Shown: one piece after another, positions 1 through 64,000 of the stretch | How positions within the stretch are numbered: position 1 is the first letter of the stretch | Layout of the letters: each line of letters opens with the position of its first letter | Source: Caldimonas mangrovi | Lineage (GTDB): Bacteria > Pseudomonadota > Gammaproteobacteria > Burkholderiales > Burkholderiaceae_C | Length of the DNA stretch: 64,000 nucleotides | Direction of reading: 5' to 3' | Assembly (NCBI RefSeq): GCF_023721835.1 | Contig: NZ_JAMKFE010000007.1 | Coordinates: forward strand, 62,001 to 126,000 | Notes under the pieces: generated by a model | What the model saw: the letters and a program-made list of their open reading frames with translations, nothing else | Told to the model about the DNA's origin: nothing | Databases searched by the model: none | Translations under genes and position numbers: made by a program

Positions 1-164
1 GCACTGGCGTAGCGGTTGCGCAGGCGCCGACAGGCGGTCAGCCGTATCAGGATGCCGTCTGCGCCAACCACCCGATGTCGCGGCGAGGCCGCAGGAGGGC
101 CGGGTCCACCCGGCCCATGACGCACGCGCCTGCGCCCCACGACGTTCGGAGGAGGTGCCCAGTG

Positions 165-1142
165 ATGCAAGACCACCTGTGCGGGATGATCGGCGTTTCC
201 GACGCCTTTGCGCGCCTGAAGCAGCGCATCGAGCGGGCGGCACGCTACGACGTGCCGGTGCTGATCGAGGGCGAGACGGGCACCGGCAAGGACATCGCGG
301 CGCGTGCCCTGCACTATCACAGCGCCCGCGCCGACCACCCCTTCGTGCCGGTCAACTGCGGCGCGCTGCCCGAGACGCTGGTCGAGAACGAGTTCTTCGG
401 CCACCGGCGCGGCGCCTACACCCATGCCGTGGCCGACACCCCCGGCCTGCTGTGCGTGGCGAACGGCGGCACGCTGTTCCTCGACGAGGTCGATTCGCTG
501 CCGCTGAAAGGCCAGGCGATGCTGCTGCGCCTGCTCGAGGAACCGACCTACCGGCCGCTGGGCGGCGGCCGCGAGGTGTCTTTCGATGTGCGCGTGCTGG
601 CGGCGAGCAACCAGGACCTCGACCAGCTCGTGAAGCAGGGCCGCTTCCGTGGCGACCTCCTGTTTCGCTTGCGGCTCGTGGGCCTCAAGGTGCCGCCGCT
701 GCGCGAACGCGACGGTGACGCGGTGCTGCTCGCCGAGCACTTCGTGCGCAGCCTGGCGCGCCGCTACCGGCTGCCCGACCGGCCGCTGCACAGCTCGGCC
801 TGCACCTGGATCCGCGGCCACGCGTGGCCCGGCAACGTGCGCGAGCTGCAGCACTGGGTGTGTCGCGGCCTGCTGTTCGGCGACACCGACGAACTGCGGC
901 CGCTGCAGGAGGAAATCACTCCCGCCGACCTGGCCGCCGCCGGGGCGACGTCGTACCGCGACGCGCGCGCCCGCGCCATCGAGTCCTTCGACCGGCACTA
1001 TCTGTGCGAGCTGATGCGCCGGCATGGCGGCAACATCACGCACGCGGCCCGCGAAGCGGGCAAGGAACGCCGAGCACTGGCACGGCTGCTCAAGCGCTAC
1101 GCGCTCGACGCGACCAGCTTCAGGGGTCACTCGGCTCACTGA
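165..1142 (+). CDS. Stand-alone sigma-54-type AAA+ transcription activator (no receiver domain)
   Basis: This 325-residue protein has the AAA+ domain of a bacterial enhancer-binding protein and a Fis-type helix-turn-helix at about 280-312. The Walker A motif GETGTGKD lies at 36-43 and the Walker B segment GGTLFLDEVD at 101-110. There is no N-terminal sensory or receiver domain, so activity may be set by level or by a partner. The ATG at 165 is preferred because GGAGGAGGT lies at 148-156; an in-frame GTG sits just before it at 162. The sigma-54 contact loop, normally GAFTGA, reads GAYTHA (83-88), so contact with sigma-54 may be changed or lost. It lies directly upstream of the eCIS operon and is its most likely regulator, which is inference from position. 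I see nothing clear in bases 1-164. Confidence 0.85.
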   Translation: MQDHLCGMIGVSDAFARLKQRIERAARYDVPVLIEGETGTGKDIAARALHYHSARADHPFVPVNCGALPETLVENEFFGHRRGAYTHAVADTPGLLCVANGGTLFLDEVDSLPLKGQAMLLRLLEEPTYRPLGGGREVSFDVRVLAASNQDLDQLVKQGRFRGDLLFRLRLVGLKVPPLRERDGDAVLLAEHFVRSLARRYRLPDRPLHSSACTWIRGHAWPGNVRELQHWVCRGLLFGDTDELRPLQEEITPADLAAAGATSYRDARARAIESFDRHYLCELMRRHGGNITHAAREAGKERRALARLLKRYALDATSFRGHSAH

Positions 1143-1447
1143 ACCCCGCGGGGCGCGGCCCACTCGGGCCGTGTGACGATGCAACGGCCGCGCGGCCCGC
1201 CAGCCCGCGCCCCCCCTCATCGCCGACGTGGCATGGCGCCCCCGGGCTCCCGGTTCGCCACGCGCGCTTTCATGTGCCATTGCGGGTCACGCGGCACCCA
1301 CGCCCGGGTCATGTGCGACCCGGTCGTGCCCGCAGGGGCGTCGTTGCGTCGAACAGGCCTGCGACGGCACCCGCCGCCGGGTCGCCCGTACCCCACCCGC
1401 CCAACAGGCTTGCCTTGCAAATCAAGGACTTGCGTGGTTTTTCGGGG

Positions 1448-1463
1448 TGGCACAAGTCGTGCG
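1448..1463 (+). promoter_or_regulatory. Candidate sigma-54 (-24/-12) promoter of the eCIS operon
   Basis: The sequence TGGCACAAGTCGTGCG has GG (1449-1450) and GC (1461-1462) separated by exactly 10 bases. It matches the sigma-54 consensus (TGGCAC, five bases, TTGC) except for one T. It stands alone in the 332-base gap between the activator gene and the first operon gene; I see nothing else in that gap. The predicted transcription start is about 1474, only a base or so before the ATG at 1475, so the first gene would be almost leaderless. Confidence 0.5.
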
Positions 1464-1474
1464 AAAGCTCACGC

Positions 1475-1762
1475 ATGAGCATGAGCCCCTTGCTGCCCTC
1501 TTCGCCGTCCGAGGCCGACGCCGAGAAGGTCGCGCGCGAAATCCTGGCCTACCTGGCCCGGCGACCGACGGCGTGCGACACGCTGGAAGGCATCCTGCAA
1601 TGGTGGCTGCCACGCATCCGGCTCGAAGACGCGACGGAAACGGTGGAAAGCGCGCTCGTGCTGCTGGAGCACCAGGCCTTGATCGACCGCGTTCCGATCC
1701 CGGCGGGGGCGACCATGTATTGCCGCCGCCGCAGCGATGCCCCGGGGAGCAAGGCGCCATGA
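1475..1762 (+). CDS. Small winged-helix-like protein, first gene of the eCIS operon
   Basis: This 95-residue protein is mostly helical, with a pattern such as EILAYLARRPTACDTLEGIL followed by a second helix and a basic tail YCRRR, suggesting a compact winged-helix fold. I do not recognise a named family. Small helical proteins of this kind occur beside the AAA+ ATPase in other eCIS loci. The stop overlaps the ATG of the ATPase gene (ATGA), so the two are translationally coupled. No Shine-Dalgarno sequence precedes the start, in line with a near-leaderless message from the sigma-54-like promoter; a second ATG lies two codons downstream. Function is unknown; DNA binding or an ATPase adaptor role are both possible. 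Confidence 0.65.
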   Translation: MSMSPLLPSSPSEADAEKVAREILAYLARRPTACDTLEGILQWWLPRIRLEDATETVESALVLLEHQALIDRVPIPAGATMYCRRRSDAPGSKAP

Positions 1763-3968
1763 ACCTGCCCGACCCTCCCGCCCGGCTCAAGCGCCGGCGC
1801 GCCCCCCGCGACGGCGGTGAAGCGCCCATGGCGAGCAGTGCGGCCGCAGTCGCCGCCGGGTCGGCCGCCGCCCCCCTCGATGCGCCGGCGGTCGTCGCCG
1901 CCACGCTGGCCGTGCTCGACCGGTTGCTCGCGGTGGCCGTGGACAAGACGGCACGCCTGCTCGGGCCGGCCACGTTGCTCGATCCCTGGCGCGGCATGCA
2001 TCTGGATGTGGAAGACGTGCGGCGTGCGCTGCGCGGCGACCGGGTCGCGGCACTGCACGAGAGCGATGCCGCGTTCGCGGTCGGCGGCGATGCGGCGGCC
2101 GCGCTCGCCGCACCGATCCTCGCGTCGCCCGTTCTGGCCGGCGTCGTGCACGGCGCGGCGCTCGACCCCGTCGACGTCGCGATTGCTGTCGTCGTGCTCG
2201 CACCCCACGTCGACCTGCGCTACGAGCGCATCTACGGCTACCTGCAGGACGACATCCAGTGTCGGCAACCCGCGCCGGACCTGATCGCCAACCTGCTCGG
2301 CGGCTCGCCGGCCGGGCGGCTGCAGGTGTTGGAGCGATTCGAGCCGGGTGCGCCGCTGATGCGCGCACGCGTGCTGCAGGCCGGTGGCGCCGGCGTCGCG
2401 GCGCCGGGGCTGGGGCTGGGCTTGCGCCTGAGTGCCCCCTGGCTCGCCGCACTGACCCGGTCCCCGGCGCAGGCCGCAGCGCCCCGCGCCGAGCGGCCGG
2501 CGCTCCATGCCGCGCCTTCCGAGGTGGCGGCCCAGGTCGGCCGCATCGTGCACGAGGCCCGCGCGCATGCCGAGCCGGTGCGGCTGATGCTGCAGGGGCC
2601 GGACGGCGCCGGCAAATTCGATCTGGCCCGGTACATCGCCGGCGCAGCCGGCCTGACACTGCGCGTCGTCGACCTGCGGGCCTGCGCGTCGGCGGAAGAA
2701 CTGCGCGCCGTGGTCGACGCCGAGACGCTCGCAGCTCGGCTGCAAGGCGGCCTGCCCTACCTGCACGGCGTGGCCCGCATGAGTGCCCACGACCCGCAGT
2801 TGCCACGCCTGCTGCAAGACCTGCTGGCGGCCCCCGGCGTGGCCTTCGTGCTGTCGCTCAATGCCCCGCTGCCGTGCGTCGGCGCACGAGCGGTGTCCGT
2901 CGACCGCATCGAGCTGCAGTGGCCGGACGCCGAACTGCGCCTGCACTGCTGGGACGAGGCTCTCACCGAGCGCGGCCTCGCCGTGCCGCAGGATCAGTTG
3001 TCCTCGGTGTCCACACGCTTCGCGCTCAGCCGCGCGCAGATCCGCCAGGCGGCGGCCGACCTGGAGCGAGAGCTGCGCCTGCGCGGCGGCCCGTCCACCG
3101 TTGCTGCCAGCGACCTCGCGGCCGCTGCACGCCGGCTGTGCGGCGACGAACTTGCACGCCTGGCACAGCGTATCCGGCCGGCCGCCGGCTTCGAGGCCCT
3201 GGTGGCGGCCCCGGAAGTGATTGCGCAGCTGCGCGAGATGTGCACGCGCGTGGCCCTGCGCGACACGGTGCGCCGCTGGTGCGGCGACGGCGTGCATCGC
3301 CGCGCGAACGGCATCAACGCGCTGTTCGCCGGCCCCTCGGGGACCGGCAAGACGCTGGCGGCCGAAATCGTCGCCCATGCGCTCGAGCTCGACCTGTTCC
3401 GCATCGACCTGTCGGCGGTGGTCAGCAAGTACATCGGCGAGACCGAGAAGAACCTCGACCGCGTCTTCGCGGCCGCCGAGCACGCCAACGCGGTGCTGTT
3501 CTTCGACGAGGCCGAGGCGCTGTTCGGCAAGCGCAGCGAGGTGAAGGACGCGCACGACCGCTACGCCAACATCGAGATCGCCTACCTGCTGCAGAAGATC
3601 GAGCAGTTCGACGGCGTGGCGATCCTGGCGACCAACCTGAAGCAGAACCTCGACGACGCCTTCACCCGGCGGCTGACGTTCTGCATCAACTTCGCGTTCC
3701 CGGAAGAGGCCGAACGGCTGCGGTTGTGGCAGACGCTGTGGCCGGCGGCAGCGCGGCGCACCGACGAGGTCGACTTCGCCGTGCTGGCACGCGACTACAA
3801 GCTCTCCGGCGGCAACATCCGCAACGTCGTCACCGCCGCGCTCTACCTCGCGGCCGCCGACAACGGCCCGGTCACCCGCGAGCACCTGCTGCACGCGACG
3901 CGGCGCGAATACCAGAAGTTCGGCAAGACCCTCGGTCCCGTGCCTGCCACAGGCGAACGGAGGGCGGC

Positions 3969-3972
<4 letters not shown>
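1759..3972 (+). CDS. eCIS AAA+ ATPase with two ATPase modules
   Basis: This 737-residue protein corresponds to the AAA+ ATPase found in nearly every eCIS locus (Afp15/Pvc15 type), thought to act in particle assembly or cargo loading. The C-terminal module has Walker A GPSGTGKT (525-532), Walker B VLFFDEAEALFGKR (579-592) and a downstream arginine-rich segment DDAFTRRL that may supply the arginine finger. The N-terminal half (about 1-460) has a second P-loop-like motif, GPDGAGKF, near 279-288, which lacks the usual Thr/Ser after Lys and is probably inactive. The start at 1759 overlaps the previous stop and follows GGGGAG at 1744-1749. The stop overlaps the next ATG. Cytoplasmic. Confidence 0.9.
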
Positions 3973-6032
<2,060 letters not shown>

Positions 6033-6096
6033 AGCCGCTCGCGTCGCACCGCCGACCGCCGAGACGGTCTTGTGCCATGGCCGGAGGGGGAGCGCC

Positions 6097-8262
6097 ATGA
6101 AGCGCGGGCGGACATCGGCCGGCACCGACGTGGATCACGACGGCATGCTGTCGCGCCGCGAGGCAGCGCCGGGCGTGAATCCGGCGCGGGAGGCAGCGAC
6201 CGGCAGTGCGGGCAACCGCGCGCGCAGCGGCGCGATGAACGGCGCACGGCTGGATCCGCAGGTGCGCGCCGACATGGAAGCGCGCTTCGGCACGGACTTC
6301 GGCGATGTGCGCGTGCATGACGACGGCGAGGCGCATGCATGCGCTGCAGACCTCGGCGCAAGGGCCTTCACGGTAGGCCACGACATCGCGTTCGCGCAAC
6401 ACGCGTATGCACCGCACTCCGCGACCGGCCGCCGGCTGCTGGCGCACGAGCTGGCCCACGTGGTGCAGCAGCGCCGCGGCGGCCCCACGCCCGCGCTGTC
6501 GCAACAGGCACCGCACGAGCAGGCGGCCGATGCCGCGGCCGATCAGGTCGCGGCCGGTGCCACCGCCGTGCACGTGGAAGGCGGCACCGCCGTCGGCGTG
6601 GCGTGCGCCCCCGTGCCCAAGGCCGATGACCCCGACACCGCGCGTCGCCGCGAAGTGATGGAGCGCGAAGCGCAGGAACGCCAGGCCCGGCAGCAGGCAC
6701 GCGAGCAGGCGCATGCCGAGCTGGTGCTGGCGCTGCTCGCGTTTCGCCGCCACGAATACCGCTTCGGGCACTGGTACGCACGCATGGCGGCGCTGGAGCC
6801 GGGCGTGGTGTGGTCGGCGACCATGCGCCTGCTCGGGCCCTATGGCTTCGGCATGGCGTGCAAGGTCAGTTCCGGCGGTGTCGGCGAATACCTCAAGGAG
6901 TTCGACTTCGCCGTGTCGATCTGGGCCCAGGCCACGCGCTATCGCTACCTGAAGCGCGGTGCGCTCAGCGTGCCCATCTTCGACCCGGAAGGCGAGGAGG
7001 CGCGGCAGAACGAAGTCATCCTCGACGAGTTGCCCGACGGCACCGGCTACATCGGTCGCCGGCGCGACTTCCTCGCCGTGCAGGACGCGCAGATCAAGGA
7101 GCGCAACGCGCGCGTGGCGGAGAACATCGCCGCCAACGTCTTCGGTGCGGTGGGTTGGGGCCTGGACGGCGAAGAGGGCTCGGAAGCGGGCGCCGCGCTG
7201 GGCGATGTGGTCTTCAATGCGCCCGGCCGGGGGGGCCGCAGCCGCCCGCGCAAGCGGGGCACGGGCCGCGGGGGACGCGGCGGGCGCGGCTCGGGCCGTT
7301 CGGGCCGCGTCGTCAGGCCGCGCGCCGTCGGCAAGTCGGCGGGCTCCGCCTCCACGGCCGGCGCCGCGCAGGCGGCACAAGCCGCGCAGGCCGGCGTGGC
7401 GCCGGTCCTCGCGCCGGCAGCGGGCAGCGGCACGCCGGCCGTGGCCGCAGATCCGCTGGTCGCGGTGCCGATCCAGGGCCGCAAGAAAGGGGTGTTCTTC
7501 CGCCAGGGCACACCGGAATTCGGCAAGCATGCCGGCACCGCCACCCGCGCAGGCCAGCCCAAGTCGCCGCCTTCGCGCACCCATGTGGTGATGCCGGAGA
7601 GCCAGGCGCGTCAGCTCGGGTTTCGAGCGGAGGGCGAAGCGCCCACCAGTGCCATCGAGCCGCGCCGCATCGGCGGCCTGCAGGTCGAGTCCGCCGGTGC
7701 GGGCCGCCAGACCGGGCACCCCATCACCGCACGCACCAGCCGGCAAGCCGGCCGCAGCACAGGCTCCAGCCTCGAAGCGCCGCGCAAGAACAAGGCCGCT
7801 CAGCATGGCTTCGACCGCACCATCAAGGCCGACATCGCGCAGTCGCAGGGCCACAACGCCCTCATCGACGGTGGCGAGCTCGGCGTCCTGCGCCCCAACA
7901 ACGTCAGCACGCCGGGGGTCGATTCCATCACCGCGGTGATCGACGGCAACGGCAACGCGCGCATCTATCTCAACGACTTCACCACCCCCGGCACTCGCAA
8001 GGGCCCCAAGCCGACGCACGACAAGTGGCGCCGCGAGTTGCTGGATGCGACGGCACCCGGCCGCATGGATTTCGGGGGCCGCAAGATCGGCGGCGTGGCG
8101 GTCGAGGACTCGATCCGCCGGGCCATCGCAGCCAACGAGGTCTACGTGCGGCCGGTGAAGGTGTCGCTGCCGGACCAGGCGGCGCCCGGGGCCACGCCCA
8201 CCGGCGGCACCGCCGCGCCGACCGTCGAGCTGGGCAAGCTCATCCGCTTGAAGCAGCCATGA
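6097..8262 (+). CDS. eCIS core (DUF4157) protein 2 with unassigned C-terminal domain
   Basis: This 721-residue protein starts at the ATG following GGAGGGGGAG (6083-6092). The eCIS core domain (about 50-145) contains RFGTDFGDVRVH and LLAHELAHVVQQ, HExxH at 117-121. A helical region (about 185-350) follows, then a Gly/Arg-rich linker near 375-405, and a C-terminal domain from about 499 to 690. That domain has the landmarks MPESQA, GGELGVLRP, PGVDSITA, IYLND, KPTHDKW and RMDFG, and is clearly homologous to the C-terminus of the next gene product. The layout (core, linker, C-terminal module) is that of an eCIS-associated toxin. The activity of the C-terminal module is unknown to me. No immunity gene is evident. 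Confidence 0.8.
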   Translation: MKRGRTSAGTDVDHDGMLSRREAAPGVNPAREAATGSAGNRARSGAMNGARLDPQVRADMEARFGTDFGDVRVHDDGEAHACAADLGARAFTVGHDIAFAQHAYAPHSATGRRLLAHELAHVVQQRRGGPTPALSQQAPHEQAADAAADQVAAGATAVHVEGGTAVGVACAPVPKADDPDTARRREVMEREAQERQARQQAREQAHAELVLALLAFRRHEYRFGHWYARMAALEPGVVWSATMRLLGPYGFGMACKVSSGGVGEYLKEFDFAVSIWAQATRYRYLKRGALSVPIFDPEGEEARQNEVILDELPDGTGYIGRRRDFLAVQDAQIKERNARVAENIAANVFGAVGWGLDGEEGSEAGAALGDVVFNAPGRGGRSRPRKRGTGRGGRGGRGSGRSGRVVRPRAVGKSAGSASTAGAAQAAQAAQAGVAPVLAPAAGSGTPAVAADPLVAVPIQGRKKGVFFRQGTPEFGKHAGTATRAGQPKSPPSRTHVVMPESQARQLGFRAEGEAPTSAIEPRRIGGLQVESAGAGRQTGHPITARTSRQAGRSTGSSLEAPRKNKAAQHGFDRTIKADIAQSQGHNALIDGGELGVLRPNNVSTPGVDSITAVIDGNGNARIYLNDFTTPGTRKGPKPTHDKWRRELLDATAPGRMDFGGRKIGGVAVEDSIRRAIAANEVYVRPVKVSLPDQAAPGATPTGGTAAPTVELGKLIRLKQP

Positions 8263-8271
8263 GGGCACGCC

Positions 8272-11200
8272 ATGGCTGACACAAGCTCCATCCGCGCTGC
8301 ACCGGGCCCGCAAGGCGGACGCCCGGCGCGCCGCACACCGGCTGCGCGCCACGGCGCAGGCGCCGCGGGCGCCCTGGAACAGGCCGTGGCGCCGGCCTGC
8401 GCCGGCGGCAACCTCGCCATCGGCCAGGCGCTCGGCGCCGGCGCACCGCTGGACGACACCATCCGCCAGGAGATGCAGGCACGCTACGGCGCCGACTTCT
8501 CGCAGGTGCGCGTGCACGCCGGGCCGGCGGCAGCCAGCTCGGCCGACGCCCTGCACGCCAATGCCTATGCCGTGGGCCGCGACATCGTGTTCGGGCCGGG
8601 ACGCTATGCGCCGCACACGCGCGAAGGCCGGCGGCTGCTCGCGCATGAACTCGCGCACGTGGTGCAGCAGTCGCGCGGCGGCCCGCGGCCGGCGTTCGAC
8701 CCACAGGCGCCGCACGAGCAGGCGGCCGACCGCGCGGCCGATGCGGTCGCGAGCGGCAGCGGAACGGTCGCGGTGGAGGGCGCCACCGGCGTGGGCGTCG
8801 CGGCCGACATCAAGGGCTGGTTCTCAAAGAAGTACGAAGGCGCGTCGCAGCTCGTCGACGAGGCCAAGGAGATGGTGCCCGACGAAGTGCGCGAGGTCGC
8901 CGGCGACGCGCTCGACCTGGCAGGCGACGCCGTGGACGTCGCGGTCGAATACGCCCCGTATGCGGCCGGCCCGGTGGTGGGCAACGTCGTCGACTTCCAG
9001 CGCGCGGTGATCACCGACATCAAGGAAGAGATCACCGGTGTCGACGACCCCGAAGCCCTCGGCGTGCGCGAGACGGCGGCCCGCAAGGTCGACTTCGCGG
9101 TCGGCGTCAGCAAGGGCGCCGTCTCGCAGGTCACCGACCTGGCCGACACCGTGGTGTGGGCCGGCTCCGAGCTGCGCGATGCGAAGAACACGGTGGTCGA
9201 GAAAACCGCCGAAGTGGCCGGCATCGACCCCGAGACCGCGAAGACCGTGGCCCGCGTCGGCAGCGTGCTGGTCGCTCCGTTCGCGCCGCAAGCCCTGCTG
9301 GCCGACGCGCTGGGCGGGGCCAACGACGCGATGAAGGAGGCCGGCTGGGTCGATGAACAGGGCAAGGCCAGCCTGACGACGCAGGTGCAGGACCTCTACG
9401 ACTACGCCGGCGACAAGGTGCTCGAGGTCATCGACGCACCGAAGAAGGAAGCGGACGACAGCCTCTTCACCCAGCGCGAGAAGGGTGAACTGCTGGGCGC
9501 CGTCGGCATCCAGGTGGCCGGCGCCTTCGTCGGCGCGACCGAGGTGAAGGTGGGCCTGGCCGTGGTCGGCGCGCTCGGCGGCATCCGCGGCATCGTCGAG
9601 ACGATGCGCGCCCACCCGAACGACTTTCACACGCAGCCGTCGTTCTGGTCCGGGCTGCTCACCACGGCGCTGTCCATCGTCGGGCTCAAGGGCAAGGGCG
9701 CGTCGAAGAAGATCATCGACATCGCGCTGAAGTGCGGCGCGCTGGCGCAGGTGGTGCCGCACCTGTGGCAGCTGTACAAGGACTACAACGACACGGAGTT
9801 GCAGGCCGACCCCGAGCGCTACGAGCAGACGCTGAAGCGAGATTTGAACGCGGTAGTCCGGGCGGTGGTCGACGTGGTCGTGATGATCATCCGCAACGGC
9901 GCCGCCGGCAAACCGACGCCCAAGTACAAGGGCGGGCCCCCGAAGGGCGGCCCGGTGGGCGACGTCGGCAGCGAAGGCGGCGTGCCGAAGGCACCGGCGG
10001 CAAGCGCAGCCGACGCCGGGGGGGCCACGCCCGGCCCGGCCAACGAGACCGCCACTGTCGCGAAGCCGCCTTCGGCCACGGCACTGAAGAAGGCCGACCT
10101 GCGCGCCCAGGGCGCCAAGCGCAAGGCAGACACCGCCGATGCGCGCGCCAAGAAGGCCGAGGACTCGGCCGCGGCGCGCGAGGCGGCGTCGCAGAAGGCC
10201 AAGGCCCGGGCCGACGAGCAGCGGGCCCGCGCCGAGAAGAACGCGCAGACGCTGCAGGACAAGCGGGCCAAGGCCGACGAGAAGGCCCAGGCGCTGGCCG
10301 AGGCGCAGCAGAAGGCCGCGGCCAACGGCGGCGACGCGAAGGCAAAAGCCAAGCTCGACAAGGCGGCCCTGGCGGCCGACAAGGCCGCGGCCGACGCCCG
10401 CACCAAGGCCGAGAACGCCGGCAAGCGTGCAGACTCGGCGCGTGCCAAGGCCGACACTGCCGACGCCAAGGCCGCCGCCGCCGAGCAACGCGCGCAGGAC
10501 GCCCGCGCCCAGGCCAACGACGCCCGTGCCAAGGCCAAGCAGGCCGAGAGCAAGGCCCAGACCGCGAAGGAAAAGGCCCAGGCCCTGCGCGGCCCGGACG
10601 ATCCGCAGGCCTCTTTCGCCGACCTCAGCGACCCGGCGCATGCCTCGCCGTCGAGCGGCCCGGCCTTCAAGCCGAATGCCGAGCCCATCGTGTGGGTGCG
10701 CACCGGCAAGGGCAAGCAGCGCTGGAGCTACGTGCCCGAAGGCGACAAGCGCTTCGGCAAGGGCGAGGGCGTGGCCATGCCGAAGAGCCAGGCCGACGAC
10801 CGCAACTTCACGCCGGCCGGCGAGGCGCCCAAGATCGTTCCGATCACGCCGCGCACTGGCGCGAACGGCCGGCCGGTGGAATCCACCGGCGCCGGCGGGC
10901 GCCGCGGCTCGCGCTACGCGAGCGCGTCGGCCAAGGACCCGCGCGCGGTGACCGAAACCTCCATCCGGCCCGACACCAACGAGAACCAGGCCTACAACCG
11001 CCACCTCGACACCGGCGAATTCGGCATCCTGCGGCCGCAGGGCTCCAATGCGCCTGGCGTGGATTCGATCACCGCGCGCATCGAGTTCGACGCGCAGGGC
11101 CGGCCGGTGCGCGCGACGATCTACCTCAACGACGTCACCACGCCCACCGCAGCCAAGGGCGCCAAGCCCTCGCATGCCAACTGGCAGCAGGAGCTGGCCG

Positions 11201-11460
11201 GCGCGATCGATCCCAAGGCGCCGCCGGGGCAGCGCATGGACTTCGGCGACCCGGCCATCGACGCGGTGGTGCGCAAGGCGGCGGCCGACGGCAACGTCTA
11301 CATCCGCGTGGTGCGCACCGAGCCGACCGCCGCCGGCCACCAGTCGGTCACCATCGACCCGGCCGAAACCTTCCGCGCCGGCCCGGTGACGGTGCCGCGG
11401 CTGCCCAACGTGGCCGAGGTGCGCGACGGCGAGCGCGAGGACGAGGAGGCGGCGCCATGA
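8272..11460 (+). CDS. eCIS core (DUF4157) protein 3 with long Ala/Lys coiled coil
   Basis: This 1062-residue protein is the longest of the three core-domain proteins. The DUF4157 domain (about 55-150) has LLAHELAHVVQQ with HExxH at 125-129. A long mostly helical region with amphipathic segments (about 180-560) follows, then a highly repetitive Ala/Lys/Asp/Glu coiled coil at about 604-773 with recurring AKAD and KAKAD units. From 836 to about 1015 comes a domain homologous to that of protein 2 (MPKSQA, TGEFGILRP, PGVDSITA, IYLND, RMDFG). It may be a large cargo, or its coiled coil may run along the tube lumen as a tape measure, since no other tape-measure candidate is seen. The stop overlaps the next ATG. 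Confidence 0.8.
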   Translation: MADTSSIRAAPGPQGGRPARRTPAARHGAGAAGALEQAVAPACAGGNLAIGQALGAGAPLDDTIRQEMQARYGADFSQVRVHAGPAAASSADALHANAYAVGRDIVFGPGRYAPHTREGRRLLAHELAHVVQQSRGGPRPAFDPQAPHEQAADRAADAVASGSGTVAVEGATGVGVAADIKGWFSKKYEGASQLVDEAKEMVPDEVREVAGDALDLAGDAVDVAVEYAPYAAGPVVGNVVDFQRAVITDIKEEITGVDDPEALGVRETAARKVDFAVGVSKGAVSQVTDLADTVVWAGSELRDAKNTVVEKTAEVAGIDPETAKTVARVGSVLVAPFAPQALLADALGGANDAMKEAGWVDEQGKASLTTQVQDLYDYAGDKVLEVIDAPKKEADDSLFTQREKGELLGAVGIQVAGAFVGATEVKVGLAVVGALGGIRGIVETMRAHPNDFHTQPSFWSGLLTTALSIVGLKGKGASKKIIDIALKCGALAQVVPHLWQLYKDYNDTELQADPERYEQTLKRDLNAVVRAVVDVVVMIIRNGAAGKPTPKYKGGPPKGGPVGDVGSEGGVPKAPAASAADAGGATPGPANETATVAKPPSATALKKADLRAQGAKRKADTADARAKKAEDSAAAREAASQKAKARADEQRARAEKNAQTLQDKRAKADEKAQALAEAQQKAAANGGDAKAKAKLDKAALAADKAAADARTKAENAGKRADSARAKADTADAKAAAAEQRAQDARAQANDARAKAKQAESKAQTAKEKAQALRGPDDPQASFADLSDPAHASPSSGPAFKPNAEPIVWVRTGKGKQRWSYVPEGDKRFGKGEGVAMPKSQADDRNFTPAGEAPKIVPITPRTGANGRPVESTGAGGRRGSRYASASAKDPRAVTETSIRPDTNENQAYNRHLDTGEFGILRPQGSNAPGVDSITARIEFDAQGRPVRATIYLNDVTTPTAAKGAKPSHANWQQELAGAIDPKAPPGQRMDFGDPAIDAVVRKAAADGNVYIRVVRTEPTAAGHQSVTIDPAETFRAGPVTVPRLPNVAEVRDGEREDEEAAP

Positions 11461-12425
11461 TCGCGCACGCCGACCTGCTGCTGTTCCGCCTGTTCCGGTG
11501 GCAGGTGGCGGAGCTGTCCGCGGACACGCAGGTGCGCTTCCAGCCGCCCGACGACGACTGGCGCACCGCGGTGCCGGGCATCACCGACATGAACGGCAAC
11601 CCGGCCGGCTCGCTGAACGTCTACCTGGCCGACGTGCGCGAAAACCGCCGCCTGCGCAGCAACGAGCGCGAGCGCACCACGGTCGGCACCGAGATCCACG
11701 AGACACCGGCACCGCGGCGTGTCGACTGCCACTACCTCATCAGTGCCTGGAGCCCGGTGACCGTGTCGCCGGCCACCGAACCGACCATCGACGAGCATGC
11801 GCTGCTGTCGGAAGCGGCGCTCGCGCTCGGGCGCTCGGACGTGCTCGACCCGGTGGCGATCTGCGCCGCCACGCGCCCCGGCCTGCCGGCGATCCCCGTG
11901 CCTGCGCCGCTGCTCGACGAACAGATGCCGGTGACGCTGCTGCCGGTGGAAGGCTTCCCCAAGCTCGGCGAGTTCTGGGGCACCATGGGCCCGTCGCACC
12001 GCTGGAAGCCCTGCCTCTACGCCATCGTCACCGTGGCCCTGAAAGAGGCGCCGCGGCCTGCCGGCCCGATGGTGACGACGATCTACTCGCACACGCTGCA
12101 GCGCGACCTGCCGGCCACGCTCAACACCCGCTTCCACCTGGGCGGCACGGTGCACGTGTCGGCCGCCGACGCCACGCCCGTGCCGCTGGCCTGGGTGGAG
12201 CTGCTGACGCCGGCCGACACGCTGGTCACCATCGCGCGCGCCGACTCGAGCGGCCGCTTCGTCTTCGCCGACGTGCCCGCCGGCGACTACCACCTGCGTG
12301 CACGCGTTGCCGCGCTGCCGCTGCCCCCTTCCCCGCCCGCACCGCCGCAACCGGCGCAACCGACATCGCCAGTGCGAGCGATCACCGTGCCGGAGCCGTC
12401 GGGCTCCTACGACATCGTCTTCTGA
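11457..12425 (+). CDS. DUF4255 tail cap/terminator protein (Afp16/Pvc16-like)
   Basis: This 322-residue protein has the DUF4255 domain over its first 200 residues (segments SLNVYLADVRENRRLRS, DCHYLISAW and LGEFWGTMG). In eCIS and R-type tails this family closes the tube and sheath at the end distal to the baseplate. A second domain (about 225-290; FVFADVPAGDYHLRARV) looks like a carboxypeptidase-regulatory/transthyretin-type beta sandwich, and a proline-rich tail follows. The ATG overlaps the stop of the preceding core-domain gene and the sheath gene follows after 14 bases. The extra beta domain could decorate the particle's distal end; that is inference. Confidence 0.85.
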   Translation: MIAHADLLLFRLFRWQVAELSADTQVRFQPPDDDWRTAVPGITDMNGNPAGSLNVYLADVRENRRLRSNERERTTVGTEIHETPAPRRVDCHYLISAWSPVTVSPATEPTIDEHALLSEAALALGRSDVLDPVAICAATRPGLPAIPVPAPLLDEQMPVTLLPVEGFPKLGEFWGTMGPSHRWKPCLYAIVTVALKEAPRPAGPMVTTIYSHTLQRDLPATLNTRFHLGGTVHVSAADATPVPLAWVELLTPADTLVTIARADSSGRFVFADVPAGDYHLRARVAALPLPPSPPAPPQPAQPTSPVRAITVPEPSGSYDIVF

Positions 12426-12439
12426 TCAAGGAGCAACGT

Positions 12440-14479
12440 ATGGCTGTGCAGGTTTCCTATCCCGGCGTCTACATCGACGAATTCGCCCCGGGCGCCCCCA
12501 TCCAGGGCGTCGGCACCAACACCGCGGCCTTCGTCGGCGTGGCCGAGCGCGGCGTGCTCAACGAACCGACCAAGATCACTTCCTGGGAGCAGTTCAAGAG
12601 CACCTACGGGCCGCATCCCGTCCCGGGCACCTACCTCTGGTACGCGGTGCGCGGCTACTTCGAGAACGGCGGCAACGTCTGCTACGTGGTGCGCGCCTCC
12701 AACGGCGCCTACCAGCGCATGACGCTCAACGACCGCATCAACCCGGTCAACAACAGCCGGCCGGTGGTGCAGCTGCGCGCCCGCCAGCTGGGTGCCCTGG
12801 GCATCACGGTGAACGTGACCGACACGCCGGTGCTGAGCAACGTGGCGGTGTACCGGCCGACCGCGGCGCTGGCCGCGCAGGCCACCGCGGGCGAGTCCTC
12901 GGTGCGCGTGGCCGCCGCCGGCCCCATCACGGCCGACCAGGTGGCCAACCGCTTCAAGCCGGGCGACGAGGTCTCGTTCTCGACCGGCACCGACCGCCGC
13001 GTGGTGATCGGCGTCAGCGGCGACACCGTGCGCTTCGCGGTGCCGCTGTCGTCGACGCTGCTGGCCGCCGCCACGATGCGGCTCGCCAACACCACCACCG
13101 GTACGCGCACGATCCGCCTGAGGCCGGCCGGCGCCGGGCCGCTGCCGGCCGGCCAGCTGGTGGCCGGCACCATCCTCACCATCACGCAGGGCGCCGCCAC
13201 CGACACCCAGATCGTCGACTCGGTCATCAGCGAGGTGCTCACCGAAGGCGCGCAGGGCGGCCTGAGCGCCTTCAGCTACCGGGTCACCTTCCGTTCGGGC
13301 CTCAACATCCAGCTCAACATGGACCCGGGTGGCCCCGCGGTCACGGCCATGTCCACCGAGATCCAGCTCGACGTCACGCTGGGTGCGGTGGTGGTCGGCT
13401 ACCCCGGCCTGTCGATGGACCCGGCGCACCCGCGCTACCTGATCGACGTGCTCAACAACGACGCCGGCGGCCTGCTGACCGCCTCGCTGGTGGAGCCGCC
13501 GCCGCCCAACACCGTGGCCAATGCCATTCCGCGCACCGGCGCCGCGCTGCCGATGAGCCCGGTGGAGAACGGTGCGGCCGAAGCGCTGGGCTCGTTGACG
13601 GTCGCCAACTTCACGGCCGCCATCGACCGGCTCGCCGCCATCGACGACGTCAACTTCATCGCCGTGCCCGACCGTCCGACGGCCGCTGGGCAGTTGATGC
13701 TGACGGTGCAGCAGCACCTGGTCGCGCACTGCGAGCTGCTGGCCGACCGCTTCGCGGTGCTCGACGCCAACCCGGGCGCCGACCTCTTCACCACCGCCAA
13801 CAGCCTCGAGACGCAGCGCCGGGGGCTCGATTCGACGCGCGGCTACGCGGGGCTGTACGCGCCATGGCTGCGGGTCGGGCCCGACAACAACGGCCCCCCG
13901 ATCCTGGTGCCGCCGAGCGGCCATGTGTGCGGCATCTTCGCGCGCAGCGACGCGCTGCGCGGCGTGCACAAGGCCCCGGCCAACGAAATCGTCAACGGGG
14001 CGCTGGGCGTCGAGCGCCGCATCAGCCTGATCGAGCAGGGCCAGCTCAACCTGCAGGGCATCAACATCGTGCAGGTGTTCCAGGACGGCGGGCGGCCGAT
14101 GCTGTGGGGCGCACGCACTACGGCCACCGACACCAACTGGCACTACGTCAGCACCCGGCGGCTGTTCCTCTACCTGGAAGAGTCGATCCAGGAGGGCATC
14201 CGCTGGGCCGTGTTCGAGCCCAACAACCTCGAGCTCTGGCAGAAGCTCAAGCGCACCCTCACCGACTTCCTACTGCGCAGCTGGCGCGACGGCGCGCTGT
14301 TCGGCGCCAAGGCCGAGGAGGCGTTCTACGTGCGCATCGACGAAGCGCTGAACCCGTTCTCGGAACAGCAGCTCGGGCGGCTGCACATCGAGATCGGCGT
14401 GCGGCCGAGCTACCCGGCCGAGTTCGTCATCGTGCGCATCGGCATCTGGGACGGCGGCTCGGACGTGACCGAGGCCTGA
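12440..14479 (+). CDS. Contractile tail sheath protein
   Basis: This 679-residue protein begins SYPGVYIDEFAPGAPIQGV, the typical N-terminus of contractile sheaths, where the first strand donates to neighbouring subunits. The C-terminal third (WHYVSTRRLFLYLEESI, then ISLIEQG upstream) is the conserved sheath core ending in IRIGIWDGGSD. The middle (about 110-400) is an inserted beta-rich domain likely exposed on the particle surface. Sheath subunits assemble around the tube and contract to drive it through the target envelope. Afp and PVC have several sheath paralogues; only one is seen here. GGAG lies at 12429-12432, before the ATG. Confidence 0.95.
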   Translation: MAVQVSYPGVYIDEFAPGAPIQGVGTNTAAFVGVAERGVLNEPTKITSWEQFKSTYGPHPVPGTYLWYAVRGYFENGGNVCYVVRASNGAYQRMTLNDRINPVNNSRPVVQLRARQLGALGITVNVTDTPVLSNVAVYRPTAALAAQATAGESSVRVAAAGPITADQVANRFKPGDEVSFSTGTDRRVVIGVSGDTVRFAVPLSSTLLAAATMRLANTTTGTRTIRLRPAGAGPLPAGQLVAGTILTITQGAATDTQIVDSVISEVLTEGAQGGLSAFSYRVTFRSGLNIQLNMDPGGPAVTAMSTEIQLDVTLGAVVVGYPGLSMDPAHPRYLIDVLNNDAGGLLTASLVEPPPPNTVANAIPRTGAALPMSPVENGAAEALGSLTVANFTAAIDRLAAIDDVNFIAVPDRPTAAGQLMLTVQQHLVAHCELLADRFAVLDANPGADLFTTANSLETQRRGLDSTRGYAGLYAPWLRVGPDNNGPPILVPPSGHVCGIFARSDALRGVHKAPANEIVNGALGVERRISLIEQGQLNLQGINIVQVFQDGGRPMLWGARTTATDTNWHYVSTRRLFLYLEESIQEGIRWAVFEPNNLELWQKLKRTLTDFLLRSWRDGALFGAKAEEAFYVRIDEALNPFSEQQLGRLHIEIGVRPSYPAEFVIVRIGIWDGGSDVTEA

Positions 14480-14495
14480 TCAACGGAGGACATCC

Positions 14496-14930
14496 ATGGC
14501 GACCCGCAAAGACCCCTACTCGAGTTTCAACTTCCGCCTCGAGATCGACGGCATCCGCCGCGCCGCCTTCCAGGAAGTGGGCGGCCTCGATTCGTCGATC
14601 GACGTGGTCGAGCACCGCGAAGGCGGCGAGAACATCACCATGCGCAAGTACCCCGGCCAGGTGAAGTTCTCCAACCTCAGCCTGAAGTGGGGCATGTCGG
14701 ACGACACCGACCTCTACGAGTGGCACAAGCAATGGGCCGACGGCGACTCGGCCGCCAAGCGCAAGAACGGCTCGATCGTGCTGCTGGACCGCCAGGGCCA
14801 GGAGAAGGTGCGCTGGAACTTCTTCAACGCCTGGCCGGCCAAGTGGACCGGCCCGGCCTTCAACGCCGAGTCGAGCGAGCTCGCGATCGAGACGCTCGAG
14901 CTCGCTCACGAGGGCCTGGCGCGCGCCTGA
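14496..14930 (+). CDS. Tail tube (inner tube) protein
   Basis: This 144-residue protein is of the T4 gp19-like phage tail family used for the inner tube of eCIS (Afp1/Pvc1). Family features are DPYSSFNFRLEIDG at the N-terminus, AFQEVGGLDSSIDVVEHREG, and the acidic C-terminal ESSELAIETLELAHEGL. Subunits form stacked hexameric rings through which cargo is held and delivered. The start follows GGAGG at 14485-14489. It is the only tube gene seen, whereas Afp has two, so the baseplate-proximal ring must be made by this subunit or by one of the unassigned proteins. Confidence 0.95.
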   Translation: MATRKDPYSSFNFRLEIDGIRRAAFQEVGGLDSSIDVVEHREGGENITMRKYPGQVKFSNLSLKWGMSDDTDLYEWHKQWADGDSAAKRKNGSIVLLDRQGQEKVRWNFFNAWPAKWTGPAFNAESSELAIETLELAHEGLARA

Positions 14931-14953
14931 CCCGCCCCATTTGGAGACCCCCC

Positions 14954-15349
14954 ATGTTCCAGACCGAATTCGAGTTCCAGCTGCCGTGCGGCTATCTCGA
15001 CGAGGACGGCACCCTGCACCGCGACGGCGTGATGCGCCGCGCAACGGCAGCCGACGAGATCCTGCCGATGAAGGATGCGCGCGTGCAGTCCAACGAGGCC
15101 TACCTCATCGTCATCCTGCTGTCGCGCGTGGTCACGCGGCTCGGCAGCGTGCCGGCGGTGAACCCCAAGGTGATCGAGAACCTGTTCGCCACCGACCTGG
15201 CCTACCTGCAGGCCCTCTACAACCGCGTCAACACGCTCGACGAGGCGGCCGGCGCCTGCCCGCACTGCGGCAAGCCGCTGCAGGCCGACGCGGAGCCGCT
15301 GCCGGGGGAGGCGCGCGGGGTGTGGTCGGCTACCCCGCCGCTCAACTGA
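14954..15349 (+). CDS. eCIS assembly protein with CPHC half zinc motif
   Basis: This 131-residue protein is like the phage tail assembly (gpE/T4 gp26-like) proteins found after the tube gene in eCIS loci. Typical segments are RDGVMRRATAADEI and the long amphipathic helix around EAYLIVILLSRVVTRLGS. A CPHCGK motif at 102-107 suggests a half zinc ribbon; no second Cys pair is visible, so a metal site would need dimerisation. It probably acts during tail or baseplate assembly in the cytoplasm. Its 3' end overlaps the likely GTG start of the next gene by 28 bases. The zinc role is inference from the motif alone. Confidence 0.75.
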   Translation: MFQTEFEFQLPCGYLDEDGTLHRDGVMRRATAADEILPMKDARVQSNEAYLIVILLSRVVTRLGSVPAVNPKVIENLFATDLAYLQALYNRVNTLDEAAGACPHCGKPLQADAEPLPGEARGVWSATPPLN

Positions 15350-15480
15350 GGGAAGAGATGGCCTTCCTCGCCTACCACCTGCACTGGACGCCCGCCGACC
15401 TGCTGGGTCTGGAGCACCGCGAGCGGCGCCGCTGGGTGGCCGAAGTGTCTGCCATCAACCAGCGCATGAACGAGGGCTGA
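15322..15480 (+). CDS. Small eCIS protein, DUF6760-like
   Basis: This 52-residue protein contains YPAAQLREEMAFLAYHLHW and LEHRERRRWVAEVSAINQRMN, matching a small family that follows the assembly protein in many eCIS and related phage-tail loci. In that family the YP..LREE segment belongs to the protein, so I prefer the GTG at 15322, preceded by GGGGGAGG at 15304-15311. An ATG at 15358 after GAGGGAAG would give only 40 residues and lose part of the conserved helix. The role is unknown; by position and size it may be a chaperone-like partner of the assembly protein. The start choice is moderately sure. Confidence 0.7.
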   Translation: MVGYPAAQLREEMAFLAYHLHWTPADLLGLEHRERRRWVAEVSAINQRMNEG

Positions 15481-15481
15481 C

Positions 15482-16177
15482 ATGCCGCACCCGACCCGCC
15501 TCACCCTGCGACCGCTGCCTGCGCGGCTTGCCTTGCCGTGCCTGGAACGGCATCGTGCGTTCGTCTCGCGCTTCGCCGCGGCGGCTGCCGGGCGCACGCG
15601 TGCGTGGCCGCTGTCGCCGGTGCTGCTGAGGCGCCGCGCCACGGTGCTGCACGCGGCCGGCGCACGCTGGTTCGCGCCGTCGTGGACGTGGGTGCTGTCG
15701 CCGCGGCCTGCCGCGCCACCGGCCTCCGTACGCACCCTCGTTCGTGCAGGCACCGCGCTGCGCCCCGGCGTGACGACGCTGCGCCCGGCCGTCGCGACGC
15801 CGGCGATGCGGGTGCTCACGGTCATGCGGTCTCACACGCACCTGGAGCGCAGCGCCACGCGGCACGAGCGGCACACCTCGGTGCCATCGGTCCACGTGTT
15901 GCGCACGATGCGCATCGAGCGTCATGCGGCCTACCCGCGCGTCTCGGTGGTGCTGTCGCGCCCGCCGGCGCCTGCACCTGCGCCCGGCGTTGCAGAACGC
16001 GCGGCCACGGCGCTGCCGCCGGCCGCGCACAGCCCGTTCGCGGCGGCCCGGTCCCTCGCGTGGCCCGCCGGGCGCGAGCCGCTGCCGCCGCAGGAGCTGG
16101 CGCGCGTCACTGACCACGTGCTGGCGCAGCTGGACCGCAAGGTGCTCTCGTACCGCGAGCGCCACGGGCAGCTCTAG
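15482..16177 (+). CDS. Arg/Ala-rich eCIS protein with conserved C-terminal helix, function unknown
   Basis: This 231-residue protein starts one base after the previous stop. Most of it (1-190) is low-complexity, rich in Arg, Ala, Pro, His and Val, with little predicted helix continuity. The last 40 residues are different: LARVTDHVLAQLDRKVLSYR then ERHGQL, a charged helix typical of a small protein placed between the assembly protein and the LysM hub in other eCIS loci. The C-terminal helix probably binds the baseplate and the basic part is variable; both are inference. It does not look like a shadow because the strict operon spacing and the family C-terminus fit. Confidence 0.65.
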   Translation: MPHPTRLTLRPLPARLALPCLERHRAFVSRFAAAAAGRTRAWPLSPVLLRRRATVLHAAGARWFAPSWTWVLSPRPAAPPASVRTLVRAGTALRPGVTTLRPAVATPAMRVLTVMRSHTHLERSATRHERHTSVPSVHVLRTMRIERHAAYPRVSVVLSRPPAPAPAPGVAERAATALPPAAHSPFAAARSLAWPAGREPLPPQELARVTDHVLAQLDRKVLSYRERHGQL

Positions 16178-16188
16178 GAGCCTCCACC

Positions 16189-16875
16189 ATGTCCCTCGAG
16201 AAGGCCCTCATCACCAACACCGTCACCGGCACCGCGATCCCGGTGCAGTTCAACCCGGAGGACTACACGCTCAACCGGGAGATCACCTACGCCCAGGCTG
16301 CGATCCCCGGGTTATCGGCGCCGCTGCTGCAGTTCGTCAACGGCAACCTGCAGACGCTGGAGATGGAGCTGTTCGTCGACTCGTGGGAAGAGCACAAGGT
16401 CGGCAGCCGCGTGGTCAACGCGGCGCAGAGCGACGTGCGCCTGCTCACCCGCCAGGTGACCGACCTGATGAACATCGAGCCGTCGACCCATGCGCCGCCG
16501 GTGCTGCTGTTCACCTGGGGCTCGCTGTCGTTCACTTGCGTGCTGTCGCGTGCAGGCCAGAAGTTCGTGATGTTCCGCCCGGACGGCATCCCGGTGCGCG
16601 CGCGGCTGACGGTGGCCTTCAGCGAATACCGCAACGTCGAGCTGGAGGCAAAGGAGGTCAAGCGCGAGACGGCCGACTACTCCAAGCGTCACGTCGTGTC
16701 GCAGGGCGAGACGCTGTCGTCAATCGCCGCACGCGAGTACGGCGACCCGAAGCTGTGGCGCGTGATCGCGATCGCCAACCGCCTGCAGCGTGCGCGCGGG
16801 CTCGAACCCGGCCTGCAATTGCGGCTGCCCCGCCTGCCCTACCGCGACCCCGACTCGGGCCGCGTGATCGCCTGA
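16189..16875 (+). CDS. LysM-domain baseplate hub protein (Afp7/Pvc7-like)
   Basis: This 228-residue protein has an N-terminal beta domain (about 1-165; IPVQFNPEDYTLNREITYAQ) of the phage tail/gp53-like hub family. A C-terminal LysM domain follows (about 168-218; HVVSQGETLSSIAAREYGDP, then LWRVIAIAN). In contractile tails this protein joins the tube to the spike and its LysM part packs against the hub rather than necessarily binding cell wall. AGGAG lies 8-12 bases before the ATG. It is followed closely by the gp27-like hub gene, as in Afp and PVC. Confidence 0.9.
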   Translation: MSLEKALITNTVTGTAIPVQFNPEDYTLNREITYAQAAIPGLSAPLLQFVNGNLQTLEMELFVDSWEEHKVGSRVVNAAQSDVRLLTRQVTDLMNIEPSTHAPPVLLFTWGSLSFTCVLSRAGQKFVMFRPDGIPVRARLTVAFSEYRNVELEAKEVKRETADYSKRHVVSQGETLSSIAAREYGDPKLWRVIAIANRLQRARGLEPGLQLRLPRLPYRDPDSGRVIA

Positions 16876-16883
16876 GGCACACC

Positions 16884-18080
16884 ATGGACCGCGCCCGCTT
16901 CGCCCCCGAGTTCGCGCTGCGCATCGACGGCGCGCCAGCACCCGCCGAGTTGCGCGCGTGCATCCAGAGCGTCAGCTGCACCACCGGCTACGAGGGCCTG
17001 GACGAGCTGCAGCTGGTGCTGGCCAACGAGCAGCTGCGCTGGCTCGACCACCCGCTGTTCAAGCTCGACACGGCCGTCACCTTCGAGCTCGGCTATGCGC
17101 CCGACCCGCTGTCGCAAGTGTTCGACGGCCAGGTGGTGGCACGTGGCGCCAGTTTTCCGTCGGGTGCCATGCCGACCTTCACCGTGACGGCGCACGACCG
17201 CCGCCACCGCCTGCGCGAAGGCAACAAGGTGCGCTGGTTCGCGATCCCGCTGCCCTGCCCGGGAAACCTGCCGCTGCCCGACATCGCCACCGCCAGCCTG
17301 GTCACGCTCGAGAACCTGATGCTGCCGATCTTCGACCCGGTCGGCGCGGCGCTGTCCATCATCCTCGGCGGGGTCGACACCTTCGTGGCGGTCACCGACC
17401 CGGAGTCGGCGCAGAAGGTGATCCGCAAGCAGGCCAACGAGAGCGACTACGACTTCCTCGGCCGCATCGCCGCCGAGAACGGCTGGGACGTGCTGGTCGA
17501 GCACGACGGCCCCGTCGGCGGGCACCTGCTGCGCTTCACCTCGTCGCTCGACCACCTGCAGGCCGACCACACCTTCGCCTGGGGCCGCTCGCTGATCGAC
17601 TTCCAGCCGCGCGTGTCCAAGGTGGGGCAGATCGCCACCATCGGTGGCTTCGTGTGGGTGTCGGCCATCAAGATGACGTTCGTGGTCACGCTCGGCTTCG
17701 ACTGGGACCGCATGAGCCTGACGCTGTCGATCTACCCCGGCATGGTGCCGATCGGCATGCAGCCGGGCGACTACCTCATCGACGAGCCGCTGACCCCGAC
17801 CTCCATCCCGCGCAAGCTGGTGTCCGAGATCATCCCGCGCCTGAACCGCCGCGTCACCGCCAGCGCCAACGTGGTGGGCGAGCCGCAGCTGCGAGCCGGG
17901 CAGGTGGCGCGCATCGAGAACGCCGGCGAGGAGTTCGGCGGGCTCTACCGGGTCACGTCGGTGACGCACACGATCGACGGCGGCGGGTTTCGCACACGCT
18001 TCGACGCGCGCAAGGAAGTGTGGTTCGGCTCGATTCCCCTCGCGGACCAGGGCGCCGTCCCGGTCCGCCTGTCGTTCTAG
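16884..18080 (+). CDS. Phage late control D/gp27-like hub protein
   Basis: This 398-residue protein is the gp27-like hub (N-terminal part of VgrG-type spikes). Segments such as FTVTAHDRRHRLREG, ESDYDFLGRIAAENGWDVLV and DRMSLTLSIYPGM are typical. The hub forms the trimer on which the tube ring sits and to which the gp5/gpV spike attaches. Here hub and spike are separate genes; in Afp8/Pvc8 they are fused. The spike gene follows after 9 bases, so equal expression is likely. Confidence 0.9.
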   Translation: MDRARFAPEFALRIDGAPAPAELRACIQSVSCTTGYEGLDELQLVLANEQLRWLDHPLFKLDTAVTFELGYAPDPLSQVFDGQVVARGASFPSGAMPTFTVTAHDRRHRLREGNKVRWFAIPLPCPGNLPLPDIATASLVTLENLMLPIFDPVGAALSIILGGVDTFVAVTDPESAQKVIRKQANESDYDFLGRIAAENGWDVLVEHDGPVGGHLLRFTSSLDHLQADHTFAWGRSLIDFQPRVSKVGQIATIGGFVWVSAIKMTFVVTLGFDWDRMSLTLSIYPGMVPIGMQPGDYLIDEPLTPTSIPRKLVSEIIPRLNRRVTASANVVGEPQLRAGQVARIENAGEEFGGLYRVTSVTHTIDGGGFRTRFDARKEVWFGSIPLADQGAVPVRLSF

Positions 18081-18089
18081 GAGAGGCAC

Positions 18090-18764
18090 ATGGCAGACGA
18101 AGCGGTCAAGTTCGGGCTGACGCGAGAAATCGAGGGCATCGGCCAGCGCTCGGAGCCGCCCGAGAAGAAGGTCTACGGCGTCTCGGTCGCCATGGTGCTC
18201 AACAACATCGACTGCACCGGCCAGGCCCGCGTGCAGCTGATGCTGCCGTGGCTGCCCGGCTTCACGCCGTGGGCGCGGCTGTCGAGCATGATGGCCGGCA
18301 TGGGCCGCGGCAGCTTCTTCGTGCCGATGATCGGCGATGAAGTGCTGGTGGCCTTCAACCACGGCGACGTGCGCGAGCCCTATGTGCTGGGCACCTTGTG
18401 GAACGCGATGGACCGCCCGCCGGCGCTCAGCCCGACGGACGCGATGACCAAGCGCAAGATCCGCACCCCGCTGGGCCACGAACTCGACTTCGACGAGGCC
18501 ACCCAGGCCGTGACGCTCAGCAGCAACACCTTTTCCACCGTGACGCTCGACCCCACGCGGGCCGAGATCAGCACGCCGCTGGCCAAGGTGTCGATCGGCA
18601 AGGGCGGCGACGTGACGATCACCGCGACCACCAAGCTGACGCTGGAGGCCCCGGTGATCGAGATCAAGGCCAGCAGCTTCATGCAGGTGGGCAGCACCGG
18701 CGCGCTGGTGGTGAAGGCCGACGGCGTCTGCGCGGTGCAGGGCAAGACCGTGGCCATCAACTGA
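18090..18764 (+). CDS. Baseplate assembly protein V / spike
   Basis: This 224-residue protein is of the gpV/gp5 spike family. An OB-fold domain (about 30-115; GQARVQLMLPWLPGFTPWAR, MIGDEVLVAFNHGDVREPYV) is followed by a C-terminal repetitive beta region (VTLSSNTFSTVTLDP, GKGGDVTITATTKLTLEAP). This region would form the three-stranded beta-helix needle. It pairs with the gp27-like hub upstream and should be capped by the PAAR protein encoded just downstream. AGGAGAGG lies before the ATG. Confidence 0.93.
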   Translation: MADEAVKFGLTREIEGIGQRSEPPEKKVYGVSVAMVLNNIDCTGQARVQLMLPWLPGFTPWARLSSMMAGMGRGSFFVPMIGDEVLVAFNHGDVREPYVLGTLWNAMDRPPALSPTDAMTKRKIRTPLGHELDFDEATQAVTLSSNTFSTVTLDPTRAEISTPLAKVSIGKGGDVTITATTKLTLEAPVIEIKASSFMQVGSTGALVVKADGVCAVQGKTVAIN

Positions 18765-18774
18765 GCACCGCACC

Positions 18775-19056
18775 ATGCCGCAATCCGCCGCGATGCAGTT
18801 CTCGCTCACCACCCACCCGGGGCTCGTCACGGCGGGCTGCCCGACGGTGCTGATCAACACCTTGCCGGCTGCGCGCCTGGGCGACCCGCACACCTGCCTG
18901 ATGCCGCCGACAGCCGGCCCGCACCCGCCCAACACCATCGCGAAAGGCAGCGCCACCGTCCTGATCGGCGGCCAGCCCGCTGCGCGTGTCGGCGACCTGA
19001 CCGGCTGCGGCGCGACGATCGCGAGCGGCTCGCCCAACGTGATCATCGGAGGCTGA
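18775..19056 (+). CDS. PAAR-type spike tip protein
   Basis: This 93-residue protein is a PAAR-like tip: repeated GSATVLIGGQPAARVGDLTG and VLINTLPAARLGDPHTCLMP, with the Cys and His residues that bind a single metal ion in this family. It caps the spike and forms the piercing point of the particle. There is no C-terminal extension, so it carries no fused toxin. It lies between the spike and gp25 genes, as in other eCIS loci. Confidence 0.93.
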   Translation: MPQSAAMQFSLTTHPGLVTAGCPTVLINTLPAARLGDPHTCLMPPTAGPHPPNTIAKGSATVLIGGQPAARVGDLTGCGATIASGSPNVIIGG

Positions 19057-19058
19057 CC

Positions 19059-19550
19059 GTGAGCGACGACGACTTCCTGCTCGACGAGGCCGCCGCCGGC
19101 GACGCCGCCCACCCAGCGGCCGACCCCAAGGCCTTCCTCGGCCGCGGCTGGACCTTCCCGGTGGGCGTGTCCGACGGCCGCATCGCCACCGCGCTGCACG
19201 AAGAGGACATCCGGCAGGCGATCCGCATCATCCTCGACACCGAGCCGGGCGAGCGCGTCATGCGGCCGGACTTCGGCGCCGGGCTGCGCGGCCTGCTGTT
19301 CGAGCCGATCAACACCACCACGATCGCGCTCGCACGCCATCGCGTGGAGCGGGCGCTGGTGCTGTGGGAGCCGCGCATCGACAGCATCGGTGTCGACGTG
19401 CGCGCCGAGCCGCGGCAGGGCCTGCTGCGCATCGAGGTGCGCTACCGCGTGCGCACCACCAACACCTTCTACAACCTGGTGCACCCCTTCTATGTGCAAG
19501 AAGGGCGCACCACGGCGACGCCGGCCTCCGGGCCGGCGACCGCGCGATGA
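19059..19550 (+). CDS. gp25-like baseplate wedge protein
   Basis: This 163-residue protein has the GPW/gp25 domain over its C-terminal 125 residues (IRQAIRIILDTEPGERVMRP, then FGAGLRGLLFEPIN). gp25 connects the baseplate wedge to the sheath and is thought to start sheath polymerisation. Translation starts at a GTG two bases after the PAAR stop, preceded by GGAGG at 19048-19052. The N-terminal 35 residues are acidic and not part of the family domain. Its stop overlaps the next ATG. Confidence 0.92.
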   Translation: MSDDDFLLDEAAAGDAAHPAADPKAFLGRGWTFPVGVSDGRIATALHEEDIRQAIRIILDTEPGERVMRPDFGAGLRGLLFEPINTTTIALARHRVERALVLWEPRIDSIGVDVRAEPRQGLLRIEVRYRVRTTNTFYNLVHPFYVQEGRTTATPASGPATAR

Positions 19551-22500
19551 AAGACTGCGCACGCCCCCCGCTGGTCGTCGACCGTGCGCTCGCGCAGTGG
19601 CGCGAGGCGCTGGACCGCGACCGCGCTTCGTACGTCGGCGAATGGCATGCCCCGTGGCGCGCCGACGGATTGAACTCCGCCGACGCCGGCCAGGCGCTGG
19701 CGTGGATCATTGCGCGCAGCCTCGACGTGCAGGCACAGGGACTCAACGCGATGCCGCTGCGCCTGCAGCTGGAGTTCCTCGACCGCCTGGGCGCCGGCGT
19801 GCTGCCGGCCCAGTCGGCACGCGCGCCGCTGGTGTTCAAGCTGCTCGACAGTGCCACCGGCGACGCCACGGTGCCGTCCGGCACCCGGGTGGCCGCGGTG
19901 CTGCCGCCGCCGGCGCCGTCGCTCGAGGCCGGCGCCGCCGCCCCGCGCCCGGTGGCGCCGGAGTTCTACACCGAGGGCGAGATCACCGCGATGCGCGGGC
20001 GGCTGGCGGCCTGCTATTCCATCGACCCGGCCGAAGACCTGTACGCCGACCACAGCGCCGCCACCGAGACCGGCTTCGCGGTGCTGGAAGCGATGTCGCC
20101 GGTGCCGCACCGGCTGTACCTCGGCCACCCGGAGCTGCTGCGCCTGTCCGGCACCGCGCAGGTGGTGCTCACGGTCGACTTCGCGCCGCCCGGCATGGCC
20201 GCGGCCAGCGTCGAAGCGCAGCAGCGTCCGCTGCTGCTCGACTGGGAGTACTTGAGCGTCAACGGCTGGCTGCCGCTCACGCTGGTGGAAGACCGCACCG
20301 AACGCTTCACGCGCGACGGCAAGATCGTCATCGGCAAGCTCACCGGCCCCGACGCCAAGGAAGGCCTGGTGGCCGGCCGCAACGCGTTCTGGATCCGCGC
20401 CACGGTGGCGGGCCGCGTGCCGTCGGCCCGGGTCGTGGCCGAACTCGTGCCGGCGGCGCCGCAGGAACACGACTTCGAGGTGGAAACCAGCCGCGAACTG
20501 GTCGCGCACGACGTCGTCACGGTGGACGGCATCGACCATGCCACGGTGGTGCGCACCAGCGAGCGCACGGTCACGCTGGACCGCATTCCGGCCGGGCTGG
20601 TGCCGGGCGAACACCTGGTGCTCGCCGACGCGCTGCCGCCGCTGCGCCCCGATGGGGCCGACGAGGCCGGCGTGCTGCCGCGGCTCGACGTGATCCGCGC
20701 GCGCGTCGGCTTCTCGCGCTCCGACCTGGTGGCCGACAAGGCCCTGCTCGACGGCTTCAATGTCGACATCAGCAAGGACTTCCATCCGTTCGGCACCCAG
20801 CCCGCCCCCTACGCGTCGTTCTACGTGGCCTGCAAGGAAGCCTTCTCGCGCAAGGGAGCCCGCATCGAGCTGCGCTTCGAGCTGGTCGAGGCCGGCGCCG
20901 GCTCGGCGGTGCTCGCCTACGAGTACTTCAAGGGCGACCGCTGGGCGATGCTGGGCCCCGACGACGAACTGCAGGACACGACCGCCGCCCTGATGGCCGC
21001 GTCAAAGTCCGGCGTGGTGTCGTTCAACGCGCCGCTGGCCTGGGCCGAATCCGAGCTGAACGGCGAGTCCGCCTTCTGGCTGCGACTGCGCATCGCCAGC
21101 GGCGACTACGGCAAGCCGCGCGAGTTGTCGGTGGTGCCCGACCCGGCCGACAGCAGCAAGTACATCGTGACCTCGGTCGACCCGACGCTCGCGCCGCCGG
21201 TGGTGCGCACCTTGCGCGTCGGCTACGTGGTGCTGTCGAACCCGTCGACGCTGGAGTACTGCATCGCCGAGAACGATTTCGCGTTGACCGACCACAGCGA
21301 GAACGCCCGCTGGTCGCGCAGCACCTTTGCGCCGTTCGCGCCGGTGGCCGACCGCACCCCCGCGTTGCACTTCGGCTTCACGCACCACCCGCCGGCCGCG
21401 CTGGTGAGCCTGCTGCTGCAGGTCACGGCGGCAGGTGCGGCCGCAGCGGCGCAGCCCTACACCTGGGAGTACTGGGGGCGCAACGGCTGGACCGAGCTGT
21501 CGGTGCGCGATTCCACGCTCGGCCTGCAACAGACCGGCCTGGTGCAGTTCGTCGGCCCGCCCGACGCGCTGCCGCGCGAAGGACTGGGCGGCTCGCTGTA
21601 CCGCGTGCGGGCGCGGCTGAAGACCGGGCTGCTCGCGCGCGACCACGTCACACACTTCGGGGGCGTGTGGCTCAACGCCGTGTGGGCCTCGCAGGGCACA
21701 CGCTACGTGCGCGAGTCGCTCGGCATCGCCAGCGGCGAGCCCGACCAGACCTACGTGCTGCCGCCGGTGCGCGCCGTCGCGGGGCCGGCGTCGCTCGGCT
21801 CCGCGTCGGCGCCGCCCGCCGCACGCGACGCGGCCAGCTTCGAGCAGGCGCTGGACGTGCCGGTGCACGGCGTGCCCGTGCTGGCCGGCGAGCAGGTCGA
21901 GGTGCGCGAATGGAGCGGCCGCGGCGACGACTGGGAGACGGCCGTGGCCGGCGTGCCGCGCGAGGACCTGCGCTTCGAGACCGACCCGCAGCAGCCTTCG
22001 GTGGTCACCGCCGTCTGGGTGCGCTGGCATGCGCGGCCGCACCTGTACGACACCGGCCGCGACGACCGGCACTACGTGGTGGAGCGGGCGCGCGGCATGT
22101 TCCGCTTCCCGCCGGCCGGCGCGCGCGTACCGCCGGCCGGTGCGCCGATCGCCGTGAGCTACGTCACCGGTGGCGGCACCGGCGGCAACGTCCCGGCCGG
22201 CACGTTGCGCGAACTGCGCAGCGGCGTCGGCTTCATCGAATCGGTGCGCAACCCGCTGCCGGCCGAAGGCGGCGCCGCGACTGAGTCGCTGCGCAGCGCA
22301 CGCGACCGCAGCGTACAACTCGTCCGGCACCGGGACCGCGCGGTGAGCTTCGAAGACTACGAGTGGCTGGCCCGCGAGGCCTCGCCCGATGTCGCGCGCG
22401 TGCGCGCGTTGCCGCTCGAAGGGCTGGACGGCCGCGGCGCGCGCGGCTTCGTCGGCCTGGTGCTGGTGCCGCATTCGGTCGACCCGGCGCCGGTGCCGTC

Positions 22501-22927
22501 GCGCGAGCTGGTGGCCCGGGTGCTCGACCACCTGCGCCGTCGCGCACCGGCCGGCGTCGCAGGCGGCATCCGCAGCGTGATGCCGAGTTATGTGCGCGTG
22601 GGCGTGCGCGCCGAGATCCTGCCGGTGTCGGCGCAGGAAGCAGGCCGCGTCGAGGCACGCGTGCGCGAGCGCCTCGCGCGCTATCTGCACCCGCTCAGCG
22701 GCGGCGCCGACGGGCGCGGCTGGCAGTTCGGCGAGCCGGTCGACCTGTCCGGCGTGGCCGCGCTGGTCGAACACACGCCGGGGGTGGACGCCGTGCATTT
22801 CCTGCAGCTCATGGTCGGCTCGGCCGTGCACGGCGACTTCGTGCCGGTCAGCCCGCAGCAGTTGCCGGCCCCCGGCGAATCGCAACTGAAGATCCTCGTG
22901 CCGAGCGTGCCCTATGTCCTTGGTTAA
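19547..22927 (+). CDS. Large baseplate protein (gpJ-like, Afp11-type)
   Basis: This 1126-residue protein is the large baseplate wedge component of eCIS. The N-terminal 150 residues resemble the gpJ arm (LQLEFLDRLGAGVLPAQSAR). The long middle is a set of beta-sandwich domains (about 150-850). The C-terminal third contains the typical NPLPAEGGAATESL followed by RAVSFEDYEWLAREASPDVA and YVRVGVRAEILPV. It forms the wedge ring around the hub together with the next gene product. The ATG overlaps the gp25 stop, and its own stop lies inside the next gene. Confidence 0.9.
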   Translation: MKDCARPPLVVDRALAQWREALDRDRASYVGEWHAPWRADGLNSADAGQALAWIIARSLDVQAQGLNAMPLRLQLEFLDRLGAGVLPAQSARAPLVFKLLDSATGDATVPSGTRVAAVLPPPAPSLEAGAAAPRPVAPEFYTEGEITAMRGRLAACYSIDPAEDLYADHSAATETGFAVLEAMSPVPHRLYLGHPELLRLSGTAQVVLTVDFAPPGMAAASVEAQQRPLLLDWEYLSVNGWLPLTLVEDRTERFTRDGKIVIGKLTGPDAKEGLVAGRNAFWIRATVAGRVPSARVVAELVPAAPQEHDFEVETSRELVAHDVVTVDGIDHATVVRTSERTVTLDRIPAGLVPGEHLVLADALPPLRPDGADEAGVLPRLDVIRARVGFSRSDLVADKALLDGFNVDISKDFHPFGTQPAPYASFYVACKEAFSRKGARIELRFELVEAGAGSAVLAYEYFKGDRWAMLGPDDELQDTTAALMAASKSGVVSFNAPLAWAESELNGESAFWLRLRIASGDYGKPRELSVVPDPADSSKYIVTSVDPTLAPPVVRTLRVGYVVLSNPSTLEYCIAENDFALTDHSENARWSRSTFAPFAPVADRTPALHFGFTHHPPAALVSLLLQVTAAGAAAAAQPYTWEYWGRNGWTELSVRDSTLGLQQTGLVQFVGPPDALPREGLGGSLYRVRARLKTGLLARDHVTHFGGVWLNAVWASQGTRYVRESLGIASGEPDQTYVLPPVRAVAGPASLGSASAPPAARDAASFEQALDVPVHGVPVLAGEQVEVREWSGRGDDWETAVAGVPREDLRFETDPQQPSVVTAVWVRWHARPHLYDTGRDDRHYVVERARGMFRFPPAGARVPPAGAPIAVSYVTGGGTGGNVPAGTLRELRSGVGFIESVRNPLPAEGGAATESLRSARDRSVQLVRHRDRAVSFEDYEWLAREASPDVARVRALPLEGLDGRGARGFVGLVLVPHSVDPAPVPSRELVARVLDHLRRRAPAGVAGGIRSVMPSYVRVGVRAEILPVSAQEAGRVEARVRERLARYLHPLSGGADGRGWQFGEPVDLSGVAALVEHTPGVDAVHFLQLMVGSAVHGDFVPVSPQQLPAPGESQLKILVPSVPYVLG

Positions 22928-24977
22928 GCCCTCGCTCGACAACCGCGGCTTCGACCAGCTGGTCGACGAAGGCCGCGCGCAGATCCCGCGGCTGGCACCG
23001 GGTTGGACCGACCACAACGCGTCCGACCCCGGCATCACCTTGATGGAGCTGGCGGCCTGGCTCGCAGAGCAGAACATCTACCGCTACGACCGACCTTCGG
23101 ACGAGGCGCTGCGCGGTTTTGCGCAACTCGTGCTCGACGATGCGCGGCGCGAGGCCACCCTTGCGAGCACGGTGGTGGCGGTGGCCCATGCCAATGCCGC
23201 GGGCGTCGACCTGCCCGCGCGCATCCAGCTCGCCACCGGCACCGCCGAGGCCTTCGAGACGCGCACCGCCTTGCATGCCTCACCGGCGCAGCTGGTGCAG
23301 GTCGGCTGGAGCGCCGCAGGCGGCGGCTTCGAGGACGCCACCGCCGACAACCAGACGGCGCACCCCTGGTGGCCGCTCGGCCCGCGCCCGCGGCCCGGTG
23401 CCGCACTCGTGCTCGGCTTCGACCGGCCGCTGGATGCCCCCGGCGCGACCCTGGCGCTGCACCTGTGGACCGACACCTGGTCCGCCGATGCGCGCACGCG
23501 CCAGCGCCTGCAGGCCGAGCACGATGCGCTGGTGCAGCACCTGCAGGCGAGCTGCCCGCCCTGCAGCTGGAAGCCCACCGCCGAAGCCGCGCATTGGCGC
23601 CACCACTACCGCGCCGCCACCGTGTGGGAATTCGATGCCGGCGGCACCTGGCAGCCGCTGACCGACGTGGTCGACGACACGCGTGCACTCTCGCTGTCGG
23701 GCTTCGTGCGCTTCACGGCACCGGTCGGCCACCAGGCCAGCGGCGGCCTCTGGCGCGTGCGCTGCCGCCTGCGCCGCGGCCGCCACGAATGCCCGCCGCG
23801 TGCGCTGCACCTGGCCTTCAACGCCGTCGAGGCCGAGCATGCGCTGAGCCGTCCCGAGCGATCGCTGGGCCTCGCCCATGGCCGTGCCCGCCCCCTGTTC
23901 GCGCTGGGCGAGGCCCCCATCGCGCACGGCACCACCTCGCTGCGCATCGACGACGGCGCGGGCAGCGTCCAGACCGACTGGGCCGTCGTGCCCGAGTGGG
24001 ACCGCAGCGGCCCGCACGACCGCTGCGTGCGCATCGACCCGGCCTTGGGGCTGCTGCACGGCGGCGACGGCTTGCGCGGTGCCGTGCTGCCGGCCGGCCA
24101 CGAGGTGTACGCGAGCTACCGTGTCGGCGGAGGGCCCGCGGGCAACCTCGCCGCCGGCTCGCTCATGCACGTGCCGGTCAATGCGACGAACGATGCACTG
24201 ACGCAGCCCACGCCGCTGTCCGGGCTGGCGCATGCGCTGTCGGTGCGGCAGCCCTTCGCCGCGACGGGCGGGCGCCCGCGCGAAACGCTGCGCGCGATGC
24301 AGGCGCGTGCCATCCGGCACGCCACCTCGGTCGACAAGGCCGTCACGCTGGCCGACTTCGAACGCCTCGCGCTGCGGACACCCGGCGTGCCGGTGGCGCG
24401 CGTGCGTGCGGTGGCGGGCACCCACCCGGCTCTGCCGTGCTGGCCGGCCCCCGGCGTGGTGCAGCTCGTCGTCGTGCCGCATTGCCGGCGGCCCGCGCCG
24501 ATGCCCAGCCGCGCGCTGCTCGACGCGGTGGCGCGCTACCTGGCGCCGCGCCGTCTGGTGACCTGCGAGCTGCAGGTGCGCCCGCCGCGCTACCGCCGCG
24601 TCGCCGTGCACGCGACGCTGCACCTCGACTGCACCGCACACGACGCCGACACGACCATGGAGCTCGCGGCGGCCCGCGTCGATGCCTTTCTCGACCCGCT
24701 CACCGGCGGCCCCGACGGCACCGGCTGGCCGATCGGCCGCACTGTGTACCGCAACGAGCTGATGGCCCTGCTGGCCCAGACCCCCGGCGTGGCGAGTGTC
24801 AGCGAGCTCGGCCTGAACGGGCCCTGCGGCCAGGGCGCCTGCTGCGGCAACGTGACGCTGTGCGACGACGAACTGGTGCGGCCCGGGCGGCACCGCCTGC
24901 GCGTGCAAAGCGCACAACCCCTGAACCTGAGACGGAGCGACGCCCATGTGTGCGAGCAAGACAGACCCTGTGCGTGA
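22914..24977 (+). CDS. Second baseplate wedge protein (Afp12-type)
   Basis: This 687-residue protein begins with a conserved wedge motif, DHNASDPGITLMELAAWLAE (about 33-52), found in putative baseplate assembly proteins of eCIS. The C-terminal half repeats the arrangement of the preceding protein (KAVTLADFERLALRTPGVPV, YRRVAVHATLHLD), and the two probably form the wedge heterodimer. A Cys-rich end (GPCGQGACCGNVTLC) is unusual for the family and could bind metal or form crosslinks. It overlaps the previous gene by 14 bases and the next by 32. Confidence 0.88.
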   Translation: MSLVKPSLDNRGFDQLVDEGRAQIPRLAPGWTDHNASDPGITLMELAAWLAEQNIYRYDRPSDEALRGFAQLVLDDARREATLASTVVAVAHANAAGVDLPARIQLATGTAEAFETRTALHASPAQLVQVGWSAAGGGFEDATADNQTAHPWWPLGPRPRPGAALVLGFDRPLDAPGATLALHLWTDTWSADARTRQRLQAEHDALVQHLQASCPPCSWKPTAEAAHWRHHYRAATVWEFDAGGTWQPLTDVVDDTRALSLSGFVRFTAPVGHQASGGLWRVRCRLRRGRHECPPRALHLAFNAVEAEHALSRPERSLGLAHGRARPLFALGEAPIAHGTTSLRIDDGAGSVQTDWAVVPEWDRSGPHDRCVRIDPALGLLHGGDGLRGAVLPAGHEVYASYRVGGGPAGNLAAGSLMHVPVNATNDALTQPTPLSGLAHALSVRQPFAATGGRPRETLRAMQARAIRHATSVDKAVTLADFERLALRTPGVPVARVRAVAGTHPALPCWPAPGVVQLVVVPHCRRPAPMPSRALLDAVARYLAPRRLVTCELQVRPPRYRRVAVHATLHLDCTAHDADTTMELAAARVDAFLDPLTGGPDGTGWPIGRTVYRNELMALLAQTPGVASVSELGLNGPCGQGACCGNVTLCDDELVRPGRHRLRVQSAQPLNLRRSDAHVCEQDRPCA

Positions 24978-26352
24978 GCGGCTCAACTACTTCAACGGCC
25001 AGCGCCTGACCGCGAGCGACCTGCGCACCGAGCAGGGGCATCACGTCGGCATGCGTCGCGTGTTGAACCGCTCGCTGTACACCCAAGGCATCGTCGTCGG
25101 GCTCGACGTCGAACGCGCCCCCGAAGACCCGGCCGACCCGACCTGGAAGCACAAGGTGCTGGTGCGTCGCGGGCTGGCCTTCGACCACCTCGGCCGCGAG
25201 ATCTTCGTGCCCGAAGACGTGCTGGTGCTGGTGATGGGTGCGCCCAGCACGACACCGGGCGTGGTGTTCGGCAACCTGCTCGCGGTGTCGTACCGCGAGC
25301 ACCGCCGCCAACCGGTGCACGAGCGTTGCGCGGTCGTCACCCCCTACAAGCCGTGCAGCGGCGACATGCCATGGGGCGCACCGAGCCGCATCGTTGCCGA
25401 CTGGGCGTTCAGTTTCCTCGACGCCTGGCCGGCCGAGGAAAGCGGCCGCATCGTGCTGGCGCAGGTGGAGCTGAACGCCAACTGCGAGGTGGTGCGCGTG
25501 ATCCCCGGCGTGCGCCGCTACGCCATCCCGACCAAGCCGCAGACAGTGCGCGTGATGGCCCTGGAAGGCGAGAAGGACGTCAACGCCGCCAACCCCAAGG
25601 TGCTGTACTTCCACCTCGAGGGCGGATTCCCCAACGTGGCCACGCTGCACCTGCGCAGCCGGCAGTTCTCGACGCTGCACTACACCGAGCTGGCGCGCCA
25701 CACGCACCACCTCGACGGTGAGCTGTCCACGCAGCCGGGCGTCGACGCGCACCAGCACACCATGGGCGAGATCACCACCGGCGAGGGCCTGGACCCGGAC
25801 GACCTGGAGTTCCAGTCGCTCGCGCACTTCGGCAGCGACGCCGACTACGCGATCCGCCTGTGGGAACCCGCCACGAAGGCCAACACCGATGCCGGCCACG
25901 TGCTGCACAACCTGAGCCAGCTGGCCGAGTTGCGCGCGATCAATTCGCTGCACACCCACAGCATCGCCGCGGGTCAGCAGACCAATGCCGCCGGTGCAGT
26001 GCCTGCGCACAGCCACAACTTCACCACGCTGTCGGCCGACGAAACCGGCCACCAGCCCGGCGTGCGCAACGGCGCCGCCTACACCTATTTCGGCGAGCTG
26101 CAGGTCAAGCTCAACGGCATCAACATCACCGCGCAGATCCTCGAGCAGTTGAAGGCCAACGGGCCCGACTGGCCGAACCTCAAGCTGGGCCAGGCGAACA
26201 ACGCTGCCCACCTGCTGGTGACCACCGGCACCGGGCCCATCGACCTGCTGCGCATCCCCGGCGTGGACCTCGCGCCGAACCAGGAGCACGTGCTCGAGTT
26301 CATCCCCACCGCCGGTGGCGGGCAGCTCCACTACAACCTCTATGTCGAGTAG
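24946..26352 (+). CDS. Fibre-like eCIS protein with docking segment and HxH ladder
   Basis: This 468-residue protein starts with a docking segment (RLNYFNGQRLTASDLRTEQ, 12-30) that recurs in two later genes of the operon. The N-terminal half is beta-rich. The second half holds four HxH motifs, at 252/254, 269/271, 336/338 and 355/357. In T4 long tail fibre tips (gp37), HxH motifs from a trimer bind iron ions along a needle. This suggests a trimeric metal-stiffened fibre or needle attached to the baseplate, with receptor binding as the likely role. GGAG lies at 24934-24937, before the ATG. Function is inferred from the motif pattern and position. Confidence 0.7.
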   Translation: MCASKTDPVRERLNYFNGQRLTASDLRTEQGHHVGMRRVLNRSLYTQGIVVGLDVERAPEDPADPTWKHKVLVRRGLAFDHLGREIFVPEDVLVLVMGAPSTTPGVVFGNLLAVSYREHRRQPVHERCAVVTPYKPCSGDMPWGAPSRIVADWAFSFLDAWPAEESGRIVLAQVELNANCEVVRVIPGVRRYAIPTKPQTVRVMALEGEKDVNAANPKVLYFHLEGGFPNVATLHLRSRQFSTLHYTELARHTHHLDGELSTQPGVDAHQHTMGEITTGEGLDPDDLEFQSLAHFGSDADYAIRLWEPATKANTDAGHVLHNLSQLAELRAINSLHTHSIAAGQQTNAAGAVPAHSHNFTTLSADETGHQPGVRNGAAYTYFGELQVKLNGINITAQILEQLKANGPDWPNLKLGQANNAAHLLVTTGTGPIDLLRIPGVDLAPNQEHVLEFIPTAGGGQLHYNLYVE

Positions 26353-26355
26353 CGC

Positions 26356-28542
26356 ATGAACGACGCGACCCGCCACTTCCTGCTGCGCGACCGGCGGCGC
26401 TGGCACGGGCTGCGCTCGGGCCTGGACGTCGACCGCGACGGCGCGTTGCAGCTGGCGGCCCTGCCCGCACCGGCGGACGGGCGCAGCGTGTCGATCGCGA
26501 CGCCGTTGCCGGCGGCGCGCGAAGTGTCCGGCATCGCGGCGGGGCCCAACGGCGCCGTGTTCGTCAGCGACACCGAACACCACCGGCTGCTGTTCATCGA
26601 CGGCGCCTGCAACGCCCGCGCGTGGTTGCCGCCGGGCGGCACGGCCGGCTCGGCGCCCGGCCAGTTCCATGCGCCGCGCGGCCTCGCACTCGCCGCCGGT
26701 GCGCTGCTGGTGGCCGACAGCGGCAACGCACGCGTGCAGCATCTGGCACTGCCGGCCCTGGAGCCGCACCTGGCCTGGGCGCGCTGGGGCCAGCCGGTCG
26801 GGGTGGCGGTGGACAGCACCGGCCGCGTGGTGGTGGCGGACGCCGCGGGACAGCGTGTCGAGCGCTGCGACGACCGCGGCGTGCCGGATGCCGTGTTCAA
26901 CGCGGCGCTGGCCGCCGCCGGCCTGCTGGTACAGCCGCGGTGGGTGGCCATCGGCCGCGACGACCGCGTGCTGGTCGGCGACGCGGGCGCGAACGCGGTG
27001 TTCGTGTTCGACGCCGACGGCACGCCGCGCGACCCGCTGCCCGGCCCGGCCGGCTGGTTGCCCGGTGCGCTGGCCGCCGACGACCAGCGCATCTACGTGG
27101 CCGATGCCGCCACCGCACGCCTGCAGGCCTTCGATGCCGACGGCGCCTGGATCGGCGTGCTGCCGCACTGGTCCGGTCCGGTCACGGCGCTCGCGCTGCG
27201 CGCGGGCGGCCACCTGCTCGTGAAACCCGGGCTCGATGCGACCTATCACGAGTTCGCGGCCGGCCTGGCCCACGTGGCACAAGGCCACATCGCCGCGGGC
27301 CCGCTCGACGCCGCCGAACTGGCCGACTGGGAGCGCGTGTGGTGCGAGTCGAGCACGCCCGAAGGCACGCGCTGCACCCTCGAATACGCCCACCAGGCGA
27401 ACGAGGCGCCGGCGCCCGTCGCCTGGACACTCGCCACCTCGAACGATGCGCTGCTGTCGGCCGGCCCGCCGGCCGCGCCGGGCACGCGGCGCCACCTGTG
27501 GCTGCGCGTCACGCTGTCGACCACGGTGCCCGCGCGCACGCCGCGGCTCACGCAGGCGCGCGCCGCGACCCCGGGCGAGGACTACCTCGACCACCTGCCG
27601 ATGACCTACCGGCTGCACGACGCGGCGCCCGACGGCCGCGAAGGTTTCCTGTCACGTTGGCTCAAGCTGCTGCGCGGCGAGTTCACCATCATCGAGGAGG
27701 CGCTGGACCTGATGCCGCGCCTGCCGGACCCGCAACACGCGCCCGGCACCCACCTCGCGTGGCTGGCCAGCTGGCTCGCGCTGGAGCTGCCGCGCATCCG
27801 CGACGACGACGAATGCCGCGAGCTCATCGCGCGCGCCGTGCGCCTGCATGCGCGGCGCGGCACGCCGGCCTCGATCGCCGAACACGTGGCGCTGCACACC
27901 GGCATCCGCCCCACCATCGTCGAGGCCTACGAGGGTCGCCACCTGTGGCTGCTGGGCACCTCGTCCCGGCTCGGCTTCGACACGCAGCTGCCGCCGTTCG
28001 ACCCGCTCGGCTGGGTGGTGCCCGACCCTGATGCGGCCATCGACTGCTGCGCGGCCCTCGAGGCGCCCGCCGGCTGCGGGATGCCGGTCCCGCTGGCCGA
28101 TGCAGGCTGCGGCCCGTGCGTGCCCGCCGGGGCTGCCGGCCCGGTGGTCGAGTTGCCCGCCACGACCGTCGGCCGCGCCATCGTCGGCGAAGGCGGGCCG
28201 CTGGCCGCACACCAGATCGGCCTGCCGCTGTTTTCCGACGAGGCCTACCGCTTCTGCGTGCTGGTCGACGCCTACCGCGTCTGCGATGCCGCGCTGTTGG
28301 ACGAGATCCGCCGCATCGTCGACCGGGAAAAGCCCGCCCACACCGACTGGCGCCTGGAACTGGTCGAACCCGACATGCGCGTGGGCCTGCAGGCGCGCAT
28401 CGGCATCGACGCCATCGTCGGCGGCGAACGGCCCGGCTGGCGCCTCGGCGCCGAGCTCGGCACCCACACCACCCTGTCGCCCCGCGACGCCGCGACCCGC
28501 CTCGACGGCCTCGTGCTGGGCGACGGCATGACGCTCAACTGA
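26356..28542 (+). CDS. NHL-type beta-propeller fused to phage tail protein I
   Basis: This 728-residue protein has two parts. Residues about 50-310 form a beta-propeller of NHL-like repeats (GIAAGPNGAVFVSDTEHHRL, GLALAAGALLVADSGNARV, GVAVDSTGRVVVADAAGQRV). Residues from about 415 onward are the tail protein I (gpI-like) domain (DYLDHLPMTYRL, LLRGEFTIIEEALDLMPRL, RGTPASIAEHVALHTGIRP). A Cys-rich insert lies near 557-595 (DCCAALEAPAGCGMPVPLAD). gpI sits at the outer rim of the baseplate; the propeller could act as a receptor- or scaffold-binding module on that rim. It starts three bases after the previous stop. Confidence 0.85.
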   Translation: MNDATRHFLLRDRRRWHGLRSGLDVDRDGALQLAALPAPADGRSVSIATPLPAAREVSGIAAGPNGAVFVSDTEHHRLLFIDGACNARAWLPPGGTAGSAPGQFHAPRGLALAAGALLVADSGNARVQHLALPALEPHLAWARWGQPVGVAVDSTGRVVVADAAGQRVERCDDRGVPDAVFNAALAAAGLLVQPRWVAIGRDDRVLVGDAGANAVFVFDADGTPRDPLPGPAGWLPGALAADDQRIYVADAATARLQAFDADGAWIGVLPHWSGPVTALALRAGGHLLVKPGLDATYHEFAAGLAHVAQGHIAAGPLDAAELADWERVWCESSTPEGTRCTLEYAHQANEAPAPVAWTLATSNDALLSAGPPAAPGTRRHLWLRVTLSTTVPARTPRLTQARAATPGEDYLDHLPMTYRLHDAAPDGREGFLSRWLKLLRGEFTIIEEALDLMPRLPDPQHAPGTHLAWLASWLALELPRIRDDDECRELIARAVRLHARRGTPASIAEHVALHTGIRPTIVEAYEGRHLWLLGTSSRLGFDTQLPPFDPLGWVVPDPDAAIDCCAALEAPAGCGMPVPLADAGCGPCVPAGAAGPVVELPATTVGRAIVGEGGPLAAHQIGLPLFSDEAYRFCVLVDAYRVCDAALLDEIRRIVDREKPAHTDWRLELVEPDMRVGLQARIGIDAIVGGERPGWRLGAELGTHTTLSPRDAATRLDGLVLGDGMTLN

Positions 28543-28552
28543 GGAGCCCCGC

Positions 28553-30658
28553 ATGAACCCCTGCGACAACGCCGAAGCGCTGCTGCGCGTGCTGTCTCCC
28601 GCGCGCCGCAACCATTACTTCTACGGCAAGCGGATGGACGTCCAGCACTTCCAGCTGGAACAGGACTATGGCAAGCACAAGCAGTGGCTGCTCAACCGCC
28701 TGACGCTCGGCAAGGGCGTGGTGTGCGGGCTGCGCGTCAGCATCGACGGCAACCGCCTGTGCGTCGACCCCGGCGTCGCGATCGACGGGCTGGGACGCGA
28801 GATCGTGGTGCCGGTGCGGCAGTGCATCGACCCGCTCACCAACGACGGCGGTTGCTGCACGCCCTGCTGCGAAGACCCGCAGCCGACGCCGCCGCCGCGC
28901 GGTGACGGCGCCAACCCGGACAACCCCGACAACCCCACCGGCCCAGCCAATCCGGACCCGCCCGACGACACCGGCGTCCGCCCCCGCCTCTACACGCTGT
29001 GGCTTTGCTACAAGGAATGCAAGACCGACTTCGAGCCGGTGCTGGCGAGCGAATGCCACACCCGCCAGCCGTGCGAGGCCGGCACCATCGTCGAGTCGTT
29101 CTGTCTCAAGGTGGCACCTGGCGCACCGCTGCAGCAGGACCCCGACTGGTGCGCCCACCTGTGGCCGCGCCGGCGCCCCCCCATCGAGCCGGCGCCGCAA
29201 CCGCCCGGCACCGCGCAGCCCGCCAACCCGCGGCAGCCGGCGCTGGGCGGCAGCGGTGCGGCGGCCGGCGACTTCGTCGCCACGCCGCTGCCGGCGGGCC
29301 CAGGCCAGCCCACCGCAGACGACCTGCGCCGCTCGCTCGACAGCCGCCGGCGCATCCTGTGCGGCCTGCTCGACGGCCACTGCGATCCCGCCGACGAAGA
29401 CCCGTGCGTGCCGCTGGGCGTGTTCATGCTGCGCGGCGAGCGCATCGTGCGCTTCGACGCCTGCCTGGTGCGCCCACGCATCTACAGCAACGCGCAGCTG
29501 CTCGACCTGATCCTGTGCCTGGCCGACCGGCTCGACGAGTGCTGCAACGGTCACGAGCCCCCGCCACCGCCCGCCACCGAGCCGATGCGGCTGGAAACAG
29601 TGGACTTCATCGCGCGCCTGACCAACGGCATGGAGTCGCCGGTCACCACGATGGCCAACCCGCTGGTGGACACGCCGGTGGACATCAACCGCAACATGAA
29701 CACGCTGCGCCTGCGCTTCTCGCAGCCCTTCGCGCAAGACCAGCGCAAGCCCACTGCCCCCGGGCTGGGCGACCCCGACTTCACGCGGCACAACGTGCAG
29801 ATCCTGCCCGACGACGTGCTCGGCGGCCTGCCCTTCGTGCCCGGCACGCTGACGATCGAGGGGGCCGACACGGTGCGCTTCGACCTGTTTCCCGACTCGC
29901 CCTACGTGCGCGGCGGCGGCTGGCAGAAGGGGCGCTACCGCGTGATGCTGCGCGGCAACGAAGACCTGCCGGCCGGCAAGCCCGCGCTCGGCAACACCGA
30001 GGGCACGGCCTTCGACGGCGAGCCGATCGCGCCCGCGGGCGGGCTCATCTCGGGCAACGGCACGGCGGGCGGCGACTTCGTCGGTGCGTTCGTCGTCGGC
30101 AGCGGCGCGCCGCCGGCCACGCTGCGCGTGCGCTCGGTCGACTTCCTGCTGCGCGACGTCGGAGCAGCAGAGACCATCGTGGCCACGATGGCCTCCCCGC
30201 TCGACCGCACGCTGGTCAACGGGCGCATCTCGTCGATCCGCGTGCGCTTCACCGAGCCGCTCGCGGCCCAGGGCCCGACCCGGCCGATCACCCACGGCCT
30301 CGACGACCCGGACTTCACGCGCCACAACGTGCAGGTGCTGCTGCCGCCGCGCGACGCGACGGCGCGCGGCATCGAGTACCTGCCCGGCACCGTCACGATG
30401 GAGGCCCCCGACACGCTGCGCTTCGACGTGCTGCGCGGCTCGCGCATCGTCAACGCCGACGGCCAGTGGCCCAGCGGCACCACCAACCTGCGCCTGGTGC
30501 TGCGCGGCACGGCCCAGGCCGGCAAGCCGGCGCTGGCCGACCTGGACGGCACCTCGCTCGACGGCGACCCCACGGCGCCGGCCGGCGGCGTGATCTCCGG
30601 CGACGGCGCGGCCGGCGGCGATTTCACCGCGGCCTTCGCCGTCGTCGTGCGCCGCTGA
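28553..30658 (+). CDS. eCIS protein with docking segment and two tandem C-terminal beta domains
   Basis: This 701-residue protein carries the docking segment HYFYGKRMDVQHFQLEQDY (21-39), then GKGVVCGLRV, shared with its neighbours. A Cys-rich part follows (DGGCCTPCCEDPQP) with a Pro/Asn/Asp linker. The C-terminal half holds two homologous beta domains (about 343-520 and 522-701). Each has the string DPDFTRHNVQ, a GTxTxExxDTxRFD strand and ends in GGxISGxGxAGGDF. These look like Ig-like modules of a fibre or surface protein. It probably docks to the baseplate through the N-terminus and projects outward; this is inference from layout. Confidence 0.7.
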   Translation: MNPCDNAEALLRVLSPARRNHYFYGKRMDVQHFQLEQDYGKHKQWLLNRLTLGKGVVCGLRVSIDGNRLCVDPGVAIDGLGREIVVPVRQCIDPLTNDGGCCTPCCEDPQPTPPPRGDGANPDNPDNPTGPANPDPPDDTGVRPRLYTLWLCYKECKTDFEPVLASECHTRQPCEAGTIVESFCLKVAPGAPLQQDPDWCAHLWPRRRPPIEPAPQPPGTAQPANPRQPALGGSGAAAGDFVATPLPAGPGQPTADDLRRSLDSRRRILCGLLDGHCDPADEDPCVPLGVFMLRGERIVRFDACLVRPRIYSNAQLLDLILCLADRLDECCNGHEPPPPPATEPMRLETVDFIARLTNGMESPVTTMANPLVDTPVDINRNMNTLRLRFSQPFAQDQRKPTAPGLGDPDFTRHNVQILPDDVLGGLPFVPGTLTIEGADTVRFDLFPDSPYVRGGGWQKGRYRVMLRGNEDLPAGKPALGNTEGTAFDGEPIAPAGGLISGNGTAGGDFVGAFVVGSGAPPATLRVRSVDFLLRDVGAAETIVATMASPLDRTLVNGRISSIRVRFTEPLAAQGPTRPITHGLDDPDFTRHNVQVLLPPRDATARGIEYLPGTVTMEAPDTLRFDVLRGSRIVNADGQWPSGTTNLRLVLRGTAQAGKPALADLDGTSLDGDPTAPAGGVISGDGAAGGDFTAAFAVVVRR

Positions 30659-30696
30659 AGCGCGCCCACCCGAATTTCGAAACCAGGAGCTCCACC

Positions 30697-31497
30697 ATGT
30701 CGGACCTGTCGGACCTTCCCTGCGCCGTGTGCGGCGCCCCGCTCGAGCGCGTGCGCTACTTCCCCAGGCAGATGCTCACCGCCGACGACATGCGGCTCGA
30801 GCAGGACTACTTCCGCGAAAAGCTGCGCCGCCACAACCGCTACCTGCACGGCTGGGGCGTGGTGTGCGGCCTGGCCGTCGAATGGACCGACGACGCCAAG
30901 AGCTGGAGCGTGCGCGTGTGCCCCGGCTACGCGGTGGCACCACAGGGCGACGAGATCGCGGTGGACGACTGCGTGATCGTCGACCTCAAGCTCGGTGCCG
31001 TGCCCGACCCGTGCACCGTGCGCTGGCCCTGCCCGCCGCAGGGCGACATGCCGGGCGGCAGCCGCGAGCGGCCGGCGGTGGCCTACATCGCGGTGCGCTA
31101 TGCCGAGTGCCACACGCGCCCGGTGCGCGTGCACCCGGCCGGCTGCGGCTGCGACGAGGTGTCCTGCGAATACGCGCGCGTCCGCGAGTCGTTCGAGATC
31201 AAGGTGCTGTGGAAGCTGCCGCAGTCGCACACCGATGCCGCCGCCGACGACCAGGCCTGGTGCCAGGCGCTGCAGCAGCAGCCGGCCGCCACCGACATCC
31301 GACGCCGCCATCGCTTCCCGGCCCCTGCCTGCCCCCCCTGCGTGAGCGACCCGTGGGTGGTGATCGCCACCGTCGCGTTCCCGGCCGCAGAGGCGCCGAG
31401 CGAGCAGTACAAGACCAGCCACCCGCCGCAGTACGAACATCGGCGCGTGCTGCTGGCGACACAGCGGCTGCAGACCGCTGTGGCCTGCTTCGAGTGA
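30697..31497 (+). CDS. Short eCIS docking-domain protein
   Basis: This 266-residue protein is nearly all docking domain: RYFPRQMLTADDMRLEQDY (20-38) and GWGVVCGLAV, homologous to the N-termini of the two proteins described above. It starts with a CAVCGAPLE Cys pair and has further Cys clusters (GCGCDEVSCEYAR, CPPCVSDPW), which may form a zinc site or disulfides. AGGAG at 30684-30688 precedes the ATG. Lacking a long C-terminal fibre, it may be a baseplate adaptor or a minor fibre base. Function is unknown beyond this homology. Confidence 0.7.
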   Translation: MSDLSDLPCAVCGAPLERVRYFPRQMLTADDMRLEQDYFREKLRRHNRYLHGWGVVCGLAVEWTDDAKSWSVRVCPGYAVAPQGDEIAVDDCVIVDLKLGAVPDPCTVRWPCPPQGDMPGGSRERPAVAYIAVRYAECHTRPVRVHPAGCGCDEVSCEYARVRESFEIKVLWKLPQSHTDAAADDQAWCQALQQQPAATDIRRRHRFPAPACPPCVSDPWVVIATVAFPAAEAPSEQYKTSHPPQYEHRRVLLATQRLQTAVACFE

Positions 31498-31537
31498 AGG
31501 CGCAAAATCCGCACGTCGTTCAAGGAGCTGAAACGCC

Positions 31538-32131
31538 ATGGCCAACGTTGTCCTTCTCTTCGGGCACGGCAGGTTCGACCCGCAGGAGCAGCCGCCCAAG
31601 GTCACCGTCCCCAGCGGCTGCAAGTTCTGCCTGTTCGCGCGGCACAAGGAAGAGATCATGGGCACTCGCATGACCCACCTGAGCTACTACATCAGCCGCT
31701 ACAACATGGACGCGATGGCCGCGGCCGCGAACCTGCTGGCACACCAGGACTTCAAGGACGAGATGCTGAAGGATCAGCACCTGCGCCGTATCAAGACCGG
31801 CGGTGACCCGGTTCACAACTATCGGCTGTTTCCGCCGGCCGGCCTGACCCACGACCTGTACGACGAAGAAGCCCAGACCGGCGTCAAGCTCGTCACCGTG
31901 GACGACGAGGACGGCGTGACGCTCCAGTCCCTCTTCGAGACACACGGCGCCGCCGGCACGGTCTTGATGTGGATCGCCTGCCGTGCCGTCAACGGTGTCG
32001 TGGGGCACGGCGTCGACGGCTACGGCCTGCCGCCCAGCCTGACCGAGGTCGAACGGTCCAGCACCGGCGCGAAAGTACCGGTCCATCACCGGGCGAAGGA
32101 CTACTTCAAAGGGCCCTGGCCCACGCAGTGA
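31538..32131 (+). CDS. Small Stv/adhesin-like protein at the end of the eCIS operon
   Basis: This 197-residue protein begins VVLLFGHGRFDPQ and continues VPSGCKFCLFARHKEEIMG, a pattern resembling the putative adhesin Stv domain found in polymorphic toxin loci; the assignment is tentative. A second motif, NGVVGHGVDGYGLPPSL, lies near the C-terminus. AGGAG at 31523-31527 precedes the ATG. It is the last plus-strand gene, 40 bases after the docking-domain gene, so probably still in the operon. It could be a cargo or surface protein of the particle. No signal peptide is seen. Confidence 0.6.
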   Translation: MANVVLLFGHGRFDPQEQPPKVTVPSGCKFCLFARHKEEIMGTRMTHLSYYISRYNMDAMAAAANLLAHQDFKDEMLKDQHLRRIKTGGDPVHNYRLFPPAGLTHDLYDEEAQTGVKLVTVDDEDGVTLQSLFETHGAAGTVLMWIACRAVNGVVGHGVDGYGLPPSLTEVERSSTGAKVPVHHRAKDYFKGPWPTQ

Positions 32132-32157
32132 GGTCCGCCACGCAGCCCTCCGGGCAC

Positions 32158-32181
32158 GCCGGCAAGTCGGTGTCTGCCGGC
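32158..32181. terminator. Weak hairpin between convergent genes
   Basis: GCCGGCA (32158-32164) and TGCCGGC (32175-32181) form a 7-base-pair GC-rich stem with a 10-base loop between the stops of the last eCIS gene and the convergent metalloprotease gene. No T-run follows on either strand, so termination here is only possible, not shown. Confidence 0.35.
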
Positions 32182-32185
32182 CTCG

Positions 32186-32707
32186 TCAGTCCGCAACGGG
32201 TTCCTTGCCCTGCAACTCCTGCGCGGTCAACCACAGCCGCAGGTCGAACTCGAGCTGGTGGTAGTCGGGCTCCATGTGCTGGCACAGCGCATAGAAGGCC
32301 TTGTCGTGCTCGCGCTCCTTCAGGTGCGCCAGCTCGTGCACGACGATCATGCGCAGGAAGTCGGCCGGCGCGTCCTTGAACAGCGCCGCAATGCGGATCT
32401 CGCGCTTGGCCTTCAACTGCCCGCCCTGCACCCGCGACACGGCGCTGTGCGTGCCGAGTGCGTTCTTCACGACGTGCAGCTTCGGGTCGAAGACCACCTT
32501 GGCGAGCGGCGGTGCACTCTTCATGTGGCGAGCCTTCATCTCGCAGACGTAGTCGTAGAGCGCCCGCTCGTTGCGGATGGCGGACGGCTGCGGGTGGCGG
32601 CGCGCCACCGTCTCGGCCAGCCGTCCGCTGTCGATCAGGCCCTCCACCTGAGCCAGCAGCCCGGGCGGGTAGCCCTGCAGATACCTGAGCTTCATCGCCG
32701 AAGACAT
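32186..32707 (-). CDS. YgjP-like metal-dependent hydrolase (DUF45, WLM-type)
   Basis: This 173-residue protein has the zinc metalloprotease-like motif VVHELAHLKEREHDKAF with HExxH and a downstream third ligand region (CQHMEPDYHQLE). The family (YgjP/DUF45) is intracellular and of poorly known function. The ATG at 32707 overlaps the stop of the kinase gene (TGATG), so the two are translationally coupled; a GTG one codon upstream is possible. The domain is complete. A role in protein quality control has been suggested for relatives; I cannot infer more here. Confidence 0.85.
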   Translation of the reverse strand: MSSAMKLRYLQGYPPGLLAQVEGLIDSGRLAETVARRHPQPSAIRNERALYDYVCEMKARHMKSAPPLAKVVFDPKLHVVKNALGTHSAVSRVQGGQLKAKREIRIAALFKDAPADFLRMIVVHELAHLKEREHDKAFYALCQHMEPDYHQLEFDLRLWLTAQELQGKEPVAD

Positions 32708-33549
32708 CACCCGGCCATGCGCTGCAGGCGGGCCGCCTCTTCCAGCCGCGCGTCCTCGATCTCGCGCAGCACGCCGGACAGGTCCACCGCACCCAGCTGG
32801 GGCTCGTAGCGGCCGCTCAGCGGCATGCCGGGCGCGAGCAGCCCGCCGGCGTAGAGCGACCAGATCTCGGGGCCGTATTGCGTGGGCAGCAAGGCCGGCG
32901 CATAGCGGCCGAAGAAGCTGCGCAGGTTGTCGACGTCGCGCAGCAGCATGCGCGGTGCGTGGTTGTTGCCCGCGGCGTCCACCGCTTGCGGCAGGTCGAT
33001 GATCACCGGCCCGTCGGCGGCCAGCAGGATGTTGAACTCCGACAAATCACCGTGGATCACGCCGGCGCACAGCATGCGCACCACCTCGTCGATCAGCGTC
33101 GCATGGTGGCGCTCGGCGTCTTCGGCACTGAAGTCCAGGTCGTTCAGGCGCGGTGCGGCGTCGCCGTGGGCGTCGGTCACCAGCTCCATCAGCAGCACGC
33201 CGTCGAGGAAGTTGCCCGGCCGCGGCACTCGCACGCCGACGGCCGCCAGACGGCGCAGCGCATCCACCTCGGCGCTCTGCCACGCCGCCTCCTGCTGCTG
33301 CCGGCCGAAAGCCGTGCCCTTGGCCATCGCGCGGGCCTGGCGGCTGTTGCGCACCTTGCGGTTCTCGGTGTAGTCCACCGCCTGGCGGAAGCTGCGCTTG
33401 TGCGCTTCCTTGTAGACCTTGGCCGCGCATGTCTCGTCGCCGCATCGCACCACGTAGACGTCGGCTTCCTTGCCGCTCTTCAGCTGGCGCACGACGCCGT
33501 CGATGAGGCCTTCGGCCACCAGGTTCTGCAGACGGGCGGGGATTTTCAT
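32707..33549 (-). CDS. RIO-type serine/threonine kinase
   Basis: This 280-residue protein is a bacterial RIO1-like atypical kinase. The nucleotide-binding strand SGKEADVYVV is followed by the lysine segment AAKVYKEAHKRSF, the catalytic loop HGDLSEFNILL and the metal-binding IIDLPQAVD. Substrates of bacterial RIO kinases are not well known; relatives act in ribosome maturation in eukaryotes and archaea. The ATG at 33549 gives the normal family N-terminus. A fragment matching this gene is found at 39027-39076. Confidence 0.9.
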   Translation of the reverse strand: MKIPARLQNLVAEGLIDGVVRQLKSGKEADVYVVRCGDETCAAKVYKEAHKRSFRQAVDYTENRKVRNSRQARAMAKGTAFGRQQQEAAWQSAEVDALRRLAAVGVRVPRPGNFLDGVLLMELVTDAHGDAAPRLNDLDFSAEDAERHHATLIDEVVRMLCAGVIHGDLSEFNILLAADGPVIIDLPQAVDAAGNNHAPRMLLRDVDNLRSFFGRYAPALLPTQYGPEIWSLYAGGLLAPGMPLSGRYEPQLGAVDLSGVLREIEDARLEEAARLQRMAG

Positions 33550-33629
33550 CGCCCGGATTGTCGCGTCCTTTCGCGTGGGCCTGAGATGAAGGGGCATGCC
33601 GCATGGGGGGAGCGCCCCCGGCGCACGCG

Positions 33630-34364
33630 TTACTCCTCCTCTGCCAGCAGTTGGCCCAGCCGCCGCGGATAGTGGTTCAAAAAGTCCCGCGTGACGGCAT
33701 AGTGCTCGGTGTCTTCGTAAGCCACTTCGCCGAGGCCCGCGGCGTCGAACTGGATGATGCGGGCGTGCGGGTAGGACAGCAGGATCGGCGAGTGGGTGGC
33801 GATCACGAACTGCGAGCCGTCTTCCACCAGCTGATGGATGGCGCTCAGCGCTGCCAGTTGCCGGTTGGGCGACAGGGCCGCTTCCGGCTCGTCCAGCAGG
33901 TACAGGCCCTTGCCCTTGAGCTTGTGGACCAGCACGGCCATGAAAGCCTCTCCGTGGGAACGTGCATGCAATGAACCGCCATAGCCTTCCGTGTAGCCCA
34001 CCTCGTCCATGTAGGACGCCACGTTGAAGAAGCTCTCGGCACGCAGGAAGTAGCCGTCGCGCGGCGCGGGCACCCCGCGCGCCAGCCGCAGCACCTCGTG
34101 CAGCGGCGAAACGCTGCCGGCACCCGCCATCCTGACGTTCTTCGTGCCCCCTTCGGCGCCGAACCCGAGCGCCACCGCGAGCGCCTCGATCACCGTCGAC
34201 TTGCCGGAACCGTTCTCGCCGACGAAAAACGTGACGTTCGGATGGAAGTCGACATTCCCCAGCTCTTGCACTGCGGGGATGTTGAACGGGTACTCGTCGA
34301 AGTCGAGGTCCACCTCCGGCCGGAAGGATGCACGCAGCAGATAGGGTTGGGTGCGACGAGGCAT
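33630..34364 (-). CDS. Small SMC/ABC-like ATPase (COG3910 type)
   Basis: This 244-residue protein is a predicted AAA_21/ABC-type ATPase: Walker A VGENGSGKST (about 49-58), a GEAFM segment in place of the usual LSGGQ, Walker B GLYLLDEPEAALSP and the switch histidine in IATHSPIL. It lacks a long coiled coil and a nuclease domain, so it is one of the small free-standing members of unknown function. It lies 80 bases upstream of the RIO kinase on the same strand. Relatives sometimes occur in defence islands, but no partner is seen here. Confidence 0.85.
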   Translation of the reverse strand: MPRRTQPYLLRASFRPEVDLDFDEYPFNIPAVQELGNVDFHPNVTFFVGENGSGKSTVIEALAVALGFGAEGGTKNVRMAGAGSVSPLHEVLRLARGVPAPRDGYFLRAESFFNVASYMDEVGYTEGYGGSLHARSHGEAFMAVLVHKLKGKGLYLLDEPEAALSPNRQLAALSAIHQLVEDGSQFVIATHSPILLSYPHARIIQFDAAGLGEVAYEDTEHYAVTRDFLNHYPRRLGQLLAEEE

Positions 34365-34624
34365 GGAGCGATGGTGCCGTTGAGTGCGGTGACGCGATTC
34401 TGCCGAAGGAAAAGCTCGGTGGATCGCCGGCGCCGTTGGCTCGCATCTTCCCTCGGACCCGGTTTCGTGTTCCGGAAAGAGGCGTTGCAGCTGTTCCGCG
34501 CCATTAACGTCTGAGACACGGAGCCGGGCTGGAACGATCGCTATGCAGCGGCGAAAGCGGAAGTTCAGCCGACAATGCCGCCAGAGAGCTCTCGGCCATT
34601 TGCAGACGCTAGCGCGAGATCGAG

Positions 34625-34714
34625 CCGGCGGGGTGCTCTGCTCCGCTCATGTCCCCCGCGACGGGCTACGCCCGCCGCTCCTCCTTTACTTCGCTGCGCA
34701 GAACACCCCGCCGG
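34625..34714 (-). repeat. REP-like palindromic unit, copy 1
   Basis: A 90-base unit bounded by imperfect terminal inverted repeats (34625-34640 and 34699-34714, one mismatch in 16). It encloses a core at 34643-34698 that is the reverse complement of the core of copy 2. The core contains an inner hairpin GGGC-TAC-GCCC. It lies in the 610-base gap between the ATPase gene and the adhesin-E-like gene; apart from these two units I see no gene there. Confidence 0.7.
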
Positions 34715-34768
34715 CCCGATCCACTACCGCACGTTGTTCGCGACTTCGAAGGCAGCGAGCCGCTCAGG

Positions 34769-34868
34769 CAAGGGGTGCCGGGTGGCCGACGCAGCGAAGT
34801 AAAGGAGGAGGGATGGGCGTAGCCCATCCCGGGGGACATGAGCGGAGTCGGCTACCCGGCGCCCTTTG
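34769..34868 (+). repeat. REP-like palindromic unit, copy 2 (inverted relative to copy 1)
   Basis: A 100-base unit with its own imperfect ends (34769-34790 and 34847-34868) and a core at 34790-34845. The core contains a perfect hairpin (GGATGGGC-GTA-GCCCATCC). The core matches that of copy 1 in the opposite orientation at most positions, but the flanking ends differ between the two copies. The pair therefore forms one large inverted arrangement. Confidence 0.7.
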
Positions 34869-34974
34869 CTCGCGCATAGCTCACAAACGAAGGACTGCAT
34901 CGGGTCGAACGGAGCCGCAGGTCCCGGCAATAACGGACAATCTCGCCAATTGAACCTCTCTACGCAGCTTGGCA

Positions 34975-35430
34975 ATGCTTGATTCAAGGTCGCTCGCAAT
35001 CTCAACGGGGTTGGTGCTTGTTTTCGCGGCAAGCAGCGTGCAGGCCGCAGACTGGCGGCGAGTTGCTCAACTCGATGCGGGAGGCACGGCCTACTACCTG
35101 GATGTCGATAGTCCACGGCGGGATGCTGACAACCAGGTAGTTGCAGTGGTGCTTGCACAGCACTCTCCTAGTCAGCGAACTCCAGACGGAAACGCGTATG
35201 CATCCTCGATACGTGTTATCCGTTTCGGCTGTGCAGCCGAAAGCCTGGCAGACCAATCAATTACCTTTTATGCCGAAGCCGGTGGCAACGGAGCAGTTGT
35301 TCGACGCATGGAGCGCACGGCCGAGCAGGCGAACGCTGATCTGCAACCGACAGATCCGCAATCGATTGGCAAGGCGTTGGTGTACGCGGCTTGCGAGGTA
35401 TTTGCCCGAGGCAAACCAGCTTTCCGCTGA
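34975..35430 (+). CDS. Secreted surface-adhesin E-like protein
   Basis: This 151-residue protein has a signal peptide (hydrophobic LAISTGLVLVFAAS, cleavage likely after VQA). The body resembles the surface-adhesin protein E family: WRRVAQLDAGGTAYYLDVDS, a single Cys in RVIRFGCAAE and a second in VYAACEVF, probably forming a disulfide. It would be periplasmic or on the cell surface. No Shine-Dalgarno sequence is obvious; the ATG is chosen because it gives a normal signal peptide. It stands alone between the REP-like units and a repeat-bearing gap. Confidence 0.7.
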   Translation: MLDSRSLAISTGLVLVFAASSVQAADWRRVAQLDAGGTAYYLDVDSPRRDADNQVVAVVLAQHSPSQRTPDGNAYASSIRVIRFGCAAESLADQSITFYAEAGGNGAVVRRMERTAEQANADLQPTDPQSIGKALVYAACEVFARGKPAFR

Positions 35431-35532
35431 GCCGGCCAAAGCGCGGTGTTCCGCCGACCGCTCTGGGTCGGAAGCGGCTGTGGCGCGAGCGACCCTAAAA
35501 GTCCCTTCCAGCCTGAAGCTGACGTTCTCGTT

Positions 35533-35638
35533 GTCTCAGACATTGCCGCCGTGCCTGCCTGCCGGTGACCCGCTGGCCCCCGTCTCAGACTGGCGCAGCG
35601 AAAGGTGGACCACCACCGTCGGGCCGGTTGTCTCAGAC
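35533..35638 (+). repeat. Three evenly spaced copies of GTCTCAGAC
   Basis: The 9-base dyad GTCTCAGAC occurs at 35533-35541, 35582-35590 and 35630-35638, with steps of 49 and 48 bases. An inverted copy (GTCTGAGAC) lies at 34509-34517. The 292-base gap holding the three copies has no gene that I can support. They could be the transposase-binding ends of a lost insertion sequence or protein-binding sites. Confidence 0.55.
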
Positions 35639-35722
35639 TTCATTGGCCAAGAACAGCAGCGGCACCGTTGAGCGCGCGGCTCCGCCGTGTCCCGGCCCCA
35701 CTCACGGCCGACGTCGGCAGGC

Positions 35723-36280
35723 CTACCTGTCTGCGGGCCCGTCACCGCGTCGGCGCCGTCGCCAGGCCAGCGCCCCCAGCCCGCCCAAGACGAGCGCATA
35801 GGTTCCCGGCTCCGGCACCGGCGTGATCCAGTAGCGTGCGACGCCGCCGTCGTGGCACTCCGAGTCCACGCATGGCGTCGCCACGAAAGTGAGCGCGTGG
35901 GCCGTTCCCGCCTGGAGGAGAAACTTCACCTCGCCTTCGGCATAGGTGCCGCCCTCCACGCTGCCCGTGCCGGGGACATAGGTGTCCCACGGCAGGTCGA
36001 CGCCGTTGAGGAACAGCGCGTAGTTGTCGCCGGGAATGTAGTCGTCCTGCTTCAACTTCAACACCACCCACTGGTCGTAAGCCGGGGTCAGGGACCAACT
36101 GTCGAAAGTGGGCGGCTCGAACCCGTACTTGCTTTCCCAGCCGACATATCCGCTCGTGGCGACATGAGGGTTCACGACGACGGGGCCTGACGGATGCCAC
36201 CGCTCGGCCTGGGCCGTTGTGTCGCACAGGATGGCGGCTGCCACGAGCGCCGCGTGTCGTATCGCTGTCTTTGCATGCAT
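35723..36280 (-). CDS. PEP-CTERM sorted secreted protein
   Basis: This 185-residue protein has a signal peptide (IRHAALVAAAILCDTTAQA) and a C-terminal sorting signal: the motif VPEPGTYALVLGGLGALAW followed by an Arg cluster, the hallmark of PEP-CTERM proteins processed by exosortase. The middle is beta-rich with two Cys (ATPCVDSECHDGG). Such proteins are usually exported to the surface or extracellular matrix. GGAGGA precedes the ATG at 36280. It lies downstream of the radical SAM gene on the same strand with a 103-base gap and may or may not share its transcript. Confidence 0.85.
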   Translation of the reverse strand: MHAKTAIRHAALVAAAILCDTTAQAERWHPSGPVVVNPHVATSGYVGWESKYGFEPPTFDSWSLTPAYDQWVVLKLKQDDYIPGDNYALFLNGVDLPWDTYVPGTGSVEGGTYAEGEVKFLLQAGTAHALTFVATPCVDSECHDGGVARYWITPVPEPGTYALVLGGLGALAWRRRRRGDGPADR

Positions 36281-36383
36281 GGGGTCCTCCTGATTTTCGA
36301 GTTGCGGGCCCCCGGACTCTACTTGTGCGCCGGGTCCAGCCCCAACCCCCGATGTCGGTGGAGCGGGCGCACCAGATCGTCGA

Positions 36384-37883
36384 TCAAGCTGCGGCGCTGC
36401 ACGACCCGGGCAGCACCGCCACACCCCGGCGAAACTGCGCCTCCTCGCCCAGCGGCGGCAGCGCCTCCGTTGCTACGCCGAACCAGGGTTGCAATACATA
36501 GCGCCCCAGGTTGCGGCGCCAGTAGCCGCACTGCTCCAGCAGGGCGGCTGTGTCGTCCTCCAGGTGGTGCTTGGGGCAGCCCCCCCAGCACAACGGCAGG
36601 AAGGAACAGCTGCCGCAGCGCGTCTCCTCGGTTGGGTCGTAGGCGGCCCACCACCCGGCGTCCGCGTCGGCGGGCGGCGCGCCCGCTTCCACCGGCCGGA
36701 TGGGGATCACGCGGCGCGGGGTCGCCTGCAGCCGGCCCACGGCCCGGTGCGGCTCCGAGACCTGCAGCCCGCAGCGGTACAGCGACTTGTCGGCGCCGAA
36801 CACCACGGAGTCGTCGGCCAACGCGGCGCACACGCTGGTGCGCGGCTGCAGCCGGCCGTTGGCGACGTACGGGTCCTCGAAGCGCACCGAGTCACCGCAG
36901 GCGCTGCGCATCTGCGAGGCGAGCGCGTCGAACGTCACGGTGTCCAGCCCGTGCTGGCGCATGAACTCCGAACGCTCTGAAAAGTGCGCCAGCCGCGCCG
37001 GCGCCATCACGATGGGGTGGCGGCGCTGGAACCAGCCGCGCCGGCGCGCCATCTCCATCAGCGGCACCGCATCGGCGGCATTGCCTGGGTCAACGTTCAC
37101 ACGCAGGTCGACGCGCACGTGGTCCAGCAATGCGTCGATGAGCGCCACCGCCTGCGCGAACGATGAGGCGTCGGGGGCCGGCCGGTGCTGCCGGCGGTAA
37201 CGCCGGCGCCGGTTGTGCTCGTGCTCGAGCCCGTCGAGCGAGATCTGCACCTCGCGCAGGGCGTGGCGCGCCACGAAGCCGCCCACGTCCTGCGGCCACA
37301 GCGTGCCGTTCGAGACGATGGATGCGTCGTACCGCACGCCCTGCTCGCGACACAGCGCCTGCAACGAAGCGGACAGCTCCTCGATCAGGCCCGGGTTGAG
37401 CAAGGGCTCGCCGCCGTACCAGTCGACATGCAGCGAGCGCTTGCCCGACGTGCCGATGCGCTGCGCCACCCATCGGGCGATGGCCACCGCATCGCCGTGT
37501 TCCAGCTGCTGCTCGCTGCGTTCTTCGTAGCAGTAGTAGCACGCCAGGTTGCAGTCCAGCGTGGTGGTGACCGTGACCACCATCGGCGCTTCGTGCCGCG
37601 CCGCCCAATAGCGGTGGCGCACCTGCGCGACTTCGTCGAAGTCGGGATCGACCAGGAAGCCGCCGTCCAGCAGCCGTTGCAGCACCGCCGGGTCCCAGCC
37701 CTCGCTCGACCACGCCTGCACGGCCGAGCTCAGCTCGGCGCCCAGCGCCGCGGCGGCTTCGCCTTCCAGCACCCACGACGTGCCGGTGCGGGCATTGAAC
37801 AGCACCACCCGCCCGCCCTGCGCGAAGGAAAAGTTGTAGCGCGATGCCAGCAGCATCGCTGGCACGGCCGCTGCGGCCTGCAT
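36384..37883 (-). CDS. Radical SAM/SPASM peptide maturase
   Basis: This 499-residue enzyme has the radical SAM cluster motif CNLACYYCYEE, with Cys at 111, 115 and 118. A C-terminal SPASM-type set of cysteines (TRCGSCSFLPLCWGGCP) would bind auxiliary iron-sulfur clusters. The first 90 residues, before the barrel, look like a PqqD-like peptide-recognition region (FSFAQGGRVVLFNARTGTSW). The combination is typical of maturases of ribosomally made, modified peptides. The gene starts 8 bases after the stop of an 83-residue peptide gene, its likely substrate. The chemistry (thioether, carbon-carbon or other crosslink) cannot be told from sequence. Confidence 0.85.
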   Translation of the reverse strand: MQAAAAVPAMLLASRYNFSFAQGGRVVLFNARTGTSWVLEGEAAAALGAELSSAVQAWSSEGWDPAVLQRLLDGGFLVDPDFDEVAQVRHRYWAARHEAPMVVTVTTTLDCNLACYYCYEERSEQQLEHGDAVAIARWVAQRIGTSGKRSLHVDWYGGEPLLNPGLIEELSASLQALCREQGVRYDASIVSNGTLWPQDVGGFVARHALREVQISLDGLEHEHNRRRRYRRQHRPAPDASSFAQAVALIDALLDHVRVDLRVNVDPGNAADAVPLMEMARRRGWFQRRHPIVMAPARLAHFSERSEFMRQHGLDTVTFDALASQMRSACGDSVRFEDPYVANGRLQPRTSVCAALADDSVVFGADKSLYRCGLQVSEPHRAVGRLQATPRRVIPIRPVEAGAPPADADAGWWAAYDPTEETRCGSCSFLPLCWGGCPKHHLEDDTAALLEQCGYWRRNLGRYVLQPWFGVATEALPPLGEEAQFRRGVAVLPGSCSAAA

Positions 37884-37891
37884 GACCGCGC

Positions 37892-38143
37892 CTACCGCGA
37901 CGACTTGCGCGCGGCCGTCTTGGGCACCGGGTTCACCACGTCGGCGCCGATGTCGATCAGTGCCATGCAGGCCCCACCCATGCCGCACAACCGTGAAGCC
38001 TGCGCCACCTTCTTCAGCTCGGGCGTGTTGAAGGCCACTTCACGCACCTCCAGCCTCATGCCCTTCTTCAGCTTCACGGCCGGGTTCTTCTCGTCGCTGA
38101 CGATGAGATGCATCGACCCCACCTTGGATGCCTTGCTTGCCAT
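37892..38143 (-). CDS. Candidate RiPP precursor peptide (83 residues, two Cys)
   Basis: A small protein with a charged N-terminal part (MASKASKVGSMHLIVSDEKN, then a Lys/Glu-rich helix) and a C-terminal part RLCGMGGACMALIDIG with Cys53 and Cys59 in a Gly-rich setting, ending in a Lys/Arg tail. AGGAG precedes the ATG at 38143. Immediate linkage to a radical SAM/SPASM gene (8 bases) and the leader/core-like division suggest a modified peptide precursor. I do not recognise a known precursor family. No transporter or protease is seen nearby, so export would need factors encoded elsewhere. Confidence 0.7.
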   Translation of the reverse strand: MASKASKVGSMHLIVSDEKNPAVKLKKGMRLEVREVAFNTPELKKVAQASRLCGMGGACMALIDIGADVVNPVPKTAARKSSR

Positions 38144-38289
38144 GCTGTTGCTCCTGGTTGGTTGCGAGGGGTACTGCGCCATGGCACGGTGACATAGCGG
38201 CCGGTGCCGGTCAACCAGGAATGCTCTGCTTGCGGGGCCGCACCTGTCAGAAGCGGCAGTAGGGCCGGCGGTGCCTACCGCCTGCCGCC

Positions 38290-38892
38290 TCAGCGCCCGA
38301 TGTAGACGGGAATGGTGACGGTGCCGCCGCAACTCGCGGTGGTCGGAAGCGCTTGGAACGCGTGCTGCTGCATCGGCCCCTGGATCCGGGGAAAGCGCGT
38401 GCGCAGGTGGTGCTCTGCAGCGGCGAAGCGGTGGGTGTAGTGGACGAACAGGCTGACGGCATGGGGCACGTACTCGACGTCCACCAGGTAGAGCACCTTG
38501 GACTTCGGCACCTCGAAGGTGAGCGCCGGCCGGCCACCGCATGCGTTGAAGGCGGTCCCGAAATGGCCGCCGTCCTTGGTGGCCTGCACGCTCACCAGCC
38601 CCAGCACCTGGCCCGCCTTGGCTTTCGCGACGATGTAGCCGTCCTTCGGCACACCGTTGATCGCCGCGCCGCTCCAGGTGTCCTGCGTGAACTTCCCCGC
38701 GCTGACGGTGCCGGGGAACAGCATCACCCGGTAGTTGGCCGGCTGCACGCCCAGCACGATGACCGACTCGTCTTCGGCCGGCCCGGATGCATCGGGGTCC
38801 AACGCGGCGGTCGTTCCGCACCCCGTCAGGAAGGCGGCCGACACCAGGGCCATGACCCGATGAACTGCGTTGCCTGGCTTGTGATCTTTCAT
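38290..38892 (-). CDS. Lipoprotein of unknown function
   Basis: This 200-residue protein has a lipoprotein signal peptide ending in the lipobox LTGC (VMALVSAAFLTGCGTT). The mature part is beta-rich with two Cys (FNACGGRPALTF and TTASCGGTVTIPVYIG) and no family I recognise. GGGAGGG precedes the ATG at 38892. It lies 146 bases upstream of the peptide/radical SAM pair on the same strand and could belong to that group. Its 5' flank resembles that of an unrelated gene at 47172-47534. Confidence 0.7.
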   Translation of the reverse strand: MKDHKPGNAVHRVMALVSAAFLTGCGTTAALDPDASGPAEDESVIVLGVQPANYRVMLFPGTVSAGKFTQDTWSGAAINGVPKDGYIVAKAKAGQVLGLVSVQATKDGGHFGTAFNACGGRPALTFEVPKSKVLYLVDVEYVPHAVSLFVHYTHRFAAAEHHLRTRFPRIQGPMQQHAFQALPTTASCGGTVTIPVYIGR

Positions 38893-39000
38893 GCGATGAC
38901 CCTCCCCTGCGCCGGTGGCGCTATTGCTTTGCGGCATTCTTGTTCGAATGGGTTTGCCGAGGCAAACGTCGGCTTGTTGCGGGATGTTCAACACGTGCTG
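38893..39000. repeat. 5' flank shared with 47535-47640, copy A
   Basis: About 105 bases upstream of the lipoprotein gene are similar to the bases upstream of the membrane protein gene at 47172-47534. Shared blocks include CCTCCC, GGCGCT, GCATTCTTG, a TTCGA block, GGCAAACG and TGTTGC in the same order. A hairpin GTTTGCC-GA-GGCAAAC is present in this copy. Plus-strand translation of both copies gives related peptides (ANVGLLRDVQ here), so the block may descend from a coding sequence. Confidence 0.5.
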
Positions 39001-39012
39001 TGCTCAGCGGCC

Positions 39013-39080
39013 AAGCGCATGTCCTCCAAAGCTGCGCTTGTGGGCTTCCTTGCAGACCTTTGATGAGGCCTTCAACCGCG
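39013..39080 (-). pseudogene. Chimeric relic with RIO kinase and AbiEi-like fragments
   Basis: Bases 39027-39060 match 33387-33420 of the RIO kinase gene with about 31 of 33 identical. After a jump of some 80 bases relative to that gene, 39061-39072 matches a second part (GATGAGGCCTTC). Just before, 39016-39035 matches 46385-46405 in the antitoxin gene with one base missing. All pieces are in the same orientation as their sources. No reading frame survives. The rest of the 341-base gap (38893-39233) holds only the shared flank described separately. Confidence 0.55.
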
Positions 39081-39233
39081 GAGCACCAGATGAAATGCGC
39101 CGAGCTGCCCCATAGTTCGTCGCCGACCAAAATCAATCCGGACAATGGAGCCCGCGGGTTCCCGGGGGCCGTGCAGTCCGCCGGCCGTCAGCCTGTCATG
39201 CTTCGCCATCTGTCCAACGCAAAGGAGCAAGGC

Positions 39234-39974
39234 ATGAAATCGGCACGAGTGAGGCCCGTCTGGCAGGCGGCCCTCTGCACGGCAGTCTTCTCCATGACCT
39301 GGTCGAACTTCGCCGGGGCTGCTCTTGTCGGACGAGACCTGGGTGGCAGCGCCGCATTCGACGCCTACTACGACACAGAGCTGGACATCACCTGGCTCGC
39401 AGACGCGAACTACGCGAAGACCAGCGGCGCCGTGCCGGACGGCTATATGACCCATGCCGAGGCCCTGGCGTGGACCGCGGGGCTGAGCGTGCATGGCGTG
39501 GGAGGCTGGCGATTGCCGTCCGTGGCTCCGGTCAACGGCGTCGCGTACCAGCCCGAGTTCAGCCTCGACGGGAGCACAGACTTCGGCTTCGCGCTCACTG
39601 GCGAAGGCTGGGGGACTGCCTCGGAGCTGGGCCATCTGTTTTACGTGACACTCGGCAACACCGGCTACCTCGACGCGCCCTCGACGTGCGCCGACCCTTG
39701 CGCCTTGCAGCACACGGCGCCCTTTGCCAACTTTCAGTCGCACGCTTACTGGAGCGGCTCGCCCGTGCCAGACGCCTACTCGCCGTCGGTGTGGATCCTG
39801 GAAACCTGGAGCGGGCGTCAGTCGCCCATCGGACCGGACGCCTTGATCCATGCATGGGCGGTTCACGACGGCGATGTGGCGGCCATCCCGGAGCCCGAGA
39901 GTGCGGCGCTTCTCCTGGTGGGACTGGCGGCCCTGGCCGGGCGATCCCTTCATCGCAAGCGTTCGGCAAAGTAG
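39234..39974 (+). CDS. PEP-CTERM protein with DUF1566/Lcl-like domain
   Basis: This 246-residue protein has a signal peptide (ALCTAVFSMTWSNFAGA), a middle domain with DITWLADANYAKTSG and a WRLPSV motif typical of the DUF1566/Lcl-like fold, and a disulfide candidate (STCADPCAL). It ends with the sorting signal IPEPESAALLLVGLAALAG and a basic tail. AAAGGAG precedes the ATG. It is a second surface-directed PEP-CTERM protein in this window, on the opposite strand from the first. Exosortase itself is not encoded here. The function is unknown beyond export. Confidence 0.85.
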   Translation: MKSARVRPVWQAALCTAVFSMTWSNFAGAALVGRDLGGSAAFDAYYDTELDITWLADANYAKTSGAVPDGYMTHAEALAWTAGLSVHGVGGWRLPSVAPVNGVAYQPEFSLDGSTDFGFALTGEGWGTASELGHLFYVTLGNTGYLDAPSTCADPCALQHTAPFANFQSHAYWSGSPVPDAYSPSVWILETWSGRQSPIGPDALIHAWAVHDGDVAAIPEPESAALLLVGLAALAGRSLHRKRSAK

Positions 39975-40047
39975 CGATGAGTGGCAGCCCCTACGACGGC
40001 TCCATCGGTCGTTCTGGGCGCTGCCGAAACCTGTGCCGACTCGCGGC

Positions 40048-41532
40048 TCAAAACGTTGTTTCTCCCTTCGCGTCTTTCCACGGCCGACACGCCGCCGGGG
40101 ACCTCAACGCCCGCAACGCATCCTCGAGCCCCACATGCCTGAACCGGTACCCGCCCTCCAGCGCCCGGCGCGGCAGCACCACCTGCCCGTCCAGCAGCAA
40201 GGTCGACATCTCGCCGGCCAGCAGGCGCAGCGGCCATGCGGGCACACGCAACCAGGCGCGCCGCCCGAACGATCCCGCCAGGGCCTGCGTGAACCGGGTC
40301 TGGTCGCAACGGTCGGGCGCCACGGCATTGACCGCGCCCCGCACGTCGTCGTGCTGCAGGGCCCAGGTGATCAGGCCCACCGCATCGTCACGGTGGACCC
40401 AAGGCATGGGCTGCCGGCCGTCGCCGAGCCTGGCGCCCAGGCCCCATCGCGCGGCCATCGCCTGCATCGGGTAGGCGCCGTCCTCGCGCCCCAGCACCAG
40501 CCCGAACCTCAGCCTCACGACACGCAGCCCCACGGCCTGCAGGCGACGCGCTCCTTGTTCAGCGGCGGCGCACAGCTCGGACTGGAAGACCTCGGGCATC
40601 GGTGGCGTCTGCTCGTCGCATTCGAGCTGCGCATCCGGCACGCCGTAATAGCCCACCGCGGAAGCGGCCACCAGCACCTGCGGCCGCTGTTCCAGCCGGC
40701 ACGCAAGGCGCCGCAGGTCTTCGCACAGGCGCGTGCGGCTTTCGATCAGCTGCAAGCGGCGTGCGCGCGTCCAGGGCCGGCCCAGCACACGCGCGCCGGC
40801 CAGGTGCACGATGCCGGCGATGCGCGTGTCGGGTGCGATGTCGTCCAGGCTTTCCACCAGGGCCACGCCGGCGTCGAATTGCAGCCGCGCCTGGCGGGCG
40901 TCGCGGGTCAGCACGATCACCCGCCGTCCCTGGGTCCGCAGATGCAACACGAGCGCCCGACCCACGAACCCGGTGCCGCCGGTGACCAGCACGGCGTCTG
41001 CACCTCTGGGCGCGGGAAGCCCCGAAGGCGGTGCCTCGCGGCCCAGCCGGCGCACCGCCCACACATTGCGCAGGCTCCACGCCCACACGCCCACGGCAAA
41101 GGCGGTCAACAGCCACGACACCGTACCTCGGCCGGCAGTCACCAATGCACTCGGCTCGGCGACCCAGCGCAGCAGCACCGGGGCCATCAGGCCCACGTAC
41201 AGGCCATAGCTGGCAGTCAGCACCGCGTGCAGCCAGCGTTCGAACGGGGGCAGCTTGCGGGTGCGGTCCTCTTCCAGAAAGTCCGCCAGCGTGATGACGA
41301 TCTCGGCCGCCAGCACGGCCATCACCACCACAGCGAACCAGCCGTGCCAGGCCCACCACGCCAGCCCGAAGAACAGCGCGCCGTACAGCGCCTCGCGGGC
41401 GGCATGCAGCGCCAGTTCCTTGCGGGCGCCGCGCTGCTGCGGCAGCCGGGCCTGCCACTCGTGGTGCCACAGGTTGTCGAACGCGCCCAGCAGTGCCTGC
41501 AGGATCAGGACGGCATCGATGATCAACGGCAT
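40048..41532 (-). CDS. TIGR01777-type NAD-dependent epimerase with N-terminal membrane domain
   Basis: This 494-residue protein has an N-terminal membrane part of four to five helices (about 1-160; VLHAV and WFAVVVMAVLAAEIVITL) followed by an SDR domain from about 178 (VLVTGGTGFVGRALV). The C-terminal TIGR01777 signature includes GYYGVPDAQ and PWVHRDDAVGLI. The substrate is unknown; relatives act on sugars or cell envelope compounds. The start lies one base after the stop of the DUF4166 gene, so the two are co-translated. The pairing of these two domains is common in Burkholderiales, sometimes as one protein. Confidence 0.85.
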   Translation of the reverse strand: MPLIIDAVLILQALLGAFDNLWHHEWQARLPQQRGARKELALHAAREALYGALFFGLAWWAWHGWFAVVVMAVLAAEIVITLADFLEEDRTRKLPPFERWLHAVLTASYGLYVGLMAPVLLRWVAEPSALVTAGRGTVSWLLTAFAVGVWAWSLRNVWAVRRLGREAPPSGLPAPRGADAVLVTGGTGFVGRALVLHLRTQGRRVIVLTRDARQARLQFDAGVALVESLDDIAPDTRIAGIVHLAGARVLGRPWTRARRLQLIESRTRLCEDLRRLACRLEQRPQVLVAASAVGYYGVPDAQLECDEQTPPMPEVFQSELCAAAEQGARRLQAVGLRVVRLRFGLVLGREDGAYPMQAMAARWGLGARLGDGRQPMPWVHRDDAVGLITWALQHDDVRGAVNAVAPDRCDQTRFTQALAGSFGRRAWLRVPAWPLRLLAGEMSTLLLDGQVVLPRRALEGGYRFRHVGLEDALRALRSPAACRPWKDAKGETTF

Positions 41533-41533
41533 C

Positions 41534-42154
41534 TCAGGACTCCTCGACCGGGTCGTCGAACACGCCGGTCTGTTCGAAGGTGACGCCCCACCGCGGGTGG
41601 GTCATGGTCAGCGTGAACCGGAAGCGCCCGGCCCCCAGGTCGCGGTGCTCGACGCGGCAGCGCCCGGGGCTCAGCCACTGCGGCAGCCGCAGGTAGACGG
41701 CCCCCCAGCTCCAGGCGTAGTGGCGGCTCTGGAACACCAGCGCGCCCAGGTCTTCGAACACGTCCAGCGCCATCGCCAGGCCGCCCGAGGTGCGTTCCAG
41801 CACGCCGCCTTCAGGGTGGGCGCGCTTGGCCGAGCACACCGTGTGGCGGCCCAGCCGGCGCGACCACACCACACCGCCGGTGCCGTCCGGGTACACGCGC
41901 ACATCCACCGGCACGTCCCGGCGGCAATGCGGCACCAGCGGCCCGCGCAGCGGCCAGGCCAGCCACGCCAGCACGCGGCCGAGCCGCGAGCAACGCAGGT
42001 CCATGCGGCCCGCATAGGTCTGTGCCGCGTGGCCCGGCGCAAAGCGGCGCTGCACCGCCGCCGGCAGGCGCGACCACGCTTGCGGGCCCAGCATCGCCGC
42101 CAGGTCGAGCGGCGCCTCGGGGGTGTTCGGGTGGAGACAGGTCAGGGTGTTCAT
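41534..42154 (-). CDS. DUF4166 protein
   Basis: This 206-residue protein is of the DUF4166 family: MLGPQAWSRLPAAVQRRFAP near the N-terminus and a C-terminal beta region with HYAWSWGAVYLRLPQWLSPG. No catalytic motif is known. It probably works with the epimerase encoded just downstream, given near-zero spacing. It may act in lipid or envelope metabolism, but that is only an inference from membrane-linked partners. Confidence 0.8.
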   Translation of the reverse strand: MNTLTCLHPNTPEAPLDLAAMLGPQAWSRLPAAVQRRFAPGHAAQTYAGRMDLRCSRLGRVLAWLAWPLRGPLVPHCRRDVPVDVRVYPDGTGGVVWSRRLGRHTVCSAKRAHPEGGVLERTSGGLAMALDVFEDLGALVFQSRHYAWSWGAVYLRLPQWLSPGRCRVEHRDLGAGRFRFTLTMTHPRWGVTFEQTGVFDDPVEES

Positions 42155-42243
42155 GCCTGATCCATTGCGAGAAGCAGGCCACCCCGCCTGGCGCTGCTAA
42201 GTACTTGATTCCATTGAAAAACGCTGCCCACACCCGTCGCTGT

Positions 42244-42285
42244 CGTATACAGTCGGGCCCGGTGAACTGTTAACGCCGTATACAG
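42244..42285. promoter_or_regulatory. Direct repeat CGTATACAG before the histidine kinase gene
   Basis: CGTATACAG occurs at 42244-42252 and 42277-42285, the second copy ending at the base before the ATG of the kinase gene. The core GTATAC is self-complementary. The copies lie 33 bases apart, about three helical turns. They may be operator sites for this divergent promoter region, or -10-like elements; no Shine-Dalgarno sequence precedes the ATG. Confidence 0.4.
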
Positions 42286-44088
42286 ATGCTGCTGCGTGTC
42301 GCGTTGGGCCTGTCGTTGCTGGAGACCCTGCTGCTGGCGGGCGTGCTGCTCGCCTGGGCCGACCGGGTGGCGGGCGGCCGCCTGCTCGCCGCGTTTCTCG
42401 CGGCGTTCGCGGTCTGGATCGTCGGCAACGAGCTGCCCAACTGGTTCGGGCCCGGCGTGGAAACGCTGGCCCTGCACCTGCTCGCCACCGCACCGCTGAC
42501 CTCGGCGCTGTTCTTCCACTTCTGCGTGGTGTTCTGCCGGGCGCCGCTCAGCACCGCATGGGTGCGCGCGGCATACGTGCTGGGCGGCTGCGCGGTGCTG
42601 GTGTCTCAGGTGCTGTTGCCGGCGCATTTCGTCGACCACCCGGTGGTGGGGCGCATCGCCTGGGCCGAGACGGCCGCGTGGATCACCAGCACGTCGTGGA
42701 TGGTGCTGGGCCTGGCCGGCGTGACGGTGCTGCTGCGCGCGCTGATGCGTGCGCAGGCCGGCGGCAGCACGCCGGCACGCGCGCAGCTCGCCGCCGTCAC
42801 GGCGTCGTGCCTGTGGGGCGTGGGCTGCCTGCTCGGCTACGGCATCGCCTTGCTGGGCTGGCCCATCTACCCGTTTCCCTTGCTCGCGCTGCCGCTGTAC
42901 CCATTGATGCTGGTCTACGGCATCCTGCGCTACGGCGTGTTCGTCGCCAACGCGTGGGCCGGCCGCGCACTGGTGTGGACGCTGCTGCTGGCCGCAGGCG
43001 CAGCCATCGTGGCACTGATGCCCCTGCTGCTGCCGTTCGAGTCGCGCTGGCTCAGCGGCCTGGCGGTGGCCGCCGGCTGCCTGGCACTGAATGGCCCGGT
43101 GCGGCGCTTCGTGCAGCGCCTCATCTACCCCGGCGGCGCCGTCAGCGCGCAAGACCTGGGTGCCTGGCGGCAGGCCCTCGGCGAAGCCGACAGCTTCGAC
43201 GCCCTGGCCGCACGGGCCGGCGCGCTGCTCAGCCAGCGCCTGGGCATGCCTGCGCGCGTGGCCATCGGCGAGCCGCCGGCCGATGCCGACACCCAGGGCG
43301 GCCGCGTGCCCTGGCTGGTGATGCGCCGTGAAGACCAGGGCTGGGCCCCCAGTTGGCAAGGCTGGGACGCCGCGCCGCCCGGCCCGCGCCACGTGGCCGA
43401 GCTGTTCGGCACGGTGCTGGCCGACGCCACGGTGCGCGTCGAGCAGGCCCAGCAGGTGGCAGCGCGCGAACGCGAGCGCCAGCTGCAGGCCCGGCTGGCC
43501 GAGCTGGGCGCGCTGGCCGCCACCGTGGCGCACGACATCCGCAACCCGTTGAACATCATCGGCATGGCGGTGGCGATGGCGCCCCCCGAAACCCGCAGCG
43601 AGGTCAGCGCGCAGGTGGCCCGCATCTCGCACCTCACGAAAGACCTGCTCGACTACGCCAAGCCATGGAAGCTGCAGCGCGAGCGCTTCGACCTGCGCAC
43701 CCTGGCGGACCGGCTGGCCGCGCGTGAACCCGGCCTGCAGCTCAGCCCGGCGTGGCCCGACGCGTTGTGGGTCGAGCTGGACCCGCACCGCACCGAGCAG
43801 GCGCTGGTGAACCTGGTCGAGAACGCGCGCGGCGCAGCGCCCGACGGCTGCGTGCTCGACCTGGACATCACCGACACCACACTGCGCCTGCATGTCTGCG
43901 ACAACGGCGCCGGCGTGCCCGACGACCTGCGCGACCGCCTGTTCGAGCCGTTCGCTTCGCGCAGCCTCGGCGGCACCGGGCTGGGGCTCGCCATCGTGGC
44001 GCGCATTGCCTCGGCCCACGGCGGCCGCGCGCTGCTGACCGACCGCGCCCCCTGGCGCACCTGCTTCACCCTGGAGCTTCCCCGATGA
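42286..44088 (+). CDS. Membrane sensor histidine kinase with 7TM-type N-terminus
   Basis: This 600-residue kinase has about seven hydrophobic segments in its first 270 residues, resembling the histidine kinase 7TM N-terminal module. A linker follows, then the H-box VAHDIRNPLN (His416) and the ATP-binding motifs ENARGAAPDG, CDNGAGVPDD and GGTGLGLAIV. It should sense a membrane or periplasmic signal and phosphorylate the response regulator encoded next (ATGA overlap). The signal is not evident. The start is the first ATG after the direct repeat; no Shine-Dalgarno sequence is seen. Confidence 0.88.
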   Translation: MLLRVALGLSLLETLLLAGVLLAWADRVAGGRLLAAFLAAFAVWIVGNELPNWFGPGVETLALHLLATAPLTSALFFHFCVVFCRAPLSTAWVRAAYVLGGCAVLVSQVLLPAHFVDHPVVGRIAWAETAAWITSTSWMVLGLAGVTVLLRALMRAQAGGSTPARAQLAAVTASCLWGVGCLLGYGIALLGWPIYPFPLLALPLYPLMLVYGILRYGVFVANAWAGRALVWTLLLAAGAAIVALMPLLLPFESRWLSGLAVAAGCLALNGPVRRFVQRLIYPGGAVSAQDLGAWRQALGEADSFDALAARAGALLSQRLGMPARVAIGEPPADADTQGGRVPWLVMRREDQGWAPSWQGWDAAPPGPRHVAELFGTVLADATVRVEQAQQVAARERERQLQARLAELGALAATVAHDIRNPLNIIGMAVAMAPPETRSEVSAQVARISHLTKDLLDYAKPWKLQRERFDLRTLADRLAAREPGLQLSPAWPDALWVELDPHRTEQALVNLVENARGAAPDGCVLDLDITDTTLRLHVCDNGAGVPDDLRDRLFEPFASRSLGGTGLGLAIVARIASAHGGRALLTDRAPWRTCFTLELPR

Positions 44089-45470
44089 GCAGCACCGCGG
44101 CGCCCGCCCCTCCCACCGAACAGGGTCGCGTCCTGCTGGTCGACGACGAGCCGGCCTTCCAGCGCCTGGGCGGCGCCTTCCTTCGCAACCTGGGCCACGA
44201 GGTGCTGCTGGCCGGCAACGCCGAAGAGGCGCTGGCCGCGCACGCCAGCCAGCGGCCCGAGCTGGTGCTGCTGGACCTGGCCATGCCGCCGAGCATGGAC
44301 CCCGAGCAGGGCCTGGCCCTCATTGCGCGCTTTGCGGGTGTCCCGGTGGTGGTGTTGACCGGCCATGCCGAGCACGCACTCGCGCTGCGTGCCGCCGAAC
44401 TGGGCGCGTGGGACTTCCTCGCCAAGCCGATCGACCCCGACCTGCTGCGGTTTGTCGTCTCGCGGGCGCTGCGCAAGCACCGGCTCGACGCCGAGGTGAT
44501 CCGGCTGCGCCAGCAGCAGGGCGACGAGTCCATGGGCCTGGTCGGGCAGGCGCCGTCGGTGCAGTCGCTGCGCGCGATGATCCGCCGGGTGGCACCGACG
44601 CGGGTGAACGTGCTGGTGCTCGGCCCCACCGGCACCGGCAAGGAACTGGTGGCACGCGCCCTGCACGACCACGGCACGCAGGCCACCGGCCCCTTCGTGC
44701 CGGTGCACTGCGGCGCGCTGTCGGCCGAGCTGCTGGAAAGCGAACTGTTCGGCCACCTCAAAGGCAGCTTCACCGGGGCCTACCGCGACCAGCCGGGCCT
44801 GGTGGAAGTGGCGCGCGGCGGCACGCTGTTCCTCGACGAAGTGGGCGAGATGCCGCCGCCCATGCAGGTCAAGCTGCTGCGCTTCCTGCAGGAAGGCCAG
44901 TACATGCCGGTGGGCGGCCGCGTCACCTTGAGCAGCGACGTGCGCGTGGTGGCCGCGACGCACCGCGACCTCGAAGCCATGGTGCGCGCGGGCGAGTTCC
45001 GCGAAGATCTCTACTACCGGCTCAAGGGCGTGGTGCTGCGCACCTCGGCGCTGGCCGAACGGCGGCAGGACCTGCCGCTGCTCGCCGCACGCTTTGCGCA
45101 GTGGCGCGGCGCCGGGCTGTCGGCCAGCGCGCTCGCGTGGGTCTCCGCCCGCGAGTGGCCGGGCAACGTGCGCGAACTGAAGGCGGTGGTGGACGCCGCC
45201 TCGGCCTTGCTGCTGCCGGGGCAGCGCGACGTCGACGCCGACCTGCTGTCGCTGGCCGCGGGCGAGGCCCCGGGCGGGTCGATGCCGTCGGCCACCGCGG
45301 GCACCGAAGAAGCCGAAGGCCTGCTCGACCAGGCCCTGACCGAACTGGAGCGCCGGCTGGTCAGCGAGGCGATGCAGGCCGCCGGAGGCAATCAGTCGGA
45401 GGCCGCGCGGCGCTTGGGCGTCTCGCGCGTGGGCTTGATCAAGAAGCTGGGGCGGCTGGGGTTGAAGTGA
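44085..45470 (+). CDS. NtrC-family sigma-54-dependent response regulator
   Basis: This 461-residue protein has a receiver domain with phosphoacceptor Asp64 (LVLLDLAMPP), an AAA+ domain (Walker A GPTGTGKE, an intact sigma-54 contact motif GSFTGA, Walker B GGTLFLDEVG) and a C-terminal Fis-type HTH (GGNQSEAARRLGVSRVGLIK). It is coupled by ATGA overlap to the upstream kinase. Its target genes are unknown. The last 90 bases of this gene have a near-identical relative in the pseudogene at 47629-47777. Confidence 0.92.
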   Translation: MSSTAAPAPPTEQGRVLLVDDEPAFQRLGGAFLRNLGHEVLLAGNAEEALAAHASQRPELVLLDLAMPPSMDPEQGLALIARFAGVPVVVLTGHAEHALALRAAELGAWDFLAKPIDPDLLRFVVSRALRKHRLDAEVIRLRQQQGDESMGLVGQAPSVQSLRAMIRRVAPTRVNVLVLGPTGTGKELVARALHDHGTQATGPFVPVHCGALSAELLESELFGHLKGSFTGAYRDQPGLVEVARGGTLFLDEVGEMPPPMQVKLLRFLQEGQYMPVGGRVTLSSDVRVVAATHRDLEAMVRAGEFREDLYYRLKGVVLRTSALAERRQDLPLLAARFAQWRGAGLSASALAWVSAREWPGNVRELKAVVDAASALLLPGQRDVDADLLSLAAGEAPGGSMPSATAGTEEAEGLLDQALTELERRLVSEAMQAAGGNQSEAARRLGVSRVGLIKKLGRLGLK

Positions 45471-45495
45471 CGCCGGGCACGGGAGGTCCCCTGCC

Positions 45496-45680
45496 ATGAC
45501 AGCCAGGCGCGCCGAGCACGCCGATGCCGCCCGGATCGCCGAACTGTTGCGTGCGCGCGGAAGTCACCAGCGGCGACCACAGGCCGCTGGCCCATCGGTT
45601 CTATGAGAACAACGCGCATGTGCCGCATGAGCGTCGCCACCTGGAGCCGCCCTGGCAACCGGAGGGTCCCTTCGCGCCAG
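45496..45680 (+). pseudogene. Internally deleted GNAT acetyltransferase gene
   Basis: From ATG 45496 the translation starts TARRAEHADAARIAELLRA, a typical GNAT N-terminus. It soon changes to a different frame whose product HRFYENNAHVPHERRHLEP resembles the GNAT C-terminus. The acetyl-CoA-binding centre of the domain is missing. An internal deletion with frame change explains this; the gene cannot be functional. Confidence 0.55.
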
Positions 45681-45681
45681 C

Positions 45682-46341
45682 TCAGAGAGCAGCCTCGATC
45701 ACTCGCGTCGCGATACGCACGCAGTCTTCGAATGAGGGTGTCCGCCCGATCGCGTCAATCTGATCGAACTCTACGCTCAACACTTCGCGTCGTTCTGTGA
45801 GCCGTCTGAGGAATGTAGCGCCATGCCGTCGCATGAAAGGGACGGCTCGCTCTATCTCCTGCGGCTCCTCCAAAGCAACCGTGCACAGATCAAACAGATC
45901 GCGAGCTTTCACTCGGTCGCCGCGGTGCCACATCTTCTTCGCAATGATCTCGGCACAGGTTTCCACGCGCAAAGGCCGACCTGCGTGCTGCACGACGTCG
46001 AAGGGGTGTGCCGTCAGCGATTGACCCACCACCACGTCGATCTCTCCCCCAGGAAGGAACAGCTTGACGTACTCGGCGTGCTCTTCGTAGTCGGTCGTGA
46101 TTGCTTCGGCAGCGTCGCTCAATCGTGGGGTCACGTAGCCGAGGTACTGCGGATCCGGGACAAAGAGATCGATGTCTTTGCTTTGGCGGTGCGCAATGCG
46201 AAGCAGCAGGACCGTTCCACCGCCAAAGGTCCATACGGGATCCTGGGTCTCACGCTCCAGGTGATCCATCAGCGCGAGGGCGTGCGGAAACAATGCGGCC
46301 CAGGGGCCAGGCCGGGACAGGTCAGGCGCGTGCTTGCTCAT
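45682..46341 (-). CDS. AbiEii-like nucleotidyltransferase (toxin)
   Basis: This 219-residue protein is of the AbiEii/nucleotidyltransferase family: FGGGTVLLLRIAHRQSKDID with the nucleotidyltransferase DxD-like acidic pair, a second segment EIIAKKMWHRGDRVKARDLF typical of the family, and EIDVVVGQ. AbiE-type toxins modify tRNA or other targets and serve in phage defence or plasmid stability. The ATG overlaps the stop of the upstream helix-turn-helix gene (ATGA), giving an antitoxin-toxin operon. A collapsed copy of the same locus lies at 50165-50335. Confidence 0.8.
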   Translation of the reverse strand: MSKHAPDLSRPGPWAALFPHALALMDHLERETQDPVWTFGGGTVLLLRIAHRQSKDIDLFVPDPQYLGYVTPRLSDAAEAITTDYEEHAEYVKLFLPGGEIDVVVGQSLTAHPFDVVQHAGRPLRVETCAEIIAKKMWHRGDRVKARDLFDLCTVALEEPQEIERAVPFMRRHGATFLRRLTERREVLSVEFDQIDAIGRTPSFEDCVRIATRVIEAAL

Positions 46342-46844
46342 TCCCACAGCCCCCGCAAGCTGCCGAGCTGGCGAGCCATCGAGCGCATGTTCCTCCAAAG
46401 CTGTGCCCTCTCAACGCCTCGGTCGGCGCTCAACTCCTCCACCACACGAGACAGCAAGTTGACCGACGCATCCTCAAGTAGCGTGTTCAGATGAACCTTG
46501 AACTGAGGCGGCACCTGCCCGCTCAGCAGAGCGTCTTTGAGCACCTCGGGCGGAAGCTCCTTTCGATAGCTCACACTCGCCGTTCGCGCTGCGAGCACCG
46601 ACGCAGGGGTCTTCGCCATGGGCTGTGCCCCTCTGGGGCGGGCAGCGCCGATATCAATCGACAGCCCGAGCACATCGAGCAGGCGCGCTGTGCGGTTCAA
46701 GCTCAGATCCTTGATTGAACCGTTTTCGATCTGGTTGATCGTTGCACGTGAGAGCCCGCTGAGCAGGGCGAGCCGGGATTGCGTCAGCCCCATGTCGGAG
46801 CGACGCGACCGAACGGCGCGGCTGAGTTCTGCGAGCAGCAGCAT
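46338..46844 (-). CDS. XRE-family antitoxin partner of the AbiEii-like toxin
   Basis: This 168-residue protein has an N-terminal XRE helix-turn-helix (about 10-65; GLTQSRLALLSGLSRATINQ, then IENGSI) and a helical C-terminal half. It is probably the antitoxin and autorepressor. The C-terminal half (EVLKDALLSGQVPPQFKVHL) is the likely toxin-interacting part. Classic AbiEi antitoxins are longer with a winged helix; this shorter XRE type is a variant seen with AbiEii-like toxins. Confidence 0.75.
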   Translation of the reverse strand: MLLLAELSRAVRSRRSDMGLTQSRLALLSGLSRATINQIENGSIKDLSLNRTARLLDVLGLSIDIGAARPRGAQPMAKTPASVLAARTASVSYRKELPPEVLKDALLSGQVPPQFKVHLNTLLEDASVNLLSRVVEELSADRGVERAQLWRNMRSMARQLGSLRGLWE

Positions 46845-47171
46845 GAGCGAAGCGTATCAGTGGCAGCAAACGGATGTCAAATATATTCGACTTCTCGTGT
46901 TGGAATCGCGATCGGTAGGTGAAGAGCATGGGCCGAACGGAGAGGAACCGGCCCGCCCACAGCCTGGGCACGAGAGCCAGACCACCGACGATGCAGAACC
47001 GCGCAGAGCCACGACACGCGTGGGCTGCGGCTGTGTAAAAGTAAGCCCGCGGGAGCGTCCCGATCGTCCTGAACATCTCGCCAATGCGGCTTATTCAGCA
47101 ATTGAAGCAGGCACCTCGAGAACGGAACTCCGAACCCGGCTGCGTTGGAACCCGCCCCGATCCAGGCGACC
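46845..47171. other. Gap upstream of the toxin-antitoxin pair
   Basis: This 327-base stretch has no gene I can support. Its first 100 bases resemble 50265-50335, matching ATATTCG, CTTCT, GAAGAGC and GCCGAACG blocks in order. This shows that both the toxin pair and its promoter region were once present in two copies. Confidence 0.5.
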
Positions 47172-47534
47172 CTAGACCGGCGAGAACGCGCGGTGAAGGT
47201 ACAGCGTCGATCCGAACACGATCGCGACGTACAGCACGACGGAAAGAAGCGCGAGCGCCACGGTGCTCCCTCGGAGCGCGGACCGTGGACGCCATGTCAG
47301 ATAGCCGATCAACAGCAGGTAAGGAAGAAGCCGGAGCAACAGAGCGGTCTGCTCCAGCCCGGTGAGATCCCCGTGCGTCGTCAAGCGGGTGACGATACCG
47401 GGGACGGCCTCGAAGGCGATGTGCCATGACAGCACCGCGAGGACCAAGACCTTGATGACGATCGAAACTGCGGCGAGAGAAAAAGACAAACGGCGAACTG
47501 GTTCGATCGGGTTGCTCAACTCGTCATGACGCAT
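47172..47534 (-). CDS. Small integral membrane protein
   Basis: This 120-residue protein has three predicted transmembrane helices (LSFSLAAVSIVIKVLVLAVL, ALLLRLLPYLLLIGYLTW, ALLSVVLYVAIVFGSTLYL). No family is recognised. GGGAGGGG precedes the ATG at 47534. Its 5' flank is similar to that of the lipoprotein gene at 38290-38892 although the proteins are unrelated. Function unknown. Confidence 0.6.
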   Translation of the reverse strand: MRHDELSNPIEPVRRLSFSLAAVSIVIKVLVLAVLSWHIAFEAVPGIVTRLTTHGDLTGLEQTALLLRLLPYLLLIGYLTWRPRSALRGSTVALALLSVVLYVAIVFGSTLYLHRAFSPV

Positions 47535-47640
47535 GCGGCGCCCCTCCCATTGGCGCTGCTCGCGCTCGTACTTTTTCGCATTCTTGCTTCGATGACGTTG
47601 AGAAGGCAAACGCGGAGGTGTTGCACGATGTGGTCAAGCG
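47535..47640. repeat. 5' flank shared with 38893-39000, copy B
   Basis: Similar to copy A over about 105 bases, with the same order of blocks. Plus-strand translation of the inner part gives ANAEVLHDVV, related to the corresponding peptide of copy A. It merges at its far end with the NtrC-like relic. Confidence 0.5.
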
Positions 47641-47777
47641 ACGGCAAGCCACAGAGGTGTCGCAGCGGAGGTCGGCCGGCGCCTCCTGCAGGAGGCAACC
47701 AGTCGGAGGCCGCGCGGCGCTTGGGCGTGTCGTGCGTGAGCTTGATCAAGAAGTTGGGGCGGCTGGGGTTGAAGTAA
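47629..47777 (+). pseudogene. Relic of the 3' end of an NtrC-family regulator gene
   Basis: Bases 47690-47777 match 45383-45470, the last 90 bases of the response regulator gene, at roughly 93 percent. They keep the frame (NQSEAARRLGVS, then LIKKLGRLGLK) and a stop at the same place. Upstream sequence has decayed with frame changes (VKRRQATEVSQ resembling ERRLVSEAMQ). No ATPase or receiver part remains. It could be a recent partial copy or the remnant of a paralogue. Confidence 0.7.
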
Positions 47778-47799
47778 GAACAGGCTCAGCGAGGAGCCT

Positions 47800-48963
47800 T
47801 CACCCGCACGGCGGTGCGGCGTGCCGAGGCATGCGCACCGTGAAGGTCGTGCCTTCCGCGTCGGTCGAGGCCACCTTGACGCTGCCGCCGTGAGCCGTCG
47901 CGATCTGGCACGCGATGTACAAACCCAGCCCCAGGCCGGAAGAGCGCGCCACGCCGGCGCGTGCATCCAGGGCGGCGTGCGTCAGCGGCTGAAACAGCGT
48001 CGCGCGCCGCGCTTCGGGAATCGCCGGCCCCTGGTTGTGAACATCGAGACGCACCTCGGTTGGCGTGGCTGCCAGGGCCAGCGTCACTTCGCCGTGCGGG
48101 TCGCCATGTTGCAGCGCGTTCGTCAGCAGGTTGACGAGCATCTGCGAGATGCGCTTGGGATCCCACTCGCCATGAACGGGTTCGGCGATCCGGCAACGCA
48201 GCCGGCGCCCAGGGTGCGACGCCTCCACCTCATCGACCGTCCGGGCGCAAATCAAGGCGAGGTTCTCGGGCTGCGGTGTCACCGGCAACCCGGGCCCGAG
48301 GCGGACCAGCGTGAAGTCCAGCAGATCGCGAATCAGGCCATCCATGCGATCGACGCTCTTCAGCGCCCGGGCAGCCGCCTTGGTACTGTTGGCGTCGGTG
48401 GATTCGTTGCGCACGATGTAGTGCAGGCCGATCGACAGCGCATGCAGCGGGTTGCGCAGGTCGTGCGCGAGCACGCCGAGGATCAATGCGCGGGACTCGT
48501 CGAGTTTCACGGAATAGCGCGCGATCGAGATGCTGAGCGCCTGATCGATGGCTTCGTTGAAGCGCATCAGCTCTTCCACGGCCTCGTCGGTCTTGCCCCG
48601 GCCCACGGCCCACTGCTTCAGCACGCTCGCTCGGATGGCGCGGAATTCCGCGACCAGTTGGTCCATCGTGAACTCGTCACCGAAGCGGGAGACCGCATGC
48701 GCTTGGGCGGCGCGGGTCAGCTGCGGCATGTTGTCGGAGCGCAGCCCCTGGGCCTTGTCGGCCCGCTGCTGCTCGGACTGCGGCGCCCGCATGTCGTCGA
48801 CCACCGCGCGCAGCATCTCTTCCGCGTGGTCGCGCAGGGCCGCACGGTCAAGCTCGGCGAGCGGCATCAAGGCGTGGGCGAAAGCCTCCCACTCTTGCAG
48901 GATCGGCTCCATGTTGCCGTCGATGAACGCGCCTAAACCGGGCGCCGGTGCGTCGCTGGTCAT
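47800..48963 (-). CDS. Soluble sensor histidine kinase with RsbRD-like N-terminus
   Basis: This 387-residue protein has no membrane segment. The N-terminal 150 residues are helical and resemble RsbRD/sensor globin-like input domains. The kinase core has the H-box VLAHDLRNPL (His167), NLLTNALQHGD and GLGLGLYIACQIATAHGG. It should respond to a cytoplasmic cue. No response regulator gene is adjacent, so it is an orphan kinase. Confidence 0.85.
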   Translation of the reverse strand: MTSDAPAPGLGAFIDGNMEPILQEWEAFAHALMPLAELDRAALRDHAEEMLRAVVDDMRAPQSEQQRADKAQGLRSDNMPQLTRAAQAHAVSRFGDEFTMDQLVAEFRAIRASVLKQWAVGRGKTDEAVEELMRFNEAIDQALSISIARYSVKLDESRALILGVLAHDLRNPLHALSIGLHYIVRNESTDANSTKAAARALKSVDRMDGLIRDLLDFTLVRLGPGLPVTPQPENLALICARTVDEVEASHPGRRLRCRIAEPVHGEWDPKRISQMLVNLLTNALQHGDPHGEVTLALAATPTEVRLDVHNQGPAIPEARRATLFQPLTHAALDARAGVARSSGLGLGLYIACQIATAHGGSVKVASTDAEGTTFTVRMPRHAAPPCG

Positions 48964-49008
48964 CGTGAACCCAGGGTAGCACCGAATGCTCCCGCCGGGC
49001 GCCCCCGC

Positions 49009-50265
49009 TCAGCCGGAATTTGTGACGGCCCCATGGCCGTTCAACGCGAGGATGTTGGTCTGGAACGCAATGCCGTCGATGACGCCGATGATGTCGGCGA
49101 TCCGGTTGCTGCTTTGCTCGATGCCGCGCATGGTCTCGACCACCTGGCCGACCATCTCGCCGCCGGCGCGCGCCACCTTCCTGGCGTTGCTCGCCAGCTC
49201 GTTCGCCTGCTGGGCGCCTTCGGCGTTCTGCTTCACGGTGGCGCCCAGCTGCTCCATCGAGGCGGCGGTTTCTTCCACCGCGCTGGCCTGCTCTTCGGTC
49301 CGGCTCGACAGGTCGAGGTTGCCCTGCGCGATCTGCCCGCTGCCGATGGCCACGCTGTCGGCGTTTTCACGCACCTGCTGCACCACCTGTACCAGGCTGC
49401 CCTGCATGGCCTTGAGTTGCGCCAGCAGGCTCGTCTGGTCGCCCCGCTTCAAAACGATGAGGCCGCTCAGGTCACCGGAGGCCACACGGCTAGCGATCTG
49501 GGTGGCTTCGGCCGGCTCGCCCCCCAATTGCCGCACCACGCTGCGAGCCACGGCCACCCCGAACCCCGCGCCAAAGAGCAGGCCGAACGCGATGGCGCCA
49601 AGGGCCAGCGCATGCACCACCTCATAGCGCTGCTCTGCAACCACATACTCTTCTCGAGCGACATCGATCTGAAGCTGGATCAGCTTGCTGAGCCCGTCTT
49701 CCAGCGGCGCGGCCATCGGCCGCAGCTTTTCCTGCACCAGCCGCTTCGCCTCGTCGATCTGCTGCGTACACAGCGCCGCCACGATCGGTCGAAGCACCTC
49801 GTGCTGATACGCCTTGCGGCATTCTGCGAAACGATGGGCGGCGGCGGTTTCCTCCGGCGTGAGGTGGGCCGCCGTGTAAGCCGACCAGAGCTTGTCGATG
49901 TGCGCGACGTTGGATTCCAGTTCCTGCATGCGAGCGTCTATCACCTTGCTGGTGGGTGTCACGAGCGCCGCGTTGACGTTGATGCGGTTGTGCAGGATGA
50001 GCGAGTTGATCTCGGTGAGCTGTCCGGCCGGGACCGTCCTGTCTTCGTAGACCGTGCGCAATGCCTCGTTGGTTTTTTCGAGGTCATAAACGCCCAAGGT
50101 CACCGTGGCGCTTGCCCAGTCCGCCACGTGGGCCTCGCATCGTTGCCGGGCCCATGCAGGCCCATGCGCAGCAGCAGGACCGTTCCACCGCCAAAGGTCC
50201 AGACGGGACGCTCCAGGTGATCCAGCAGCGCGAGAGCGTGCGGGAACCATCCGGTCCAGGGGCAT
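49009..50265 (-). pseudogene. Chemoreceptor gene (MCP) missing both ends
   Basis: An open frame covers a four-helix ligand domain (LRTVYEDRTVPAGQLTEINS onward), a membrane helix (ALGAIAFGLLFGAGFGVAVA), a HAMP domain and the first half of the signalling hairpin. It breaks off after IDGIAFQTNILALN, the exact hairpin tip, where AAVEAARAG should follow. At the 5' end the usual first membrane helix is absent and the frame continues into AbiEii-gene debris. Without the tip and descending helix it cannot signal to CheA/CheW. Confidence 0.8.
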
Positions 50266-50335
50266 ATTCGGCTTCTGAGCCTACGGTCGGCACGGGTAGC
50301 GAAGAGCGTGCGTGCGCCGAACGAAAATGGAGCCG
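50165..50335 (-). pseudogene. Collapsed second copy of the AbiE-type toxin locus
   Basis: Bases 50165-50264 match 46200-46316, the 5' part of the AbiEii-like gene, at about 90 percent with one internal gap of about a dozen bases. Bases 50265-50335 then match the region upstream of the antitoxin gene (46880-46950). The whole antitoxin gene and most of the toxin gene are deleted. Orientation is the same as in the intact locus. Confidence 0.65.
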
Positions 50336-50408
50336 GACACGCACGTATGCATGCCGGCTCCCGGATGGCTGGCGGGGACAGGGCAGGAAGAGAAGGCGGG
50401 ACGAAAGC

Positions 50409-50792
50409 CTACGGCTCCATCCAGGGCGCCACCTCCTCCTGGTACTCGGCCGACTGCTGCAGCATGCGCTCCCAGGGGGCGAGCACCTGCAGCATCTTCA
50501 GCCGAGGCGTCGCGATGACGGGATGGCCGTCGGTGGCGCGGGTGGTGCACCACCTCATCATCTCCTCACCGTCTTCACGCTCGATCAGGCCCATGAGCTC
50601 GCCGAACAGGTCGTCCAGCGGTGTCACCACGGCGGCCTGATCCGCCTGCGCGATGACCTTGCGTGCGACACGAAGGCCGCCGCACACCCTCGCCAGGCGG
50701 TAATGGACCTCCGTCACCACGTTCCAGTGGGTCAGGTCGATCCGGCCGCTGTTCAGCAGTGCGGTCACCTCGGCGTCGGTCATGCCGGTCAT
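50409..50792 (-). CDS. Small protein of unknown function
   Basis: This 127-residue protein is helical and acidic, beginning MTGMTDAEVTALLNSGRIDL and ending ERMLQQSAEYQEEVAPWMEP. No family is recognised. GGGAG stands 8 bases before the ATG at 50792; a second in-frame ATG lies three codons downstream. It has good codon bias and sits alone between the pseudogenes and the protease-like gene. Confidence 0.55.
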   Translation of the reverse strand: MTGMTDAEVTALLNSGRIDLTHWNVVTEVHYRLARVCGGLRVARKVIAQADQAAVVTPLDDLFGELMGLIEREDGEEMMRWCTTRATDGHPVIATPRLKMLQVLAPWERMLQQSAEYQEEVAPWMEP

Positions 50793-50994
50793 CTCGTGAC
50801 TCCCATCTCGCAGCCAGTCCGCAACGGACTGGCCTACGGGTCAATCCACTACGGACAGGCTTCGTTTAGGGCGGCAGCGTGCGGTGTCAAGACGCGGCGC
50901 AGGCGCCGCGGGTGGCTCACGCTCCACCGTGAGCGCGCTGCCGCACTGTCAGAACTGCCAGCAGCTGGACGGGGGGCGTGCCTAAAATCCGCGC

Positions 50995-51705
50995 ATGGCC
51001 CTGACGCTCGTCCAATCATTCGATCACTCGAAGATCAGCGCGAAAGGCGTGTGCTTCCGGGTCGCCGTGAAATGGGCGGTGTCCACACTCTGCGGGCAGG
51101 GCGTCAACTACTTCATGTCGGACGAAGCCTGGCTGCAAGACAAGCAACAGGCGTCCCACGGCAAGGGCACATGGAAGACACGGCTGGAAGCGGCCCGCAA
51201 CCAGCTCCCCGCCGAGCTGCGGGAATTGGTGCTGACGCAACGCCCGGCCACGGGGGTGGAGACGGCACGCTGGGAAGGCACGAAGCGCAAGCACGGCGAG
51301 TACGCCAACGTCAGCGAGGCGGCGACCAGCATGGCGGCCATCCAGCAGACTGACCGCGATGCACTCGTCGACTGGAGTACGCGCATTGCGGCCCGCCATG
51401 GCCAGAAGGTGCAGGTGCAGGCGATCGACCTGGCCAGCAAGCACAACAGGATGTGCGTGGCCTACCAGTTCGGCATGCTGCCCGCCAACGCGGCCTACGT
51501 GCTGGGCTACCTCTTCAGCAACGAACGCTATGTCGGCGGCCACAGCGTGGCCTACGCCGCCTCGCGACTCTTCGACCCGAACTGGGGCGTCTACGAGTCC
51601 GACGCATCCGATCTCGTGCTTCGACTGCTCGAGGTCGACGAGCATGTACACAGAAGATACGGCGAGTGCGAGGCCCTCACCTGCTACCCGATCCGTCTTG
51701 GCTGA
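50995..51705 (+). CDS. YopT/C58-like cysteine protease candidate
   Basis: This 236-residue protein has a papain-like triad arranged as in peptidase family C58 (YopT, AvrPphB): Cys20 in AKGVCFRVAVKW, His183 in YVGGHSVAYAA, and Asp194 in RLFDPNWGVYE. The Cys motif followed by Trp and the FDPNxG motif are family hallmarks. The His-to-Asp spacing (11) is shorter than in YopT. No signal peptide is seen. C58 proteases are delivered effectors in pathogens; delivery here could be by a secretion system or the nearby contractile particle, which is speculation. A TAAAAT hexamer lies 7 bases before the ATG. Confidence 0.65.
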   Translation: MALTLVQSFDHSKISAKGVCFRVAVKWAVSTLCGQGVNYFMSDEAWLQDKQQASHGKGTWKTRLEAARNQLPAELRELVLTQRPATGVETARWEGTKRKHGEYANVSEAATSMAAIQQTDRDALVDWSTRIAARHGQKVQVQAIDLASKHNRMCVAYQFGMLPANAAYVLGYLFSNERYVGGHSVAYAASRLFDPNWGVYESDASDLVLRLLEVDEHVHRRYGECEALTCYPIRLG

Positions 51706-52129
51706 GCCCGGGGCCGCGCACGAACGACGGTCAGCAGCAGTGCCGTCGAATCGATGGGCACGTCTACATCGGGACATCGTGCAAGTCGGTGCCCCCCCCC
51801 CCCGGCTGCGCGGCGGGAGACGCAAGTCAACGTCGGATCGAGGTTCTGCAATCCCGCTTGGATAGCGGTGAGCGCGCGACTCCGTCCTCGCTGCGGTCCA
51901 CGGCAACGAGCGGCTGGCTGCGCCGCCGTTTCGGTTCCGGGGGAACAGCTTGTCGACAGCAGGCGTCACCCACACCCGCATGCACGATCCATGCAGCATG
52001 GGAGGGCACGGGCATGGCTGACCTCATGTCGAACTTCGACATGTCCGCGTCGCATCAGAGGAACCCGTTGCACTCGGTACGCATAGAGTCTGCTCGGATG
52101 CTTCAACCTCTGATCAGGAGCCTTTCCCC
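51706..52129. other. Gap with a run of twelve C residues
   Basis: This 424-base stretch contains C12 at 51792-51803 and, further on, the palindrome listed separately. I can support no gene in it. Short decayed coding pieces are possible. Confidence 0.5.
52025..52043. promoter_or_regulatory. 19-base perfect palindrome upstream of the betaine-binding protein gene
   Basis: CATGTCGAACTTCGACATG is a perfect inverted repeat of 9-base arms around one base, ending 87 bases before the ATG of the binding-protein gene. It is a good operator candidate. Which regulator would bind is unknown; GbdR-type and BetI-type regulators are options by context. Confidence 0.5.
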
Positions 52130-53020
52130 ATGAGCCGCAAACTGTCGACCCTGAGCCGCCGTCGCTTCATCGCCGGCACCGCCGCCACCGTGGTTTCGGC
52201 CGGTGTGCCACTCGTCGTACGCGCCGAGGCCAAGCCGGTCCGCATCGGCTGGACCGCCTGGTCGGACGCCGAGGTGGTGACGCAGATGGCCAAACAGATC
52301 CTGGAACAACGCCTGGGGCAAAAGGTCGAGCTGGTCATGACCGACGTTGCGTTGCAGTACGCAGCGCTGCAGCGTGGCCAGATCGACTTGATGCTGATGG
52401 CCTGGTTGCCGGGCACGCACAAGAGCTACTGGGAGAAGGTGAAGGACGATGTCGAGGACCTCGGCGCGCTCTATACCGGCGCTCGCCTGGGTTGGGCCGT
52501 GCCCGACGAGATTCCGGTGTCGACGGTGCGCTCCATCGACGACCTGATGAAGCCCGAAGTGCGCGAGAAGCTGGGCGGCCGCATTCAGGGCATCGATGCC
52601 GGCGCGGGCTTGATGAAGCTGTCCGAGGAGGCCATCAAGTCCTATGGGCTGGACTACAAGCTGCTCACCGCCTCCGATGCGGCCATGGTCTCGGCGCTGG
52701 ACCGCGCCATCCAGCGCAAGCAGTGGATCGTCGTGACCACCTGGTCACCGCACTGGATGTTCTCGCAATACAAGCTTCGCTATCTCGAGGACCCGAAGCA
52801 CGTGCTCGGCGGTGCCGAGTCGATCCACGCGCTGGGACGCAAGGGGTTCAGCGCGGCATTTCCCAAGGCCGCGGCCTTCGTGCGCAACATGAAGCTGCCG
52901 CTGGCGGACCTCGAGACGGTGATGCTCAAGGCCCGGGACAGCAGCGCAGCCAAGGAAGCCTCCGCCTACATCGCGACGCAACGCGAGGTGGTGGATCGCT
53001 GGCTGGCTGGCACCCTGTAA
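52130..53020 (+). CDS. Glycine betaine/choline-type ABC transporter substrate-binding protein
   Basis: This 296-residue protein has a twin-arginine signal (SRRRFIAGTAATVVSAGVPL) and an OpuAC-like quaternary-amine-binding domain: VRIGWTAWSDAEVVTQMAKQ, then DLMLMAWLPGTHKSYW and VVTTWSPHWMF, where the Trp residues would cage the trimethylammonium group. Tat export suggests folding in the cytoplasm. No permease or ATPase gene adjoins it, so it must serve a transporter encoded elsewhere. AGGAG lies before the ATG. It precedes the catabolic cluster for its likely ligand. Confidence 0.88.
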   Translation: MSRKLSTLSRRRFIAGTAATVVSAGVPLVVRAEAKPVRIGWTAWSDAEVVTQMAKQILEQRLGQKVELVMTDVALQYAALQRGQIDLMLMAWLPGTHKSYWEKVKDDVEDLGALYTGARLGWAVPDEIPVSTVRSIDDLMKPEVREKLGGRIQGIDAGAGLMKLSEEAIKSYGLDYKLLTASDAAMVSALDRAIQRKQWIVVTTWSPHWMFSQYKLRYLEDPKHVLGGAESIHALGRKGFSAAFPKAAAFVRNMKLPLADLETVMLKARDSSAAKEASAYIATQREVVDRWLAGTL

Positions 53021-53285
53021 GGGATTCCCGCAAGTTTGCTTGGAAGCCCGGCGAGCCACTGGCGTCAGAGATTTCCTCGCCCGCATCTCGATGCAACGCC
53101 GGTTTCCGACGCACAGCACCGGCACGTTCGTGCTGACGGCCAGCGGCCGCTGCGATTAGCAGCCGGGGGCGCCACCCAGCGGAGGGCTGCACCCACCCCG
53201 CCACCGCTTTCGCCGCAGCTTCTCTACGTTCTGTCTGCGGCGGACATCTGTTCTACGAGTGCCGCAGAACAGCGCGACGAGCGTC

Positions 53286-54413
53286 TCACACCGTCACCCC
53301 GGCCACCACCGCATTCCCGATGGAGCTGGCGTCACTGGACAAGCGCAAAGGCATGTCACCTGTGGCGGCCCTCGGCGCACGCCGCTTGCTTTCCACCGGG
53401 CACAGCTCTGCATTCAGATGCACCATGCCCCGCTTGCCCCCGTGCCGCCGGTGGTCGCTGGGCGAATGGCCGAACTGTGCCCTATAGGCCTTGCAAAAGT
53501 GCGAGGCCGTCTGGAAACCACAGGCCACGGTGATCTGCATGATCGGTGCACTCGTGTGCGCCAGCAGTTCACGGGCACGACGCAGCCGCAAGGCCATGTA
53601 GTGCTGCGCTGGCGTGACGTCGTGGTAGCGGTGGAACAGGCGCTCCAGCTGGCGCAGCGAAACACCCGTCGCCTCCGCGATTTCCGACAGGGCCAGCGGC
53701 TCCTCGATGTTCGCGGCCATCAATTCGGTGGCCTCGATCAGATGTTCGTAGCCCGGGCCGACGAACTCGGGCTTCGGCAAACGCTGCTGCTCGCTCTGAT
53801 CGCGCACGCGATCGATGATGAACTGTTCGGAGATGGCCATTGCCAGCTTGTTGCCATGGTGGGTTCGCACCAGATGAAGCATCAGATGCAGCGGCGCGAT
53901 CCCGCCGGAGGCGGTGACCCGGTCGCGGTCGACGACAAAAACCTCCAGCGCGAAACGCACCTTGGGACAGGCTTCACGCAGCGCCGACAGGTTCTCCCAG
54001 TGCACCGCACAGCGGTAGCCATTGATGACCCCCGCCTCCGCCAGCGCATGCGTGCCGGTGCACAGGCCGCCCAAGGCCTGCCCGCGCGCAGCACGCCGGC
54101 GAAGGTCCTGAAGCACGGCGCCGCCGATGGCCTTCTGCACCTCCACGCCCCCACAGACGAACACCAGATCGCAAGCGTCCAGGTCCGCCAGCACGCCAGG
54201 CTTTTCCACCGACAAGCCGTTGCTTGCCGGCACCACGCTGCCGTCGCCCGTCGCGACCGTCCACGTGTAGAGTCGCTGCCCGCTCAGCAGGTTGGCCATG
54301 CGCAGGACTTCGAGCGCATTGGCAAACGCAATCATCGAATAGCTGTGTAGCAGCAGGAATCCGAAGTGGCGAACCTGGGGAGACGTGGATGAAGAAGAGA
54401 TCGGTTCAGTCAT
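53286..54413 (-). CDS. gbdR: GbdR-like AraC-family regulator of betaine catabolism
   Basis: This 375-residue protein has an N-terminal GATase-1/DJ-1-like domain (about 20-190; CDLVFVCGGVEVQKAIGG, GLCTGTHALAEAGVI) and a C-terminal AraC HTH (LALSEIAEATGVSLRQLERL, ITVACGFQTASHFCKAYRAQ, then FGHSPSDHRR). This is the layout of GbdR, which in Pseudomonas activates genes for glycine betaine and dimethylglycine breakdown. The ATG at 54413 is preferred because GAGG precedes it; another ATG lies 15 bases upstream. The 265 bases before the convergent binding-protein gene hold nothing clear. Confidence 0.85.
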   Translation of the reverse strand: MTEPISSSSTSPQVRHFGFLLLHSYSMIAFANALEVLRMANLLSGQRLYTWTVATGDGSVVPASNGLSVEKPGVLADLDACDLVFVCGGVEVQKAIGGAVLQDLRRRAARGQALGGLCTGTHALAEAGVINGYRCAVHWENLSALREACPKVRFALEVFVVDRDRVTASGGIAPLHLMLHLVRTHHGNKLAMAISEQFIIDRVRDQSEQQRLPKPEFVGPGYEHLIEATELMAANIEEPLALSEIAEATGVSLRQLERLFHRYHDVTPAQHYMALRLRRARELLAHTSAPIMQITVACGFQTASHFCKAYRAQFGHSPSDHRRHGGKRGMVHLNAELCPVESKRRAPRAATGDMPLRLSSDASSIGNAVVAGVTV

Positions 54414-54515
54414 CGCGGTCGGCCTCATCAGTGGGGGATCGCCGCTTGATGTCCGTCATGAACTGCATCCGTCCTGCGACGGCGCAAGCAATGCGGCCTC
54501 AATGCGGGTTCGACG

Positions 54516-54529
54516 TTGATTGTGATCAA
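54516..54529. promoter_or_regulatory. Perfect FNR/Anr-type box upstream of gbdR
   Basis: TTGATTGTGATCAA matches the FNR/Anr consensus (TTGAT, four bases, ATCAA) exactly and is nearly palindromic. It lies about 103 bases upstream of the gbdR start, in a 430-base gap (54414-54843) with no gene I can support. It could place the regulator under oxygen control. Confidence 0.5.
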
Positions 54530-54843
54530 ACTTCATGCACACCTGAACCGGGAAATACGCGTAAGGGAAGGCCTCCATGGCTCCATGGCACGCTTCGGCA
54601 GGACGTTCCCGCGGTCGTTGTGGATGCCGAACCGGACCCCTTTGCCCCATCTTCGTGCGCTCGCTTGATCACCGTCGACGAACGCAAGGAACAGGCCAGC
54701 ACGGCATGCGGCGTGACGGGCAGCCTCGCCGCCGCCATCACGGGTGGCACGGATGTTTTCGCAAGGAGTGCGGGCACGCGAGGTCGCCTCGACGCCAGGC
54801 GTCAACCATGGGCGTGCGCAAGCGCCAACCGGCGCTGTGTGTC

Positions 54844-55674
54844 TCAGGTCGAAGGATGGACCAGCGACAACTTGCGCAGATGCTCGAGCAGCAGTCGCGC
54901 CTTGTCCACGGCGGAGCCGTCGCGGATCACGATGCCGCCCTGACGGGAGGACTCGGCGGAACCCGTGGCTCGGGCCATGCGCGCCGCACCGCTTTCGGTG
55001 GATGCGGGCGCCAGCGGCCGGCGCTGCCTGCGTGCCGGCTCGAACGTCCAGTCCGCGCTCCTCGCGGGCTGCGGCGTGCCCGTGGCAATGGGGCCGTTCG
55101 TCAGGCAGCCCGCCTGCGCAGCAGCCCAGGAGTAGCGCAGCGGCAGGTCTTCGCGCGACGCCAGGCGCGCACTGGTGACGAGCACGGCGGCCGTGCCGCG
55201 CTCGAGGCGCCACGAACGCCGCGCACCACGAGGCAACGCCTGCGTCACGTGCCAGCCGCCATCGGTTTCAGGCAGCAGGTCGATCACCTCGTTGATGAGC
55301 GGCCGCTGCAGGCATTTCGCCAGTGCATAGGGCAGCAGCCCGCTGGCCGGGCCGGACTCGCCACGCGGCCCGGTGAGCACCAGCTCGCTATCTCGGCAGG
55401 CAGTTGCCAGGACCTGCACGATCTCTTCGAGCCCCGCGGAACCATCGGCCGGCACCCGCGTGAGCTGGCTCACGCCCTGCGCCAGGTAGTCGCGCGCGAC
55501 GCCGGCCGGCATGTCGCCCGCGGTGCACAGCCACGGCTCACCGCTCTCGCCCAGCGCCTTCTGCGCCAACGCGATCGCCGCGGTGTCGGCCCGGCTGCGC
55601 GTGGCGCGACCGCTGGTGGTGTCGATGCGCACGCTCACCAGGACCGCGAGCAAGGAAGGCTGTGTCGAACTCAT
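54844..55674 (-). CDS. Electron transfer flavoprotein beta-type subunit (divergent)
   Basis: This 276-residue protein has an N-terminal ETF-beta-like fold (LLAVLVSVRID; RADTAAIALAQKALGESG; ELVLTGPRGES). The C-terminal half is variable and basic. With the alpha-type partner it would carry electrons from dimethylglycine demethylation. Its ATG overlaps the stop of the alpha-type gene. The family branch is the one found beside dgcA/dgcB (PA5401 type in Pseudomonas), not the housekeeping ETF. Confidence 0.8.
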   Translation of the reverse strand: MSSTQPSLLAVLVSVRIDTTSGRATRSRADTAAIALAQKALGESGEPWLCTAGDMPAGVARDYLAQGVSQLTRVPADGSAGLEEIVQVLATACRDSELVLTGPRGESGPASGLLPYALAKCLQRPLINEVIDLLPETDGGWHVTQALPRGARRSWRLERGTAAVLVTSARLASREDLPLRYSWAAAQAGCLTNGPIATGTPQPARSADWTFEPARRQRRPLAPASTESGAARMARATGSAESSRQGGIVIRDGSAVDKARLLLEHLRKLSLVHPST

Positions 55675-56795
55675 GACGCCGTCTCCGCTGAAGCCGGTGT
55701 GGTGCGCACCAGCATGAGCAGTGCGCGCATCAGGTTTTGCACGTCCTCGGCCAACACCAGCTCCGAGCGCTGTGCAATGGGCGCCGCCGGATCGGTGTTG
55801 ACGGCCATGACGTGCCGGCATTCGCGTATGCCTTGCAGGTGCTGCACCGCACCGGAGATGCCCATGGCCAGGTAGCCGCGTGCCTGGACCGTGCGGCCGG
55901 TGGCGCCGATCTGCTGGCTGCGCGGGAAACGGCCGTCGTCCACGGCCACGCGCGAGGCGCCCACGGCCGCGCCGAGGGCCTGGGCAAGCTCGTGGAACAA
56001 CGCCACGTCGGTGACGCCGTTGCCGGCAGCAAGGATGAAGTCCGCCTCTTCCAGCGCCACTTGCTGCGCCTTGCCGGACACGCGGCCCAGGTCCTGCACC
56101 CCGACGGTCGGCCGTGCAGCAGGCGCCGGCAAGGCCAGCTGTTCACCCCGTCCGACGAAGGGCAGATCGGTGCGTGCCACGTGCCGTGCGACCAACAGCA
56201 GGTCCAGGTCCGCCAGCGACGCCGTCGCGTCGCCGCTCGCCCGCCCCATCGCGCCATGATCTCGCACGCGGGCTCGGCCTTCCGCAATCTCGACAACGGA
56301 AGCGGCGACCGCCAAGCCTTGCGCCACCGCCAGGCGGCGCCCCAGGTCGGCGTCGTCGCCGCGGTCGGGCATCAGCACCAGCCGTGGCCGCAACGTCCCC
56401 CAACGCTCGGCCACGGCATCGGCGAGCGCGTCGGCCGTGGTCGCCTCTGTGACGGGCAGGAGCTCCAGCCTATCGATGCCCAGTGCAGCGGGATCGAGCT
56501 GCAGCGATGCGTCGGCACAGGGCATCACGACGACCACCGCCTCGTCAGCGCGCGCCAGCAGAGCAGCCGCGGCAATCGCTTCGCGCGCGTGTTCGTCGAT
56601 GCCACCGCTGTCGGGGTGGGTCACGACCAGCAGGCAGGCCGAAGCCGGCTGTGCCAGGCGTGGCCGGCGTTCGGCCGCAGGGGCTGCGGCACCGAGGCGC
56701 ACATCCCGCTCGCCTTCGGTACCACCCAGAATGATACGGCGCAAGCCCTGCGCCGTGATGAGCGCCGGGCGGCGCGGATCGACGCGACGCGTCAT
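55671..56795 (-). CDS. Electron transfer flavoprotein alpha-type subunit
   Basis: This 374-residue protein has the ETF-alpha FAD domain in its C-terminal 130 residues: RFPRSQQIGATGRTVQARGY, GISGAVQHLQGI and NTDPAAPI. It forms the heterodimer with the following gene product and passes electrons from the dimethylglycine dehydrogenase complex. The N-terminal start MTRRVDPRRPAL is chosen as the first ATG after the dgcB stop (28 bases). The Pseudomonas counterpart is PA5400. Confidence 0.85.
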   Translation of the reverse strand: MTRRVDPRRPALITAQGLRRIILGGTEGERDVRLGAAAPAAERRPRLAQPASACLLVVTHPDSGGIDEHAREAIAAAALLARADEAVVVVMPCADASLQLDPAALGIDRLELLPVTEATTADALADAVAERWGTLRPRLVLMPDRGDDADLGRRLAVAQGLAVAASVVEIAEGRARVRDHGAMGRASGDATASLADLDLLLVARHVARTDLPFVGRGEQLALPAPAARPTVGVQDLGRVSGKAQQVALEEADFILAAGNGVTDVALFHELAQALGAAVGASRVAVDDGRFPRSQQIGATGRTVQARGYLAMGISGAVQHLQGIRECRHVMAVNTDPAAPIAQRSELVLAEDVQNLMRALLMLVRTTPASAETAS

Positions 56796-56823
56796 GGCTG
56801 TCCCCCGCGCATGCTGCGCCTGC

Positions 56824-58794
56824 TCATGCCTGCACCTCCACTGCACGGGCCACCAGCTCGGCCACGTCCAGCACTTCGGGTCGTGGGCCAACCACGCCTT
56901 CCAGCATCGCGGTGCATTGCGGGCAGGCCACGGCAACGACCTCCGTGCGCGTGGCACGGGCGTCGTCCATGCGGATGTCGGGAATGCGGCGCTTGCCCGG
57001 AATATCCGTAGCTGGCGCCCCGCCCCCGCCCCCGCAGCAGCGTGCGTTCATGCCGTGGCGCTCCATCTCCACCACGCGGATGCCGATGGCCTTGAGGGCG
57101 CGGCGCGGCGCTTCGGTCTGACCGTTGTAGCGACCGAGGTAGCACGGGTCGTGCAACGTGACCGTGGGCATCGCAGCCCCCCTGCCTGCAGCCGGTTGCA
57201 GGGCGTTGCGCTCCAGCAGGTCGGCCAGCAGCTCGGTGTGGTGCCACACCTGGGTGCGACCTTCGGCGAGACGTTGTGCCCAAGCAGAATCGATCAGCGG
57301 GTATTCGTTGCGCAATGCGTGCAACAGATGCGGGTCGGCCGTGACGATGTTCGCCGCCGGCCGCGTCCACAGTGTCGCGATGAGCTGGCGAGCCAGGCGC
57401 TGGTAGTCCGCTTCGTCGCCCAGCCGGCGGGCCACGTCGCCGCAATCCGTTTCGGCAGCGCCCAGCACCGCGGGAACGATGCCGCCGGCCTTCATGGATT
57501 GCACCAGCGCCCGCAAGGTCTTCTGGGCGCGCATGTCGAAGCCGCTCTCACCCGCCATGAGCAGCCACTCGACCTGCTGCGCCGGCTCGGCAAGGGGCAG
57601 GCCCAGGTCGGTCGCCCAGTGGTAGCGCGCGGCCAGCGGATAGCGGCCTTGTGTGTCGGTCTCGCGCAGCGCGGCCAGCACCTCGCCGCCCTTGTTCGGC
57701 ACCATACCGCCCACCAGCGTGAGGTTGCGCCTCAGGCCCACCACCAGGTCCACGTGCTCGATGAGCATGGGACAGGCCTGCACGCAGGCGCGGCAGGTGG
57801 TGCAACTCCACAGCGTCTCGGCTTCCACGAGGCCGGGCACCACCGGCTGGTCCGGCGCGCCGGCATGGCGGCCCGCCTCCTGTCCCGGGTAGGGGTTGCC
57901 GTGATAGCGCGCATCGCTGCCGCCGGCCATGCCTGTCACCAGGTCTTGCACCAGCTTCTTGGGATTGAGCGGCTGGCCGGCGGCATAGGCCGGGCAGGCC
58001 GCCTCGCACTTGCCGCACTGCACGCAGGCGTCAAACGACAGCAGCCTGTTCCACGGCAGATCGACGGGCCGGGCGATGCCCGGCGCATCCCGGCCCAGGG
58101 TCAACGGCTCGAGCGCGCTCGCACGGCGTTGCGCGCTGGGTCCGACGCGCTGCGGCTGGAAGCGCTCGGGCCGCGGATGCAGGCCCAGGTGGAGCAGCCC
58201 GGCGATGGCGTGCTTCATCGGTCCGGCCAGACCGATGCCCAGCGCCAGTTCGGCCGCCCCCACGGCGAGCGCCAGCACACAAAGCGTGGCCCACCACGGT
58301 GCGATCTGCTCGTACCACAACGCGCCTGCAGCCAGCGCACCCATGCCCGCGGCACCGCTGGCCAGCGTCCACGGCAACCGGCTCCAGGGGCCGCGGGAAA
58401 CGCGCGCCGCAACCGCCGGCTGGCGTCTGCGCATCGCCATCATCACGGCGCCCGCAAGCATCAACACCGCACAGACCGCCAGCGCCACGTCAAGCACCGC
58501 CAGGCGAAGGCGCAATCCATCGTTGATCGCAACGAGCCCCAGGCAGGCGAGCGCCCCGCCGGCCACTGCCACATGGGCACGCGCCACTGCGGGCTCGCGA
58601 GCCACCACGTCGTGCAGATCGACGAAATAGCGCTTCGGGACGGCCAGCAGGCCGCGCCAGTCGACCGCGGCCGGACGGCCCGCACGCCACAGCGCCGCAC
58701 GGCGCGCCGTGCCAACCGCCAACGCTGCCAGCGCCAGCCAGAACACAGCGGTGACGAGGTCGCGCCACACGAAGGCAGAGGTCAAGCTTTCCAT
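56824..58794 (-). CDS. dgcB: DgcB: membrane iron-sulfur electron-transfer protein of dimethylglycine catabolism
   Basis: This 656-residue protein has an N-terminal membrane part (four to five helices, about 10-240), two 4Fe-4S motifs (CVQCGKCEAACP and CTTCRACVQACP) and two CCG-type cysteine-rich segments (HDPCYLGRYNG and ARCCGGGGG). This is the heterodisulfide reductase-like architecture of DgcB, which takes electrons from DgcA/ETF to the quinone pool. It is encoded between dgcA and the ETF genes, as in Pseudomonas. Confidence 0.9.
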   Translation of the reverse strand: MESLTSAFVWRDLVTAVFWLALAALAVGTARRAALWRAGRPAAVDWRGLLAVPKRYFVDLHDVVAREPAVARAHVAVAGGALACLGLVAINDGLRLRLAVLDVALAVCAVLMLAGAVMMAMRRRQPAVAARVSRGPWSRLPWTLASGAAGMGALAAGALWYEQIAPWWATLCVLALAVGAAELALGIGLAGPMKHAIAGLLHLGLHPRPERFQPQRVGPSAQRRASALEPLTLGRDAPGIARPVDLPWNRLLSFDACVQCGKCEAACPAYAAGQPLNPKKLVQDLVTGMAGGSDARYHGNPYPGQEAGRHAGAPDQPVVPGLVEAETLWSCTTCRACVQACPMLIEHVDLVVGLRRNLTLVGGMVPNKGGEVLAALRETDTQGRYPLAARYHWATDLGLPLAEPAQQVEWLLMAGESGFDMRAQKTLRALVQSMKAGGIVPAVLGAAETDCGDVARRLGDEADYQRLARQLIATLWTRPAANIVTADPHLLHALRNEYPLIDSAWAQRLAEGRTQVWHHTELLADLLERNALQPAAGRGAAMPTVTLHDPCYLGRYNGQTEAPRRALKAIGIRVVEMERHGMNARCCGGGGGAPATDIPGKRRIPDIRMDDARATRTEVVAVACPQCTAMLEGVVGPRPEVLDVAELVARAVEVQA

Positions 58795-58842
58795 CTCAAT
58801 ACTCCATGCCGTCGAAGCGACGCGCCGTGCGCATGAAACCGG

Positions 58843-58925
58843 CCGAGCCCAGCGGCCGCCGCGGGGCCGGCTTTGGCGGGCCGCTCGCGCTGCCCTCTGG
58901 AGGGGGAGCGCCGAAGGCGCTTCGG
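58843..58925. repeat. GC-rich double hairpin between dgcA and dgcB
   Basis: The 146-base gap between dgcA and dgcB contains stems CCCTC-TG-GAGGG (58893-58904) and CCGAAG-GCG-CTTCGG (58911-58925), preceded by a GC-rich block. Repeats of this appearance are scattered in Burkholderiales genomes as I recall. It may modulate dgcB expression relative to dgcA. Confidence 0.55.
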
Positions 58926-58940
58926 GAGTGGGCCTTCACG

Positions 58941-61001
58941 CTAGAAGTCCTTGCACAGACGCAACGCGTCGTAGATCGCCGCGTGGATGTTGTGCATCGA
59001 CACGCCGTCCCCGATACGGAACAGCGCGAACTTTCCGTTGCCCAGCGGCTGCGACAGCACCGGCTGCGGTTGCGCCGCGTAGAGCGTGTCGATGTCGGTC
59101 TGCCCATGATTGACGGAGCGGTCCTTGAGCTGCCAGTACAGCGCCTCGTTGGGCCGGATGCCGTTCTCGATCACGACCTGGTCGACGACGCGCTCTTCCT
59201 GCACATCGGTGTACTCGTTGCGCAGCACGGCCACCAGTTTGTCCCCCTCGCGGTACACGCGGTCGAGCCAATGGTTCGGCGTGAGGATCACGCCCTGCGA
59301 GTACAGGCGCCGGTAGAAGATCGGGAAGGTCGTCCCGCCGGTGTCGTCCGCGATCTTCACGTCCGGCGTCACCATTTCGACCAGATGGCCGCGGCTGGCG
59401 ATGAAGTCCGCTGCGCCGGTGCCTGCATGCGCACTGATGGCGTCGTACACCAGCACGTTGCCCTGCGGCGCCGTGCGGCCGCTCAGGATGTCCCAGCTCG
59501 ACACCGCCAGCCCTTCGGACACGCCCCACTCGTGGACCTGGTCGGTGTGCGGAACACCGCCGGTGGCCAGCACCACGATGCCGGGCCGCTCGTCCATGAT
59601 CATCGACACGTCGGCCTCGGTGTTCAGCCGCCGGTCCACGCCCAGGCGCAGCGTCTCGAGGTCGAACCAGCGGATGATGCCCGCCATCTGCTCGCGCTGG
59701 GGCGCCTTGGCCGCCAGGTTCACCTGGCCGCCCACCTGGCCCTGCTTCTCGAACAGCACCACGTCGTGGCCGCGTTCGCGAGCCACGCGTGCGGCTTCCA
59801 GGCCTGCAGGCCCGGCCCCCACGACCACCACCTTGCGCTTCGGTCCGGTGCTCCTGGCGATCAGGTGCGGCATGGTGCGTTCTCGGCTGGTGGCGGCGTT
59901 CTGCACGCACAGCACGTCCAGGCCGTTGTACTGGCGGTCGATGCAGTAGTTGGCGCCGACGCACTGCTTGATCTGGTCTTCACGGCCGTCGCGGATCTTG
60001 ACGACCATGTACGGGTCGGCAATTTGCGCGCGCGTCATGCCTACCATGTCGACCGTTCCGCTGGCGAGCAGCCGTTCGGCCTGCTGCGCATCGCGGATGC
60101 TCTGCGCATGCATCACCGGGATCTTCACCACGCTCTTGATGCCGCCGGCCAGGTGCACGAATGGTTCGGGCGGCAGCGCCATCGGTGGCATGCAGTTGGC
60201 CAGCGTGTTGTGCGTGTCCGCACCCGAGCCGATGACGCTCAGGTAGTCGATCAGCCCGGTTTCGCTCATGGCCTGCGCGATCTCCTTCAGCGCTTCGTGG
60301 TCCAGGCCGTCCTCATGGAACTCGTCGCCGCACATGCGCAGGCCCACGCAGAAGTCGCGGCCCACCTCTTCGCGCACGGCATGGAGCACCTCGACGCCGA
60401 AGCGCAGGCGGTTCGCGAGGGAGCCTCCGTATTCGTCGGTGCGGTGGTTGGTGCGCGGACTCCAGAACTGGTCGATCAGGTGCTGGTGCGCGGCCGAGAT
60501 CTCGATGCCGTCCATGCCGGAGGCCCTCACGCGGCGCGCGGCCCGCGCATAGTCCTTGACGATGCGTCGGATCTCCTCGATCTCGATCGTCTTCGCATTG
60601 CCGCGGTGCACCGGCTCCCGTACGCCCGAAGGGCTCACGAGATGGGGCCAATCGTAGCCGTGCCAGGCGTTGCGGCGCCCCATGTGGGTCGCCTGGATCA
60701 TGATCTTCGCGCCGTGGCCGTGCATGGCTTCTGCCAGCCTGGCGAGCCCTTCCATGGTCTCGTCGCGCGAGAGATTCACCGAGCTCCACCAGGCGTTTGG
60801 GCTGTCCTTGGCCACCGGGCTGGAGCCGCCGCAGATGGCCAGGCCCACGCCGCCGCGCGCCTTCTCCTCGTAGTAGCGGATGTAGCGTTCCCCGGGCATG
60901 CCGTCATCGGCATAGACCTCGGCGTGCGCCGTGCTCACGATCCGGTTGCGGATCTGCAGCTGGTTCAGCTGGATGGGTTCGAACAGGTGCGGGTAACGCA
61001 T
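58941..61001 (-). CDS. dgcA: DgcA: FMN/FAD dimethylglycine demethylase subunit
   Basis: This 686-residue protein is an Old Yellow Enzyme-type oxidoreductase of the trimethylamine dehydrogenase layout. An FMN-binding TIM barrel (1-about 370; FEPIQLNQLQIRNRIVSTAH) is followed by a Cys motif region (QCVGANYCIDRQYNG, LCVQNAATSRE) that would bind 4Fe-4S, and an FAD/NAD domain from about 390 (VVVVGAGPAGLEAARVA). In Pseudomonas DgcA with DgcB turns dimethylglycine to sarcosine. Relatives also act on N-methylproline. The start is the ATG at 61001. Confidence 0.9.
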   Translation of the reverse strand: MRYPHLFEPIQLNQLQIRNRIVSTAHAEVYADDGMPGERYIRYYEEKARGGVGLAICGGSSPVAKDSPNAWWSSVNLSRDETMEGLARLAEAMHGHGAKIMIQATHMGRRNAWHGYDWPHLVSPSGVREPVHRGNAKTIEIEEIRRIVKDYARAARRVRASGMDGIEISAAHQHLIDQFWSPRTNHRTDEYGGSLANRLRFGVEVLHAVREEVGRDFCVGLRMCGDEFHEDGLDHEALKEIAQAMSETGLIDYLSVIGSGADTHNTLANCMPPMALPPEPFVHLAGGIKSVVKIPVMHAQSIRDAQQAERLLASGTVDMVGMTRAQIADPYMVVKIRDGREDQIKQCVGANYCIDRQYNGLDVLCVQNAATSRERTMPHLIARSTGPKRKVVVVGAGPAGLEAARVARERGHDVVLFEKQGQVGGQVNLAAKAPQREQMAGIIRWFDLETLRLGVDRRLNTEADVSMIMDERPGIVVLATGGVPHTDQVHEWGVSEGLAVSSWDILSGRTAPQGNVLVYDAISAHAGTGAADFIASRGHLVEMVTPDVKIADDTGGTTFPIFYRRLYSQGVILTPNHWLDRVYREGDKLVAVLRNEYTDVQEERVVDQVVIENGIRPNEALYWQLKDRSVNHGQTDIDTLYAAQPQPVLSQPLGNGKFALFRIGDGVSMHNIHAAIYDALRLCKDF

Positions 61002-61036
61002 GGTAGGGCTGCGGCGTTTCTGTGGATCTCTATGTG

Positions 61037-61576
61037 TCAGACGAGAACAGGCGTCACCGTGAACACGCAGTGGTCGTGTCCCTCGGCCTCGCAGCGTGTC
61101 TCGGCGCTGTGCGTCTTCCAGGGCTGGCCAGTGTCCTGACCCACCCAGTCCATCGCACCGGAGAACCAGCCGGCGAAGAGATAGCAGACCTTGTCCTTCG
61201 TCACCGGCACGCCGGCGATGCCCTGGGCCAGCACGAACACCGAGTGCTTCAGCAGGATGCGCGCGTGGCCCGAGGCCGGATCCACCTCTTCGAAGGAAAA
61301 CAGGCCCCAGCCGCGCTGCGACAGCCGCTTGAGGTAGTGCTCGTACACCGCCAGGCCTCTCAGGCCATGGGTCTTTGCTTCCTGTTCGCACCAGAAGTAC
61401 GCCGAGCGGTAGCCTGCCTTGTAGAGGCTTCGGGCATAGGTGTCGCGCCCGATGGCAGCTTCGGCCTCGACGTGGTTGTTCACGAAGAAGTGCCGCGGCA
61501 CGTAGATCATCGGCAGTCCGTCGGTGCGCCAGATGCCGGTGTTCTCTTCGACGTCGATGGGCAATTGCGGTTGCAT
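61037..61576 (-). CDS. DUF5943/4-vinyl reductase-like protein of the betaine cluster
   Basis: This 179-residue protein has a V4R-like fold: RSLYKAGYRSAYFWCEQEAK, then a C-terminal CEAEGHDHCVFTV Cys pair. It matches in position and size the protein between the dipeptidase and dgcA in Pseudomonas (PA5397). Its role is not known; V4R domains often bind small hydrophobic ligands. The ATG at 61576 follows the dipeptidase stop by only 4 bases, suggesting co-translation. It is probably cytoplasmic. Confidence 0.8.
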   Translation of the reverse strand: MQPQLPIDVEENTGIWRTDGLPMIYVPRHFFVNNHVEAEAAIGRDTYARSLYKAGYRSAYFWCEQEAKTHGLRGLAVYEHYLKRLSQRGWGLFSFEEVDPASGHARILLKHSVFVLAQGIAGVPVTKDKVCYLFAGWFSGAMDWVGQDTGQPWKTHSAETRCEAEGHDHCVFTVTPVLV

Positions 61577-61580
61577 CGTC

Positions 61581-62552
61581 TCAGGCCCCCCACACGTCCT
61601 TGAACACCCGCAGCCAGTTGCCGCCGATGACCTTCTCGATCTTGCCGGCCGGCCAACCGGCGTGAAGCATCGCATCCGTCAGGTTCGGCATCTCGCCGAT
61701 GGTGCGGATGCCCACCGGGTTGAGCACGGTGCCGAAGTCGGTGAGCCGACGGCCCCGGCCCTTGTCATGCGTGATGTGGTCGAAGAACTCCTGGCCGTAG
61801 CCCTGCGTGTGGTCGGTGCCGACGCCCACGCAGTCCTCGCCCACGAGGTTGATCACGTAGTCGATGGCTTCCACGTAGTCTTCGACGTTGGCGTCGATGC
61901 CGCGGCGCAGGAAGGGCGGGAACATCGTCACGCCGATGAAGCCGCCGCGGTCGGCAATGAAGCGCAGCTGCTCGTCGCTCTTGTTGCGCGGGTGCTCCTT
62001 CAGGCCCGCGGGCAGGCAGTGGCTGTAGGTGACCGGCTTCTTCGAGGCCAGGATGGCTTCCTCGCTCGTCTTGGCACCCACGTGGGACAGGTCCACCATG
62101 ATGCCCACGCGGTTCATCTCGGCGATGACCTCGTGGCCATAGCCGGAGAGGCCGCCGTCGCGCTCGTAGCAGCCGGTGCCGATCAGGTTCTGCGTGTTGT
62201 AGCAAAGCTGGACCACGCGCACGCCCATGTCCGCGAAGGCCTCGATGTGGCCCAGATGGTCTTCGAAGGCATGGGCGTTCTGGAAGCCGAGGATGATGCC
62301 GGTCTTGCCGTCCCGCTTGGCCTGCTCGATGTCGGCCGTGGTGCGCACAAGAGTGAGCAGGTCCCCATTGGCGCGGATGTGCGCCTTCATGTCAGCGATG
62401 TTGTGCACCGTGCTCTTGAAGTCTTCCCAGACCGAGACGGTGCAGTTGGCGGCAGTGAGTCCGCCCTTGCGCATGTCCTCGAACACCGGGCGGCACCACT
62501 TGGAGATGATCAGCCCATCGATGACGATGGCATTGGCATGGATCGGATTCAT
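61581..62552 (-). CDS. Membrane dipeptidase-like (M19) hydrolase of the betaine cluster
   Basis: This 323-residue protein is a renal-dipeptidase (M19) family member: ANAIVIDGLIISKWCRPVFE at the N-terminus, VDLSHVGAKTSEEAI and PVTYSHCLPAGLKEHPRN with metal-ligand His, and CVGVGTDHTQGYG with the conserved Asp. No signal peptide is seen. In Pseudomonas a homologue (PA5396) heads the dimethylglycine operon; its substrate is unknown. The Asp in the usual DGHND position is changed (DGLIISK), so the metal site may be altered. Confidence 0.85.
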   Translation of the reverse strand: MNPIHANAIVIDGLIISKWCRPVFEDMRKGGLTAANCTVSVWEDFKSTVHNIADMKAHIRANGDLLTLVRTTADIEQAKRDGKTGIILGFQNAHAFEDHLGHIEAFADMGVRVVQLCYNTQNLIGTGCYERDGGLSGYGHEVIAEMNRVGIMVDLSHVGAKTSEEAILASKKPVTYSHCLPAGLKEHPRNKSDEQLRFIADRGGFIGVTMFPPFLRRGIDANVEDYVEAIDYVINLVGEDCVGVGTDHTQGYGQEFFDHITHDKGRGRRLTDFGTVLNPVGIRTIGEMPNLTDAMLHAGWPAGKIEKVIGGNWLRVFKDVWGA

Positions 62553-62611
62553 GGCTTGGGTCCTCGCGTCTGGTACATGGCCTCATTCTTCGAGCGGGCG
62601 ACAGCGGAGGC

Positions 62612-62640
62612 TTGTGCAACGCGGACACGCACTTGCACAA
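62612..62640. promoter_or_regulatory. Inverted repeat between the dipeptidase gene and gbcA
   Basis: TTGTGCAA (62612-62619) and TTGCACAA (62633-62640) are perfect inverted 8-base arms, 13 bases apart, 60 bases upstream of the dipeptidase start. They lie in the 516-base gap (62553-63068) between the divergent dipeptidase and gbcA genes, where betaine regulators should act. Several TGTCG/CGACA words also occur in the gap (for instance near 62911-62930). I see no gene in the gap. Confidence 0.45.
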
Positions 62641-63068
62641 ATCCGACATCGCGATTCAGACAGCGATGACCTTCGGTTCATTGCCCCGTCAAGGCCAGGA
62701 CGGCAGATGCCACCGATTTCGGGCGTGGCAGCCAGCGCATCGGCATGGTGAACACCGGCCCGTGCTCCACGATGTCGTCAGCCAGTCGGTTCCTGCCCGG
62801 CAGCAGGAGGAGTTCGGCGGCGCGGGTCGATGTGTCGGTTTGCATCGTTCCCGCATAGGAAGGCCGCCACGCTGCGAAATGCCGCGCGGCGCCACGCCGT
62901 TGGCTGCAGGCGACATCGGCGACGCGTGTCGATTCCAGACAACTCCGCGTCCGACGCACGCAAGGTCCCTGCGGCCGCTCGCCGAACAATGGCCTGACCA
63001 GGGGCGCCAAGCAGCCCTTGGCGAGATGTCCTGCGAAGCTTACAAAACGGATGCCAAGGATCTCCGTC

Positions 63069-64000
63069 ATGCCCCACCAGCCCTCCATCGTCACATTGCA
63101 ACCACGCGCCGGCGCCGCAAGCGCCCTGCTGAAGGCCTTGCTGGAGCAACGCCGCCCCGGCCACAGCCTGGACGCGCCCTTCTACCTGAGCGACGAGGTG
63201 TTCCAGGCCGACATGGAATACATCTTCCGGCGCCACTGGGTCTTCGTGGGCGTGGCGCCGCAGGTGCCGGAGCCGGGGGACTACGTCACGGTGGACGTAG
63301 GAGCCGACTCGGTGCTGATCGTGCGCGACGACGACATGAACCTGCGCGCCTTCCACAACGTGTGCCGCCACCGCGGCTCACGCCTGTGCCAGGAACACCA
63401 GGGCAGCCTCGGCAATATCGTCTGCCCCTACCACCAGTGGACCTACGACCTCGAAGGCCGGCTGATCCACGCGGACCACATGGGCCAGGCCTTCCTGCGC
63501 GATCAGCACGGCCTCAAGAAGGTGCACCTTCGCAACCTCGAAGGGCTCCTCTTCATCTGCCTCGCCGACGAGCCGCCGGCCGATTTCGACGAGATGGCAC
63601 AGCGCCTGGGCCCCTACCTGGCGCCGCATCGGCTCGAGGACTGCAAGGTGGCTGCGCAGGTCGACATCATCGAGAAGGGAAACTGGAAGTTCACGCTCGA
63701 GAACAACCGCGAGTGCTACCACTGCGTGAGCAACCACCCGGAGCTGACCGTCTCGCTGTACGAACATGGCTTCGGCTACCAGCCCGGGCCGCAGAACGCC
63801 GAAGGCCTGGCGCGCTTCGAGCAGATCGTGAAGGAAAGACACGCCCGCTGGGAGGCCATGGGGCTGCCCAGCGCGCAGATCGAGGAACTGGACAGCCGCA
63901 TCACCGGCTTTCGCACCATACGCCTGCCGCTGGACCGCGCCGGCCAGTCGCAGACCCTGAACGCCGAGGTCGCGTGCAGGAAGCTGCTGGGCGATTTCTC
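63069..64000 (+). CDS. gbcA: GbcA: Rieske oxygenase of glycine betaine demethylation (3' end outside window)
   Basis: The first 310 residues of a Rieske non-heme iron oxygenase. The Rieske motif is CRHRG (Cys99, His101) and CPYHQWT (Cys119, His122). Start of the catalytic domain: ENNRECYHCVSNHPELT, where the His residues bind the mononuclear iron. This matches GbcA, which with the reductase GbcB removes one methyl from glycine betaine as formaldehyde to give dimethylglycine. The ATG at 63069 is chosen because AAGGA precedes it; an in-frame ATG lies 18 bases upstream. The frame is open to the end of the window. gbcB is not seen. Confidence 0.9.
   Translation, partial: MPHQPSIVTLQPRAGAASALLKALLEQRRPGHSLDAPFYLSDEVFQADMEYIFRRHWVFVGVAPQVPEPGDYVTVDVGADSVLIVRDDDMNLRAFHNVCRHRGSRLCQEHQGSLGNIVCPYHQWTYDLEGRLIHADHMGQAFLRDQHGLKKVHLRNLEGLLFICLADEPPADFDEMAQRLGPYLAPHRLEDCKVAAQVDIIEKGNWKFTLENNRECYHCVSNHPELTVSLYEHGFGYQPGPQNAEGLARFEQIVKERHARWEAMGLPSAQIEELDSRITGFRTIRLPLDRAGQSQTLNAEVACRKLLGDF

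What the first reader, a model, noticed from the sequence alone, without database searches (positions are those of the whole stretch)
7591..11316. Unassigned C-terminal domain shared by two eCIS core proteins
Residues about 499-690 of the protein at 6097 and about 836-1015 of the protein at 8272 align over most of their length. Common landmarks are MPxSQA, GEAP, VESxGAG, GE(L/F)G(V/I)LRP, PGVDSITA, IYLND, a TTP..KG.KP(T/S)H block, RMDFG and VY(V/I)R. In modular eCIS cargo the C-terminal part is the toxin or cargo-specific part, yet here it is duplicated beside very different middle regions. The Glu and Asp landmarks could belong to a nuclease-like fold, but the usual ExK is not seen. It may be a new toxin domain or a tube-loading tag.
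Basis: partly seen in the sequence, partly recalled or inferred. Interest (0 to 1): 0.75.

Follow-up and report, generated by a model that had tools for sequence, protein, structure and literature searches.

The report
Shared tail module of eCIS cargo
Two neighbouring cargo proteins of a bacterial injection device end in the same rare, unnamed module, which most likely is a poison part resembling DNA-cutting enzymes, although one expected active-site residue is missing and its function is unproven.

Summary
The proteins at 6097-8262 (721 aa) and 8272-11460 (1062 aa) share an N-terminal eCIS_core domain and a C-terminal module (451-689 against 803-1016, 36% identity, E 1e-29) behind unrelated middles. 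No match in Pfam, NCBIfam, PHROGs or PADLOC lies in the module above chance level, and no credible relative was found outside this genome, within the limits of each search. The third eCIS_core protein of the operon lacks it, and it was not found in the eCIS_core-bearing relatives tested. That argues against a general loading tag and for a cargo-specific effector domain, usual in DUF4157 (PVC-metallopeptidase) proteins. The gaps beside the two genes leave no room for an immunity gene. The conserved skeleton E-x14-D-x17/22-D-x-T, with the first Asp just before one predicted strand and the second inside the next, resembles a PD-(D/E)xK nuclease whose Lys is Thr; Lys and His are conserved just downstream. 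Best reading: a new, rare effector domain, perhaps a lysine-less or lysine-migrated nuclease (about 0.5). New variant of a known kind.

The parts
6097..8262 (+). eCIS_core (DUF4157) cargo protein 1, 721 aa
   Evidence: ORF; Pfam eCIS_core E 2e-31 at residues 52-128
8272..11460 (+). eCIS_core (DUF4157) cargo protein 2, 1062 aa; its stop overlaps the ATG of the next gene (Pvc16_N) at 11457
   Evidence: ORF; Pfam eCIS_core E 9.1e-33 at residues 59-136; overlap read from sequence; Pvc16_N in the next frame
7447..8166 (+). shared C-terminal module, copy 1 (residues 451-690)
   Evidence: BLASTP E 1e-29, shuffles
10678..11319 (+). shared C-terminal module, copy 2 (residues 803-1016)
   Evidence: BLASTP E 1e-29, shuffles
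7822..8157 (+). core of the module, copy 1 (residues 576-687): E594, D609, D627-F-T629, K635, K638, H641, W644
   Evidence: 53 of 107 aligned residues identical to copy 2; residue map
10963..11313 (+). core of the module, copy 2 (residues 898-1014): E916, D931, D954-V-T956, K962, K965, H968, W971
   Evidence: residue map; predicted strands 932-939 and 945-956 and helices 968-978 and 994-1005 in the low-confidence model
6250..6480 (+). eCIS_core domain of cargo protein 1
8446..8679 (+). eCIS_core domain of cargo protein 2
3969..6032 (+). third eCIS_core protein of the operon, without the module (context and negative control)
   Evidence: eCIS_core E 2.5e-31; no similarity to the module

Best explanation
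The module is the cargo-specific effector (toxin) end of two DUF4157-type proteins carried by this eCIS. It is present as two diverged copies of one rare domain, each joined to a common eCIS_core front end and an unrelated middle. It most likely has a PD-(D/E)xK-like nuclease core: Glu594/916, Asp609/931 before one strand and Asp627/954 in the next strand would hold a metal ion; the Lys of the (D/E)xK triad is replaced by Thr and may be stood in for by Lys635/962 or Lys638/965 in the following loop. Delivered by the eCIS, it would cut nucleic acid in the target. Shown: shared module, residues common to the two copies, eCIS context, no room for an immunity gene beside the two genes. Inferred: fold, metal site, nuclease activity, target.
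For: Position and modularity: common eCIS_core N-terminus, unrelated middles, shared C-terminus, in an eCIS operon. In PMC3482391 (section 13 read) PVC-metallopeptidase proteins (DUF4157) have a conserved N-terminal domain followed by variable C-terminal toxin domains, and a notable proportion lack immunity genes; here the gaps beside the two genes are 64 nt, 9 nt and an ATGA overlap. The module does not look generally needed for eCIS cargo: absent from the third operon protein; of 18 relatives with eCIS_core, 7 were searched whole and regions of 8 more were fetched and searched without a match. Of 17 core positions where either copy has D or E, 7 are identical in both, among them E594, D609 and D627; two Lys and the His of KGxKPxH are also kept. 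PD-(D/E)xK-type toxins on DUF4157 proteins or in eCIS are known: BaCT (PMC7073777, passages), EAT9 and EAT16 (PMC11297309, passages).
Confidence: 0.5

Rival explanations
1. The module is a non-enzymatic delivery part: a C-terminal tag, adaptor or chaperone-binding domain that helps load two otherwise different cargos, whose middle regions are the real effectors.
For: The same module sits behind unrelated middle regions; no immunity gene adjoins it; the triad Lys is missing in both copies.
Against: The third eCIS_core protein of the operon lacks it. It was not found in the eCIS_core-bearing relatives tested. PMC11495950 (abstract start in a search listing) and PMC11297309 (passages) place the loading signal at the N-terminus. 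Acidic, Lys and His residues of the core are shared by the two copies.
Confidence: 0.22
2. The module is an enzyme with another fold, for example a metal-independent RNase using His641/968 with Lys635/962, Lys638/965 and an acid.
For: K, K, H, W and E in KGxKPxHxxWxxEL are the same in both copies; the second model resembles no nuclease clearly; several PVC-linked Ntox families in PMC3482391 are listed as predicted RNases.
Against: E, D, D with their predicted strand order fit a metal site better, and two helices before the last shared strand do not resemble a simple strand meander (inference).
Confidence: 0.17
3. The module has a PD-(D/E)xK-like fold but is catalytically dead and binds nucleic acid or a partner.
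For: D-x-T in place of D/E-x-K in both copies.
Against: Both acids and the upstream Glu are kept in both copies although 54 of 107 aligned core residues differ. From memory, active enzymes with Glu or Gln instead of Lys exist (BamHI, BglII).
Confidence: 0.11

Closest known systems
DUF4157 / PVC-metallopeptidase / eCIS_core cargo proteins (PF13699; PMC3482391, PMC8213781)
   Same: N-terminal eCIS_core, long middle, C-terminal module, eCIS operon, no immunity gene beside it
   Different: two adjacent proteins share one C-terminal module behind unrelated middles; the cargo genes lie between the AAA ATPase gene and the Pvc16_N gene, the second overlapping the latter's start
BaCT, a PD-(D/E)xK DNase domain sometimes fused to DUF4157 (PMC7073777, passages)
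   Same: C-terminal, found on some DUF4157 proteins; a PD-(D/E)xK-type motif
   Different: BaCT has an invariant (D/E)xK and all but four of 97 members are in Bacteroidetes; here D-x-T; sequences were not compared
Tox-REase-1 to -10 (PMC3482391, table rows seen)
   Same: acid order of a restriction-endonuclease-type toxin
   Different: all ten rows list a Lys in the motif; no Tox-REase model of Pfam matches the module
EAT9 and EAT16 (PMC8213781, PMC11297309, passages)
   Same: eCIS-associated toxins described as restriction endonuclease or resolvase types
   Different: sequence relation not tested
Ntox4, Ntox5, Ntox6 and Ntox14 (PMC3482391, table rows seen)
   Same: alpha+beta domains found on PVC-metallopeptidase proteins
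   Different: not compared; which of them have Pfam models was not checked

Membership tests
eCIS_core (DUF4157) cargo | eCIS_core domain above the Pfam cut-off | tested here: met
   108.4 and 112.7 bits against a cut-off of 22
eCIS_core (DUF4157) cargo | encoded in an eCIS operon | tested here: met
   AAA, Pvc16_N, sheath, gp19, CIS_tube, gpV, PAAR, gp25, Baseplate_J
eCIS_core (DUF4157) cargo | HExxH motif | tested here: met
   HELAH in both proteins
eCIS-associated toxin | toxicity to bacteria or yeast | not testable with these tools
   needs expression
PD-(D/E)xK superfamily | acid-x-Lys on the third core strand | tested here: not met
   D627-F-T629 and D954-V-T956; hence not filed as a member, only as resembling one
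PD-(D/E)xK superfamily | Asp at the start of the preceding strand, and an upstream Glu | tested here: inconclusive
   D609/931 and E594/916 are shared by both copies and the Asp precedes a strand in both models, but the models are of low confidence
PD-(D/E)xK superfamily | alpha-beta-beta-beta-alpha-beta core fold | tested here: inconclusive
PD-(D/E)xK superfamily | metal-dependent nuclease activity | not testable with these tools
   needs enzyme assay
Toxin families with a Pfam model (Tox-REase, Ntox and others) | match to the family's Pfam model | tested here: not met
   no toxin family among the matches in the C-terminal part, up to E 5 or 10; HMMER's filters can lose weak matches, and families without a Pfam model are untested

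The most novel reading that the evidence does not exclude
A new family of eCIS effector nucleases with a PD-(D/E)xK-like core in which the catalytic Lys is replaced by Thr and its role is taken by a Lys (or His) of the KGxKP(T/S)H loop shared by both copies, carried in duplicate on two unrelated middle regions so that one particle type can deliver two versions.
Probability: 0.22. Interest if true: 0.6.

Novelty: new variant of a known kind. Interest (0 to 1): 0.42.

Why it matters
Most DUF4157 cargo has no recognised toxin domain: PMC11297309 (passage) counts 983 of 1130 predicted DUF4157 toxins without another annotated domain. A defined module of about 115 residues with named candidate residues in two natural copies makes one such case directly testable, and could add a lysine-less nuclease type. 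The shared module also offers a natural test of which part of a DUF4157 protein is effector and which is linker.

Tried and rejected
Relatives. Plasmids: 1 record at E 0.9; none up to E 10; 6 records at E 2 to 9. Phages: (none). Whole protein 2 against plasmids: 83 records; the 25 listed rows cover only the eCIS_core stretch. The middle of protein 2 was found in 1 of 106 family genomes, the own one. Genomes searched for the module: 1 of 100 relatives, the own one; order, 18 of 399 at E 0.1; phylum, 2 of 398 at E 0.003, the own one and G407; 0 of 7 named genomes; class of a Streptomyces, 1 of 296; phylum of a Myxococcales genome, 0 of 235; family of the Streptomyces, 0 of 200; phylum of a Chloroflexi genome, 0 of 106. 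In the larger sets only the best 10 to 40 first-look candidates per genome were scored, and the sets overlap. Sensitivity: one copy finds the other at E 9.8e-24.

Rows dropped. G407 (E 3.3e-5) is a frame opposite a gene that I take by eye for a pirin-like protein. Of the 16 other genomes (E 6e-4 to 0.1), alignments of seven (L008, L010, L012, L015, L017, L018, L021) were read; none keeps the E, D, D positions together with the rest of the core. L018 keeps a GELG..RP......GAD stretch of 34 residues in a 153-residue frame (E 0.066) and nothing more; I took it for chance but did not follow it. The other nine (L006, L007, L009, L011, L013, L014, L016, L019, L020) were not read as alignments and were dropped on weak score, short match or stops. 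G917 (L201) aligns over 50 residues of a 98-residue frame. The Azospirillum plasmid hits are one unrelated protein without the motifs; the Yersinia ruckeri plasmid hits have E 9.

Relatives with eCIS_core. Of the 18, 7 were searched whole, regions of 8 were fetched and searched, and 3 (G1363, G1387, G1392) were covered only by short loci, which may end before the C-terminus. In one search the only strong matches are the two loci that hold own protein 1; the end of own protein 2 lies outside these loci.

Folds. Model 1, model 2, Foldseek and VIA and the viral library (best E 0.31): nothing significant. Coordinates of the models were not at hand, so distances could not be measured.

I recalled, from no call, that similar motifs with GVDFITA and an acid-x-Lys exist in DUF4157-like proteins of other bacteria. 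The pattern allowed for it; no such protein was found, so the memory is not used as evidence. The remarks on BamHI and BglII and the sorting of PDB titles into nuclease folds are recalled as well.

Full report

Context. The genes lie in an eCIS operon: AAA ATPase, then three eCIS_core proteins, then Pvc16_N, sheath, gp19 tube, CIS_tube, a weakly GPD-like hub, gpV, PAAR, gp25 and Baseplate_J. The start of the Pvc16_N gene overlaps the stop of the second module-bearing gene, and the gap between the two module genes is 9 nt, so no immunity gene lies right beside them; one elsewhere in the genome was not looked for. The G+C of the modules (0.71 and 0.72) is close to the window's 0.70, so composition gives no sign of recent import. 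The genome has four eCIS_core places, three here and one on another contig, and two copies of the module at E 0.001.

What it is not. In Pfam, NCBIfam, PHROGs and PADLOC none of the matches of the whole proteins lies in the module; the core alone gives chance-level Pfam matches only, best E 0.065; no solved structure matches by sequence up to E 10. It does not look like a general eCIS part: the third operon protein lacks it. Nineteen of 150 genomes drawn from the family, the own one included, have eCIS_core. Seven of the 18 others were searched whole for the module without a match, regions of eight were fetched, and three are covered by short loci only. Profile searches over 2508 open frames of at least 40 residues from loci L202-L249 give strong matches only in the two loci that hold own protein 1; beyond these there is one 75-residue frame (in three overlapping loci) at E 0.2 and a shadow frame in L203 at E 0.6. 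Of 14 eCIS_core proteins of relatives that a script picked and I scanned, one has a second Pfam family over its cut-off, a TGL transglutaminase; 13 have none. PMC11297309 (passages) reports the same for most such proteins.

Relatives. Searches of viral contigs, genome contigs, plasmids, phages and sets of whole genomes gave no credible relative; counts, limits and dropped rows are in Tried and rejected. The module is therefore rare or fast-evolving.

Literature. [quoted passage not shown] its rows for Tox-REase-1 to -10 all carry a Lys. PMC7073777 (passages) describes BaCT, a PD-(D/E)xK DNase found also behind DUF4157. PMC8213781 (passages) and PMC11297309 (passages) report eCIS-associated toxins, including restriction-endonuclease and resolvase types; the latter also lists one restriction-endonuclease candidate that was not toxic. 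Paper searches were (listings); none can find a sequence, so I make no claim that the module is absent from print.

Verdict. The shared module is real. It is best read as a rare effector domain present on two cargo proteins, with a possible lysine-less or lysine-migrated nuclease core. Function and fold remain to be tested.

Noticed in passing
window 3969-6032: The first eCIS_core protein of the operon has an EHHGLPKFLGG...ELHYLYHEEL stretch (about residues 258-290) that by eye recalls HH-type (HNH/EndoVII) nucleases; Pfam gives no match to that stretch.
   Followed up: partly
L236:2458-3963 (+), L239:1601-3199 (-), L240 eCIS_core ORF of 785 aa: eCIS_core proteins of three relatives share, by eye, another C-terminal region (IEFG/VEFG/FDFG ... 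GGT/GGS...F at the end), so a second recurrent C-terminal type exists in the family.
   Followed up: no
L242:1095-4985 (-) and L243:546-4625 (+): Two very long, similar helical eCIS_core proteins of different genera end in a KGHLLNH-containing region that by eye recalls a nuclease.
   Followed up: no
L246 (own genome, contig C12 near 456161): A fourth eCIS_core gene lies far from this operon in the same genome.
   Followed up: no
window about 10069-10611: The middle of cargo protein 2 holds a long Ala/Lys/Glu-rich, probably coiled-coil stretch (about residues 600-780).
   Followed up: no
window 3969-11460: Three eCIS_core cargo genes lie in front of the structural genes, between the ATPase and the Pvc16_N gene, closely spaced (gaps 64 and 9 nt) and the last overlapping the next start.
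   Followed up: partly
L018: A 153-residue frame in a genome of the same order holds a GELG..RP......GAD stretch like the first part of the core (E 0.066, alignment); probably chance.
   Followed up: partly
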